Below are positions 1-60,913 of a DNA stretch of 60,913 bases, one piece after another. The notes beneath the pieces are model-generated. The model had not been told where the DNA came from, ran no database searches, and worked only from the letters and a program-made list of their open reading frames with translations. This DNA is from Mycoplasmataceae bacterium (lineage in GTDB: Bacteria; Bacillota_I; Bacilli_A; Mycoplasmatales; Mycoplasmoidaceae). Within the stretch, counting starts at the first letter, position 1; each line of letters starts with the position of its first letter. The DNA lies in contig JAIRPI010000015.1 of assembly GCA_031257095.1 (NCBI GenBank), positions 1 through 60,913 of the forward strand, written 5' to 3'. The position numbers and the translations under genes are program-made.

Positions 1-735
1 CGTATGCCAGGAAGTTCAATGAATTTAGCTAGCGTGAATACTGTTTTAAATACCATCGTTGCTGATGCTATTTCATCAATCTGCGAAAGATTAGAAAAAT
101 CTAAAAACCTTGAAAGCGATATTAAAAAAGCAATTCGTGAAACATATTTAGCACACAAAAGAATATTATTTAATGGTGATGGATACTCACAAGAATGAGA
201 ATTGCAAGCTAAAAAATTAGGTTTGTTAAACATTAAAGACACACCAACTGCAATTAAACAATATAGTTTAGATAAAAATATTGCTTTATTTGAAAAACAT
301 AGGATTTTCACTAAGCAAGAAATTTTAGCAAGACAGACAGTCTTATTTGAGGAATACATTAAACAAATAAGAATTGAAGCACTAACGATGGTTAGTATTT
401 TTGTTCAACAAATTTTACCGGCGGTTAGTAAATATGAAAGCTATCTCGCTAATCTTATTCAACAAAAACAACAAATCAAAGTTGAATATAAATTACATTT
501 AGATTTGTTGAAGCAAATAAATGAATTATTGATTAAAGCCACTAATACAAGCAATAAAATATCAAAGGATTTAGAAAATATTTCTGGTAAATATTTATCA
601 GAAAAAGCTTTTAACTATCATAAATATATTTTTAAATCAATGAAAGAATTAAGAACTATTTGTGATGAACTAGAATGTATATGTCCAAAAACCGTGTGGC
701 CATTCCCAACATATTCAGACATTTTATTTTTTTAA
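1..735 (+). CDS. glnN: Glutamine synthetase type III, C-terminal part
   Basis: The frame is open from the left edge and holds the last 244 residues. The C-terminal signature of GSIII is visible: the segment ending TVWPFPTYSDILFF, preceded by an LRTICDELE stretch and an EALTM...ILPA stretch, and near the left edge a serine-rich SSMNLASVNTVLNTIVADA block. An in-frame TGA at 196-198 is read as Trp. GSIII enzymes are about 700 residues, so roughly two thirds lies upstream. The family condenses glutamate and ammonia to glutamine in the cytosol, supplying amide nitrogen for purine synthesis among other uses. Glutamine synthetase is unusual in mollicutes. The identity is firm; the organism-level meaning is inference. 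Confidence 0.9.
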
Positions 736-770
736 AAAATTATTCTTTGATAATTAACGTAATTTAAAAT

Positions 771-1235
771 TTATTTTGTTTTTAAATTGTTAACTCTAAC
801 AATTGTATTAAAATCTGCTCTAAGAGATTTTAATTCTCTACCCTGTTCTTCTTGGATTGCAACAACAGTCTTCAAAGTTGCTTCGATTGGTTTTAGGGCA
901 TTATTAATCGCACTACTAATCATTACAGGAACGGTTTTATTTATAGCTTCAGTAATCATTACAGGAACGGTTTTATTTATAACTTCAGTAATCATTACAG
1001 GAACAGTTTTATTTATAACTTCAGTAACCATTACAGGAACAGTTTTATTTATAACCTCTGTAACAATTTCAGCAGTTGTTTTACGTTTCTTGGTAGTTTT
1101 ATTATTAGTAGTAATTGATGAAGTGTGATCGGATGTTGAGCCAATATATTTAATATTAGCCTCTAAAACATCATCTTTCAAATTCCTATTATTTTTAGAT
1201 TTTAATATTTTAATTTTCGCTTTTCTTCCATCCAT
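771..1235 (-). CDS. Small repeat protein with four 12-residue repeats and coiled-coil tail
   Basis: This 154-residue protein has a lysine-rich N-terminus, a Ser/Thr/Asn linker ending TTKKRKTTAEIV, then four near-identical 12-residue units of the type TEVINKTVPVMI, and a C-terminal helix with heptad character (EEQGRELKSLRADF). No signal peptide is seen. A TATAAT box lies 12 bases upstream of the ATG. I do not recognise the family. The repeats plus coil suggest an oligomeric or binding protein whose repeat number could vary between strains. It is separated from the nif3-like gene by about 30 bases and could be a separate unit. Confidence 0.6.
   Translation of the reverse strand: MDGRKAKIKILKSKNNRNLKDDVLEANIKYIGSTSDHTSSITTNNKTTKKRKTTAEIVTEVINKTVPVMVTEVINKTVPVMITEVINKTVPVMITEAINKTVPVMISSAINNALKPIEATLKTVVAIQEEQGRELKSLRADFNTIVRVNNLKTK
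919..1062. repeat. Four tandem 36-bp repeats inside the small repeat protein gene
   Basis: Units at 919-954, 955-990, 991-1026 and 1027-1062 differ by only a few substitutions. Each unit is a multiple of three, so gain or loss of a unit keeps the frame and changes the protein by 12 residues. Confidence 0.85.
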
Positions 1236-1268
1236 ACCAACATATATATTATATCAGTTACTACAACT

Positions 1269-2063
1269 CTATCCAACTAAAACTTCTGTTTTACTATAAA
1301 CTTTTTGTATTTTAATCGTTTTAAATTCTTCGATTAACAAATTTGTTATTAAATCTAAAAAAACATTTTCCACATCATGGCCGATATCCATAAATTGTAA
1401 ACCATGTTTTTTGGCAAATTTTCAATCATGATATTTAAGATCGGCAGTAACAAATAAATCAATCTTATTTAATTTATCTAATTGGCCTTTAATAATATCA
1501 AATCCAGCACCTGCACAAATTGCAATGTTTTTAACACTATCAACATTGTGAAAAATAATTCTTTCTAGTGAGAATTTATTTTTGATTATTCCCCCAAAGA
1601 CTTTAGCGCGATTGGCAGTATTCAAACTTCCAGTAACAATTCCATTTTTACCAATATTTTGAATACGTTGGAGATTAAGTTCTTTTGCAATGTAATAACT
1701 TAATCCAATTGGTGAATTATCAACATTTGTATGATATGAAACAAAAGCTATTTTATTAGCTTTTAAAGAAGCTAATATCTCCTTATCATACTTAGACATT
1801 TTATAATCTTTGTTTTCAGTAAAAATAGGATGATGGCTAATGATGAGGTTAATATCATTACGCAATGCTACTTCAATGGCTGTTTTATCGATGTCAAGAC
1901 ATAACAAAACACCAGTGACAGCATTGAATTTAGGAGGTACATAACGAATTCCACTTTCATCTCACTTTTCTTGTAATGATAATGGATATTTTTTAACTAT
2001 TGCGTTAATAATTTCTTTTAATTCTAATTGTGGATGTGTGTGAAGTGTTTCTTTTGCGTTCAT
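1269..2063 (-). CDS. Nif3-like dinuclear metal-centre protein (DUF34)
   Basis: 264 residues once the TGA at 1419-1421 and others are read as Trp. The family metal-binding motif is visible as LIISHHPIF near residue 75, followed by YHTNVDN, and the C-terminal H-x-x-E region reads DIGHDVENVF. These are hallmarks of the Nif3/YqfO hexameric metalloproteins, whose biochemical role is unsettled (GTP cyclohydrolase I type 2-like annotation exists). The ATG overlaps the 3' end of trmK by 40 bases, the same pairing as yqfN-yqfO in Bacillus, so the two are co-transcribed, here as the tail of the dnaJ-grpE operon. Confidence 0.85.
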
Positions 2064-2710
2064 GTTTTTCTAAAAAAACTAGTAAAAAGTCGTCTTTTAA
2101 CTAATTGGATATTATTATAACCCATAGCCGGTATTTTGTCAAGTTTTATTAATTCTTGATGTATTCATTGGTAAAGTTCATTACTAGGACGTTTAGGTAA
2201 ATATACACCAATATAGATATCTTTTGGTGTTTTAATAATTAAACCTTTTTTACTAACAACGAACAAAAAATAGAATACATTCTTATCATAAATTATTTGT
2301 TCATTTTCTAATTTTCAGTTGCTTGTTTTTAATCAAAAACGGATTATTTCTGGTTTATTATTACTAACAATAATATATTTATTGATTTTGAGGTGTTTAT
2401 TAGCATGAGTGAGAATGTTAGTAATAGTATGCGAACCCAAACCAGCAATAACACAATAATCAATAGGTTTATGAAATGAAAATTGTAATCCATCTGCATG
2501 GATATTAGTTGTTTTTTTAATTAAACCAGCATTTTGTAAATTATGGATAGTTGTTGTTAATGGTTTTTTAGCAATATCAGTATTAACTACATGTTTAGCA
2601 ATATTGTTTTGTAATAGATTAATTGCTACTTGGGCATGGTCACTACCAATATCAAAAACAATATTGCATGGTTTTATTTGTTGCAAGATGCAACTAATTC
2701 TTTTGGTCAT
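2024..2710 (-). CDS. trmK: tRNA (adenine-22-N1)-methyltransferase
   Basis: 228 residues, counting in-frame TGA as Trp. The SAM-binding start is visible as CNIVFDIGSDHAQVAI near residue 20, and the TrmK signature IAGLGSHTITNIL follows near residue 95. TrmK methylates N1 of A22 in tRNA. I chose the ATG at 2710, which overlaps the end of grpE by 17 bases; a TTG four codons upstream is possible. The 3' end runs 40 bases into the nif3-like gene. Clustering with grpE and dnaJ puts a tRNA-modification gene under heat-shock control if the operon is read through. Confidence 0.85.
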
Positions 2711-3350
2711 TGCTCTTAGCAACTTTAACTTTACTAGTTACAATTACTCGTTCGTGAAGCTTATAACCAACATTCACGACTACACTTACATGGTTTGGTT
2801 TAGTGTTTTCATCAATAACATATTCAATACATTGCATGTAGTTGGGATTAAACTCGTCGTTTTGTTTTACTGGTATTTCATGAATGTGCATTTGTTCTAA
2901 TAATTGGTGAAACATTGAACTAAACATTTGAAACCCGATTAAGAAATTATTAATCTTAGGATCATTGGATTTGTAGTTTACAGCGATATCTAATTGATTA
3001 ATGATATTAATTAATTCAATAGCATATGGTTCAATAGCAAATTTCTTTTTTTGTTCTAATTCTTCTTTAGCATTTGCTTGTAACTCGGCAATCTTTAGTT
3101 TTATACGCTCATTACCCTCCTGAACTTTTGCGGAAACTTTATTAATAAAATCTTTATTTAATTCTTCAATTTGCGTTTCTAATCGAGCAATTTTTTCATC
3201 CTTAGAACTAATAGTAGATATTAGTTCAGCTAATTGTTTAGTTAATGATGCAATTTTTTCTTGTTGATCATTATTTTCAGCTTTAGTTTCAACCTTATTT
3301 TCATTCTTTGGTTCAGGGTTTACTATTTGTTCTTCGTTTTTTTTCGACAT
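2694..3350 (-). CDS. grpE: GrpE nucleotide-exchange factor of DnaK
   Basis: 218 residues. A charged, disordered N-terminus (about residues 1-30) leads into a long coiled coil, then the GrpE core with FQMFSSMFHQLLEQM and the beta-domain ending YKLHERVIVTSKVKVAK. GrpE releases ADP from DnaK. The ribosome-binding site AAGGAG lies upstream within a 66-bp duplication shared with the preceding small ORF (see repeat entries). The gene normally would abut dnaJ; here about 365 bp of extra sequence separates them. Confidence 0.95.
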   Translation of the reverse strand: MSKKNEEQIVNPEPKNENKVETKAENNDQQEKIASLTKQLAELISTISSKDEKIARLETQIEELNKDFINKVSAKVQEGNERIKLKIAELQANAKEELEQKKKFAIEPYAIELINIINQLDIAVNYKSNDPKINNFLIGFQMFSSMFHQLLEQMHIHEIPVKQNDEFNPNYMQCIEYVIDENTKPNHVSVVVNVGYKLHERVIVTSKVKVAKSNDQKN

Positions 3351-3377
3351 ACTATTTTAACTCCTTTTCAATTGTTT
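3312..3377. repeat. 66-bp direct repeat, grpE copy
   Basis: On the minus strand this covers the AAGGAG ribosome-binding site, the start codon and the first 13 codons of grpE. It matches 3677-3742 with two substitutions, both silent in the shared reading frame. Confidence 0.95.
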
Positions 3378-3431
3378 AGATTGTTCGTTGGGTTGTATTT
3401 TTGCTTGTTCGCATAGCTCTCGATATTTCAT
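3357..3431 (-). CDS. Possible 24-residue micro-ORF between the chimeric ORF and grpE
   Basis: An ATG overlaps the stop of the upstream 94-residue ORF as TAATG and opens a 24-codon frame rich in Gln and Lys, ending in the duplicated segment just before grpE. The stop-start overlap suggests translational coupling, but the length is too short to judge. It may simply be filler left by the insertion. Confidence 0.25.
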   Translation of the reverse strand: MKYRELCEQAKIQPNEQSKQLKRS

Positions 3432-3715
3432 TATTTATCCCTCTGATCATTGTGTACTTTAGTTGTTATTACATTATTACCTTTATAACCGTGTTCGTGT
3501 ATACCATAACCTGCTTTTGCTAATTGTTTTGCAGTACCATATTCAGCTCTTCCTCCCGGATATCTTACGCGATGGAAATCTTGAAATTTTCCCTCTGTAT
3601 GTAATTGATGTCCGTGATGGAATTTACCATCTTTATTAAAACCCTCATAATAGTGTCAATTTTTTTCAACTTTACCTTCAGGATTTACTATTTGTTCTTC
3701 ATTTTTTTTCGACAT
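3431..3715 (-). CDS. Chimeric 94-residue ORF inserted between dnaJ and grpE
   Basis: The first 13 residues (MSKKNEEQIVNPE) are identical to the start of GrpE, and the DNA is the 66-bp duplicate of the grpE start. The remaining 81 residues are unrelated to GrpE: rich in His, Gly, Tyr and Lys (for example FHHGHQLHTEGKFQDF and RVRYPGGRAEYG). One in-frame TGA is read as Trp. It begins one base after the dnaJ stop with a good AAGGAG site, so it should be translated in the heat-shock operon. I do not recognise the C-terminal part; no signal peptide or membrane segment is visible. Confidence 0.65.
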
Positions 3716-3742
3716 ACTATTTTAACTCCTTTTCAATTGTTT
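3677..3742. repeat. 66-bp direct repeat, dnaJ/chimeric-ORF copy
   Basis: This copy holds the last codons of dnaJ, the ribosome-binding site, and the start of the 94-residue ORF. Together with 3312-3377 it flanks the inserted sequence, with a 365-bp period. Confidence 0.95.
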
Positions 3743-4904
3743 TCTCATATTGTTCAACATATGGGTTTGGTTCTTTATTAATAGTTTTTAATTGTTCTAT
3801 CTCAGTTTTTGAATAATGCTTTGGTTTAGCATATTCAAAAACAACAATTAAATCACCATTAGTTGGTGAAGTGTGAAACATTTTCTTTTTAAGATTTTTA
3901 ATTCCATAGCCACTAACGGTCATTTCATCACCATTAGCAGTTTGTGGTCTAATTTCTATTTCTTTTATCCCGTGTGGTGTTGGAACTTTGACAACTCCAC
4001 CAGTCATCGCAACCATTGGGTCAATAATTGCTTTAGTATAAATAGTATCTCCCTTACGGGTGAAGATTTTACTAGGTACAACATAAATATCTAGCAATAA
4101 TGAACCATTACGGTTATTTCACATATTACCTTTATTTTCTACTTTATATGTTGTGCCATTAGTAACACCTGGCTGGATGGTTAAGTCAAATTGAATTTCC
4201 TTTTCTAAAAAACGCTTGCCGTGACATTTTGGACATTGTTTGGCAATGATCTTGCCTGACCCATGGCATGTTGGACACACTTCTTGTGATTGCATAACAC
4301 CCAAAATTGTCCGGTGTCTAGTAATTACTACACCTTTCCCGCCGCATGTGTGACAGACTTTAATGTCATTTTTTGATTCCGCACCTGTGCCATTGCATTG
4401 ATCACAAGTGCTCTTTATTTTATATTTTAGTGTATGAATTGATCCTAACACACTTTCAATGAAACTAATATTGATTGAATAATGAACATCAATATCATAT
4501 GGTTGATCGTTAGTAGTCTTTTGGTGTGCTTGTCGCCTTCTTCCCCCACCAAACATTCCACCAAAGAAATCAGAGAAAGCATCACCATCGTCTCCACCGA
4601 AACTAAATTTTACACCACCGCCACCGAAGAACTGATTAAAGATATCTTGCGCGTTAGAACTATGGAAACCTTGTTGGTTTAATCCATCATGTCCATAGGT
4701 ATCGTATATCTTTTTCTTCTCTGGATCACGCAACACTTCATATGCTTCATTAACTTCCTTAAATTTTTGTTCTGCTCCTGGCTCTTTATTACGATCAGGA
4801 TGATATTGCATTGCCAAACGTCTAAATGAACGTTTGACTTCGTCAGGTGTTGCCCCTTTCGATAAACCTAATACTTCATAATAATCACGTTTGTTTGACG
4901 CCAT
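3717..4904 (-). CDS. dnaJ: Chaperone DnaJ (Hsp40)
   Basis: 395 residues. Order of domains: J domain (residues 1-70) with the HPD triad in YHPDRNKEPG; a Gly/Phe-rich stretch (FFGGGGVKFSFGG, FFGGMFGGG); four zinc-finger repeats CDQCNGTG, CHTCGGKG, CPTCHGSG and CPKCHGKR; then the substrate-binding C-terminal domain. It delivers unfolded clients to DnaK and stimulates its ATPase. I placed the start at the ATG at 4904, exactly six bases after a TATAAT box, not at the upstream TTG. A CIRCE operator lies just upstream. It is the first gene of the operon leading to nif3-like. Confidence 0.96.
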
Positions 4905-4910
4905 ACAAAC

Positions 4911-4916
4911 ATTATA
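4911..4916 (-). promoter_or_regulatory. -10 box of dnaJ (TATAAT, N6, ATG)
   Basis: TATAAT on the minus strand, followed by six bases and the dnaJ ATG. The geometry predicts transcription starting at or next to the start codon. Confidence 0.75.
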
Positions 4917-4923
4917 TAACAAA

Positions 4924-4950
4924 TTAGCACTTTATTAGATTGAGTGCTAA
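4924..4950. promoter_or_regulatory. CIRCE operator (HrcA-binding site)
   Basis: TTAGCACTT, nine bases, GAGTGCTAA: one mismatch from the classical CIRCE inverted repeat TTAGCACTC-N9-GAGTGCTAA. It sits immediately upstream of the dnaJ -10 box, where bound HrcA would block RNA polymerase. This predicts heat induction of dnaJ, the chimeric ORF, grpE, trmK and the nif3-like gene. Confidence 0.95.
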
Positions 4951-4988
4951 TATTAATTATTTATAAAGACGACGTAAATAATTCTATA

Positions 4989-5750
4989 TTATTGATGTTG
5001 TCAATATGTAAAATTTACGTTAAATGCATGTATGTCAGCTACACTATCAATATAAGTTGAAAATAAACCAAAGCAACCTTTTGCAGGATGAGAAGTGTTT
5101 CTTCATTCTTGTAATATCAAACCACCATCAGCAGCATCTACTGCGACACCGTGATTTACTGCACCAGTTGTATTAATAGTGTCATCGAAATATGAAACAT
5201 TTGGCATGGTTCCAAAATAATCATATGTTACAGCGGTTGTTGTTGCCATGTTTGCTGGCACTGGGGCAGGTATAGAATAATCACCAGCCTTTGCAGCTAT
5301 TAAAATGTTTTCTGCTTTAATACTAATACCAGGATTTTTGTCATATTCAGTCAATTGGCTATTTCCCACGGTAGCTGTATATGCAGCAACTTCTAACGGA
5401 ACAACCTTCTCACCTTTATATTTTTTACTACCAGAAGCATCAAGAATAAGCGAAACTCCATCTTTTTTTTGAGTAGAACCAGTAAAATAAAAATCAATAT
5501 AAGCAAAATCTGCTTCTGATATCTTAGATAAATTTTGATGTATAAATGACGCATGTATTGCGTTATAAGCTAAATCAAATTTATTAGCTTCAAAACCAAC
5601 AGTTAAATTTAATTTACCATTAAAATCTATTTTTGATAAATCTGTTTTTTTGCTACAGCTTGTCATTAACACTGGGATAGCAGCAATAGCGCCAGCGCCT
5701 AGCAATGCTAATGCAGCACCGCCAAATATTTTCATTTTCATTTTTTTCAT
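4989..5750 (-). CDS. Surface lipoprotein
   Basis: 253 residues. A lipoprotein signal peptide is clear: basic MKKMKMK, a hydrophobic Ala/Leu/Gly run, and a lipobox ending VLMTSC at about residue 32. The mature part has no recognisable domain; it is Thr/Ala/Asp-rich, as for a secreted beta-rich protein. The signal peptide resembles that of the broken gene at 24729, so the two are paralogues. The last 38 residues follow an in-frame TGA (Trp). A TATAAT lies 12 bases before the ATG. Confidence 0.85.
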
Positions 5751-5843
5751 AGTTATACTAAGATTATAGATAAAAAAAATAAATAATTATAAAATATTTG
5801 GAAAAGAGCGGATTATTATATAAACCTACCAATAAAATAAGAA

Positions 5844-5849
5844 TATAAT
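5844..5849 (+). promoter_or_regulatory. -10 box of sufS (TATAAT, N6, ATG)
   Basis: TATAAT followed by TACTTT and the sufS ATG at 5856. Confidence 0.75.
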
Positions 5850-5855
5850 TACTTT

Positions 5856-7055
5856 ATGTTAAAAACTATTGCTAGTATCCGCAAGAGCTTTCCATGATTT
5901 AAAAATAATCGTGGTTATGTCTATGCCGATAATGGTGCCACATCTTTAAAACCACAAGTGGTACTAGATGCGATGAATAATTATTATGGTTATTTAGGAA
6001 CTAATAACCATAATACTGATTCTGACTTTAGTTACCAAACAACTAAAAAAATTCAGGAAGCACGAATTTTACTAGCTAAATTAATTAATGCCAAAACCAA
6101 CGAAGTTATTTTCACTAGTGGTGCGACTGAATCACTTTCAATGTTTGCTCATGGATTATCATCATTTCTTAAAAACGATGAAAACATTATCATGACTTTA
6201 GCAGAGCATTCAAGTGATATATTACCGTGAATGCATATTGTTAAAAATAAGAAACAACTTCGTTTCGCTGCGTATTCTATTCCTAATATTATTGCTAAAA
6301 TTGATAATAAAACTAAAATTTTAGCAATTGCCAATGTTACTAATTTACATGGTTATACGCTAGATATTAAAAATCTTGTACAGTTAGCTAAACACAAAAA
6401 CAAAAATATTATTATTGTTTTAGATGCCACGCAAGGCATTGTTCATAATAAAATTGATGTCCAAGATTTAGACATAGATTTTATGGCATGTAGTGCACAT
6501 AAAATGTGTGGACCAACCGGGATTGGGTTAGCATATATGAAAGAAAGGTGATTAGATAAAATTGAACCACTAAAATTTGGTGGGGGGATGAATAACCAAA
6601 TTACATTAAACTCATTCACTTATGCACCAGCACCTGATAAATTTGAAGGTGGAACACAGAATATTGCTGGGATTTTAGGATGATCAGCAGCAATTAAGTT
6701 TCTTAATAATGTTGGTTGAAACAACATTCATAAACAAGAATTAGAACTTGTTAAATATCTTAAACAACAATTTGCTACATTAACCAATGTTACAATAACT
6801 AACCCAACAACCAAATTACCAATTATTGCTTTTATCGTAAAAAACATTCATTCACAAGATGTTGCTAATTACTTAGGAAGAAAAAAAATTATTGTAAGAA
6901 GCGGACTATCATGTGCAAAATTAACACCATATATGACAAAGCAACAACATGTTGTACGTGCTTCTTTTTATTTTTATAATGACAAGCATGATGTTGATTG
7001 TTTGGTTAACGCTTTAAAACAATTTAAAACTAAGGATATAACATATGGATTCTAA
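5856..7055 (+). CDS. sufS: Cysteine desulfurase SufS
   Basis: 399 residues. Group II desulfurase features: the PLP lysine in CSAHKMCGPTGIG (near residue 216), the FTSGATESL cofactor-binding stretch, and the active-site cysteine in VRSGLSCAKL (near residue 353). It mobilises sulfane sulfur from cysteine for Fe-S assembly, passing it to SufU, and it may also feed ThiI. Four in-frame TGA codons are read as Trp. The 3' end overlaps sufU by 11 bases, so the pair is an operon. Confidence 0.93.
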
Positions 7056-7479
7056 AAATCTTGATTTAAAAAGAGAAATTATTCTTAACCATTATGAGAA
7101 TCCTAAATATAAAATTGAAGGTAATGAAAAATTTGTAAAAAAATATCACATTGCCAATAAAGACTCACCAAGTTGTATTGACAACATCACCATTTACGCT
7201 AACGTTGTCAATAAAAAAATTGTTGATTTAAGATTTAGCGGTATTGGCTGTGCTGTGGCGACAAGTTCAACCGATATAATGTGTGGGTTGTTAATCAAGA
7301 AGAACCTTGTTGATGCACGAAAAATTATTAATAACTATTACAACTTGGTTGCCAATAAGAAATATGAACAAAAACTTATTGGCGATTTATATGTATTTGA
7401 TAATATCTATAAACAACTGAATAGGATTAAATGTGCGACAGTAGGTATTGAAGCAATTGCTAAAGCAATAGAGAAATAA
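7045..7479 (+). CDS. sufU: SufU sulfur-transfer / Fe-S assembly protein
   Basis: 144 residues with the three conserved cysteines of SufU/IscU: SPSCIDN, GCAVATSSTDIMCG and IKCATVG, and an Asp two residues after the first Cys. In Gram-positive bacteria SufU is a zinc protein that accepts persulfide from SufS and hands it to the SufBCD scaffold. The start overlaps the end of sufS by 11 bases. No SufC or SufD is present in this window. Confidence 0.93.
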   Translation: MDSKNLDLKREIILNHYENPKYKIEGNEKFVKKYHIANKDSPSCIDNITIYANVVNKKIVDLRFSGIGCAVATSSTDIMCGLLIKKNLVDARKIINNYYNLVANKKYEQKLIGDLYVFDNIYKQLNRIKCATVGIEAIAKAIEK

Positions 7480-7742
7480 AATATCTCGCTGCTTTTAGTT
7501 GAGAATTAAAGTTAATTAATCATAAATGAAAATAACATGTTATTAATAAAATAACCTATTTTTTAATATAGGTAATAATTAGGAATTTTATTAGTAATTT
7601 TTAGGAATTATCGTTGTAATAATTAGGAAAATATTGTAGATTATTGAACTAGCGGAAAGTTTATTAAACAAATTACAAAATAGAAAAAATTACTTAGTAT
7701 ATTGGTTTAATTCACTATTAGCGATTACAATTATTCTTACAC
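7480..7742. other. Intergenic region between convergent sufU and sufB
   Basis: Low-complexity AT-rich DNA with no convincing ORF. GTAATAATTAGGAA-like motifs recur at about 7571 and 7615, and a weak hairpin (ACCTAT/ATAGGT, 7554-7573) may serve as a terminator. Confidence 0.4.
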
Positions 7743-9119
7743 CTATTCTTTTAAATCTAATTTAAGCAAGCGATTCAATTCAACAGCATATTCTAATGGT
7801 AATTCGTTAGTAAATGGTTCAACAAAACCTAGAACTAATAAGTGCTCGGCGGTTTTGTTATCGATCTTTCGTGAATTTAAATAGAACATTTTTTCTTTAT
7901 CAACATCAGTTACTTTCGCTTCATGTTTTAAAAATGATGTTGGATTATTAATGATTTCTGTCGGAATAGTATCAGTTTTACTTAATTTATCTAATATTAA
8001 TGTGTCACATTGAACTGAAGCGAAACTATTACTTGCTGATTTAGCAATATTTATTAAACCACGATAATTAGCTTGCCCGCCGTGATGGGCAATTGATTTT
8101 GAAATAATTTGACTATTAGTATTTTTACCAATATGGATCATTTTTGCCCCCGCATCTTGGATAACGCCTTGGTGCGCGACAGCAATTGAAATACATTTCG
8201 CTGATGCATTATCACCTTTTAAAATCGTACATGGATATTTCATATTTAGTTTTGACCCTAAATTTCCATCAATTCATTCCATTAATGAATTTTGTTCACA
8301 AAGACAACGCTTTGTCACTAAATTTAATACATTATCCGATCAATTTTGAATTGTTGAATATCGCATTTTTGCATTTTTCTTCACAAATACTTCAACGACA
8401 GCTGCATGTAAGTTATTTTTATCATAAATTGGCGCCGTACACCCTTCAACATAATGAACTTTTGCACCTTCATCAACAATAATTAGTGTTCTTTCAAACT
8501 GCCCAACAGATTTTGTATTTATGCGAAAATATGCTTGCAAAGGTTTCTCTAGTTGTACACCTGGTGGCACATAGATAAATGATCCGCCAGATCATACAGC
8601 TGTATTTAATGCCGCATATTTATTATCGTGCGATGAAACTAATTTTCCAAAATACTGTTTTACTAATGATGGATATTGAATTATCGCCGTTTCAATATTT
8701 GTAAAAATTACTTTTTTTTGTTTCAATTCTTCAATAACATCGTGGTAGATAGCTTCTGAATCAAATTGGTTATTTAATCCACTAACCAAACGATCTTTAA
8801 GCTCAGGAACATTTAATTGTTTAAAAACTTGTTTAATCTTATTAGGGATTTCTTGTTTGGTTAGTGCGGGCGATGAATAATAAATATAGTCATTAAAATT
8901 TATTTGTGATAAATCTGGGCCCCATTGCGGGTTCTTTAATGAACAAAAATGTTTATAAGCTTGTAAACGAATTTCTAACATTCATTTTGGTTCATGTTTA
9001 ATTTTAGAAATTTTTTTAATAACATCTGCTGACAAACCTTTTGGCAAGGAAATTGCTTCATAATTATCAAGTTGTTTTATCGCTTGATAATTATTCACCA
9101 ATTTATTTATTTTTTTCAC
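7743..9119 (-). CDS. sufB: SufB, Fe-S cluster scaffold subunit
   Basis: 458 residues with several Trp TGA codons. SufB landmarks: [52 protein letters not shown], and [13 protein letters not shown] near the C-terminus with the conserved Cys in [13 protein letters not shown]. SufB assembles Fe-S clusters with SufC and SufD, which are not in this window. I chose GTG at 9119 over ATG at 9125: the ATG touches the TATAAT box directly, whereas the GTG lies exactly six bases from it, as in many neighbours. It faces sufSU tail to tail. Confidence 0.92.
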
Positions 9120-9125
9120 CCCCAT

Positions 9126-9131
9126 ATTATA
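9126..9131 (-). promoter_or_regulatory. -10 box of sufB (TATAAT, N6, GTG)
   Basis: TATAAT followed by ATGGGG and then GTG AAA. The six-base rule selects the GTG start. Confidence 0.6.
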
Positions 9132-9159
9132 CGAAACAACTATCTACTTCTTTAAAATA

Positions 9160-9165
9160 TATAAT
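9160..9165 (+). promoter_or_regulatory. -10 box of the PAP2 phosphatase gene (TATAAT, N6, ATG)
   Basis: TATAAT followed by ATGGTA and ATG at 9172. The nearer ATG at 9166 would lie upstream of the predicted transcript start. Confidence 0.65.
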
Positions 9166-9171
9166 ATGGTA

Positions 9172-10167
9172 ATGAAACAAAACAAAACATTTACTTTTAA
9201 TAAAACAATGCTCATTTTAATAGTAACTCTATTCGCAATGGCTTTTTTAGGTTTATTTTTTGGTGCTTTTTTTGATTATCAAATAGACCAAAAATTAGCG
9301 GGGGGGGCTGCAAATTTTAGAAATGATCATTACCTACATACCTTTTGATCATTATGTAGTAGTGTTGCCGGCTATGTTTTCATGTTTATTACAACCTTTG
9401 CGGCTACGGCATTAATAAGTTTAAATTCATATTATAAAAATTGAAAAAAACCATTTCAAGTGTTTTATTGAATCATCGCTGTTGGTATTAGCTTTGCTTG
9501 TATATGATGACAAGCATATGATTCAATTATCACTAATACTTATTACACTTTTAATATTACCATTCCACCTCATAATGGTAGTGAAATCGTCCACGATTTC
9601 ATATGAGAATCTTTATTAGTTGCCATTGGTTTTTTTGGTATTGGAATATTAGTTAATTTCTTTGTTATTAAGAAAACTACCTATGCACCAATCTTTTTTA
9701 AATGAGCACTTTTTGCTACATTTGCATTAATTTTTGCTTGTGTAATTGTTACGATCATGAAATCGCAACTTCATCGTGAACGTTATTTTCAATTAATGAT
9801 AACTGGAAATACTGATAACTTTAAACCATGATATTCATTATTATGAGACATGAATAATGCAGATGACATTGGCATCTATGGTCGCTTCAGTGTCGGCGGA
9901 ATGACTTCATTTCCTAGTGGTCACACCACATGGGCAATGGGTGTGTTTACACTAGCACCACTATTTTATTTGTTATTAAAAGATAAACAAAAAACTTTGA
10001 TTACCTTATTTTCAGCATTGTTTGCCTTCTTGTTATTAATTATCTTTTGCCGAATATGTGGTGGTTATCATTATCTATCAGATATTGCTATGGCAATTGT
10101 TGTTAATACTGTGCCATTTGTTGGTGTTGGATATTTTGTTTATTGTCAGCCAAATAAACAAAAATAG
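9172..10167 (+). CDS. PAP2-family membrane phosphatase with G8 tract
   Basis: 331 residues, about six membrane segments. All three PAP2 motifs are present: K-x6-R in IMKSQLHRERY, SFPSGHTTWAMG, and CRICGGYHYLSDIAM (C in place of the usual S). The family dephosphorylates lipid phosphates such as phosphatidate or undecaprenyl pyrophosphate at the membrane. Eight in-frame TGA codons are read as Trp. A run of eight G at 9300-9307 lies at about residue 43; a one-base slip would truncate the protein, so expression may be phase-variable. It is divergent from sufB with only 52 bases between starts. Confidence 0.88.
9300..9307. repeat. G8 homopolymer in the PAP2 gene
   Basis: Eight G in a row within the coding region for LAGGAANF. 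At this length the frame is open (ON). Confidence 0.9.
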
Positions 10168-10203
<36 letters not shown>

Positions 10204-10208
10204 AATAT

Positions 10209-11255
10209 ATGAAGAAAATAAAAACAATTGGAGCAGTATCATGTGCTCTAATTAGTGGAAGTGCTTTGGCTAGTAGTTTACTTTTGACTTCTTGTTCAAA
10301 ACAAAAACCTGATAGTAGTACGCAACATGATAGCGGAGATGCTTTTGTTCCTTATTATTTTAATCTAGACAGCATCTATTTAAATATTCTTAATTTTCGC
10401 GGCGTATTTCGTGCTTTCACTCAAGCGGCACTTATTAAAGATCAAACTTACACTCGTGCAATGATGGGCGTAAATGTTGGTGATGAATTTTATGATATCA
10501 TGGAACAAAAATTATTAAACGGGACTATTGACGAGCCAGATACAACAATCCCTAGTGACATACAACAAAAAATTACACAATTTATGAGCACATTTGATAG
10601 TTATATGTCAAACGAAACCATTAAAAAGTTTGCTGATGACTTCCAATCATTAGCTACAAAAAATAGTCATTCAAAACAAATTACTTATTCTGATTTTCGT
10701 GAATCATTTCTTAATACTTTAAATTCTTCTTCAACTTTCTGGCAATCATGATTAGAACTATTCAATGATGTAATGAATGGCGGCACTGAACAGATGGCGA
10801 TGATATATCTAAAAGGTATACTTTTCTTGCATTCTGGATGAGAAGTGGGAACAAATAAACTTCCATTTATGTGATCAAATCCCCAAAGTGTACCAAAAAT
10901 TGAAGTAAGAAAAATTAATGATTATTCGTGAAAATTATCATTAAATGATGCATTTGTCGATCCAATTATTGGAATTGGCAATCTTGCTGGTAAACAATTC
11001 ACCCCCGACCAAGCCTTTAACAAAATACGACAACAGAATGACGCTAAATTATTTTGTTTGGACAATTATGAAATTACTAATAATTTTACAATATCGTGAG
11101 ATGAAAACGATCTTAAAACTCTAGATATAAATGTATCAGAGGGTACACGCGCACCTTCTAATGTTAATTTTAGGATACAAATGCTTGATATAAATATGAT
11201 GATGAATGGTAATGAAGGTGGACTTTCTTTATTTACCCCATCATTTTTTCTTTAA
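10209..11255 (+). CDS. Surface lipoprotein
   Basis: 348 residues. Lipoprotein signal peptide: MKKIKTIG, hydrophobic Ala/Ser/Leu core, lipobox LLLTSC at about residue 29. The mature part is mixed helical without a recognised domain; Trp TGA codons occur repeatedly in its second half. The (TA)n tract directly upstream suggests promoter-level variation of expression. The protein probably sits on the outer face of the membrane; substrate or partner unknown. Confidence 0.8.
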
Positions 11256-11384
11256 TTAAAACCTATTTTATATCACTTTTTTCAGTATCAATTAATACTT
11301 GTTATCAATTCTATTTTTCTATACTAATTATCCATCTAGGAAAAATAAATATTAAATAGCACACCCAAACAAAAATAGTTATTT

Positions 11385-11390
11385 TATAAT
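11385..11390 (+). promoter_or_regulatory. -10 box of thiI (TATAAT, N6, GTG)
   Basis: TATAAT, CATATA, then GTG at 11397. A non-ATG start at the same six-base distance supports the leaderless geometry. Confidence 0.75.
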
Positions 11391-11396
11391 CATATA

Positions 11397-12575
11397 GTGC
11401 AATCGATTTTATACATAAAATATGGTGAATTATTTTTAAAAGGTAAAAATAAACACCTTTTTATAAAATCGCTATTAATCAATATTAAGAATTTATTACA
11501 ACAATACAAACAATTAGTAATTAATTCTTTTCACGATGCGATTGTTATCGATAAATTTAAACAAAAAGATAGACAAACAATAATCCATTTATTAAAACAA
11601 GTTCCAGGAATTAAGTGGATTATTGTGGCTAATGTTATTAAGCAAGATTACAAAACTTTATGTGCAAGTTTAATTAAATCATTAAAACCATTGGCCAAAA
11701 CCAAACAAACATTTAAAATTATTACCAAACGCATTGATAAAACATTTATATACAATTCAATGGATGTTAGTAAAAAGGTTGGTGGAGTAATACTAAAAAA
11801 CTTTAAAGAATGAACGGTTGACATCCACCAACCATCAGCTTCTATCTACATCGAAATTAAACCAAAGCAAATAATATTTTATCATGAAAAAATTGCTGGA
11901 ATGGGTGGATTTCCCATGGGAACTAATGGCCGAGTATTATTACTTTTATCTGGCGGACTAGATTCACCAGTCGCAGCAAAACTATTAATTAAAAAAGGAT
12001 TTATTGTTGATTTTTTAACTTTTATTACCCCACCGCACACAAGTGTTGCGGCATTAAACAAAGTTAAAAAATTAGTTGATATTATTAGTCTTTCTTCTAA
12101 ACTATATCAACCAAAGCTTTATATATGTAATTTTACACAAATACAACATGAAATCAAACATATCTATTTATCTAGTTATCAAATCACGATCATGCGTAGA
12201 TATTTTTTTAGAATTGCTGCGACATTAGCCAAAACTAATAAGTATCATGCTATTGCTACTGGTGAATCGTTAGGCCAAGTTGCTAGTCAAACAATTCAAA
12301 GTATGGACACAATCGAAAAAGCGATTCCTGATTGTCTTGTTTTGCGACCATTGCTTACATACGATAAAGAACAAATTATCGCGCTTGCGAAAGAGTTTGG
12401 CACCTACGCTACTTCAATAATTGCTCATGCTGATTCTTGTAGTTTGTTTGTCCCAACTAACCCCGTAACCAAGCCGCAAGACTATCAAGCGATTAAGTTA
12501 GAAAAATCATTGGACTTAATTGATAAGTTATTAGAAAAAACGATTAAAAATAATATAGAGATTTATAAGAAATAG
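11397..12575 (+). CDS. thiI: ThiI, tRNA 4-thiouridine synthase
   Basis: 392 residues. The N-terminal ferredoxin-like and THUMP domains (about 1-165) carry YGELFLKGKN; the PP-loop ATP-binding motif is LSGGLDSPVAAKLL near residue 190; the conserved ATGESLGQVASQT follows. There is no C-terminal rhodanese domain, as in Gram-positive ThiI; DSCSLFVP holds a cysteine near the end. It thiolates U8 of tRNA, using sulfur from a desulfurase such as SufS. The start codon is GTG, set by the promoter distance and the MQSILYIKYGE alignment. Confidence 0.92.
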
Positions 12576-12625
12576 CTAAATTATTAAAATTCGTCCCCCA
12601 TGTAATTAAAAAGACATATTTTTTG

Positions 12626-12631
12626 TATAAT
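12626..12631 (+). promoter_or_regulatory. -10 box of the rplU operon
   Basis: TATAAT 86 bases before the rplU ATG, so unlike many neighbours this operon has a true leader. Confidence 0.6.
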
Positions 12632-12638
12632 CAAAATC

Positions 12639-12694
12639 GCTATCATAATAGCTGCAACCAAATTATGGGTATGCTATCGCACACCAAATAATTT
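12639..12694 (+). ncRNA. Probable ribosomal protein L21 leader RNA
   Basis: Two hairpins precede rplU: GCTAT-CATA-ATAGC (12639-12652) and a longer one (12660-12694) with arms AAATTAT/ATAATTT and inner GGGT/ACC pairing. Structured L21 leaders are known upstream of rplU in Firmicutes and serve autoregulation. The assignment rests on position and drawn pairings only; a covariance-model search for the L21 leader family would decide it. Confidence 0.5.
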
Positions 12695-12717
12695 TGTCTA
12701 AGAAGATAAAGGAAAGT

Positions 12718-13020
12718 ATGTTCGCAATATTTGAGTGTGGGGGAAAACAATATAAAGTGTCAGTTAATGACACTATTTATGTTGAAAAAATTACTGGTAA
12801 TCCTAAAGACCCAGTAATTTTTGAAAATGTCTTAATGATTGATAAAGAAATTGGCTCACCATACATTCCTAAAGCTTCAATTGTTGCTGAAGTTGTTAAA
12901 CAAGGTAAACAAAAAAAATTAGCTATTATCAAACATCAACCACAAAAACACCATACTAAAAGATATGGACACCGACAACCTTATACTAAATTAATTATTA
13001 AGGAGATTAAACATGGCTAG
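12718..13020 (+). CDS. rplU: 50S ribosomal protein L21
   Basis: 100 residues beginning [15 protein letters not shown], the universal L21 start, with the C-terminal [16 protein letters not shown] chose the ATG at 12718, preceded by AAAGGAAA, over a TTG eight codons upstream. L21 binds 23S rRNA in the large subunit. Its stop codon overlaps the rpmA start by eight bases. Confidence 0.96.
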
Positions 13021-13273
13021 TAAAAAAGGTGTTGGTTCAACAAAAAACGGAAGAGATTCTAATCCTAAATATTTAGGAGCTAAATTGGCTGATGGCCAAT
13101 TAGCAAAAGCGGGGATGATTATTTACCGTCAACGTGGTAACAAAATCTATCCTGGTAATAATGTTGGACAAGGGAAAGACCACACATTATTTGCTTTGAA
13201 AGCAGGTGTAGTTAAATATTCTCATTTTGGTGACAATAAAACTAAAGTTAGTATTATTATTAGTCAACAATAA
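13013..13273 (+). CDS. rpmA: 50S ribosomal protein L27 without the Prp-cleaved extension
   Basis: 86 residues starting [16 protein letters not shown]. In Firmicutes L27 is made with an N-terminal extension ending LxxFFA that the protease Prp removes, and prp lies between rplU and rpmA. Here rplU and rpmA overlap by eight bases, prp is absent, and the protein begins directly at the mature-like sequence. The start is fixed by AAGGAG seven bases upstream. L27 reaches the peptidyl-transferase centre with its N-terminus. Confidence 0.96.
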
Positions 13274-13279
13274 GACATA

Positions 13280-14077
13280 ATGAAGCGCTTTATATTGTTA
13301 GTGCTACATTATTTAGCAGTACCTTTCGTTTTATTATCACTTGGCTTTAAACTAATTGGATTAAAAAAGAAATGAAAGAAATTTATCCACGATCCTAATG
13401 CATATGCGCCAGAAGAACGATATCGTTATGTTTATAGTCTTATTAAACGTGTCTTGTTTATAAAGAACATAAAAGTGCAAGCAACAGGGTTTAATAAGAT
13501 TCCAAAGCGTCCCGTTTTATTTGTTTGCAATCATAAATCTAATGCTGACCCTTTTGTTTTGTTAAAAATTTTATTTGAAACCCAAGGAATAACTTTTTTT
13601 AATTTTATATCGAAGGTTGAAAATAAAAAAAGTAAGGTTGTTAATCGCATCGCTGATCTAATCGAAACAATTTATATTGATCGTGGTAATCTTCGCCAAC
13701 AATACGAAGTATATAACGAACAATTAAATCGCTTAAAAGAACAAAAAAGCATTGTTATTTACCCAGAAATGCATCGAATTTATGAAGATAAATTTGCTAC
13801 TTTTCAACCTGCCGCATTACGGGCTGCATTTCATAGTTTTGTACCAATTCAACCAGTTGTAATTTATGGTTCTTCTGGTTTATTAGACAAGAATAAACAA
13901 TTTGCTTCAAAAAAAAGAATTGTTTATTTAAAAGCCTTACCAATGTTACAACATAAAGATTTTTGTAATTCGAGTGAGGCGTATATTGCTGAACAATTAG
14001 AAAAATCAATGCAAGCTGAATATGATAAGATGAAAGAGTTAGACAGCAAAAATGCATTAAAATTAAAAGAAGAATAA
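13280..14077 (+). CDS. plsC: 1-acyl-glycerol-3-phosphate acyltransferase (PlsC type)
   Basis: 265 residues. An N-terminal membrane segment ([18 protein letters not shown]) precedes the acyltransferase motif [10 protein letters not shown] (H-x4-D). Motif III, usually PEGTR, reads YPEMHRI, a notable departure. The family acylates lysophosphatidate to phosphatidate at the membrane. It follows rpmA by six bases and ends TAATG with thyA, so it belongs to the rplU transcript. PlsC is the best fit; another glycerolipid acyltransferase is possible. Confidence 0.8.
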
Positions 14078-14946
14078 TGAAACAATATTTAGAATTATTA
14101 CAACATGTTTTAAAAGTAGGTCAAAGAAAACATAATCGTACTGGTGTTGATACAATTACCACATTCGGATATCAAAACCGTTACGACATTAGTGAATATT
14201 TCCCCTTACTAACAACAAAGAAAGTCGCCTATAGATCAATGATTCATGAATTATTATGGTTCATTCGCGGCGATACAAATATTAAATATCTTGTTGACAA
14301 TAATTGTAATATTTGAAACGAATGACCATATGAAATTTATAAGAAATCTACTGATTTTAAAAGCGAATCATTAAAAGAATTTGTTGATAAAATAAGAAAT
14401 GATTCAGAATTTGCTAAAAAACATGGAAATCTTGGACCTGTTTATGGTAAACAATGGCGAAACTTTTTAGGTGTTGACCAATTAAAAAACGTAATTAATG
14501 ATATTAAATCTAATCCAAACTCACGAAGATTAATTGTTAGTGCATGAAACCCAACTGAAGTACAACATATGGCCTTACCACCTTGTCATTCATTGTTCCA
14601 ATTCTATGTTGACAATGATCGTGGATTATCATGTCAATTATATCAACGTAGTGCTGATGCTTTTTTAGGAGTACCTTTTAATATTGCTAGTTATTCATTA
14701 CTTGTTTATATTATTGCTGCTATGACTGGATTAAAACCAAAATCATTTGTTCACACCTTTGGTGACTTGCATATTTACACCAATCATTTAGATCAAGTAA
14801 ACGAACAACTAGCAAGAACACCAACTAAATTACCTAAACTTGTAATTAAACGCATTCCTAAAAATATTGAAGAGTTTACAATAGATGATTTTGAAATTAT
14901 TGATTATAACCCACAACCAGCGATTAAAGCACCAGTTGCAGTTTAA
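14077..14946 (+). CDS. thyA: Thymidylate synthase
   Basis: 289 residues with Trp TGA codons in conserved places (NIWNEWPYE, SAWNPTEV). Catalytic cysteine in [11 protein letters not shown] near residue 169; the dUMP-binding [17 protein letters not shown] and [13 protein letters not shown] are intact. It methylates dUMP to dTMP using methylene-tetrahydrofolate. The start overlaps the plsC stop by one base. It converges with purH, three bases away. Confidence 0.96.
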
Positions 14947-14948
14947 TA

Positions 14949-16445
14949 TTAATGTTTAAAATGACGAATATTGCTAATAACCATTGCTATATTATGCTCA
15001 TTAGCTGCATCAATACTTTCTTGATCTTTTAATGAGCCGCCAGGTTGGATAATTGCTTGAATATGATGCTTAGTTGCTTGATCAACAACATCGCGAAAAG
15101 GAAAAAAAGCATCCGAAGCTAAAACAGTTGCTCCCTTACCACGATTAAGTGCATCAATTGTTGGTCAAATACGATTTACTTGTCCACCACCGATGCCAAC
15201 GGCTACACCATTATTAGCAACAACAATAGCATTAGATTTAACAAATTTAACTACACGTAGAGCAAATATTAAATCTTTCATTTGTTGTTCCGTTGGTTGT
15301 TTTTTAGTGACAACTTTCATATTGTCAATTAGTTGGTTATCTTCGGTTTGTACTAAAACCCCACCATCAATTGAAACAAAACTAAATTTGTTTTTTGGTT
15401 TTGTATTGAATTTAATTACTCGTAGATTCTTTTTAGTTTTCAATATTTCTAATGCTTGCTGGTCATATTCTGGTGCAGCAATAACTTCAAGAAATATTTT
15501 AACTAACTCACTTGCGGTTTGCGCATCAACTTTTTGATTAAATGAAACTATGCCTCCAAAAATACTTGTTGGATCAACACTATACGCTTTTTTATAAGCA
15601 TCAAAACCGTTTTTTCCTATGGCAAACCCGCACGGCGTGTTATGTTTTAATGCACAACATGCTGGTTCAGTAAAATCACTGACAGCACGTCAAGCAATAT
15701 CAACATCTTTTAAGTTGTTATATGATAATTCCTTTCCGTTTAATACAGCAAATGTATTCATCGCTCCATCAATCATTGTGTCGCTATAAAAACATGCCGA
15801 TTGATGTGGGTTTTCTCCATAACGGAGTTTTTGCTGTTTTTTTAAGGAAACGTTAAAAAATTCAGGATATTCATCATCTAGCATAAATTTACTAATCGCC
15901 CCATCATATGCACTCATTAAGTTAAATACTTTACCAGCTAGTTTTTGTTTAAATGACAAACTAACTTCACCATTTGTCATTTGTTCTTTAACTAATTGGT
16001 AATCATTTTTGTCACATATAACAATAACATCTTGATAATTTTTAGCAGCAGCTCTTAACATTGTTGGCCCACCGATATCAATAAATTCTATTTTTTGCTC
16101 AAATGTTAAGTTTTCTTTAACTTTTACAAAAAATGGGTATAAATTAACAATTACAAAGTCAAATGTGCCAATGTTTTGGCGAGTAATTTCTTCCATGTGT
16201 TTTTTATTGCTACGGATAGCGAGAATTCCACCATGAATTTTAGGGTCTAATGTTTTTAATCTTCCGTCTAATATTTCAGGAAATCCAGTAATTTCACTTA
16301 CTTCAACAACATTAACACCATTTTCTTTTAAATATTTGTATGTTCCACCAGTAGAAACTATTTGGACATTTCTGCTAACTAAAAACTTAGCAAAATCTAA
16401 AACACCATCTTTGTCATAAACACTTATTAAAGCCCTTTTTACCAT
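14949..16445 (-). CDS. purH: Bifunctional AICAR formyltransferase / IMP cyclohydrolase
   Basis: 498 residues. The N-terminal MGS-like cyclohydrolase domain has [28 protein letters not shown] and [16 protein letters not shown]; the formyltransferase half has [14 protein letters not shown], the K-H-x-x-P-CG type stretch ALKHNTPCG and DAFFPFRD. It performs the last two steps to IMP. With purM and purN elsewhere in the window it indicates at least part of the de novo purine pathway, rare in mollicutes. A TATAAG box lies six bases before the ATG. Confidence 0.95.
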
Positions 16446-16451
16446 ATATTA

Positions 16452-16457
16452 CTTATA
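16452..16457 (-). promoter_or_regulatory. -10 box of purH (TATAAG, N6, ATG)
   Basis: One mismatch from TATAAT, with the same six-base spacing to the start codon. Confidence 0.55.
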
Positions 16458-16530
16458 TATTATTATCAAGAAAATACAGTATATGGTATAAATGTTTAAT
16501 TGAAAAATAATGAGTAATTAATTTACTAAA

Positions 16531-16899
16531 TTACTTTTGGTTTTTACCTTTCGGTGCGGTAACTAATTTTTGTGTTGCTTGAGCAACTTTTTTAGGCGAA
16601 GGAATTGTGAAAATAAGGATTAAAGACATTATTGACATTACGGCGTCAAGACCTAAAGCAACCAATACAATAATGCCACCGGTAGTAAGGGCAATATCAC
16701 CAGCATCATCTTTATTGTATAACGTAAACACTGCAGGAATATTTCCGCCTTTAGCAGTTAGTGCTAAATCAACAACAAAATAGGCAATCACCACTAGTGA
16801 AAAGATAATGTTTAAAATTAATCAAAATTTACGGAAACCAATTGTTTCATTTCCTCTTGCTCTTAAATTAGAGCGTTCTTTGTTCGATATAAATGGCAT
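16531..16899 (-). CDS. Small two-helix membrane protein
   Basis: 122 residues from the ATG at 16899; an ATG two codons earlier is also in frame but only one base from the TATAAT box. A basic cytoplasmic N-terminus (NKERSNLRARG) is followed by a hydrophobic segment (LILNIIFSLVVIAYFVVDLA), a polar loop, a second segment (IIVLVALGLDAVMSIMSLIL) and a lysine-rich tail. I do not recognise the family. Confidence 0.65.
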
Positions 16900-16906
16900 A
16901 GACATT

Positions 16907-16912
16907 ATTATA
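16907..16912 (-). promoter_or_regulatory. -10 box of the small membrane protein gene
   Basis: TATAAT on the minus strand, seven bases from the second ATG (16899). Confidence 0.5.
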
Positions 16913-16943
16913 TTACATAATTAAGCAATATCAAACATTATTT

Positions 16944-18215
16944 ATGACAATATTAATTAAAAATTGTAACCTAATTCCGATGAAAAATGATGGTGCAGAA
17001 ATTATTAATAATATTGATGTTTTAATTAAAGATAACAAAATTATCAAAATTGCAAAAAACATCAAAATTAATGCCAATAAAGTTATTGATGCTACTAATA
17101 AATATGTATTACCTGGCTTTATTAATTGTCACACCCACATTCCAATGACACTTTTTAAAGAAAGTGGTAGTAAATACACCTTACAAGATTGATTAAACAA
17201 GTTTATTTGGCCGATTGAGGCCAAATTAACCCCTAATGATATTTATTATTTTGCATTATTGGGCATGCTTGAAGCGATTAATAACGGTGTCACGACAATT
17301 AATGACATGTATTTTCTTACCGAAAACATTATTAAAGCGGCCAATAAAGCAAAAATAAATCTTATTAATGGGCCTACATTAATGGATGCTGATGGTAAAG
17401 GCGAAGCACGCACAACAGAATTCAAGCGCATCATAAAGAAATACGGAAATAAAAATATTACTGCTGGTATTCATGGACTATATACAGCGAGCGAGAAATA
17501 TATTAAATCATTAATTCCATTTATTAAGCAAAATAATTTACCAGTACACATCCATTTTTGTGAAAACAAACAAGAGATCGAAGATATCAGGAAGTCTTGA
17601 AAAATTAAAACACCGAGCGAAGCTTTAATAAAATATTTTAGAAACATTAAATTAATACTTGCTCACTGTGTTGAACTAAACCAACAAGATATTAATAATC
17701 TTAAAAAATTAGATTGTTCGATAGTTCACAACCCCACTAGCAATATGTATTTGGCTTGTGGGGTTGCTGATATTAAAAAATATCTTGACAACGATATTAA
17801 TGTTTGTATTGGCACTGATGGTCCCGGTAGCGGTTGTAATGGGGACATTTTAAAAGAATTAAGAGTAGCATTGTTATTACAAAAAATTAAATATAACAAT
17901 GCCAGTGTTATCAATAGTTATGAAGGATTAAAAATGGTAACTATCAATGGAGCCAAGGCATTGGGTATTGAAAAAAATAAAGGTTCAATTGATGTTAATA
18001 AAGATGCTGATCTAATAATAGTTAACCTTGATCACCTTAATACCGTGATGAATAATGATACAATAAGTAATATTGTTTACAATGTTAATCATGAAAACAT
18101 TGAAACAGTAATCATTAATGGCAACATCGTTAAGGAAAAAAATAAGCTCATTGGTTTTAAAATAGACTCAATCCTTAAAGAGTGTAAGAAGTTACACACA
18201 AAGCTATTGAAATAA
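16944..18215 (+). CDS. Amidohydrolase (MTA/SAH deaminase-like, TRZ/ATZ family)
   Basis: 423 residues of the metal-dependent hydrolase fold: LPGFINCHTHIPMTLFKE (HxH metal site), VHIHFCENKQE, LILAHCVEL, and the Asp ligand in CIGTDGPGSGCNG. These match 5-methylthioadenosine/S-adenosylhomocysteine or adenosine deaminases and related chlorohydrolases. Likely a nucleoside deaminase feeding purine recycling; substrate is inference. A beta-sandwich composite domain is formed by the N- and C-terminal ends. No clear promoter box at the usual distance. Confidence 0.85.
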
Positions 18216-18321
18216 TAATTTGCAACATGTGAAAAGAATGTTTTTACTACTTTTGAGTATATCAAACGATGCTTTGTTTTAATGACTTGGGCAACTACAT
18301 CAACCGCTTTTGCGCGTGTCG

Positions 18322-18447
18322 CTACCGTAGTGATTGCAACTCTGCATTTACCATTAAGAATTTCTGTGTTAAAAGCATAGCCTCCACCTTACATTTAAGG
18401 CACCTCACAAAACACATCTTTTTTCCGCCGCTACTGCATACATCCAT
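18322..18447 (-). pseudogene. Short cysteine-pair ORF behind a truncated cassette module
   Basis: A 41-codon frame starts directly after a TTGTAAATATAT sequence like that ending the repeat modules. It contains CFVRCLKCK, a zinc-ribbon-like cysteine pair, then stops. A second frame carries protein-like sequence past the stop, which suggests a frameshifted remnant. The rest of 18216-18321 shows no ORF. Function unknown. Confidence 0.3.
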
Positions 18448-18480
18448 ATATATTTACAAGATAAAATTATTGCCTCTCAA

Positions 18481-18819
18481 TTATCTTAAATTATTTCTAT
18501 TAAAAACATCTATCACGTGCTTATTGAATTCAATTTGTTGTTTAATAAAATCACTAACATAGTTGTTGAATTCAATCTGTTGCTTAATGAAATCACCAAC
18601 ATACTTATTAAATTCTTCTTGTTTTGCTCAACGAGCATCATTCTCAGCGAGACGTTCATTAATTTCATTGATAGCTGGGTCAAATCGTTTTTCAACAAAT
18701 TCCCTAAATCATTTCGGTGCCACGCTAACTCCTTTATTAATTATATGACATTGAAAAGTGACACCGATTCAGTCTTCTCTACTTGATTTAGTTATTTCAT
18801 ATTCGTTATGTTCCTTCAT
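18481..18819 (-). CDS. Repeat-cassette protein, copy A
   Basis: 112 residues. It shares with the genes at 28705, 48747 and 49253 an N-terminal block of about 40 residues: the EYEITKS start, then DWIGVTFQCHIINKG and VAPKWFR. This copy then has a unique middle (EKRFDPAINEINERLAENDARW) before the common QEEFNKYV/DFIKQQ coiled-coil repeats and the VFNRNNLR end. Four in-frame TGA codons are Trp. The upstream module ends at 18840. No signal peptide. The helical repeats suggest a coiled-coil multimer; I do not recognise the N-terminal domain. A loose analogy is the multicopy DUF16 coiled-coil family of mycoplasmas. Confidence 0.7.
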
Positions 18820-18839
18820 TCTTGCATATCTCCATACAT

Positions 18840-18906
18840 ATATTTACAAGAAAAAAACATTTTTTCCTCAATTATTTTAAATATTTTTAAATTTTACGAG
18901 CGTAAA
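18840..18906 (-). promoter_or_regulatory. Cassette module A (palindrome to ATG, 67 bp)
   Basis: Minus strand: TTTACGCTCGTAAA (18893-18906), an A/T-rich stretch, TTGAGGAAAAAATG, then TTCTTGTAAATATATG ending at the first ATG. Same layout as the modules at 28621, 28956, 48662, 49165 and 49587. Confidence 0.8.
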
Positions 18907-18978
18907 TAGATAAATAATGCTTTTAAATAACCGCATAAAAAATTGAGCGGATATAGTCGTTTAAGATATATCTTGTTA

Positions 18979-19170
18979 CTACTTCTTTAATTTTTTCTTA
19001 CGATGTATAAGTACGGGAATCGCCCATGCTAGACCAATTATTGGTGGAAGTATTAATCCCGCCAAAATTAACGCAAAACCGTATAGCCGTGATTGATACT
19101 TCTTTGCCCGATTATATTCCTCATACATCGCTTTTGAAAATTTTTCTTGATAACTATCTTTATCTTTCAT
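18979..19170 (-). CDS. Small membrane protein
   Basis: 63 residues: a charged N-terminal half (KDSYQEKFSKAMYEEYNRA) and one long or hairpin hydrophobic stretch (FALILAGLILPPIIGLAWA) ending in a lysine-rich tail. A GGAG sequence lies six bases before the ATG. Upstream lies a perfect 19-bp inverted repeat that could be its operator or a 5'-leader hairpin. Family unknown. Confidence 0.5.
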   Translation of the reverse strand: MKDKDSYQEKFSKAMYEEYNRAKKYQSRLYGFALILAGLILPPIIGLAWAIPVLIHRKKKLKK

Positions 19171-19181
19171 ATTGCTCCACG

Positions 19182-19232
19182 TTAATTACACATAAAAATA
19201 TAAAATTTTTTTGTATTTTTATGTGTAATTAA
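19182..19232. repeat. Perfect 19-bp inverted repeat
   Basis: Arms 19182-19200 and 19214-19232 are exact complements with a 13-base loop; the core is TTACACATAAAAATA and its complement. It lies between the divergent starts of the 63-residue gene and parE. Confidence 0.9.
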
Positions 19233-19323
19233 AAAAATAGGGTTTTTCAAATTTGTGTATTTATTTTAAGCAATCACTTCCTCCTTAACTATAAAAAAGA
19301 TACTATTTCAATAGTATTAGTTT

Positions 19324-19329
19324 TATAAT
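19324..19329 (+). promoter_or_regulatory. -10 box of parE (TATAAT, N6, ATG)
   Basis: TATAAT, ATCTTT, ATG at 19336. Confidence 0.75.
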
Positions 19330-19335
19330 ATCTTT

Positions 19336-21243
19336 ATGTCTCAAAGATATGTTGATGAGAATATTAAGGTCTTAGAAGGTCTAGACCCGGTAAGAAAACG
19401 TCCCGGGATGTATATCGGTTCTACAGGGTTAGAAGGATTACATCATCTAATATGAGAAATATTTGATAATGCAGTTGATGAAGTTATCTCAGGAAGTGCT
19501 GATCAAATAAAAATAACGTTAAAGAAAGACAATTCAGTCATTATTGAAGATAATGGACGTGGTATTCCATTAGGTGTTAATAAAACTACTGGATTATCGA
19601 CCATCGATACTGTTTTTACAGTATTACACGCTGGCGGTAAATTCGATAGCGATGCATATAAAACCGCCGGTGGATTACACGGAGTTGGTGCTTCAGTTGT
19701 TAACGCTTTAAGTGAATGGTTAATTGTAACAGTAAAAAAAGATGGGAAAGTTAACGAAGCACGATACGAAAATGGTGGTCATATAAAACAACCAGCGAAA
19801 ACTATTGGTAGCACGAACCGTACTGGGACAACCGTACAATTTAAAGCTGATTCAAGCATTTTCCGTTCAATTGTTTTTAATCCAGCCATTGTTCGTGAGC
19901 GAATTCGTGAAACCGCCTTTTTATATAAAGGACTAAAAATAATTCTTAATAATGAAATCGATAATAATGAAGAAACATTTGAATCAAAAGAAGGAATAAG
20001 CGAATATGTTGATTTCATTAATGATGGGAAAACATCATTAAATAAAACGGCTTATTTTTCTGGAATTTCATTAGATAAAATTGAAGTAGAAATTGCTTTT
20101 CAATATACGACTAGTTCTAATGAAACGATTATTAGTTTCGCTAATTCTGTAAAAACTAGAGAGGGTGGTAGTCATGAAACGGCCTTTAAAACCGCTCTCA
20201 CAGAAACGATTAATGAATATGCCCGTAAGTGAAAGTTATTAAAAGAAAAAGATAAAAATTTTGAAGGTGATGATGTTCGTGAAGGACTAACCGCCATTGT
20301 TTCGATTCGTGTTCCTGAAAAACTTATTGCTTATGAAGGGCAAACAAAAAATAAGTTATTCACCCAAGAAGCATATAATGCGGTTAAGAAAATATTCAGC
20401 GGCAAATTAAATTATTGATTAGAAGAAAATAAGAAATATGCCGAAAAAATAATTTCGAAAGCAATTGTTTCACGTGATGCTCGCATTGCGGCAAAAAAAG
20501 CACGTGAAGACATTAAAAAAATTAAGAATGCTGGTAAATATGGTTACATTCTTAATTCTAAACTAACCCCCGCTCAATCAAAAGTCTACATGAATAATGA
20601 ATTATTTCTTGTCGAAGGTGATTCAGCTGGCGGATCAGCCAAATTAGCAAGAGACAAGAAACATCAAGCAATATTACCACTACGTGGTAAGGTTATTAAT
20701 AGTGAAAAAGCAAAGTTAAGTGATTTATTATCGAACGAGGAAATATGTACCATTATGTCATGTATTGGGGCTGGTATTGGTGCTGATTTCAATATTGAAG
20801 ATTGTAAGTATGGGAAAGTTATTATCATGACTGATGCTGATGTTGATGGAGCACACATCCGCACACTCTTGTTAACATTCTTCTACCGTTTTATGAAACC
20901 ATTAATTGAACATCGAAGAATTTTTATTGCTTTACCACCTTTATATCGGGTTACTAATAAAACAAATAAGCAATTATTCTATGCGTGGGATGAACAACAA
21001 TTAAATTCATTAAAAAAGAAAAATCCAAATTGTGAAATTCAACGATATAAAGGTTTAGGAGAAATGAGTGCGGAACAGTTAAAACAAACAACTATGAATG
21101 TTGATAACCGCCAATTAATTAATGTTTCTATTGAAGATGCAGCATTAGCAGAACGAAGAGTAAATATATTAATGGGTGATAATGCTTCGTTAAGAAAAGA
21201 ATGAATTGATAATAATATTGATTTTAGTTTGGTAGAAGAATAG
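19336..21243 (+). CDS. parE: DNA topoisomerase IV subunit B
   Basis: 635 residues. GHKL ATPase motifs: [36 protein letters not shown]; the TOPRIM domain has [10 protein letters not shown] and [17 protein letters not shown] favour ParE over GyrB from [19 protein letters not shown] and the end [21 protein letters not shown], which resemble ParE. It pairs with ParC to decatenate chromosomes. No parC follows here, which is unusual, since parE-parC is usually an operon. The neighbour on the right is convergent. Confidence 0.85.
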
Positions 21244-21245
21244 AA

Positions 21246-22838
21246 TTAATTATTAAATCTATCTTGATCATATTGATCATATTCAACAAAATGATCACGT
21301 TTCTTATAGTTTTTGAAATGATCGTAATATGGATGATTCTTTAAAGTAGTATTAACAACATCAATCATTACTCGCTGTGGGAGTAAATGCCAATTCAACT
21401 TACCGTGATTATCAGTGTATTGTTTTTCAATACCTAATTCTTTTAATGACTCTAAAACAAAACTCGCACGCCAAGAACCATAATAGATTTCTCGTACACG
21501 GTGTCGGCTTTGTGCTAATCCCAAACCATAAAATAAAACTACAAATAATAATAAAATACCAACACACATTAAAATATATAACACATTCCCAACATAGTTT
21601 GCTGGGTTAGCTAGACCATATAGAATTGTCCCTTGCGCATGGTTGATCCATGTAAACGGCATAATATATGATAAATAGTGGAAGAATGGGAATTGCATAA
21701 ATGCGGGGAATGTTCCAAATCCACAAGCTACATTTAATATCATAAATAAAATCATGACAAACAAACTCGTGGCTTGATCGCGGAAGGCAAACCAAATACT
21801 TTGGACAATGGTGTTAAAGACCAATCCACCATAAGCGATCAATAATCATTCCCAAAAACATGCCATTCCTAACCCAAAGAATCCTAGACAACCTAAAGCA
21901 ACAGTTAAAATAATCGATTGGATAATCGATACCATATACATAACTATTGATTTTTGTACATATCATTTATATGGTGATAAGCCTTTAGCTCTTTTTTTCC
22001 GATCTAATCCTAAGACAATGGCATAACCACCAACCCACATGCCAATACAAATAAACAATTCTCCAACTCCTACACCATATATTGCGTATTTCTTATTTGG
22101 GACATCGTTATGGACAATATTGTTGATATCGGGTAATGTTTTACCAACAATATCATCATATAGTGTTTGCATAATAATACCCAAAGCAAAACTCGCCCCT
22201 AAGTCAAGAATTTCACATGATAAGAAATTCATTTGATAAGAGATGTAGTTATCAATCAATCCATTAATAGCACTAGGGTTAGTTGGTAACTTTTCAAACA
22301 TATCAGTAAAATCATTAGCAAAAGCTAAAACCATATAGTATTTGTTAGAAGTAATTGATCAACCCCTACTATCAGTATTCTTCTGACTAGAATCGTAATT
22401 AGCTATTTTGTTTGCCCCATTATCAATATTAAAATATTCAATATGGTTTAACGTAATGCGATCATTTACTTTTATACTAAAGTATCCATTCTGATACGTT
22501 AAACCAAAATCGCTAAACTTTTTACCATTTGCAATTACAGCATTATTTTTTCAATTGTTCATAGTTTCATCAATAACACTTGTAGACTTACTTGCTGGCG
22601 TATCTAAACTAACTATAGCAATTGGTGCTTTACCAATATTTTTTAATGGATTTCAAAAAGCACATGCACAAGTAAAAGCATATAAAAAGGGAATGAATAA
22701 AATAGCAATTAATTTTATTAGTCTTTTTAATGAAGAAGAGAAATAAAAAGATAAATCATTTTTTAAACCATCTTTAATTGATGGCTTGTGGATATCTTCT
22801 ACATTTGGTGTATCAACAATAGATGATTTATTATTCAT
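21246..22838 (-). CDS. YhgE/Pip-type ABC-2 membrane protein
   Basis: 530 residues. One N-terminal membrane segment (LIKLIAILFIPFLYAFTCA) with WNPLKNIGKAPIAIVSLD just after it is typical of the YhgE/Pip family; a large extracytoplasmic domain follows, then about five membrane segments and a charged cytoplasmic tail rich in Asp/Tyr. The family includes the phage-infection protein of lactococci and export-linked ABC-2 permeases. No ATPase gene is adjacent. The substrate is unknown. Converges with parE, two bases apart. Confidence 0.75.
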
Positions 22839-22849
22839 TGTTAAAGTGT

Positions 22850-22855
22850 ATTATA
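22850..22855 (-). promoter_or_regulatory. -10 box of the YhgE/Pip gene
   Basis: TATAAT eleven bases before the ATG. Confidence 0.4.
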
Positions 22856-22892
22856 TTACTTAGTTATGATTGAATAATAAATGATTTATGGG

Positions 22893-24698
22893 CTAAATTT
22901 GGTAATTGTGCAATGTTCATCAATCTGCTGGTAAACCCACTAAGGTAGTGTTAATTGATGTCCATATATCACCCTTGTTAGAACAACTAGTTGTTAAGTT
23001 AGTACAGTTAAAAGAATGAGAACCCGATGTCCAATTAGGAAGTTTAATGAGACTAAGATTTGGGTTATTAGTGCAATTGAATTCATCGGGGATGATATTG
23101 ATGTAGTTGGAAACATCAAGATATGTAAGTTGGTTGTTTTGGCAGAATATACTACCGAGAGATGGACAACCAGAAATATCAAGATTTGTAAGTTGGTTGT
23201 TACGACAACTTATGATGCCGAGAAGTAAACACCCTGAAGCATTAATGGTTGTGAGTTGGTTATATTCGCACCAAACTTGTATAAGATTTGTTTTGTTTGA
23301 AACGTTAAGTGATGTAAGTTGGTTATACACGCAAAACAAGTTTATAAGATATGAACAATTTGAAATATCAAGTGATGGAAGTTGGTTGTAGCTGCATGAT
23401 AAAGTATTGAGAAGTATGTTGTGTGAAATGTCAAGCGATGTAAGTTGGTTATCAAAACAATTCAAAACTTCGAGATCCGCACACCCCGAAACATCAAGAG
23501 ATCGTAGTTGATTTTGATGACATTGTAATTCTTTAAGCTTGTAGCAACCAAAAACGTCAAGCGATGTAAGAAAATTATTGTCACAATGTAAAGTGGTAAG
23601 AGTATTATTGTCGGCAAAATATAAATCTACCAAATTCTCATTATTTAAATTTAATGTGGGTGCTATATTGTCTATAACCACAACCCCAGCATTGTTTATT
23701 TTCATATACTTTCCACTATCTACGCTCATTCTTGAATGACAAGTAAAACCAATAGCATTTGAAGTAATTTTATTAATTGGATCATAAATAGATATTTGAA
23801 GTCTGCCACCAACAGATAATGATGGAGGAGATATTTTAATGTGTGTTTTATTATCAAAAGTAGAAGCGCTCCAATCTTCATCAACCACACCATCAACTTT
23901 AACTTCTAAAGCATCACTCAATATAAAGTTAGAAGCGCTAATCGTTCCATAAAATGATTTAGTTGAACCAGGAGTTGTTGTAGTATCTCCAGTAGTAAAG
24001 AATAAATCTTTTTCAATTGGGACACTAATAGTAATAGCAATAGATGCTGTTTCTGTAGTTGTATCATCAGTTGCATCTAAATAAACGTTGTAAACTTGTG
24101 CGGCAAGGTTAGGATCTTTCCTGCTTAAAGTTAAGACGTTTTTAATAGGACTAGTTCCACCATCTAAGTCTCAAGTAGTGTCACTACTATTATCAGTACT
24201 TAAACTAATACGTGTTGGTGTAAAGTTAGTAGCAGCTCAAGTAAGAGCAAGAGTGCTTGTAGTATCAACGGTTAAATTAGGATTAGTACAATTAACACTA
24301 AATGATGGTACTGCTGGTGGTAGTAAATCAATATGGATAGAATTAGTAGTAATATTATCATCCGCTGTAATAGTTACCGTGGTTTTGTTAATAACTTTTT
24401 CATAAGTCAAAGTATTATTTTCATTATTAAATGTCCATGCAATATTTCGTCCTTCACCATCAGCAGTTAGTGCGACTTGATTATCTAATGATGATAAAGC
24501 AGAAATGGTTTGACTACCAGAAGTCATCGATGCTTCATAATGACCAAAATTAATTACATCAGTTGAGGGGGGGGTATTGCTCCTATTATGCCAAATAGCA
24601 TATCCGACACCAACTCCTACTCCAGCGGTAATTGCTGCAATAGCGAATCCTGAAAGTACTCATTTTCAAGCTTTTGATTTTTTATTTGTGTTTTCCAT
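22893..24698 (-). CDS. Leucine-rich-repeat surface protein with C8 tract
   Basis: 601 residues. A basic start (NKKSKAWKW) and one hydrophobic segment (VLSGFAIAAITAGVGVGVGYA) anchor the protein with its body outside. About residues 45-285 look like Ig-type beta domains rich in Thr/Asn. From about residue 340 on there are roughly nine repeats of about 21 residues of the type CxxNQLTSLDISGCxxL, an LRR form seen in bacterial surface proteins. A run of eight C (24567-24574) lies at about residue 42, just after the anchor. The ATG is the end of an (AT)10 tract. A likely phase-variable adhesin. Confidence 0.8.
24567..24574. repeat. G8 (C8 in coding sense) tract in the LRR gene
   Basis: Encodes the T-P-P-S stretch after the membrane anchor; the frame is open at this length. 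Confidence 0.9.
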
Positions 24699-24716
24699 AT
24701 ATATATATATATATAT
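24697..24716. repeat. (AT)10 tract between divergent surface genes
   Basis: 20 alternating bases directly upstream of, and running into, the LRR gene start codon; a TACAAT box for that gene lies at 24715-24720. The broken lipoprotein gene starts on the other strand at 24729. Confidence 0.85.
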
Positions 24717-24728
24717 TGTATCATACTT

Positions 24729-25730
24729 ATGAAAAAAATCAAAAATGAGAATATTCTATAGTGCTTCCTTAGCATTGCTAGGAGCAGGTACTATTGCTAC
24801 TATCCCCGCACTAACGACAAGCTGTAGCAATAAATAACATCCAGCTATTGCAGCTTCTTTTACTGGAACAATTAATAGTGGTGTAACCATTACAGTTCAA
24901 TTAATTGATGGTGCTGATTGAAATAAAGTTAGTTGTAGTGATGCAACTAAACTAAAAGTACAGGAACCGACCATAAATTTACTAAAGCTGCCAATCCATC
25001 AGCGGTAGGAGACCAAGAAATAACAATTGCTTTACAAGATAGTAATAGTGTTACTTTTACTATTCCGTGTGGTAGTAGTGAGCAACAAGCGTTCTTTGGA
25101 TATGTCCAAGGCACGCTAAACGATAAAACTACTTATACTCAATCAAGTAACACTTATATTCAATTAGTTTCATCTAACGTTAATTTAACAAGTCAACCAT
25201 TTCAAATTGTTGGGGGGGGTGTTCCTGGTGGAGGAACGCTTGCGCTTTTCGGAGCTACAACTGACGCTAGCAACAGGATCTATTTTGTTGGCAGGGCTGC
25301 CACTGGTGGACAAGGTGATATTTGCATTAAAATTAATAATGTGGTATGCAAAATGTATATAAAAGTTTATCATGATGAGCCAAGTTTTCAATGCGATCTT
25401 CACGGAACTATTACTAATGGCACCGATATGTCTACAACTACTAATATTTGAATAGATTTAATTCCAGTTAATCTTCCCGATGATTGGATGCCAGACTCTT
25501 CAATAAATGGTACTTTTACTGGTAATAATTATGGTCTAGCATGAGACAATCGTAGTATTGATAATCCTGTCTATACTGGAGGCTATTATCGTACGTTCAG
25601 CATTCAAGGAACCGCAAACGTATCACAAGACTCACTTTGTACAATAAACTTTACAACTAGATGATGATCAGATAGTGCACAAAAATATTTTGACACACAA
25701 ACAAAACTTATTTTTACAATATATTATTAA
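24729..25730 (+). pseudogene. Broken surface lipoprotein gene
   Basis: A signal peptide is recognisable (SLALLGAGTIATIPALTTSC), close to that of the lipoprotein at 5750. One extra A in the A5 run at 24740-24744 would shift it out of frame with the first ATG (compare MKKIKMRIF). A TAA follows six codons later in SCSNK, and a further frameshift near 24960-24970 separates the next segment. From there an uninterrupted frame of about 255 residues, with Trp TGA codons, runs to 25730. Either decayed or held off by slippage; several lesions favour decay. A G8 tract lies at 25212. Confidence 0.75.
25212..25219. repeat. G8 tract in the broken lipoprotein gene
   Basis: Encodes V-G-G-G; the long downstream frame is open at this length. 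Confidence 0.9.
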
Positions 25731-25746
25731 AATATAGAATCATATT

Positions 25747-25854
25747 TTATTTATTAATCTTGAATTGGCGTGGATGTCTGTTATTCTTTTTGGCTTGTGG
25801 TGAAACTTCTACTAAGTGGTCAAAATGCCAATAACTTCTTGATTGGGTTCAACC
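25747..25854 (-). pseudogene. lysS-like remnant
   Basis: A 35-codon open stretch contains VEVSPQAKKNNRHP, which parallels IEVSPLAKKDSKHP in the intact LysS encoded at 26882-28351. The DNA also matches over about 55 bases (around 27180-27235) with scattered differences. No start codon is in place. It lies just downstream of fic and looks like the tail of a duplicated, mostly deleted lysine-tRNA synthetase gene. Confidence 0.6.
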
Positions 25855-25863
25855 TTATCAAAA

Positions 25864-26778
25864 TTAACATTTATTCAAAACATAAATTGTTAATTTACCT
25901 TCATTTTTTGCTTGTAAAACTTTTTTAAGTATTAATTTTTTAATCAAAGCTTTCGCTGGGGTTGATGAGATGTTAAACAAATCCTGAACATCAATTCTTT
26001 TAATAAATCCATGTTGTTTAATGAAATTAATAATTTGTAATTGGCGATCATTTTGTTCAACATTAAACCTCGATTCATATTTAATTAAAAATTGTGTTTG
26101 TAATTTCTTACAATATTCTACTAAAAACGAACTGAAACCAGTTTGCTGGTAAAGTTTTAATGAATTTATGTATTCATTGCGTGTCTCATTGTTAATAAGA
26201 AAAGGTGTGACATTATTCATTAGGCATTGCTTTAACATAATTAATCGGCCAATTCGACCATTGCCATCTAAAAACGGATGAATACGCTCAAAACGACAAT
26301 GAAATTCACAAACATCATCAATTGTCATCTTTCTCTTATAGTTAAAATCATTAATAAAATTTATCATGTGTTCTTCGACATATTGACAAGAAAGTGCAAA
26401 GTTTTCACTATCACCAACTTCCACATTTTCTTTGCGATATTGGCCAACGGCATGAACATGATTATTAGCCCAATAAGTTTCTTGTTTTAATAATTTAAAC
26501 CATTCACATAGCATTTGTTTGTTTAATGGTTCAAATAATGTAGAAATCATTTTGTCAAATACCAAACCTAAATTTCTATTTTCATAAACCTCATCGTGTT
26601 GGTAAGTTTTTAACTCTAGACTAATTAATTTTTTATCAAAAGGAGTTTTAATTAATTTAGTATTCTCTTGTCTAGTTATTTTAGATCCTTCAATAAGACT
26701 TGAGTGATATGTGAAATCAATTTTAAACATTTCATAAATATCTTTATTAGTTAAGATAATGTTTAATATTTTTTTCAT
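25864..26778 (-). CDS. Fic-domain protein with winged-helix tail
   Basis: 304 residues. The catalytic motif RIHPFLDGNGRIGRL matches HxFx(D/E)GNGRxxR. The N-terminus has HSSLIEGSKI, which fits the inhibitory helix (S/T)xxxE(G/N) of self-inhibited class II Fic proteins. The last 65 residues (RQLQIINFIKQHGFIKRIDV...) look like a winged helix-turn-helix. Fic enzymes transfer AMP from ATP to protein side chains. Here a TATAAT box six bases before the ATG and four phased repeats upstream suggest regulated, possibly self-regulated, expression. Confidence 0.9.
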   Translation of the reverse strand: MKKILNIILTNKDIYEMFKIDFTYHSSLIEGSKITRQENTKLIKTPFDKKLISLELKTYQHDEVYENRNLGLVFDKMISTLFEPLNKQMLCEWFKLLKQETYWANNHVHAVGQYRKENVEVGDSENFALSCQYVEEHMINFINDFNYKRKMTIDDVCEFHCRFERIHPFLDGNGRIGRLIMLKQCLMNNVTPFLINNETRNEYINSLKLYQQTGFSSFLVEYCKKLQTQFLIKYESRFNVEQNDRQLQIINFIKQHGFIKRIDVQDLFNISSTPAKALIKKLILKKVLQAKNEGKLTIYVLNKC

Positions 26779-26784
26779 AATCAG

Positions 26785-26790
26785 ATTATA
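26785..26790 (-). promoter_or_regulatory. -10 box of fic (TATAAT, N6, ATG)
   Basis: TATAAT, CTGATT, ATG on the minus strand. Confidence 0.75.
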
Positions 26791-26799
26791 CTAAATAAT

Positions 26800-26839
26800 A
26801 GTCCGTAATAGTCCGAATTAGTCCGTAATAGCCCGAACT
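26800..26839. repeat. Four 10-bp phased repeats upstream of fic
   Basis: GTCCG at 26801, 26811 and 26821 and GCCCG at 26831, each followed by TAATA- or AATTA-like bases. A 10-bp period places all four on one face of the helix, upstream of the fic -10 box and across its -35 region. Confidence 0.8.
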
Positions 26840-26854
26840 GATTTAATTTTTATC

Positions 26855-26870
26855 TGCTGATCGATCAGCA
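26855..26870. terminator. Perfect 16-bp palindrome after lysS
   Basis: TGCTGATCGATCAGCA can form a six-pair stem with a TCGA loop twelve bases past the lysS stop. It may end lysS transcription, though the following T run is weak, or act as an operator for fic. Confidence 0.45.
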
Positions 26871-26881
26871 AATTAATTATT

Positions 26882-28351
26882 TTAATCCTTCATGTGGGGG
26901 AAGAATAAAACATCTTTGATTGATGTTTGGTTAGTAAATAACATAACAATCCGATCAACACCAAGACCTAAGCCACCTGTTGGTGGCATACCATATTCTA
27001 AAGCATTAATAAAGTCATGATCCATATCATTAGCTTCGTAATTACCCAACTCACGTTCTTTTAGTTGATTATTAAATCGTTGTGCTTGTTCAATGGCATC
27101 ATTTAGTTCGCTAAAAGCATTGCAATATTCTTTTCCACAAATGAATAATTCAAATCGCTCTGTTTTGTGGGGGTGTTTGCTATCTTTTTTAGCTAGAGGT
27201 GAAACTTCTATTGGGTGGCCAATAACAAAAGTTGGTTGTAAGCATTTTTCTTCGCAAAATTGCTCAAAAAACAAATTTAGAATATGACCTTTTTTTGTCA
27301 TATGTGGTTTTAATTCTAAATTATGTTTTTTTGCTAAAGCAATCGCTTCTTGATCTGATTCTATTTTATCAAAATCAATATTTGTCTCTTGTTTAACAAA
27401 TTTTGCCATATCAATACGGGCAAATGGTTTAGAAAAATCAAGATCTACTCCTTTATAGTTTATTTGCATTTTCCCTAATTTCGTTGCTAAATAACGAAAT
27501 ACTTTTTCCACGATATTCATCATATCTTCGTAAGAAGCATATGCTTGATATGCTTCTAACGAAGTATATTCAGGGTTATGCATTGTATCCATTCCCTCAT
27601 TACGAAAGTTTCTACCTAATTCGTATACTTTACCAAACCCGCCGACAATTATTTTCTTTAATGGTAATTCCGTAGCGACTCTTAAGAAATAATCACGATC
27701 TAGTGTATTATGATGAGTAATGAAAGGTTTGGCCGCTGCTCCACCGAGTTGTGGATGAAGAATCGGGGTTTCTACTTCTAAAAACCCTTCATGATCAAAA
27801 AAGTTTCTTAATTCACGCAAAATAATTGAGCGTAAATAAAAAACGCTTTTTGATGCACTATTCATTATTAAATCAACATAACGATGACGAGCACGGAGTT
27901 CATCATCCTGCAAACCATGTCACTTCTCTGGTAATGGTTTTAATGCTTTTGATAAAACAACAATTTTTTGAACTTTTATTGTTAATTCGCCAGTGTTGGT
28001 TTTCATTGGCGTTCCAATAACACCAATGATATCACCAACACTTATCATTTCATTAAATAAGTTAAAAACTTCTGGTGTTTCTTTTTTATTAATATAAATT
28101 TGTATTGTCCCACTATCATCTTGCAGTTGGGCAAACGTTTGCCTAATTGCCATAACCCTACCAGCCAAACTAATTTGCGTTTTATCATCGTGCAATGATT
28201 CTTTGGAAAATTTATTAAATTCACTTTTGAATAACAAACTAGTGTGGGTAATATGAAATGAATTAATTTTATACGGATCAAGGTTTAAGTCTTGTAACTT
28301 TTTTAATTGTTCACGTTTAGCTATTTCTTGATCAGTTAGTTTTCGTTCCAT
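26882..28351 (-). CDS. lysS: Lysyl-tRNA synthetase, class II
   Basis: 489 residues. N-terminal OB-fold anticodon-binding domain (ISLAGRVMAIRQTFAQL, GDIIGVIGTPMKTNTGEL); catalytic motif 1 (FFDHEGFLEVETPIL), motif 2 (RNFRNEGMDTMHNPEYTSLE) and motif 3 (PTGGLGLGVDRIVML). Charges tRNA-Lys. In-frame TGA at 27914-27916 gives the conserved EKWHGLQD. The ATG lies six bases after TATAAT; no T-box leader is possible in such a short region. Divergent from rpmB. Confidence 0.97.
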
Positions 28352-28357
28352 TAGATA

Positions 28358-28363
28358 ATTATA
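28358..28363 (-). promoter_or_regulatory. -10 box of lysS (TATAAT, N6, ATG)
   Basis: TATAAT, TATCTA, ATG on the minus strand; the rpmB -10 box lies 8 bases beyond on the other strand. Confidence 0.75.
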
Positions 28364-28370
28364 AAATTAA

Positions 28371-28376
28371 TATAAT
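28371..28376 (+). promoter_or_regulatory. -10 box of rpmB
   Basis: TATAAT ten bases before the rpmB ATG at 28387. Confidence 0.6.
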
Positions 28377-28386
28377 TAATTATGTT

Positions 28387-28584
28387 ATGAGTCGAAAAGA
28401 TCAAATCAGCAAGCGTGGACCACTAGTAGGAAATAAACGTAGCCATGCCCTTAATCACTCACGTCGTCGTTGAAATTTAAATTTACAAACAGTTAAAATT
28501 AAAACTGGAAAAAACACATCTAAACGTATTCGTGTGTCTGTTAAAACTATAAAAAAATTAAAAAAGCATAACAAATTAGCTTAG
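28387..28584 (+). CDS. rpmB: 50S ribosomal protein L28
   Basis: 65 residues with the L28 hallmark GPLVGNKRSHALNHSRRRW and a Lys-rich C-terminus (IRVSVKTIKKLKK). In-frame TGA at the conserved Trp of RRRWNLNLQ. An ATG five bases upstream is in another, closed frame. It lacks the N-terminal CxxC pair often found in L28. Confidence 0.93.
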
Positions 28585-28620
28585 TTATAGTGCCCAAAAT
28601 CTGCTAAACATTCATTTCAT

Positions 28621-28689
28621 TTTGCACTCGTAAATCACTCTTTTTGTAAAAATAATTGAGGAAAAAATATTTTTTTCTTGTAAATATAT
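28621..28689 (+). promoter_or_regulatory. Cassette module B (palindrome to ATG, 69 bp)
   Basis: Begins with the decayed palindrome TTTGCACTCGTAAA, then TTGAGGAAAAAATATTTT, TTCTTGTAAATATATATG. The most diverged palindrome of the six. Confidence 0.75.
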
Positions 28690-28704
28690 ATGAGGAATGT
28701 AAGA

Positions 28705-28914
28705 ATGAAGGACAATAAAGAATATGAAATAACTAAATCAAACAGAGAAGACTGAATCGGTGTCACTTTTCAATGTCATATAATTAATAAAGGAGTTAAT
28801 GTGGCACCGAAATGATTTAGAGATTTTGCAGCAAAGCAAGAAGAGTTTAATAAAGCGCAGCTAGAATTTAATAAATACGTAATAGAAGTTTTCCAAAGAA
28901 ACAACCTAAAATAG
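28705..28914 (+). CDS. Repeat-cassette protein, copy B (short form)
   Basis: 69 residues: the shared N-terminal block (DWIGVTFQCHIINKGVNVAP, KWFRDF) and only a short coil (EEFNKAQLEFNKYV) before the common end VFQRNNLK. An in-frame ATG at 28690 would add five residues (MRNVR). Placed directly before the recA module. The small number of coil units compared with copies A, C and D shows repeat-number variation between paralogues. Confidence 0.7.
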
Positions 28915-28955
28915 GCACTTTGTATATGCAGTGATTTAAAAAAAATATTTACTCA

Positions 28956-29022
28956 TTTACGCTCGGAAAATTCAAAAATTTTAAAAAAAATTGAGGAAAA
29001 AAATTTTTTTTCTTGTAAATAT
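28956..29022 (+). promoter_or_regulatory. Cassette module C upstream of recA (67 bp)
   Basis: TTTACGCTCGGAAA (28956-28969), A/T-rich stretch, TTGAGGAAAAAAATTTTT, TTCTTGTAAATATATG. It carries no TATAAT box; if it is the recA promoter, recA shares control with the cassette genes. Confidence 0.8.
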
Positions 29023-29043
29023 ATGTATAGAGGTAAGAGGAAA

Positions 29044-30018
29044 ATGAGAATCAATGAACAAAAAATGTTTGATGAAACTATTCGTCAAATCGAGCTACAA
29101 TTTGGCAAAGGCAGTTTAACAAATTTCGAAAAAACTGATCAAAAAATTGATGTAATCCCAACTGGGTCATTAGCACTAGATAATGCTATTGGTGTCGGTG
29201 GTTATCCTAAAGGGCGTGTTGTAGAAATATACGGTAATGAATCTAGTGGCAAAACGACTTTAGCTTTGCAAGCGGTCAGCCAATGCCAAAAAAATGGTGG
29301 CAAAGCCGCTTATATTGATTTAGAGCATGCATTAGATATTCACCATTGTGAAATTAATGGCGTGAATTTAAAAGAATTATTATTGGCACAACCAGATAGT
29401 GGTGAGCAAACGTTTGCTTTAATCGAAGCACTAATTAAAACAAATATGATTGACTTAATTGTTGTTGATTCAGTAGCGGCGATGGTCCCGCAAGTGGAAC
29501 TTGAAGGTGAAATTGGCGACCAAACGATTGGTGTTCATGCGCGTTTAATGTCAAAAGGGTTAAGGGTTATTCAAGGAATGCTCGCCAAACACAACACGAC
29601 CATAATTTTTATTAATCAGATTAGGGAGAAAATTGGGGTAATGTATGGCAATCCAGAAACTACAACTGGTGGAAGGGCATTAAAGTTTTATGCTTCTTTA
29701 AGAATTGAATTACGAAAAACAGAATTATTAAAGTCTGGTAATGATTGTATAGGAATTAAAACGTGCGCTAAAATTACTAAAAATAAAGTGGCTCCACCAT
29801 TATTTAAAGCAATGATTGATATATATTTTGATAAGGGTATTGACCACACCTTAGAAATTATTGATTTTGCCATAGAAAAAGGGGTGATTGAAAAGAAAGG
29901 TTCATGATTTTATTTCAATGAAGAAAAGATTGGACAAGGGCGTGAAGCTACGAAAAAAACATTAATGGAAAATCAAGAATTATTTAACAAGGTTAAAGAG
30001 GCAACGCTAAACAAATAA
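29044..30018 (+). CDS. recA: Recombinase RecA
   Basis: 324 residues from the ATG at 29044, which has AAGAGG just upstream; the in-frame ATG at 29023, at the end of the module, would add seven residues (MYRGKRK). Walker A is GNESSGKTT; also IPTGSLALDNAIGVGGYPKGR, DSVAAMVPQVELEGEIGD and INQIREKIGVMYGNPETTTGG for L1/L2 and Walker B regions. An in-frame TGA gives the conserved Trp of GSWFYF. It catalyses strand exchange in recombination and repair. The upstream cassette and module are described separately. Confidence 0.96.
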
Positions 30019-30037
30019 ATTAAGATTTTCTATCTAT

Positions 30038-30043
30038 TATAAT
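30038..30043 (+). promoter_or_regulatory. -10 box of nfu (TATAAT, N6, ATG)
   Basis: TATAAT, ACCACA, ATG at 30050. Confidence 0.75.
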
Positions 30044-30049
30044 ACCACA

Positions 30050-30301
30050 ATGGCGAAAGTTAAGTCACTGTTAGAGCGAATAGATGACACATTACAATCA
30101 TTACGTGTTTTTATTAATAATGATGGTGGTGATTTATCCTTTGTTAGTTTTGAAAACAAAATCCTAACATTGCAAGTTACCGGCGCTTGCATTGGTTGTA
30201 GTGCATTTAGTGTTACGTTTGATCAAAATGTTAAAGAAGTTTTTTTAACCGAGTTTCATAAAGAAATAGAAGACGTGAAATTTATAACTGGTAAAAAGTA
30301 A
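30050..30301 (+). CDS. NifU-like C-terminal domain protein (Nfu)
   Basis: 83 residues: LRVFINNDGGDLSFVSFE and the cluster-binding CxxC in VTGACIGCSAFSVTF. Nfu proteins carry Fe-S clusters from the SUF scaffold to target enzymes, here plausibly MtaB. The gene stands alone, three bases from the convergent nitroreductase gene. Confidence 0.9.
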   Translation: MAKVKSLLERIDDTLQSLRVFINNDGGDLSFVSFENKILTLQVTGACIGCSAFSVTFDQNVKEVFLTEFHKEIEDVKFITGKK

Positions 30302-30304
30302 TTA

Positions 30305-30901
30305 TTATTTATGAATAAATAATAATTTGCTTGTTGGTAAATGGGTTCGTGGTTTAGTTGAACCTGAAATTGAGCCGACATTCATTTGTGCTAGTAATTT
30401 TCATGTTTTAGGAATTTTGAATTCATTACGAGCGAACTCGTCAAGTTCTTTATTAAAATGCTGAATATTAACGCCATAGCCCAAGTAGGTTAAACCGTTT
30501 CACATATTTATTTGTAACATGGCCATACTTTGGATGGCTCAAGATTCAAAATTTGCTAGTGACATATGATATTGCTCAGAAGCTTGTTTTGTTACTTGTT
30601 CATCATCATAAAACAACATTGTTGCATATCCATTTTTACACGCGGCCAACTCATCTAATAATAACTTGGGAAAGTCTTTTGGTAATTGGTTAATTACATG
30701 TGACCATATTTTAGCAACATGTTTATTTAGCAATAAAACCACCCTTGTTGACTGAACATTAAATGCAGAAGGGTGGTAATATAAGCATTTTTCAATGAAA
30801 TCAATAAATTCCTCATTTTTTAGAATTCGTTTATTAGATAATGTATAGTCGCTATGACGATTTTTTAATGTTTCGATAAATTTTTCTATCCTATTTTCCA
30901 T
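30305..30901 (-). CDS. Nitroreductase-family oxidoreductase
   Basis: 198 residues, of the group of short nitroreductases annotated as fatty-acid-repression-like (HBN1 type): NRHSDYTLSNKRI, YYHPSAFNVQSTRVVLLL, and the C-terminal GVNIQHFNKELDE. They bind FMN and use NAD(P)H. I chose the ATG at 30901, preceded by GGAG, over an upstream in-frame ATG. Native substrate unknown. Confidence 0.85.
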
Positions 30902-30965
30902 AATTTCTCCAAGGCATAGTATACAACTTTTACTAATAAAGAACAAATAAAAACAGAGTTATTTT

Positions 30966-32240
30966 TTAAGAAGCTTTTTTAAGTTTTTTCGCTTGGTAAT
31001 ATTGTTCTAGTTTTATCGTATTATCTTGCATTTCTTGGATTTGTTCGTAGCTAGTTACACTATTTAACAACGTATAAAGCATAAATTGTTGTTGTTTGAT
31101 ATCACTTGCGTAATGTTGCTCAATAAATTTAATTGCACTATCTAATTGATCCATGAGCTTGCATGCATCTACTTTCGACACTTTACCACTTAACAATGGT
31201 GCTTTTATCATTGGTGGTAAAATAGAAACAAATGCAAAGTCGCTTAATGCATCAACTTTATTTGTGTAATAGAAGGTACGAAATGTTTTAATAGTATTGC
31301 CGATATTTTTCATATCCCTTGAAACATTACTAATTTTTGATGAAAGTAAGTTTTTAATAAATAATCCAACAATTACGGTTATTGTACCAATTGGTAAGAT
31401 AATAGAGAAAATTAAATCAAGATTTACTCCTCAATAACTTAAGAATAATGCTTTTACTAAAGTATAAATATTTTGATAAAGCATTACAAAAGCAAGATAT
31501 TGTAAATTTGATTTTTGTTCTTTCATCGTATCATTATCAATTGTTTTATTGCCGCCAACTTTTTTATTAATTGATCAACAAATAATATTTAGAATTCAAT
31601 AGCTAATAACAATTAATGTTGATAAAAAGTTAAAGAAAGCAAACACAATTGCTAAACTAATAATAAAATCAGTGTACATTTTAATTTTAAACACACTCAA
31701 ACTAATTGAGCTAGTAGCATATTTAGTTTGTAATCCACATTTAATGTTTTTATGATGTTCCTTTACTAATACTCCAACAACGATTATTTGTAAAACTAAA
31801 GCGACTAAAGCGATTAATAAAGTAATAAACATGTATGAATATGCCAAATCTAAAGCATTAGCACGGTTAGTTCATGCAGTAGTTGGATCAGTCGCAGGTG
31901 CAGGGGCAGCACTATTAATAAATGTCATTAATGAGAAGTTTGTGAATAAATAACAACCTTTGGCTAAACTAGCACTATATAGGGCTTTGTAGGCCAATAC
32001 AAGAGTAGAATTTGTAATCGTACCATCGTTAATTAAATTTTTGATTTCTCTTACTGTCATTCCAGCAAAAGGATCTATTGCCTCCACACCCGGTATTCTA
32101 TAGTTTAAATATTGTTGTCGTTCAACGGTAAAATATATTGTAAAAATTAATAAACAAACAATAAAACAACATCACAAAACCATTTTAATGCATGTATATC
32201 AATCAATTCTTTGGATGATGTTTTTTGTTTTTTTATCCAT
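30966..32240 (-). CDS. Polytopic membrane protein of unknown function
   Basis: 424 residues when TGA is Trp. An N-terminal membrane segment (MVLWCCFIVCLLIFTIYF) is followed by an extracytoplasmic loop, then about five membrane segments (for example YMFITLLIALVALVLQIIVV and IIISLAIVFAFFNF-like) and a cytoplasmic helical C-terminal domain of about 115 residues rich in Lys/Gln. The start is set by a TATACT box six bases upstream. I do not recognise a family. Confidence 0.65.
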
Positions 32241-32246
32241 AAAGTA

Positions 32247-32252
32247 AGTATA
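32247..32252 (-). promoter_or_regulatory. -10 box of the membrane protein gene (TATACT, N6, ATG)
   Basis: One mismatch from TATAAT, same six-base spacing. Confidence 0.5.
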
Positions 32253-32291
32253 TCATATTGCTTTTACCGTAAATAGATAACGAATTAATGT

Positions 32292-32297
32292 TATAAT
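32292..32297 (+). promoter_or_regulatory. -10 box of the tRNA cluster
   Basis: TATAAT 15 bases before tRNA-Tyr. Confidence 0.6.
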
Positions 32298-32312
32298 AAA
32301 GAAAACTAAAAT

Positions 32313-32397
32313 GGACAGGTAGCGAAGCGGCTAAACGCACTTGACTGTAAATCAAGCACCTCCGGTTTCAGTGGTTCGAATCCACTCCTGTCCACCA
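32313..32397 (+). tRNA. tRNA-Tyr (GTA)
   Basis: Acceptor GGACAGG/CCTGTCC, anticodon loop CTGTAAA, long variable arm (class II), TTCGAATCC T-loop and encoded CCA. Confidence 0.96.
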
Positions 32398-32401
32398 GCG
32401 T

Positions 32402-32476
32402 TGGGTTGTAGCCAAGTGGAAAGGCACCAGATTTTGATTCTGGCACGCGGTGGTTCGAATCCACCCTACCCAGCCA
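32402..32476 (+). tRNA. tRNA-Gln (TTG)
   Basis: Acceptor TGGGTTG/CTACCCA with one mismatch, anticodon loop TTTTGAT, GGTTCGAATCC T-arm, encoded CCA. Confidence 0.95.
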
Positions 32477-32478
32477 AC

Positions 32479-32553
32479 GTCCCACTAGCTCAGCGGTAGA
32501 GCATTTCACTTTTAATGAAGGGGTCCGGAGTTCGAGTCTCCGGTGGGACACCA
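32479..32553 (+). tRNA. tRNA-Lys (TTT)
   Basis: Acceptor GTCCCAC/GTGGGAC, anticodon loop CTTTTAA, encoded CCA. Confidence 0.96.
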
Positions 32554-32555
32554 AA

Positions 32556-32641
32556 GCTGAAGTGGCGGAATGGTAGACGCACAGGACTTAAAATCCTGTG
32601 ATCGAAAGGTCGTGAGGGTTCAAGTCCCTCTTTCAGCACCA
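32556..32641 (+). tRNA. tRNA-Leu (TAA)
   Basis: Acceptor GCTGAAG paired with TTTCAGC, anticodon loop CTTAAAA, long variable arm, encoded CCA. Confidence 0.96.
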
Positions 32642-32651
32642 ATATAAAATT

Positions 32652-32677
32652 AAAATAGTAGATATTCTATTATTTTT
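32652..32677 (+). terminator. Terminator-like hairpin after the tRNA cluster
   Basis: A stem of about 11 pairs centred on ATAGTAGA-TAT-TCTATTAT followed by a T run, eleven bases after tRNA-Leu. Confidence 0.55.
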
Positions 32678-32716
32678 ATATATGTTTATTGATGAAATGT
32701 TAGTTGTGAAAAGTAT

Positions 32717-33634
32717 TTAAAAAATTTCGCCTTTTAGACAAATTCGACAATCACCATATGTTGCGAATATGATTAAACCTAAAAAGAAAATAAGCACAAT
32801 AACTAAAGCAACATAACAAAAACGTCTAGTTTTAATTTTCTTGGTGTTTATAAAAAATAAATAAATCTTATTTATATTTTCGCTTATTGAAACACCATTC
32901 TTTCGTTTCCATATTAAATATGGTAACAAAAATGAAAATAAAGTAATTCCAACCGCAATTCATCCGTCAAGGAAATAATGCGGTATTGGATTAGTAATTG
33001 TTGATATATAAAGAAGCGAATAATAAACCAAAACAATTATTACAGCAGGTACATAAGCTTTCTTAATAATTGGTTTGTTGTCCATTTTAATAAAAAATAA
33101 AGCAAAAATAGGATTTAATGTCATCAAACAATGGAAAGAAGGAAATGATGATACATTGATAAATGCATATTGAAAATCATTAGGAATATTTTCATACTTG
33201 CCACCTTTAAATCAATCGTAGTATCGATAATTGTAGCAAGGGAAAATGATAAAAATTAAAAACCCAATTATATATGTAAAGAGCGAACATTTAATATAAA
33301 AATAAAATGTTTTCCGACCACAAACATATAAAATAACGATTGGTAAAATTAATATTACTAAACTATAAAACCCATATACAAAACACAAGAAATGATCAAA
33401 AATATTTTTTCACATCCCAAAATAGCCAATCTTATCATCTAACGGTACTCAAATATGAAATTGATAATGCGGTGCATATTTTGCTTCTTGCAGCATAATT
33501 AATCCAGCAACGAAATAAGTTAAAAAACCTAACCCATAAGTAAAGAGCAAAGGAAGAAGAATAGTTGTGATGAAATTAAGTAGGGATAATTTGTTATCGG
33601 TAAATTGAGTTTTTTTCGCTTGATATTTACCCAT
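32717..33634 (-). CDS. PAP2-like membrane protein
   Basis: 305 residues, about seven membrane segments. SSFPSFHCLMTL stands where PAP2 enzymes have PSGH, and NPIPHYFLDGWIA matches the H-x3-D motif, so a diverged PAP2 phosphatase or inositolphosphotransferase-like protein is likely. The start is the ATG at 33634, six bases from TATAAT; a TTG 15 codons upstream precedes the promoter box and is rejected. It follows a convergent tRNA cluster. Confidence 0.75.
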
Positions 33635-33640
33635 AAAAAA

Positions 33641-33646
33641 ATTATA
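33641..33646 (-). promoter_or_regulatory. -10 box of the PAP2-like gene (TATAAT, N6, ATG)
   Basis: TATAAT, TTTTTT, ATG on the minus strand. Confidence 0.7.
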
Positions 33647-33713
33647 TTTTATATTTTCGATTGCTAATTTACTAAACAAATAAACGCTTTTTTACGACAA
33701 TACAAAACGCAGT

Positions 33714-34793
33714 TTATTTTTTAGGTTTGTTTGTTGACATTGTATCAACAGAACCTTTGACAATTAAACGATCATATACTTCTTGTAAAGTTGGTTCTTT
33801 TTGCGACATCATTTTAAAATTTATATGCTTGTTAATGATGAATTTTTGCAATTTATTAACTTGTTCGCCATCTTTGAAATTAACAATATAAACACCATCA
33901 TGTTCGATGCTTTTTTCATAATTAATTTTATTTTTTTGCAAATATGCTATTAGAATTTTGTTATTGGTAGTGCCAATCATATATTTATGTTTGGTAAATT
34001 TAGCAAGTAGTGTTTGTTTTGGTCCTGAATAAACAATTTTCCCTCCATCAAGAATTGTAATTGAATTAGCATATTGATCCAATTCTGATAAAACGTGACT
34101 AGAAATAAAAATAGCTTTATCTTTTTTAATAATTTGCAGCATTGCATCAAAAAATTCTTTTCTTGCTGTTGGATCAAGATTAGCAACTGGCTCATCCATG
34201 ACAATAATATCAGGATTATGAATTAACGCCTGGGCTAATAGAATTTTCTTTTTTTGTCCTGAAGAAAAAGAATTGGGTGAAACATTTCGCAAGTTTCACA
34301 TATTAATTTCTTGTAATTTCTGCACAACATATTTTTTAGCAATCTTTCGATTAACGCCAGACAATAACACCATTCAATATAAATATTTGTATGCGGATAA
34401 TCCTTCGGGAAATCGTGCGGATTCGGGAATATAACCAATTTTCTTTTTAGCTTGCTCAGTATTATTTTTCTGTCCATTTATTAGAATTGTCCCATTCCAA
34501 TTACTATAAGCACCAATAACTGATTTAATTGTTGTTGTTTTTCCTGCACCATTAGCACCAATAAACGCATGGAATTCACCGCGATAAACATTAAACGACA
34601 CATCATTTAGTGTTGCTTTCTTCTTTCCAAGATATTTTTTTACTAAATGACGGACAAAAAGCACAGGTTTATTAGTTTGCTTTGCATATTCATCTAAATC
34701 CTCTTTATAATATTTTTTATTAAAAATAGCGTTATAACATAAAGTGCTATCTTTGATATTTTTTACTTTTTCTTGTTTTTGGGTGCGCTTCAT
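33714..34793 (-). CDS. ABC transporter ATP-binding protein
   Basis: 359 residues. A 60-residue charged N-terminal extension precedes the ABC domain: Walker A IGANGAGKTTTIKS, signature SFSSGQKKKILLAQAL, Walker B DIIVMDEPVANLDPT, and ISSHVLSELD. A C-terminal domain of about 110 residues follows. This is an ABC-2 type exporter ATPase. Start follows the permease stop by one base, so the two form one unit. Substrate unknown. Confidence 0.9.
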
Positions 34794-34794
34794 A

Positions 34795-37227
34795 TTATTT
34801 AATGTCTAACTTTAGATATATTATGTAAGCAATACTTAAAATTAATAAGTCAATGCCAATTCAAACTATTCACAATACTGTTGGGGACATATATGGTTGT
34901 AAAGTAAATGATCCTGATAAGTTTTCATAAGCTAGTCAGTTAAGGTGTTGAAATTGTAAATTTGCCGTATAGCTATTTAAATCACGATTGAATTGTTCAG
35001 GATTACAATTATCAACATTTTTTCATGTTCAGCCTGTTTTCCATGATGTTTCTAGAAAATTCAATACAGCACGATAAATCAACGCTTTTTGATTATTGAA
35101 ATAGGTTAGCTGGCCATTGTTGTTGAGATCATTACTTGGTCAGCCAAAAGGAGAATCGGTGGGGTGGCTTTCATCTCAACTATCAATTACATATGGAAAG
35201 GCTGTGCCTATTAAAGAAAGTATACCACCATAATATGATGGGGGAATTGAATCGATTTGTTTCTTGTATAAGTTATAGATGCCTTCATTATTTTCATTGT
35301 TAATTGTCGCAAGTGGAAAAAATGGAGAGCTGCTTAATTGTGCAACTTTTTTTTCATTTGGTGAAATAATTGCTGTTTGTGAATTGTAAGCAGCACGATA
35401 ATTAAAATTAGTTAACTTATTCAGATCAGTAGTTATTTTGTTAAATAAAAAATATTGGAATTTTAATCACGCTTCAGCTAAACAAAAATTAGCTTTATAT
35501 GCATCGTTGCGATGTTCATCAATCCCAAACGCATCCTTAAATTTTGGATTATGCAATGATGGTGCTTCGGCTAAACCATCATCAAAACATTCTTGTAAAT
35601 CAGCACCTGATAAAACTAAGTGAAAAAAGTCCATTGTATTTTTCATAGTACCTGGATCTTCAAAACCAAGTTTTTGAGCTGGCGAATGACCCGAGGACAA
35701 CGCTTGCTCACTATCGGATCGCTCATAAGCTTGTATGCTCGGGTTAAAAACGTCCTCATTCCCTATATTTTCTACATTATTCTCATCAACATCATTTGTT
35801 TGTGGAATACCCGTATTACTAGGTTCATCAATTAAATAGTAATTTTTCAAATCTTCTGCATTATCAGGGAACATTTTGTCATAAATAATTTCAAAAATTT
35901 CTTTTTGAGTATCGGTGATACCAACACCTTTCGTTTGCTGATAATTCTTATCACCAACATCTTTAAAATAATCAGCATCATAAGATTGAGAAGATGATGA
36001 ATTGGGACTAACAATATTTGCGATCCTATTCATTTTCCGATCATAAGAACCACCATACCCATTGGCAATTTCTGACGCAACACTAGTTTTTGTGAAAGGA
36101 CCCAATATACAAATTTCTTCACTTTCTAAATAATTAATAACTCATGAAATAAAAGCACTCTGTAGTTCTTTATTGGAAATTAATTGGGTAATTAATTCTG
36201 GAAGTGTTTTTGGATATTCAATATCTGTAATAGATGAGACTTTGTGATTAAAAGTAATAAAAAAATTTGGTTCATTTATATTTTGATTTTGATTAATGCC
36301 TTTTTCATTAAATGTTGATAACAATTTCTTATCAAAACTATAGGCATAGTTTCCTGACAAACAAAAATACCGATCAGCATTAGTTAATAATGGATCATTT
36401 AACGCTAAACCATTATTCATTAAACTAAATTGGTTAGTAACATTAAACGTTCGATATATTGAACTTGTTGCTTGGTGTTCCACCTGATTTCAATATTCTT
36501 TTTGTCCATCGAAATCATAAAATTTTATATTTAGATTATTAGTATCGTTATCATTATCGTTAAGAATATTGGTATCAAACGGATACACAAAAGCCGCTGA
36601 GTGTAGTTTTGTATCACTAGTTAAATATTGATATGAGGTATATGCACTACCAGCCTTTGCCGATTCTTTTGATGGTGTATCAATAAGTATTGTTGTTGTA
36701 ATGGTAAAGCAAGTGGCAACTGTTACAATAATAACATTAATCAAAATAATTCAAACCTTATTTAAAAATGCGGCAATAATTAATGCAATTGCCCCCATAA
36801 ACATCAACATAATGAGGTTAGCAAGCAAGATAGAAAAAAAACAACTAAATGCTTGGTAAATAGTAACATCTTTGTAAAGCAACGTTAACCAACCACACAA
36901 CGAAAGCAAAAAGGCAACAAAAGTGCTAGCAACAAATAAAACCAAGAATTTAATAAAAGTTAAGGAGCGTCTAATAATTGGTTTGCTAGCAATAATTAAT
37001 TCACTTCCATCTTCGTTGTGGTTTTTAAAAATAATTATCGCTAGAATAGAAGCCATTAATCCTGTTGCATAAAGTAAGATCATTTGTGGGCTAAACACGC
37101 TATTGTTCCAGAACACCCACGGGCTAGTGTGTAATGCCTTCGGAACAACAATTAATAAAATAAAAATAAATAAAAAATATAAGATAACAAATACTCAAAA
37201 AGAAATTCTTTTAAAAATATTTGACAT
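34795..37227 (-). CDS. ABC-2 type permease with large extracellular domain
   Basis: 810 residues with many Trp TGA codons. An N-terminal membrane segment (FVILYFLFIFILLIVV), several more up to about residue 180, then an outside domain of roughly 570 residues rich in Asn, Asp and Ser, and a final membrane segment (VLWIVWIGIDLLILSIAYII) near the C-terminus. Layout suggests an exporter that also holds a surface domain. Co-transcribed with the ATPase gene at 33714-34793. No family assigned to the outer domain. Confidence 0.8.
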
Positions 37228-37295
37228 TAAATATTTGAAATATGTTCTACGCACAAGGTTTATATATTATTACATATTAATATAAATGTGAGTAT

Positions 37296-38546
37296 TTATA
37301 TATTAACATCTATTTGTAAAATGTAATAATTCTTTTTTCCTTTTTTTATATAAACAAAATTTTGAATAATAGCATCTTTTTTTGTAATTTTGTAGTCAAT
37401 ATTGTCAATCGGTTTGTTGTTAATAATAATTGCTTTTTGTTCTATTAACTTTCTTCCCTCAGATTTTGAGTCACAAATTTTAGCAGCAATTAATGCCTCT
37501 AAAATATTAATTTCTTTGACATTAACATTAGTAGATTGAATAGTAGAAAATGCTTCAAGTAATTCTTGTTCATTTAGTTTATCTAATGTTGAATTAAAAA
37601 AAGCACTTGCTATTTTTAAGCATTTTGCATATTCATCATTACCATGAATATCGCCAATAATTAACTCCGCTAATTTTTTTTGACCTATTCGTTTTGTGCA
37701 ATCTTGCCTGTGTAATTTTAGAATGTCTTCAATTTCATCTTTAGTTAGAAATGTAAGATGCTTAAACAACATTTCTAATTGTTCATCGGGTTGATTAAAT
37801 AAGAATTGATACATACTAAATGATGGTGTTTTCTTTTGGTCTAAATAAATAGCCCCACTTTCACTTTTCCCAAATTTCGTGCCGTCGCTTTTTGTCAATA
37901 AGTTAAAAGTAACACCACAAGCATTATTGTTATCACCAACTAATTTACGAATCATTTCAATACCAGTAGTAATATTACCTCATTGATCTGAACCACCCAT
38001 TTGTACGGTGACGTTTTTATGTGTGTATAATCAAGCAAAATCATAACCCTGGATAAGGTTATAAGAAAATTCGGTATAGGAAATTCCAGTTTCTAAACGG
38101 GACTTAATAATATCTTTTTCTAGCAAATAATTAACATTAATCAATTTACCAGCTGAGCGTAAAAAGTCAAAAAAACTCATATCTTTATATATCTCAAGAT
38201 TGTTAATTATTTCATCTACCTGCCCATATTTTTTTATTTGCTTTTCTATCGCAAGAGCATTTAAAGAAATAGTTTTTGCCTCTTGCATTATTCGTTCGCT
38301 TGTTTTTCCGCTTGGATCACCAATTTGTCCGGTTGCCCCACCAATTATAGCGATCGCATGGCATCCATACGCTTTTATTCTTCTTAAAGTTATTAGTGTA
38401 ATGTAATTACCTAAATGTAAAGAATCAGCACTTGGGTCAAAGCCGATATACGCCGTTCCCTTTTGATTTATAAAATTAATAAATTTCTGTTCATTAGTAA
38501 TGTTATTGATTAAACCACGTCATCGCAAATCTTCAAGCAACGTCAT
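37296..38546 (-). CDS. tyrS: Tyrosyl-tRNA synthetase
   Basis: 416 residues. Class I motifs: YIGFDPSADSLHLGNY (HIGH equivalent HLGN), MGGSDQWGNITTG, and KFGKSESGAIYLD (KMSKS equivalent). A C-terminal S4-like RNA-binding domain holds AAKICDSKSEGRKLI. Charges tRNA-Tyr, whose gene is in this window. Start fixed by TATAAT-N6-ATG. Confidence 0.97.
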
Positions 38547-38552
38547 ATGATT

Positions 38553-38558
38553 ATTATA
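38553..38558 (-). promoter_or_regulatory. -10 box of tyrS (TATAAT, N6, ATG)
   Basis: TATAAT, AATCAT, ATG on the minus strand. Confidence 0.75.
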
Positions 38559-38615
38559 ATGATTTTCTTTAGGGAAACCTTTATTAAAATATTTTTTAAT
38601 AAAAGTAAAAATAAA

Positions 38616-38621
38616 TATAAT
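38616..38621 (+). promoter_or_regulatory. -10 box of eno
   Basis: TATAAT 20 bases before the ATG, giving eno a short leader with AAAGAAA before the start. A hairpin (TTTATTAAAA/TTTTAATAAA, 38580-38603) lies just upstream. Confidence 0.55.
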
Positions 38622-38641
38622 TTATTCATTAATAAAGAAAT

Positions 38642-39994
<1,353 letters not shown>

Positions 39995-39995
39995 T

Positions 39996-40763
39996 TTATA
40001 AATTATCTATTTCTTCGTTGGCTTGGCCAACGATTTCACCAGGTAATCCATAATTTTTCTTTTTAGTTTTAATTGTGTTACCTAATCCTTGTTTGTCTTT
40101 TTTATTAACCGGTTTTAAATAAATCACACACGTTTCACTAATATTATCAATAAAGCAACGACGTTTGTTAGTCATGATGATATTAGCAATTAGAAATATT
40201 TGTACTAACATTCCTACCATATATAAAGCATGAACCACAGTAGTTCAAATTTTTAATTTTGAAGATTCATTGTTATTATTAGTTGTAGTAAAATTTCAGA
40301 AATTACTAAAAAAGTCACTACGTTCATGACTTGTCATAGTCATAATTGCTATACCAACAAGAATATTAGCAATAGCAAAAATAAACCAAACAATTGCTTC
40401 TTTTTTAATAATAGAGAAAATAAATTTTTTTGTTGGAATTAGATTATGAATTTGTAAACGACAAATTCATAATCCTAATGTTCGACCTTTAGTTCAACAA
40501 GGGATAAACAAAAAATCAACACAATATAAAATAGCACACAATAATCCAGCGACAAGAAATTTTCACGGTTGCATTAAAGTGATATTTTTTAAAGAACCAT
40601 TAGTAATATTATCAGTTACACATAGAATAATTAATATGCTAATACCGATCGCATTAATTGCTAGAAAATCTAACAAGCGTGCTAAAAGTCTTTGTCATCA
40701 AGCAGCAAGAGCATACGTATTCTTTTTTGCTATATCTTTATTTGTCTCTTGCTTATAGTCCAT
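39996..40763 (-). CDS. RDD-family membrane protein
   Basis: 255 residues, about four to five membrane segments. The RDD signature is in AAWWQRLLARLLDFLAIN at about residues 20-37, and a second hallmark, KGRTLGLWICRLQI, in the middle. The family is of unclear transport-related function. The start overlaps the end of the glycosyltransferase gene by 11 bases, so it is the last gene of a three-gene unit. Confidence 0.8.
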
Positions 40764-41697
40764 GTTTCTTGAATAATAATCGCAAAGCAAAAGGTTTAAT
40801 TGATGCATCAGCAAAGGCTTTGCTTAAAGGAGATAAAAAGTAATTAGCACTAGAAAAATATTTATTTTTACGTCAATTAGGGATGTTGGTGTTTAACCAA
40901 CTAGCAGCCGCTTCGCATGCTGACCCACGCACAGATCAAATATTATATGTTTGAAAAATTCGCATTAAGAAGTTTTTTAAAACAGAAGCGATCATTAAAG
41001 CTTCAATAAAAGCTTTATGCGATGTAAAAAAAGAGGTTTTACCATATGTTTTAATTAGATAATTATTTTGCTCAAAAACATCATAAAGGTTATATGTGTA
41101 GTAGTTGCTTTTTTTAAAACTAGCTAATTTACGATTAATATAGAGTATGTCGGTAGTATTTGCCAAACATTCATAAATAAATACTAAATAAAAATAAGTG
41201 CTGGTGTTATAAGTAATATTTTTATTTTTCAAGTATGGGATAGATATGACAAATGAACGTGTTGAGTTAGGTACACAATAATTCAATGGTCCACTAATTG
41301 TATGAAAAATTGAAACTTCATCTTTAATCAACTTTGTTTGTCCAAAAAGTAACACATTAGTTTTTGGATTATTAATTAAATTTTTCTTAATAGTTGAAAC
41401 AAAATCATTTGTAAGAATAATGTTTGAACCACAATAATAAACATAACCTTCGTTTAAATTTTCTAAGCATGTATTATAACTTGTGGCATGACCAAGATTT
41501 TGGTTAAATTCATAATATGAAAAATGTTTTATTTGCTTAAAATTAAATTTACTAATAATGTTTTTAACTTTATTTGTCGCTCCGTCATTAATTAATAATA
41601 ATTCAAAATCTAAATCATCTTGTTTAGTTAATGAAGTTAGCGACTCGACTAATGTAGAATAATTTTTATAAACATGATAGATTATTGTTAATTTCAT
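40753..41697 (-). CDS. Glycosyltransferase family 2-like protein
   Basis: 314 residues. GT-A fold start: MKLTIIYHVYKNYSTLVESL, then ELLLINDGATNKV and HATSYNTCLENLNEGYVYY, which match the GT2 nucleotide-binding region. The C-terminal 60 residues after the Trp TGA at 40933 are basic and helical. Probably adds sugar to a lipid or surface protein. ATG overlaps the stop of the 106-residue gene upstream (TAATG). Confidence 0.8.
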
Positions 41698-42017
41698 TAG
41701 TTTTTTAACTTATCTTTATTATCTTTCTCTTCTTCTTTTTTTGTCTCAGTTGGCTTTGGCCAATAAGACTTTAAAAAATCACTAAATCCAGGAATTGCGT
41801 CAGCGCCACCTAAGTTTTTCAATAATTCTTCAAAGCGTGAGTTTAAATTCTTGATTTTATCACTTTGACCAACAAAATTTGAAACAATATCAGCAATGTA
41901 AGCTTCGATTGTTTGAAATGGAAAATGTCCTTGCATTTTTTGTTTCAAATCATTAAAATCTTGTTTAATTTTCTCATAATCAGAACTTTCAATCTCAATT
42001 GACACCTTAACTTTCAT
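41697..42017 (-). CDS. Hypothetical helical protein
   Basis: 106 residues starting MKVKVSIEIESSDYEKIKQD; mostly helical, ending in a charged tail of Glu, Lys and Asp (TETKKEEEKDNKDKL). I chose the ATG at 42017, not the TTG farther up that would overlap serS. It begins the unit with the glycosyltransferase and RDD genes. No family recognised. Confidence 0.65.
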   Translation of the reverse strand: MKVKVSIEIESSDYEKIKQDFNDLKQKMQGHFPFQTIEAYIADIVSNFVGQSDKIKNLNSRFEELLKNLGGADAIPGFSDFLKSYWPKPTETKKEEEKDNKDKLKN

Positions 42018-42039
42018 AATAATATGGGTATTATATAAA

Positions 42040-42045
42040 TATAAT
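42040..42045 (+). promoter_or_regulatory. -10 box of serS (TATAAT, N6, ATG)
   Basis: TATAAT, ATTACA, ATG at 42052. Confidence 0.75.
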
Positions 42046-42051
42046 ATTACA

Positions 42052-43323
42052 ATGATTGACATAAGTTTATTAAGAAATAACTTTGAACAAACCAAACAAA
42101 AATTATTAACAAGAAATAAGCAATTTCCGCAATTAGCAGATTTTTTAAAGGTTGATCACCAATGAAGAACACTAACAACCACTATTCAACAATTAAATGA
42201 ACAACGTAATAAACTAACTACTAACGTTAAACAGCTCCTTGATGCTAAAAAAATTGCTGACGCTGAGAAAGCAAAAAAGGAGATTGTCTTATTAAAAACA
42301 CAGATTAATGAGAACGAAGATGAATTAGTTAATGTTGAAAAACAACTACACGATATTCTGTATTCTATTCCAAATATCCCTGACGCTTCTGTTCCCATCG
42401 GTAATGATGAAACACAAAATGTAGAAATTCGCAAATGAGGTAAGCCAAAAAAGTTTGATTTTATCCCAAAACCACATTGAGAACTAGCCGAATCGTTACA
42501 AATGGTAGATTTTACAAGAGCTGCAAAAATTTCTGGAAGCCGTCATACTATTTTTATTAACGATGGTGCCAAGCTAATCCGTGTCTTACGTGATTTTACA
42601 CTCGATTGTCATGTAAAAAATAAATATATGGAATTATTACCACCAGTTTTAATTAATGAGAATATCCTTTTTGGCACAGGACATTTGCCAAAATCAAAAG
42701 AAGATATGTTCCAATTAACAAACAACCAATTTCTTTCGCCAACAGAAGAAGTACCGTTAACTGGCTATTATAATAATGAAATTATTGAGCAAAAGAAATT
42801 GCCAATATTTTTAACTTCATCAACATTGAGCTTTCGTAGTGAAGCTGGATCAGCAGGTAAAGATATTCGTGGGATAATTCGCCAGCATCAATTTTATAAC
42901 ACAGAAATGGTTATTATTTCTCAACCAGAAGAATCGTTTAAGATGTTAGAATTAATGACTAGTCATTGTGAAAACGTATTACAGCAATTAGAAATTCCTT
43001 ACCGTGTAATAGAATTATGTACTGGTGATATTGGCACTGCCGCATGCAAGACATATGATGTTGAAGTGTGATTTGCGTCTGCTAATCAATATCGTGAGAT
43101 TTCTTCTTGCTCTAACTGCACTGATTATCAAGCCCGTAGTTCATTAATTAGATATCGTGACGAAAATAATAAAACTAATTATGTTCATACATTAAATGGA
43201 ACAGGAACTTCGCTTAACCGTTTATGAGTGGCAATTATTGAATATTACCAACAAGCCGATGGTAAAATAGCTATCCCCCAAATGTTAAAAAAATATTTTA
43301 ATAATAAAGATTTTTTTAATTAG
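42052..43323 (+). CDS. serS: Seryl-tRNA synthetase
   Basis: 423 residues. N-terminal coiled-coil arm that binds the tRNA-Ser long arm (about 30-100), then class II core: motif 1 [32 protein letters not shown], motif 2 [21 protein letters not shown], and motif 3 [16 protein letters not shown]. Ends [10 protein letters not shown]; a degenerate copy of this tail lies at 44430-44470. Charges tRNA-Ser. Confidence 0.97.
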
Positions 43324-43324
43324 T

Positions 43325-44359
43325 TTATATTATTGTATCAACAATACTTGCGAAATCATCTTTAGAAAGTATCATTTGAAACCCAGGTTGAAAATTAGGA
43401 TCGAAATAAAATTTAATTTTATCTAATTCGTGCGGCGCTGGTAACGCTATTCCTATAATCTTTCAAACGTCACCATACTTATCAGTCATATCTCCTGTAG
43501 CAGGGTATGGTCGAGCATCTCAATTTTTATTATCTAGAAGTCACTCAGTTAAAGCATTAAAACCATCAATACTCTTATTATCAAGATGAAGCATGCTTAG
43601 TTCTAAGTTACTAGAAACATATTGACCATTATTATGGTTAATATTTATTTCTAAATTATGCCTATAACAAATATCAATATAGTACTTATTACTATAATTT
43701 TCTTCAAAACTCTCGTTTGTTCGATCGGCATATTCAAAGGAAACTGTAGTGCGGCCTATTGTACTAGGTGTTCCACTTAATACTCCATTATTGGCTAACG
43801 CTAAACCTGTTGGTAATGTAAAACCCTCTCTAAGGCTAAATGTTCCATCCGGAGCCAATGCTGATGCATCACCTTTATAAACTTTCATCGTGTTATCAAC
43901 TAAAGCAACATTGTGTTGAAATGACATGTCGCCAATTCAAGAAACAGGAGTTGGTTCACTCCCTTCTTGATTAATAATAAACTTAATTTCTGGTGACAAA
44001 TTAGGTGCATAATCACTACCATCACTAATTGCCTTAAATTTAACATTCTGGTTGAAAGGAGCTGTTGGAGTGCCAGACAAATGTCCATCACTTGATAGTT
44101 CAATACCTTTTGGTAATTCATAACCATCAGCCACTACAATTCTAAAATTTACTCTCGGGCGATCAATTCACACTCATTCTCTGGGAGTACCTTGTTGATC
44201 CTTAGGTAATTCATGCCCCACACTTCATTCTAAATCTTCAGTTCGTCATTTTACAAAAAAAGTATATGGATTAAGTTTTGACTTACAAGATGTTAAAACT
44301 CCACAACTAGCACATGCGATAATTGTACTAGATAATAAAGGTAATAATATTTTTTTCAT
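43325..44359 (-). CDS. Surface lipoprotein with putative Ig repeats, copy 1
   Basis: 344 residues. Lipoprotein signal MKKILLPLLSSTII with lipobox GVLTSC at about residue 25. Two repeats of the He_PIG type: LPKGIELSSDGHLSGTPT and LPTGLALANNGVLSGTPS, each ending a beta-sandwich domain. The C-terminal 90 residues are shared closely with copy 2. Probably a host- or matrix-binding surface protein. It converges with serS, one base apart; TATAAT lies 11 bases before the ATG. Confidence 0.85.
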
Positions 44360-44429
44360 AACTATAAACAATTATATTAAAAAAATTCTCATTGATTAAA
44401 ACCGACGGCAGGATAACCACTCCACTATT

Positions 44430-44470
44430 GTTTAAAAAATATTTTAATAATAAGAATTTTTTTAATCGGT
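44430..44470. repeat. Degenerate duplicate of the serS 3' end
   Basis: About 40 bases match 43283-43324 (the end of serS), directly before the stop of lipoprotein copy 2. It marks the edge of a 1.1-kb tandem duplication. Confidence 0.85.
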
Positions 44471-45526
44471 TTATATTATTGTATCAGCAATACTTGCGAA
44501 ATCATCTTTAGAAAGTTCCATTTGAAAACCAGGATTAGCAGTAGGGTTGAAATAAAATTTAATTTTATCCATCTGTTGAGGAGTTGGTAAAGCAATACCA
44601 ACAATTTTCCAAACATCAGCATTATGCTTATTAGTCATATCTCCTATAGCAGGGTATGCGGTAGGTTCTCAAGATTTATTATCGTGAAGTCATCCTGTTA
44701 AACGATCAAAACTATTAATAGGTTCATTGTCAAGGCTAAGCAAACTCAATGTTAGATTATTAGAAACTCACTGACCATTATTGTGATTAATTGTTATTGT
44801 TATTTCATGTTTGTAACAAATATTAATATGATATTTAGGACTATAATTTGTTTCAAAAGTTGCATTTTCTTTAGCACGATATTCAAAAGAAATCTCGTAA
44901 TTACCTATTTCTGTTGGCATTCCACTAAGTATACCATCAGAAGACAATGATAAGCCATCAGGTAATTCATAACCCTGTCTAAGCGCAAATTCCCCATTTG
45001 CTGCCAACGCTGATGCTTCACCTAAATAAATTTTCGTGTCGGCACTTAAACTAACAACATGTTGGAACCACATGTCACCAGTTCAAGAAACCGGTGTTGG
45101 TTCACTCCCCGCTTGGTTAATAATAAATCTAATTGCCGGTGATAAATTTGGTGCATAATTGTCACTAACTGCTTTAAATTTAACATATTCCATAAACGGT
45201 GATGTTGGCGTACCAGACAAATGTCCATCACTTGATAGTTGAATACCATCTGGAAGTTTATAACCATCAGCCACTTCAAATTTACAATCTATTCCAGGGT
45301 GGTCAATTCACACTCATTCTCTAGGAGTACCCTGATTATCCTTAGGTAATTCATGCCCAACACTTCATTGTAAATCCTCAGTCCGTCATTTCACAGCAAA
45401 AGTACATATGTCTGGTTCTGATGGATTTGGCGCTGGAGTTGGCTTTGACTTACAAGACGTTATAACCACGCAACTAGAGCATGTAATAATTGCAATAGAA
45501 AATAAAGGTAGCAATATTTTTTTCAT
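44471..45526 (-). CDS. Surface lipoprotein with putative Ig repeats, copy 2
   Basis: 351 residues, paralogous over the whole length to copy 1. Lipobox VVITSC, then a short Pro-rich insert (KPTPAPNPSEPD) missing in copy 1. He_PIG motifs LPDGIQLSSDGHLSGTPT and LPDGLSLSSDGILSGMPT. Divergence is spread across the gene, so the duplication is not very recent. TATAAT lies nine bases before the ATG. Confidence 0.85.
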
Positions 45527-45569
45527 GAGCACTAAATTATATAAAAAAAAGAGAAGTGGATCTTGTAAT

Positions 45570-46154
45570 TTATTGTATTTTTTTATCTTTTATTAGCCTA
45601 ATTGCTCGAGGTAATAATAGATGTTCTTGTTGCAAGATTCGTGCTTGTAAAATTGATGGTGTGTCAGTTATTTTAACCTTTACACGTTGTTGCAAAATAA
45701 TTTGCCCAGTATCAATTCCACTATCAACGTAATGGACTGTACACCCGCTATCGCGTTCTTTATTGGCAATTACTGCCTCATGGACTTTAATTCCATACAT
45801 CCCCTTCCCACCATATTTAGGCAATAAGGAAGGGTGAATGTTTATTATTTTATGTTTGTATAAATCAACTAGTTCTTTAGATAGAATTTCTAAAAAACCA
45901 GCACAAACTATTAAATCAACTTCTTTATCTTTTAGAAAATCAATAATCTTTTGGCTTGATGAAATATCTGGTTGTTTACGGACAACATGGGTTGGGATTT
46001 CTGCTAATTTTGCACGGGTTAATGCATATGCATCACCAACGCTTGATAACACATATGTTATTTTGGTATCTAATAAATATTTATTTTTAATAGCATCAAT
46101 AATTGCTTGCAAATTAGAACCACTACCAGATACTAAAATAACTATTTTAAACAA
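45570..46154 (-). CDS. purN: Phosphoribosylglycinamide formyltransferase
   Basis: 194 residues. VLVSGSGSNLQAIIDAI at the start, the catalytic region LIVCAGFLEILS and KIINIHPSLLPKYGGKGMYG, and the Asp in VDSGIDTGQIILQ. It formylates GAR using 10-formyl-tetrahydrofolate. The start overlaps the purM stop by 13 bases; the two form an operon. Confidence 0.95.
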   Translation of the reverse strand: MFKIVILVSGSGSNLQAIIDAIKNKYLLDTKITYVLSSVGDAYALTRAKLAEIPTHVVRKQPDISSSQKIIDFLKDKEVDLIVCAGFLEILSKELVDLYKHKIINIHPSLLPKYGGKGMYGIKVHEAVIANKERDSGCTVHYVDSGIDTGQIILQQRVKVKITDTPSILQARILQQEHLLLPRAIRLIKDKKIQ

Positions 46155-47152
46155 ATTTGCCCCGCACCTTGTTCGATGTGACCAATAATATATGGTGTCT
46201 CGTTGAATTGCTTCAAGATTCGTATTGATTTATCAACATCTTTTTTATCAACACAAACCATGAAACCAATACCCATATTAAATGTGTTATACATGTGGTT
46301 TAACTCTACACCACGTTTATTGATTAATTTAAAAATATCAGGAATAGGATAAGAGTTTTTATTAATAACTATGCGTAATTTCTTATTTTGTAGCATTCGT
46401 GGAGCATTTTCAATAAAACCACCACCTGTAATATGCGCCATTCCCTTAATATTTACCTTTTCTAACAATGCGAGAACAGGTTTTACATAGATTTTGGTTG
46501 GAGTTAAAAGTGTTTTTCAAATTGGCTGTTTTTTATAAATCTCATCAAGATTTGTAAAAACACGCCTTACTAGTGAAAAACCATTAGAATGTAAACCGCT
46601 TGATGTTAAACCAATAATAACATCACCACTTTTTATATCTTTGCCGTTTACAATTTTATTTTTGCTCACACACCCAACACTAAAACCCGCTAGATCATAA
46701 TCTCCTTCTTTATAAAACCCAGGCATTTCAGCAGTCTCACCACCAATTAATGAGCATTGTGCTTGTTTACAACCAATCGCAACACCCTTAACTAAATCTT
46801 TCGCAACGGTAGCTTTTAGTTTACCACAAGCAATATAGTCTAGAAAAAATAAAGGGGTAGCACCGTGACACAAAACATCGTTAACACACATAGCAACACA
46901 GTCAATGCCAACCGTATCATATTTGTGTTTCATACATGCGATAGCAATTTTGGTTCCAACTCCATCAGTGCCAGAGACCAACACAAGATCTTTCATGTCT
47001 GGTGCTTTAACCATTCCCGCAAACGAACCAAGCGCATTTAGCACATGTTTACTATGGGTGTCAGTAGCAATTTTTTTTATTAAACTAACTTCTTTATAAC
47101 CTTCATGGATATTAACACCTGATTGTTCATAAGTTAATGATTTTTTAGTCAT
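46142..47152 (-). CDS. purM: Phosphoribosylformylglycinamidine cyclo-ligase
   Basis: 336 residues. SGTDGVGTKIAIA, DCVAMCVNDVLCHGA, CSLIGGETAEMPGFY, GLTSSGLHSNGFSLVR and AHITGGGFIENAPRML are the AIR synthetase motifs. It closes FGAM to AIR. An in-frame TGA is Trp. The enzyme upstream of it, purL, is not in this window. A TATAAT box lies 24 bases before the ATG, with AAAGGG in between. Confidence 0.96.
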
Positions 47153-47176
47153 ATGTTTGTTTTGTCCCTTTATGTA

Positions 47177-47182
47177 ATTATA
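47177..47182 (-). promoter_or_regulatory. -10 box of purM-purN
   Basis: TATAAT on the minus strand with a 24-base leader that carries a ribosome-binding-like AAAGGG. Confidence 0.55.
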
Positions 47183-47247
47183 GCCCTCCCAAAGATTTTT
47201 AAAAACATTTTTTAGGTTTTAATATTATTTAAAAATAAAAGTTATAA

Positions 47248-48579
47248 CTATAATGGTATTTTTCCAACAATACTTTCTAACCAAGATTTAGCAATAGAAT
47301 CGCCACAAGTTACTATAAATGCACCCAACGCATTTTTATAAGCAGTGTTAAATGTTGTTCTATTAGAATTCATAGCATTATTAATTACTTTAATTAAAAA
47401 ATGAGGAGCACTTTCATCATCTTTTATATCAGTAGTATTTAATGTTGGGTCGGGATTTGTTTGATTGACTCCATTTGTAGTTATTAAAATTCCATTTCAA
47501 CTGTATACGGTGCCATTTGGCAACGATGAACAACTAGAATCAATTTTATTAGAGAAAAAATGAGCTTGTTTTGTTACCAATACACCAGTTCCAGAAAAAT
47601 AAATGCTACGAGTGACCCCCGAGGAAGCATTATAAAGTGCGAAAGTTCCACCAATATTAGCGTTCCCAGCTGATGCTGTTTGAAAATAAACCCCAATAAC
47701 CGATTCAATAGAAATTGTTGTAAGACTAAATATTCCATTTATTGTTTGAATTGAATTAAGTGCAGTAGAAACAAAAATAACGCCATAAGCATGGTTTTGA
47801 GCAGAAGAAATTGTAAATGTACCATTGATAGTCTGAGTGGAATTAGTTTCGGCGGAATCGAAGTAAACACCAACGGCATCAACATAAGCGAGCGAATAAA
47901 TTGAAAATGTACCATTGATAGTTGTGTTACCTGCACAAACTCCATTAATAAACACACCATAAGCATCTTTAGTAGAAGAAGAAACTTTAAAAGTTCCATT
48001 AATTTTTTGAATAGAACTAGCAGTTGTATCTTGCAAACGAACACCATAAGCAAAGTTATCGGTTGATGAAATATCAAATGTCATGCTTGGTTCTATATTT
48101 ATGTGACCAGAGTATGAAATTGGACTTGTTGGTTGTGTTGTCTCACCAACAATCACCCCACAACCAATACCGTTACCGCTTCATTGCATTAGCTCGTTAT
48201 TACTGCCAGTTAAATGGCAATCCATATCAAAATCGACTAAAAAACCAAAATTAATATCTCCGTCGACAAAAAAATTAGTAACATTTTTATGAGCCATACT
48301 TAAAGCTTTTAGGTTTAAAACATTATGACCTAATGTAATATGATCGCCAATTGAATTTAATCAAATATCTTTCCCGCTTTCAACTTTATATTTAGACTTT
48401 TTTTGATTTATTGTTTTGTTATTAATGGTGATAAATTTTGGCTTACACCCATAAAAACACCCAAGAAAAATACTTAAAGCAATAATAAGTAAAGAAATTG
48501 GTAATAGTATTTTTAATAATAATTTCTTTTTCATATTATTCTGAAAAGATGACCCCCCCCTATGTTGCATTTTAGTCAT
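47248..48579 (-). CDS. Surface protein with G8 tract and repeated TINGTF units
   Basis: 443 residues from the ATG at 48579, which lies six bases after a TAAAAT box. The first 15 codons contain eight G in a row (H-R-G-G-S); a second in-frame ATG (MKKKLLLKILL) begins a signal-anchor or lipoprotein signal with FLGCFYGC. The outside part has about five units of roughly 33 residues of the type INGTFxISSxxxxAYGVxF, suggesting a solenoid. One-base slippage in the G8 would stop translation from the first ATG. Likely a phase-variable surface protein. Confidence 0.75.
48553..48560. repeat. C8 (G8 in coding sense) tract near the start codon
   Basis: Seven codons from the first ATG of the surface protein gene; the frame to the signal peptide is open at eight. 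Confidence 0.9.
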
Positions 48580-48585
48580 ATATGT

Positions 48586-48591
48586 ATTTTA
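48586..48591 (-). promoter_or_regulatory. -10 box of the G8 surface gene (TAAAAT, N6, ATG)
   Basis: One mismatch from TATAAT at the standard spacing. It favours the ATG ahead of the G8 tract. Confidence 0.5.
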
Positions 48592-48661
48592 AGATAAAAG
48601 AAATAATTTGACTTAAATAGGTATTTTATATATGCGATGATTTAAAAACATTATTTATCCA

Positions 48662-48728
48662 TTTACACTCGTAAAATCTTAAAATTTTAAAAATATTTAG
48701 GGAAAAAATATTTTTTTCTTGTAAATAT
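48662..48728 (+). promoter_or_regulatory. Cassette module D (67 bp)
   Basis: TTTACACTCGTAAA, A/T-rich stretch, TTCTTGTAAATATATG. A conserved GATGATTTAAAAACA-like sequence precedes it, as in the other modules. Confidence 0.8.
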
Positions 48729-48746
48729 ATGTGTAGGAGAGATGGA

Positions 48747-49124
48747 ATGAAAGAGAATAAAGAATATGAAATCACTAAATCAAGTAGAAGGGACTGAATC
48801 GGTGTCACTTTCCAATGTCATATAATTAATAAAGGAGTTAACGTGGCGCCAAAGTGATTTAGGGATTTTGCAACAAAACAAGAAGAATTTAATAAATATG
48901 TTGGTGGTTTTATTAGGAAACAAGAAGGGTTTAACAATCAGCAAACTGAATTTAATAAACATGTTAATGATTTTATTCAACAACAACTCGAGTTTAATAA
49001 ACAACAGACTAAATTCAACAACCGAGTTAATGATTTTATGGAACAACAAGTTGCGTTTAACAGCCAACAAACCGAATTCAATAAACATGTGCTAGATGTT
49101 TTTGAAAAAAACAACATAGAATAG
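48747..49124 (+). CDS. Repeat-cassette protein, copy C (long form)
   Basis: 125 residues: the shared N-terminal block, then the longest coil of the four copies, alternating FNKHVNDFIQQQ and FNKQQTKFNNRV units, ending VFEKNN. An in-frame ATG at 48729, at the module end, would add MCRRDG. The repeat units resemble hendecads of a coiled coil. Near-identical over the first 60 codons to copy D, so recent duplication or gene conversion is likely. Confidence 0.7.
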
Positions 49125-49164
49125 ACGCTCTTTTATATGAAGATTTAATTTCATTGTTCATATG

Positions 49165-49232
49165 TTTACGCTCGTAAAATTTAAATATATTTGAAATAAT
49201 TTGAGAAAAATAGGTGAAATTCTTGTAAATAT
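49165..49232 (+). promoter_or_regulatory. Cassette module E (68 bp)
   Basis: Perfect TTTACGCTCGTAAA palindrome (49165-49178), then TTGAGAAAAATAGG and TTCTTGTAAATATATG. Confidence 0.8.
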
Positions 49233-49252
49233 ATGTATGGAGATATACAAGA

Positions 49253-49546
49253 ATGAAAGAAAATAAAAAATATGAAATAACTAAATCAAGTAGAAGGGAC
49301 TGAATCGGTGTCACTTTCCAATGTCATATAATTAATAAAGGAGTTAACGTGGCGCCAAAGTGATTTAGGGATTTTGCAACAAAACAAGAAGAGTTTAATA
49401 AATATGTTGGTGGTTTTATTAGGAAACAAGAAGAATTTAATAAAGCGCAGCTAGAGTTTAATAAATATGTTGGTGATTTTATTAAACAGCAAATTGTATT
49501 TAATAAGCACGTGACAGATGTTTTTCAAAGAAACAACCTAAAATAA
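49253..49546 (+). CDS. Repeat-cassette protein, copy D
   Basis: 97 residues with the shared N-terminal block and three coil units (EEFNKYVGGFIRKQ, LEFNKYVGDFIKQQ, VFNKHVTDVF), ending QRNNLK as in copy B. The ATG at the module end is out of frame here, so the start at 49253 must be used, which supports the equivalent internal start in the other copies. Confidence 0.7.
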
Positions 49547-49586
49547 GCGTTTTTTTATACGAAGATTTAATGCCATTATTTATCTA

Positions 49587-49653
49587 TTTACGCTCGGAAA
49601 ATGTATTTTTTTAAAAAAAATTTGAGGAAAAAAATTTTTTTTCTTGTAAATAT
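49587..49653 (+). promoter_or_regulatory. Cassette module F upstream of the 778-residue gene (67 bp)
   Basis: TTTACGCTCGGAAA, as before recA, then TTGAGGAAAAAAATTTTT and TTCTTGTAAATATATG. Confidence 0.8.
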
Positions 49654-51990
49654 ATGTGTATGCGTTGAATATATGTAGCAATCATTAGTACCAATTTGGG
49701 AAGTTTGAGCGTCGGCTATCATAGTAGCCATAATCACAATGTGGTTTATAGTGATGATAATAAATGGAATTTTTCCACCAATCAATTAATTTATTATCGT
49801 TCAGTTAAAGATGAATATAATGTTCGAAGAAACAAAGCAATAGATTTTCAGTTAGCGTTAAAAAATATGTATCTATCTAACTATAACAACGTTAATATAT
49901 CGTTAGCATGTCAGAAACTGCAACAAACAACAAGTGTTAATAGTGATGGTGATGTAGGTATATACATACCATACGATTTTAATACATTCAAAAGTGATTT
50001 AGATAATAATCGTGTTTTTAATTGGAATAATCGACTTGAACCGTATTTATATATTAATTCCACCCAACAAGATATGTCTTTTGGTTATTGCCCGACACAA
50101 TTGTATTTAAAAAATGAATTAATATTAGACAAATCATTACCACTATATAACGCTAATAGTTCGGTTACTTTTGTCGATGAAAATAAACAAGTAACAGATT
50201 TTAACGACTTAACGGCAATAAGGCAATATTTCGAGGACCTTAATGCTAACAACGATAATGGTCAGTTATACGGAATTCCTTATTCACGTTTTAGATTAAT
50301 GGTTATGGTTTATAACGTTTTTGTCCCATTTAAAGCCGTCGCTTTAGCATTTTTAGGAAATTTTAATGGTTCTAGTGCTCCATATTTACCTGTATCATTA
50401 GCACAAGACACAATACCTATTACTAAGAAAATTAGTTTTGATAATTTATTAGCCATCAAACAAGCAAATTATGATGATAAATCAATTACGATTGGGTTTG
50501 ATGATGATTTTTTGCATGAAATGGAAACGATGCAGCAAGACACTCAAAACATATGTGCGCAAATCAAACCAACCATTGAATCTTCTGCTAAATATAAAGA
50601 CTTTACTAAATTTAACTTGCTTGTGAAAATGAATTTATTAGATAAAAATAATATCACTCCCTTTATTTCATATTTAAACTCACTTTCCTGTTTTGATTTT
50701 GTCAATTGTGTTAATTGACTAAAACAATTTACTACATCATTGCAAAACGAAGCGCAATCGTATGGATGAGGCAAATACGACAACCCTTATGAAATTTGAA
50801 ATGAAATAAAAAATAAAGAAAATTATTCAATCGAATATGCAACCACTGATGAAAATAATAAAAATCAGTGGCAAACAAAAATTATTAATAATCTTTCTTA
50901 TGATGAATTGTCAAAAGGCATTAAAATTTTGTTAAACGAAAATAATAATCACGAATATAAAATTAAATTCATAAGATTTGATAACCAAGCATTAGTAAAT
51001 AATGATGCATTTATTCAGTACACATCAACTAACAAAATTACAAATAATACCCAAAATATTGAAAACGAGCCAGACAATATTTTCAAATTGTCAGATATGA
51101 AAATTACTAGTGTTTCATATAAAACAAATAATTTAGCTTGAAATGAACAATTTACCCCTTCGTCACTTGATGATGAAATCTTAATTGACACCTACGCTAT
51201 TTTAATAACTAACTACAATACAATTGGTAATTATAAAATGCTTGACAAGGATGATTACAATATTGTTCGTAATGATTTGGCTGGTGAAATAATAATTAGC
51301 ATTAAAGTGAATGGAATGAATGTTTCAACAACATTAAATGGATTTAAAGTTATTCCTGAAAAAATTGATGATGTTGTTAATAACGAACCAAACATATCTG
51401 TTGCTGATATTGATGAATTGATGCTAAAAAAAATTCTTGTTAACAACAATTACGATCCCTACCTTGTTGATGTTTTATCTTTTTCGTTTATCGAATTTGA
51501 TTATGCAAAAGGAACTTGTTTAGTTGAAATAACAAAATGTGAACGTCCTGATTGAGCGGGCTTTTTTGATAACCAAAAATTTACAGTTTCTAATTTATTA
51601 CCTTTTTATATAAATCAACGCACAAATCTAAATGGTGATATTATCAAGATGAAGCCAAGTCAAATTAATAATGAAATATTTTTTAATTCATTAGTTGATA
51701 TGAGCGAAGGCTTTATCAATCAAAATCTAGATAATGTTCAGGTTAAACTATATCCAAATGATAAAAAAGAAACACTCAATACATCAGTGACATATTTTCA
51801 GAAAAATATTAATAAGTGAGCAACAAAAGAATTTAATTACAATTTTAACGTAAAAACCAATGTTGCGTGATATGTTTGGTTAATTATTGGTTTATTATTC
51901 TTAGCCTTTATCATTATTAGCGTTGTCACTTGAATCCCTAAATTAATTAAAAAAATCAATATTGCAATCAAAAAGCGTAAACAAATTTAA
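49654..51990 (+). CDS. Large surface protein with C-terminal anchor
   Basis: 778 residues with Trp TGA codons. A short hydrophobic N-terminus (RWIYVAIISTNLGSL) may be a signal; about 700 residues of Asn/Asp-rich outside sequence follow; the C-terminus is a membrane segment (WYVWLIIGLLFLAFIIISVV) and a basic tail (KKRKQI). I placed the start at the ATG ending module F. No family is recognised. Its 3' end overlaps that of mtaB by four bases. Confidence 0.65.
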
Positions 51991-53276
51991 AGTACGCCAA
52001 TTACTTTATTCTCTTCTATTGTTTGAACATTAATACGCCTTATGGTATTGGTTAAGTGTTCTTTAGTTTTAACGTACACGTTAAAAAAATATTCAGAATG
52101 GCCTTGTTGATATTCCTTTAATTTCGACATTTCGAATAAAACATTAACAGATTGACCAATAAATTGTAATAAATATTTATCTAATAATTTTTCATTTAGT
52201 TTTTGTAATTGTTTATATCTATTAGTTTTGGTTTTTTCATCAACTAAATTTTCTATTTTTTCAGCTGGAGTATTAGGGCGTAAAGAAAAAGGGAAAATGT
52301 TGATATAGGAAATGTTACTATTTTCTAAAGTTTCTAACTCGTGAGTAAAAAGCTCATTAGTTTCGTTAGGAAAGCCAATAATATAGTCAACCGTAATTGA
52401 AAAAAGATTATTTTTTTGTTTGATATAAGTACATAACTTTGCAAAATCTTCATAGGTATATTTCCGGTACATAGATTTTAGAATATCATTATTACAATTT
52501 TGCAAACTTATATGCAAATGCTGACACCAACGCGAATGGTTATTAGTAATTAAATCAACAATCTCTTTTGTTAAATAGTTTGGTTCTAATGAGGATAATC
52601 TAATGCGAAATGTACCGGGCATATAGTTAATTTGTTCTAATAAATCAAATAAACTAAAACCATTATCATTATAAGCACCAAGATTAATACCCGTTAGCAC
52701 AATTTCTTTAAATCCTTGCTTGTTAGCTAAGTTGTGAATATCCATTAAGACTTCGTTGTGGTCTAATGAACGTGATTTGCCACGTACTTGAGGAATAATA
52801 CAATATGCACATTGATTATCACAACCATCTTGAATTTTATAAAAAGCACGAGTTTTATTTATTTTATTTGTAACAATTTCAAATAACGGCGTTTGCTCGT
52901 AGTTATCAAATAAATAGATGGTTTTATTTACATATTTGTTAATCAATGATTTTAACATTGATTTATATTGTGTCCCTAACACAATCATAAATTTATCGTG
53001 TTTTAGTAATCTTTGTTTTAATTGACTATAACACCCGATAACAATGACGTGCTTAACGTTTTTTAGTTTATTTGCTTTATTAATGAAATAATTTGATTTA
53101 ACTTCAGCTTTTTTTGTAACACAACAAGTGTTAATTACAAGGATCTCTGCTTCGGTTATATCATCGACATAAACCGCTGATAAAGACTTTAGTTGGGCAA
53201 TAATATCGTTGGATTCAACAATATTTGTTTTACAACCAAGCGTAATAACACTAAACTTTTTGCTTTGAATCTGCAT
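51987..53276 (-). CDS. mtaB: tRNA methylthiotransferase MtaB (radical SAM)
   Basis: 429 residues. The N-terminal methylthiotransferase domain has LGCKTNIVES, NTCCVTKKAE and IGCYSQ cysteines for one 4Fe-4S cluster; the radical-SAM motif CDNQCAYC (about residue 150) binds the second. GCKTN and the overall length favour MtaB, which makes ms2t6A37 in tRNA, over MiaB. It depends on the SUF/Nfu system. Overlaps the upstream membrane gene by 26 bases. Confidence 0.88.
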   Translation of the reverse strand: MQIQSKKFSVITLGCKTNIVESNDIIAQLKSLSAVYVDDITEAEILVINTCCVTKKAEVKSNYFINKANKLKNVKHVIVIGCYSQLKQRLLKHDKFMIVLGTQYKSMLKSLINKYVNKTIYLFDNYEQTPLFEIVTNKINKTRAFYKIQDGCDNQCAYCIIPQVRGKSRSLDHNEVLMDIHNLANKQGFKEIVLTGINLGAYNDNGFSLFDLLEQINYMPGTFRIRLSSLEPNYLTKEIVDLITNNHSRWCQHLHISLQNCNNDILKSMYRKYTYEDFAKLCTYIKQKNNLFSITVDYIIGFPNETNELFTHELETLENSNISYINIFPFSLRPNTPAEKIENLVDEKTKTNRYKQLQKLNEKLLDKYLLQFIGQSVNVLFEMSKLKEYQQGHSEYFFNVYVKTKEHLTNTIRRINVQTIEENKVIGVL

Positions 53277-53904
53277 TATCTTTATCTACTGTTATAGGAA
53301 TTGTTTGTTGTGTATGGTCCACATTAATTCCGTGGCGACGACGCACAAGCGTGATGTCAATTTTAAAACGAATAAACCTTCACACACCTAAAGTTATTAA
53401 TGAAATAACCGCAACAACGCCAAACAAAATGCCAAAAGCAATATTGCGCGATAATGAAACAACGTTTGGTTTATTGCGTAATGATTCAGATAAATTACTA
53501 ACAATAGATTGCATAAACGAACAATAAACAAGCATAAAAACGATATTGAGAATATAAATAAAACCAGCAATAAAGTATTTACTAATTAATTTACGGTTAA
53601 TATGTTGCTTTATTAAATACATCTCTTTAGAATCAAAATAATAAAAAACAAAAACTAATACCATTGAAACAATTGTCGGAATGACAATGGCCAATGAAAA
53701 ACCAATATTTTTCATTGATGGTGTAACTTTGTCGGGATTGCCACACAATCCTCATGCAATAGTAATCCCAATGATTAATAAGATATTGGCGAACATAAAA
53801 CAATAACCAGTTCAATGAAGGTTAATAGCTCGTTTATCATCATCGATTTGTTTTGTATCGATTGCTTTTTTATCTTCTTCTTTTTTAATTTCTTGCTTTT
53901 CCAT
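53251..53904 (-). CDS. Four-helix membrane protein
   Basis: 217 residues. A charged N-terminus (EIKKEEDKKAIDTKQIDDD), four membrane segments (for example FSLAIVIPTIVSMVLVFVFY and YFIAGFIYILNIVFMLVY), and a basic then acidic tail. It lies between nusB and mtaB and overlaps mtaB, so it is in the efp operon. Family not recognised. Confidence 0.7.
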
Positions 53905-53905
53905 A

Positions 53906-54292
53906 TTAAATTACTTTATCGAGAATGGCATTAATATATGCTGTTGATTGGGGGTCAGCATAATGTTTTATTGTCAATAAAGATTGGTCAATAATAATTT
54001 TTTTATCGGTTGCAATTGCTTTTGCTTCACAATAAGCACATATTAATACAGCTTGATCGACTTTTGAAATACGATCTCAAGTTCAATTCTTACTTAAACG
54101 TGCTGCCAACAATTTAATAATTTGTTCACGATGTTGGGCATAATATTCAATTATTTTTAATTGAAAAGCGTCAAAATTATGATTATGTAATGCATCATCA
54201 ATTATTGATTTCTCATTAACGAGATCGTTCATGGTTATCATATAAATATAGCGCATAACATTAACCCGCGCTTTTCATCGTTGTTTTTCCAT
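53906..54292 (-). CDS. nusB: Transcription antitermination factor NusB
   Basis: 128 residues. WDRISKVDQAVLICAYCEA and HYADPQSTAYINAILDKVI match the NusB core and C-terminal signature. NusB with NusE binds boxA in rRNA leaders. The order efp - asp23 - nusB is the Firmicutes one (efp, yqhY, nusB in Bacillus), which supports the call. Confidence 0.88.
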
Positions 54293-54293
54293 A

Positions 54294-54581
54294 TTATTTA
54301 GATTCAATAACTCTAACAATGACTACACAGTTAGTTAAACCAAGGTTAGTACTAATAGCATTTGTTAGTAATTTCGTATAAACATTTGTTTCAGAAACAA
54401 CATTATCACGCTTAATTGCTTTAGCATCAATAATAAATGTTGATTTATTATCAACCAAATTCATTTTTAAATTAACAAATTGAAAAAATGGTGATTGTTG
54501 GGCAAATTTTTTGACAAAGCTAATAATTACTTGATCAGATAGTTCAATTGATCCATTAATACTTTGGAAAACTGCTGGCAT
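54294..54581 (-). CDS. Asp23/Gls24-family protein (YqhY-like)
   Basis: 95 residues. ELSDQVIISFVKK, an alternating beta/alpha pattern, and position between efp and nusB fit the Asp23 family (YqhY in Bacillus), which in Bacillus is linked to acetyl-CoA carboxylase activity and cell-envelope state. The start overlaps the efp stop by one base. Confidence 0.75.
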   Translation of the reverse strand: MPAVFQSINGSIELSDQVIISFVKKFAQQSPFFQFVNLKMNLVDNKSTFIIDAKAIKRDNVVSETNVYTKLLTNAISTNLGLTNCVVIVRVIESK

Positions 54582-55147
54582 TATTTCGTTCTCCCGACAT
54601 ATTGCCCAGTAGTTGTATTGATTAAAACTTTCTCACCTTTTTTTATAAATTGTGGAACTTGAATTTCATGTCCAGTGCTAATTCATGCTTTTTTTTGAAC
54701 AGATTGGACAGTGTTACCTTGCACCGCTTCTTCAGCTTCAGTTACTTCAGCAACAATTTGGTCTGGTAAGCTAACACCAAGAATCTCATCATTATATTTT
54801 TGTACAGCAACTTCTGTACCATCAACAAGAAAGTGTTTTTCTCATTCTAGACGTGATTGGGGAATTTCGACTGTTTCATATGTTGAGTTATCCATAAACA
54901 CAAAATTCTGTCCATCATTGTATGAATAAGACATTTTTGTTGTTGAGACATTGGCCTTTTCTAATTTCTCTCCCGTTAACACTTCAACTGTTATTGAACC
55001 AGTACGTAAGTTTTTTACTTTACATTTAACAATTCCTTCACGCATAGCAGTTTTGTTAAATGAGTTCTCAATAACCAAATAAAGATTGTTTTTATATAAA
55101 AACGTATTTCCACTTCGCAAATCTTTTGCGGCGATTATTTCACTCAT
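54581..55147 (-). CDS. efp: Elongation factor P
   Basis: 188 residues. Three beta domains: the N-terminal KOW-like domain with the conserved loop lysine K32 in FNKTAMREG, then EFP/OB domains with [15 protein letters not shown] and [17 protein letters not shown]. It relieves ribosome stalling at polyproline. Start six bases from TATAAT, whose box overlaps that of the divergent ABC permease gene. Confidence 0.95.
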
Positions 55148-55153
55148 ATAAAG

Positions 55154-55161
55154 ATTATAAT
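55154..55161. promoter_or_regulatory. Shared divergent -10 boxes of efp and the ABC permease
   Basis: ATTATAAT holds TATAAT on both strands (minus 55154-55159, six bases from the efp ATG; plus 55156-55161, nine bases from the permease ATG). Two polymerases cannot bind at once. Confidence 0.65.
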
Positions 55162-55170
55162 TAATAACTA

Positions 55171-55962
55171 ATGAAACAATTAGGAATTTGTGTTAATTTA
55201 GCGATTAAACGAGTTTTTAAAGTAACTAGTCTAAAAGTTGCCTTTATCTTTTCAATTTTGTGAGTAGTTATCTTATTTGGGATATTACCTTTAATTTTTG
55301 TTGTTTGTTCAAAAACACATAGTGATACAAGTAGTATTAATCCAATATTTTCAATTATTCTCATCTCTGGCGCATGGCCAATTTTATTTGCGACATTTTC
55401 ATTTTTGTTTAGTGTTATTGAAAATAATGAATTAACCCTAATTTTTAGTAGGCCAATAAAACGAACAACATATATTAGTGGTAAGATTATTGGAGGCTTG
55501 TTATTATCATTATTTAGCGTTGTACTATTTGATGGTTTATTAGCAACCTGAACGATTATTAACCACAAGAATGGTATTTCCTTTGACACTTTATACCAAC
55601 CATTAGGATTTGAAAATGCAAAAGGTATTGGTGCTGTTGGATCTTGAATTGTTACATTGCTTATGCCATACTTATGAGTAACAATCGGTGTTTGCTTTGG
55701 AACATTATTGGGATTTATCTTAAAAAGAAGGTGACAAAATTTCATATTGACATTAGCCATTATTATTCCGTGAATAATAATGCTTATTCTCCCATTACTT
55801 TTTAAAATTAACGATTCACTAAAACTAAACAACTTTATGACTTCATATAGTGGCGGATGAGTATTTTGTGTTATTATTCCTGTCAGCTTATGAGTTATTT
55901 TTGCAAGCCTTATTGGATCAATTTGTAAAAACAAAGCAATAAAACAAAACATAAGAGCGTAG
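55171..55962 (+). CDS. ABC-2 type permease
   Basis: 263 residues with six membrane segments (for example [20 protein letters not shown] and [20 protein letters not shown]) and many Trp TGA codons. [26 protein letters not shown] is the ABC-2 coupling region (shown in part): [15 protein letters not shown]. Followed after one base by its ATPase gene. Probably exports a lipid, peptide or drug. Confidence 0.85.
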
Positions 55963-55963
55963 T

Positions 55964-56737
55964 ATGACAATAAAAAAAGATTTAGCAATAGAAAAAATGA
56001 TAGATGTTCAAGGGTTATATTTTTATGATGGTAATAAAAAAATATTAGATAACATCTCATTCGTTGTTCCTAAAGGCAAAGTATGTGCATTTATTGGGCC
56101 CAATGGCGCTGGTAAAACCTCGACAATTAAGTGTATTACTACACTATATACATTTAACCAAGGAACTATTTTTATCAACAACATAAATAATAAAAATCAT
56201 GAATCATTATCTTGTATCGGTTATGTTCCAGAAAAGGAAAATTTTCCAAAAATGTCAGCAATTGATTATTTTGGTGAAATAGCCCAATATAACGGTGTAG
56301 ATTATAATGACATTAAAAGTAGAGTTAATCAATTAGCAGATTTTTTTGGTGTGTCTGACATCTTAACAACCAATCTTAGTGCGTTATCATCGGGACAAAA
56401 GAAGAAGATGTTAATTATGCAATCATTATTGCACAACCCATCAACCTTAATCATGGATGAACCAACCGACAACATGGATCCGTCATCACGTTTATTATTT
56501 TTCAATCTTGTCAAGAGATTAAAAAAAGAAGGCAAGACATTATTGATTTCTAGTCATAATTTAAGTGAAATTCAACTATATGTTGACTATGTGATTATGA
56601 TTGTTGAGGGGAAGATTGTTTATCAAGGCAAACTTGATAAAAAGAATTTATATGCTTTATATGAAAAATACGATTTACACAATAAAGAAAATCTACAACC
56701 AACAAACAAAACAAGTAGTTTGGAATTTTTAAAATAA
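55964..56737 (+). CDS. ABC transporter ATP-binding protein
   Basis: 257 residues. Walker A IGPNGAGKTSTIK, signature LSALSSGQKKKMLIMQSLL, Walker B LIMDEPTDNMDPSS, and ISSHNLSEIQ. The set of motifs is that of ABC-2 exporters; it resembles the ATPase at 33714 (same SSGQKKK signature variant). Its 3' end overlaps that of pepF by nine bases. Confidence 0.92.
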   Translation: MTIKKDLAIEKMIDVQGLYFYDGNKKILDNISFVVPKGKVCAFIGPNGAGKTSTIKCITTLYTFNQGTIFINNINNKNHESLSCIGYVPEKENFPKMSAIDYFGEIAQYNGVDYNDIKSRVNQLADFFGVSDILTTNLSALSSGQKKKMLIMQSLLHNPSTLIMDEPTDNMDPSSRLLFFNLVKRLKKEGKTLLISSHNLSEIQLYVDYVIMIVEGKIVYQGKLDKKNLYALYEKYDLHNKENLQPTNKTSSLEFLK

Positions 56738-58519
56738 CTGCTTTATTCAGTCTTCAACAATCGAATAAACATCTTTATATACATTTGGATCATTGACATC
56801 TATACCTAATGTTTTAATACATTCTAATGGTGGTAGAGAACTACCAAGTGTTAGAAATTTAAAATATTTATCTCGCATTGTTTTATCGCCACGATATAGA
56901 GCGGTGGCAATTTTGATGGCTACTATTTGCCCAATGGCATATTTATAAACATAAAAATTGCCAACATAAAAATGTGGAATTCGTAAAATCGTTGATAGAC
57001 TTAGTGAATATGGATACTTATCGTGTTGTTTTTTAACATATGTATATTTTTTAATATTTTGTAAATAAATTTGTTTTATTCCTTCTTTTGTAAATGGTTG
57101 ATTGTTATTGATTAAATTGATTAAATCATATTCAGTGTTGCTAAAAATAATTTGTCTAGTTACCGTACCAAAGAAATTTTTGAGTAGTTCTATTAATATT
57201 CATCGGCAAAGATTTTTATCGTTTTTATATTTGTCGAGCAGCGCATAGGCTAAAATAGTTTCATTAACAATTGATGGGATTTCAGCATAAAATATTGACA
57301 CTTCATTATATATGTCTTGATGTTTTAAAACAAAATTAGCATGAACTGAATGCCCGAGCTCATGTGCTAATGTAAATATCGAATCAATGGTTTTGTTAAA
57401 ATTCATTGAAATGAATTGGCGTGTTACACCTTCAACAGCACCAATTGAGTAAGCGCCAGTTTGTTTGTTCTGTTTAGCTAGTCACGAGATTCATTTCTCA
57501 GTGAATGCTTTTTTAATTATTTGTACATATTCGTTACCAAACAACTTGAATGTATCAAACATTATATCTTTCGCTTGTTCAATCGAAAATTGTTTATTGG
57601 TTTTAACAATGTCAACAGACCGATCTCACGGCTCAACCTTTTTTAGTGATAAGAAATTTTGGATGATCTTTGTTGTTGCATGATGATATTTTTCTGTTAG
57701 TGGTTTAAAGGTTTGCACATTCTTATACAATGATAAAATCATACTAGTTTGTATTTCATCGCCAAAAGATACAGCGTCAACATAATTGTTAAAGTTCCTT
57801 ATTTTTGCATAAGAATTTAACATTAAGTAATTAAAGTAAAGTGTTTGTGTTAAGGTGTTTTCAAAATTTGCGAAGGCAGTGTTGAAATTAATTCATGTTG
57901 ATTTTCTTAAGCAGCGGTCGTGATGTTTAAGGTTTATGGTAATATCACTAATTGTTTTTAGTGGGATTTTTCTCTTATTTTTGTCGATTGCATCCTGATA
58001 TTTTATGTCCGTATCGGTTAAGGTATCAAAAATGGTGCCAAAACCAGAATTTATAGGAGAAATTTTTGTTAGTAAAGTTTCATTTTCATCATTTAGTACG
58101 TGTGGTCGATCACGAAAAACTAAAGAAAAATATCGTTCATATTTTTTTAAATCTTTATCACATAAGTATTTTTTAATTAGTGTTTCATGTTTCAAATAAA
58201 TATTGGTAATATCAGCAACTTGGGCACCAAACTTTATTTGGTCGTTCATTTTTCTTTGCTCCCAACCGATTCATTTTTTATCGGTAAGGTTTTCTTGAAG
58301 ATTATTGCTAATAAAAACACTTATCACATTTGCCACAACGCCATATTTTTTGTTGATAGCTATCCAATTTTTAAAATTCTTAATTGATTTTAAAAATGTT
58401 GGTTTTTGTTTTAATATTTGATTTTGAAGAGACTTTCATTCACCATATCATTGTTCTAAGCTTTTATTTTTAAGAATGGGTGTTAATTCCCATTCATACT
58501 TCTTAGAATTTTTAGTCAT
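56729..58519 (-). CDS. pepF: Oligoendopeptidase F (M3 family)
   Basis: 596 residues with numerous Trp TGA codons. The zinc site TLAHELGHSVHANFV lies near residue 385, the downstream Glu in EIPSIVNETILAYAL, and the substrate-binding HFYVGNFYVYKYAIGQIVA follows, all typical of PepF. It cleaves short peptides in the cytosol, useful to an organism that imports oligopeptides. Confidence 0.93.
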
Positions 58520-58589
58520 ATGTTAATTTTAACATATTAAATATTAGCATCAATAACAACAGCATCATGTTTCTTATTAAGTGAGAAGT

Positions 58590-58595
58590 TATAAT
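58590..58595 (+). promoter_or_regulatory. -10 box of the pirin gene (TATAAT, N6, ATG)
   Basis: TATAAT, AATCTT, ATG at 58602. Confidence 0.75.
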
Positions 58596-58601
58596 AATCT
58601 T

Positions 58602-59312
58602 ATGCTTAAATATATTGACCACCAAAAAATGGGTAGAGGCAAACATGGATGACTTGATAGTCACTTCCATTTTTCATTTGCTGAATATCACAATCTTGCA
58701 AATATGCACTTTGGTGTACTAAGAGTACTTAATGACGATATTGTTCAACCAAGCAAAGGATTTGACACCCATCCACATGCCGACATGGAGATTGTAAGTT
58801 ATGTTGTTGAAGGCCAATTAACACATAAAGATAGTATGGGGAATGCAAATACATTAACACGTGGGCAATCACAATATATGTCGGCTGGAACAGGCGTTTT
58901 CCATAGTGAATATAATAACCAACAAGATAAAGAACTACGTTTTATTCAAATTTGAATCATTCCCGATAAAAAAGGTTATCAACCAAATTATGGTGATTAC
59001 GCATTTAAAATAGAAGATCGTTACAATAAATGACTACCTATTGCCACTTCTTTTAATAACAAAGCAACCGCAGCACCAATTAAAATTCATCAAGATGTTA
59101 ATATTTACGCAACAATTTTATCAAATAATAAAAGACTCAATTTTCATGTTGATAAAAAAAGACAAGCATATTTAGTTTGTTTAGAAGGCGAAGCAGACAT
59201 CAACAACATACATTTAAGTACACGCGACGCTTTAGAAATTGTTGCTGAAGATATTGTGGTTAGCACAAAACTAGGTGCGCACATACTTGTTATTGAAATG
59301 AAAATTTTATAA
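58602..59312 (+). CDS. Pirin-family bicupin protein
   Basis: 236 residues. GWLDSHFHFSFAEYHN and FGVLRVLNDDIVQP, the metal-binding FDTHPHADMEIVSYVVEG and MSAGTGVFHSEYN are the pirin/YhhW hallmarks. Some members have quercetinase activity; others are redox-sensing. Role here unknown. No partner gene adjacent. Confidence 0.9.
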
Positions 59313-59357
59313 TTTTCAAGTACGGTTTTTCTACCTTTAAATTAATAGCTAGTAAAT

Positions 59358-59672
59358 CTATATCTTCAAGTGTTTAGTGACCTTACTTAAAACGTCAAAT
59401 ACCTTTCTAAAGTTATCATTCATTTCTTTTTTGAATTCGTTAAAAGCATCTCAAGTAACATAATGTGGTAACTTATCACCGCTATCTTCTAACAAAAACA
59501 CGCTTTCAGTTAAAGTTTTTTTAGTTTGTGTTTCTTTTAGTAATTTATTAAAACACTTATCATCGATTGAAAATAAATTATTTTCAATTACAATACCGTT
59601 TTTAAGCAAAAAATTCTTGACAAGCGTCATTTTTCTACTTGGTAAATTTCTAGAAATTTTTACTCTATTCAT
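59358..59672 (-). CDS. Hypothetical small protein
   Basis: 104 residues. A basic N-terminus (RVKISRNLPSRKMTLVKNFL), an acidic middle, and a helical tail (DAFNEFKKEMNDNFRKVFDV) that could form a coiled coil. One in-frame TGA. A TATAAT box is nine bases upstream. Not recognised. Confidence 0.55.
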
Positions 59673-59681
59673 ACCTTATAT

Positions 59682-59687
59682 ATTATA
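59682..59687 (-). promoter_or_regulatory. -10 box of the 104-residue gene
   Basis: TATAAT nine bases before the ATG. Confidence 0.4.
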
Positions 59688-59831
59688 CATGAAACCAAAA
59701 AACTACCATTGAATATGAACGTTTCATAATCAATCTTGGTGAAGGAGAATTTGTTGTTTTATTATGTAGCAATTAATTATTAATTTTTCAAAAACTAATT
59801 TTTTATGGCCATCTTAAACTAATTAATAGAT

Positions 59832-59837
59832 TATAAT
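59832..59837 (+). promoter_or_regulatory. -10 box of ybaB-recR
   Basis: TATAAT 13 bases before the ATG. The stretch 59690-59776 upstream holds a protein-like frame without a start codon (EYERFIINLGEGEFV), perhaps a gene remnant. Confidence 0.5.
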
Positions 59838-59850
59838 TGTATTAACAATT

Positions 59851-60138
59851 ATGGATATGAAACAAATGATGGCCCAAGCACAAAAAATGCAAAGGGTACT
59901 TGAAGAAAAATTAAAAGAATTTGATCAAAAAGTATTTGAGTTTGATTATAAAAATGGTTCAATTGTTGTCCAAATGTCTGGTGATAGTATGATTCAAAAA
60001 ATAACCATTAATAAAACATTAATTGACCCAGAAGATGCAATTACATTAGAAGAAATGATCGCTGAAGCAATTAACCAAGCCACATTGTCAATTAAGGAAG
60101 ATCGCGAAGCAATTCAAGATTCAGTAACTAACAAGTAA
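59851..60138 (+). CDS. YbaB/EbfC nucleoid-associated protein
   Basis: 95 residues: MDMKQMMAQAQKMQRVLEEK, then the central beta-hairpin (NGSIVVQMSGDSMIQKITI) and LEEMIAEAINQA, as in YbaB. Binds DNA as a dimer. The start may be the first or second Met. Its stop overlaps the recR start by one base. Confidence 0.93.
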   Translation: MDMKQMMAQAQKMQRVLEEKLKEFDQKVFEFDYKNGSIVVQMSGDSMIQKITINKTLIDPEDAITLEEMIAEAINQATLSIKEDREAIQDSVTNK

Positions 60139-60737
60139 TGAAGCCAATTACTTTTGAATACTTGGTTGATGCATTAAAATCATTACCTTCTATTGGCAAG
60201 AAACAAGCTGAACGTATCGCTTATTTTTTGCTATTACAAGATAAGCAATTTGTTTATGAATTTATTAAACGAATTACAAACGCTGTTGAAAAAACACACT
60301 TTTGTCGCAATTGCAATAATTTTGCCACGAGTGAGTTTTGTGATATTTGTGCTAATCCTAGCCGTGACCAAAAAAAACTATGTATTGTTACTTCCATTGA
60401 AGATTTATTAAAAATTGAGCAAACTAATGAATATATTGGTTTGTATTATGTCTTAAATGGTGAGATAGATGTTAAAACCAAAACAAATATTAGTAGCACA
60501 ATTATTCGTAAATTAAATGATTTCATTATTAAAAAAGATTTCAAGGAAATCATTATTTCCACTAATTGTACAATTAATGGTGAAGCAACGGCAATATTCT
60601 TAAAGAAAATAATTAATCAAATTGCCCCTAACACATCGGTTTATCGTTTAGCCATCGGTTTGCCAATAAATTCTTCGGTGGATTATGCTGACCCAGAAAC
60701 ATTAAAATTTGCAATTCGTAATAGGACAAAAATATAA
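60138..60737 (+). CDS. recR: Recombination mediator RecR
   Basis: 199 residues. LKSLPSIGKKQAERIAYFLL (helix-hairpin-helix), zinc finger CRNCNNFATSEFCDIC, TOPRIM start LCIVTSIEDLLKIE and the C-terminal RLAIGLPINSSVDYADPET. With RecO it loads RecA at gaps. Coupled to ybaB as in most bacteria; dnaX, the usual upstream neighbour, is absent. Confidence 0.96.
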   Translation: MKPITFEYLVDALKSLPSIGKKQAERIAYFLLLQDKQFVYEFIKRITNAVEKTHFCRNCNNFATSEFCDICANPSRDQKKLCIVTSIEDLLKIEQTNEYIGLYYVLNGEIDVKTKTNISSTIIRKLNDFIIKKDFKEIIISTNCTINGEATAIFLKKIINQIAPNTSVYRLAIGLPINSSVDYADPETLKFAIRNRTKI

Positions 60738-60740
60738 AAT

Positions 60741-60746
60741 TATAAT
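60741..60746 (+). promoter_or_regulatory. -10 box of aspS (TATAAT, N6, ATG)
   Basis: TATAAT, TATTTC, ATG at 60753. Confidence 0.75.
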
Positions 60747-60752
60747 TATTTC

Positions 60753-60913
60753 ATGAAACCAACATATTGCGGGAAAGTTGATAATAAAAATGTAGACACC
60801 CAAGTATTAATTAATGGTTGGGTTAAAAAGAATCGTAAGTTGGGAGGATTATTATTTTTAGATGTCGCTGACCGTTATGGATTAGTGCAAGTGGTTGTTA
60901 ATGAGACTAATAA
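60753..60913 (+). CDS. aspS: Aspartyl-tRNA synthetase, N-terminal start
   Basis: The first 53 codons: YCGKVDNKNVDTQVLINGWV and KKNRKLGGLLFLDVADRYG, LVQVVVNE match the N-terminal anticodon-binding OB-fold of AspS (compare the usual GWVxxxRdxGgxxFxDxRD). It runs off the right edge. AsnS has a related fold but a different start. Confidence 0.85.
   Translation, partial: MKPTYCGKVDNKNVDTQVLINGWVKKNRKLGGLLFLDVADRYGLVQVVVNETN

Follow-up and report, generated by a model that had tools for sequence, protein, structure and literature searches.

A promoter-like module shared by recA, ruvAB and a multicopy coiled-coil gene family in an uncultured Mycoplasmataceae genome

How is recA controlled in a bacterium that has no LexA? 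Mycoplasmas are such bacteria, and their control of recA has one worked example, the sigma-20 factor of Mycoplasma genitalium. The question is raised by a recA locus in a 60,913-nucleotide stretch of DNA (the window) from an uncultured Mycoplasmataceae genome (G000), which is 83% complete, uses genetic code 4 with TGA read as tryptophan (W295 of RecA) and has a Mycoplasmataceae MAG as the closest named relative found. An earlier note on this DNA described a 14-bp palindrome ahead of recA and interpreted it as a possible SOS-like operator. From comparisons of upstream sequences and gene sets, we think it likely that the site instead forms the upstream end of the promoter module of a homologous-recombination regulon, and that this regulon is governed by an alternative sigma factor, for which the protein P0007 is the leading candidate.

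All six copies of the palindrome lie where the note placed them, with the mismatches it gave: 18893 and 49165 are perfect, 28956, 48662 and 49587 carry one mismatch and 28621 carries two. They are not free-standing palindromes, as each forms the head of a repeated promoter-like module of ~110 bp, the copy at 18893 being on the minus strand. The window is laid out as follows.

28956 to 28969, plus strand: head of the recA module (TTTACGCTCGGAAA), which varies asymmetrically and lies 54 bp ahead of the TTCTTG block
28991 to 28996, plus strand: putative -35-like block of recA, TTGAGG, the start of the conserved TTGAGGAAAAA
29010 to 29024, plus strand: putative -10-like block of recA, TTCTTGTAAATATAT
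29030 to 29033, plus strand: likely Shine-Dalgarno sequence of recA, GAGG, read directly
29044 to 30018, plus strand: recA, with TGA as tryptophan at codon 295 of the longer frame
28621 to 28634, plus strand: head TTTGCACTCGTAAA before a coiled-coil family gene
28656 to 28689, plus strand: promoter core of the 28621 module
28705 to 28914, plus strand: 69-aa coiled-coil family gene, the immediate upstream neighbour of recA
18893 to 18906, minus strand: head TTTACGCTCGTAAA, perfect
18838 to 18871, minus strand: promoter core of the 18893 module
18481 to 18819, minus strand: 112-aa coiled-coil family gene
48662 to 48675, plus strand: head TTTACACTCGTAAA
48697 to 48730, plus strand: promoter core of the 48662 module
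48747 to 49124, plus strand: 125-aa coiled-coil family gene
49165 to 49178, plus strand: head TTTACGCTCGTAAA, perfect
49200 to 49234, plus strand: promoter core with the second spacer type (TTTGAGAAAAATAGGTGAAATTCTTGTAAATATAT)
49253 to 49546, plus strand: 97-aa coiled-coil family gene
49587 to 49600, plus strand: head TTTACGCTCGGAAA before the 778-aa gene
49622 to 49655, plus strand: promoter core of the 49587 module
49654 to 51990, plus strand: 778-aa protein with a C-terminal hydrophobic segment, a probable surface protein without a family match
18448 to 18462, minus strand: degenerate extra core ATCTTGTAAATATAT, without a head

Decayed copies are also seen. Between 18216 and 18462 of the window, on the minus strand, a degenerate core is followed by an apparent frameshifted small gene (GGYAFNTEILNGKCRVAITTVATRAKAVDVVAQVIKTK in one frame), and elsewhere in G000 (L016:9096-9160; G000:C22:29097) a head and a broken core (TTTGAGAAAAATAGGTG, then divergent sequence) precede a truncated family gene.

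The core of the module consists of a conserved TTGAG(G/A)AAAA block, a spacer and a TTCTTGTAAATATAT block, and sits just 5' of the ribosome-binding site. At least 33 copies were counted in G000 and none in reversed controls; the count depends on choosing copies by their TTCTTG block, and some of that block's conservation follows from this choice. The core is better conserved than the head and comes with two spacer types of near-equal length. By position, the TTGAGG block would be -35-like and the TTCTTGTAAATATAT block -10-like, TTGAG and CTTGTAAAT being the predicted functional promoter blocks, and a sigma-70 promoter scan returned no sigma-70-type (SigA-like) site over the module. Could these blocks work at the RNA level instead, by forming a leader structure or affecting mRNA stability? 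Their closeness to the start codon fits that idea, but two separate conserved blocks flanking a variable spacer of near-constant length are the typical arrangement of a promoter, and we regard an RNA role as highly improbable. The note had put the palindrome 54-67 bases before the ATG; the distance measures 70-74 bases, and it is the interval from head to TTCTTG block that is fixed, at 54-55 bp. The shorter count probably ran to an ATG inside TAAATATATG. ATG 29023 falls within the recA promoter core, and recA starts at ATG 29044, behind the GAGG at 29030-29033.

What, then, is the head? Within the 61-kb AT-rich window the bare pattern with up to two mismatches is found six times against 4.1 expected, and 27 of 100 shuffles reach six. 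Genome-wide, with at most one mismatch, there are 26 sites against two in the reversed control, and all eight perfect copies sit in modules; counts in G000 that use loose criteria are lower bounds, since they were drawn from stretches around hits. Of 34 core copies, 29 have a head upstream of TTCTTG, the interval being 54-55 bp except ahead of the MPN313-family gene, where it is 44 bp. Such an excess over the control and such regular placement could also arise if the palindrome were the operator of a dimeric repressor or activator, whether of SOS type or not, that regulates an ordinary SigA promoter, and eight of the 29 heads are perfectly two-fold symmetric. An operator of this kind should keep both arms, and the heads do not: the central CT is effectively invariant (28/29 and 29/29 heads), position 11 has G in place of T in ten of 29 and position 6 differs in eight, with no compensatory change in the opposite arm across all 29; the recA copy reads TTTACGCTCGGAAA and the ruvA copy TTTACTCTCGGAAA. 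Moreover, five cores have no head, the head was not found upstream of recA, ruvA or rrlA in the related species tested, and the core lacks a SigA-like site. With LexA and HdiR undetected as well (see below), we consider a dimer operator unlikely, and the SOS reading of the palindrome is not supported: the site is only the head of a longer module with a more conserved core. Because its variation is asymmetric, goes uncompensated and the element is missing from relatives' promoters, the head is probably a directional upstream promoter element. The note's argument from conservation in six modules survives in part: recA and other genes do have a conserved cis-regulatory sequence ahead of them, but the palindrome is not the property that is conserved.

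The genes behind the module fall into two groups. It precedes all 28 starts of a small coiled-coil family for which no credible family was found in Pfam or NCBIfam. Five non-family genes or operons also carry it: recA; ruvA-ruvB, on contig C21; an OB-fold gene, whose product is SSB-like on a weak OB-fold match; an MPN313-family gene divergent from ruvA; and the gene of the 778-aa membrane protein, which has no match in Pfam, NCBIfam or PDB. The 778-aa protein (49654-51990) has hydrophobic segments at both its N-terminus and its C-terminus and sits under this recombination promoter. The MPN313-family matches are below the curated cut-off, so the family assignment is of moderate strength; by locus order the gene corresponds to RrlA of M. 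genitalium, MG220 being MPN313 since mraZ is MG_221 in one genome and mpn314 in the other.

Several smaller observations concern these genes. The OB-fold gene followed by a coiled-coil gene (MAKQYKI(T/V)KAT...) is a conserved pair in G000 and G005 (L068, L051), and between the MPN313-family gene and ruvA (L069:1882-2415) lie two small, nearly identical genes that belong to a different coiled-coil family (MARYKIVKCPNNEQLVG...). The RrlA/MPN313-family proteins (alignment A3; G000:C21:16145-16390, L153) begin with a leader of double-glycine-like type (MRILTKEEKQNINGG in L164, for example), after which comes a hydrophobic stretch, and three members weakly match the class IIb bacteriocin model TIGR03949 (best E 4.8e-4).

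In another explanation, the module is simply the 5' part of a repeat family that moves or duplicates, and the copies before recA, ruvAB and others are by-products of its landings, with no regulon at all. Every one of the 28 family genes carries the module, the flanks of the modules are repeated too, and a family gene lies directly upstream of both recA and the 778-aa gene, so that the module could have spread with the family in G000. However, the recA and ruvA modules, on different contigs, are mutual best matches (80/87 identical) and closer to each other than to any family copy, even though a family gene adjoins recA, and the non-family targets found are mainly recombination genes.

Comparison with relatives of the same genus weighs further against landings as the explanation. 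The module sequence itself is not conserved there; instead, the element common to recA and ruvA differs from species to species. Scored against the ruvA upstream regions of other species, the recA-ruvA pair from the same genome was best in ten of 16 genomes (permutation p 5e-5, the smallest value possible with 20,000 permutations), and in six of the 16 species it does not rank first. Control upstream regions, taken from other genes of these genomes, mostly have far lower scores, and the single high control (G010) is an alternative start of recA itself. Sharing extends to rrlA, both with recA (p 5e-5; 1e-4 without G000) and with ruvA (p 2.5e-4). As the coiled-coil family was detected in only four other genomes, and weakly, the sharing among recA, ruvA and rrlA is independent of it, occurring in species where no family was detected. 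We therefore hold the landing explanation to be rather unlikely. Species-specific elements shared by recA, ruvA and the MPN313-family gene show, at the level of upstream sequence, a co-regulation of recA, ruvA and rrlA that is conserved among species of the genus while its sequence drifts fast.

Which regulator might read the module? The note's remark that no LexA-type site lies near recA holds, with seven weak LexA-box matches against 7.5 expected and none near recA. The LexA-like regulator that it suggested looking for did not appear: no Peptidase_S24 protein (LexA/HdiR) scored above cut-off in G000 or 39 relatives, while ten of 14 control genomes pass, in agreement with the reported absence of LexA and HdiR from Mollicutes (PMC4007778). 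Its further suggestion, that a different regulator may control recA, gains support in the form of unusual coordinated control, and the co-regulated set together with a second sigma factor points to sigma-factor control. This second factor is P0007, a 209-aa protein encoded downstream of sigA (G000:C17:8430-9056). It was first noticed as a neighbouring ORF, since Pfam sigma region 2 alone matched only SigA; P0007 does match the sigma70-ECF and SigI models. It has sigma-70 regions 2 and 4 and resembles SigH most by profile and by fold: the best PDB profile match of its alignment with 12 orthologues (A2) is sigma-H (3mzy, E 3.5e-10), and its predicted structure (pLDDT 83) has RPSH, in an RPSH-RPOB model, as top Foldseek match (E 3e-4), with sigma factors throughout the structural list. 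Matches occur in 25 of 25 genus genomes, one of them partial, and P0007 has only 16-21% identity to its orthologues even inside the genus. About a dozen of the sigma-factor loci have cysS-rlmB or secE-nusG as neighbours; in several relatives the gene lies between the two pairs, which mark the sigH neighbourhood of Firmicutes (PMC3364868), and in G000 it has moved next to sigA.

The regulon is conserved, its core is not of the sigma-70 type and the genus has a second sigma factor throughout; from this association we infer that P0007 reads the module. The published sigma-H consensus RNAGGAWWW / RNNGAAT (PMC8510167) shows no enrichment ahead of these genes, since 92 of 100 shuffles reach the same level, so the promoter specificity of P0007 must differ if the sigma-factor model is right. 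No module was seen upstream of the P0007 gene itself. In the mechanism that we propose, TTGAG(G/A)AAAA and TTCTTGTAAATATAT would be the -35 and -10 elements recognized by an alternative sigma factor, most probably the SigH-like P0007 beside sigA. The 14-bp head, which lies ~30 bp ahead of the -35-like block, would serve as a directional upstream element that the G000 species has added, contacting an activator or RNA polymerase. The module would drive recA, ruvAB, the OB-fold SSB-like gene, the MPN313/RrlA-family gene, the large membrane protein and the multicopy coiled-coil family, and once the sigma factor is activated, the recombination genes and the repeat family would be induced jointly.

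This model is close to a known system. In M. genitalium, sigma-20 activates recA, ruvA, ruvB and rrlA, RrlA being mg220 (PMC9262362, a review for the sigma-20 facts), and MPN626, the M. pneumoniae orthologue of sigma-20 (MG428), is also called a sigma factor (PMC12494982). The two systems have in common the coordinated control, without LexA, of recA, ruvA, ruvB, rrlA and genes of unknown function; in G000, too, a single promoter type, unlike that of sigma-70, stands before recA and ruvAB, rrlA belongs to the set within the moderate confidence of its assignment, and an alternative sigma factor is present as the putative regulator. However, G000 represents another, uncultured lineage, with a head element, at least 28 coiled-coil genes and a promoter sequence that differs between species. 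By its gene set, the system is best read as a recombination regulon of the sigma-20 kind that occurs in a new lineage, has gained a repeat family and uses species-specific promoters. The comparison suggests that a whole uncultured genus follows this regulon logic, with a candidate sigma factor whose ancestry is traceable to the sigH locus and with a large small-protein family added to the set. Since species differ in promoter code but keep the gene set, sigma-promoter co-evolution becomes directly testable.

Other systems resemble this one in part. The P0007 family shares profile, fold and locus (cysS-rlmB ... secE-nusG) with the SigH/ComX factors that control competence in other Firmicutes (PMC3364868, PMC3486894), but no com genes were seen among the G000 module targets, the sigma-H consensus is not enriched and identity falls to 16-21% within the genus. 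One could speculate, with little confidence, that a SigH/ComX lineage in Mollicutes turned from sporulation or competence to homologous recombination, that its promoter code drifts per species with the fast-evolving sigma factor, and that RrlA is exported as a peptide that ties recombination to cell-cell signalling or to bacteriocin-like activity. The LexA/HdiR SOS response likewise has recA among its targets, whereas G000 presents no detected repressor, LexA box or palindromic covariation. In M. gallisepticum, vlhA is a multicopy family whose promoter is not of the sigma-70 type and carries an additional upstream element, with an alternative sigma factor suspected (PMC5138195), much as the coiled-coil family of G000 has such a promoter and upstream element; vlhA differs in its variable GAA repeats and in having no shared control with recA reported in the passages that describe it.

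The neighbourhood of recA varies among genomes. In the closest relatives a conserved gene for a ~236-aa membrane protein precedes recA, where G000 has a coiled-coil gene (L018-L022, L074). Coiled-coil genes stand beside recA in G008 and G012 as well, and a similar coiled-coil-like gene lies directly before ruvA in G001 (L048, L049, L095).
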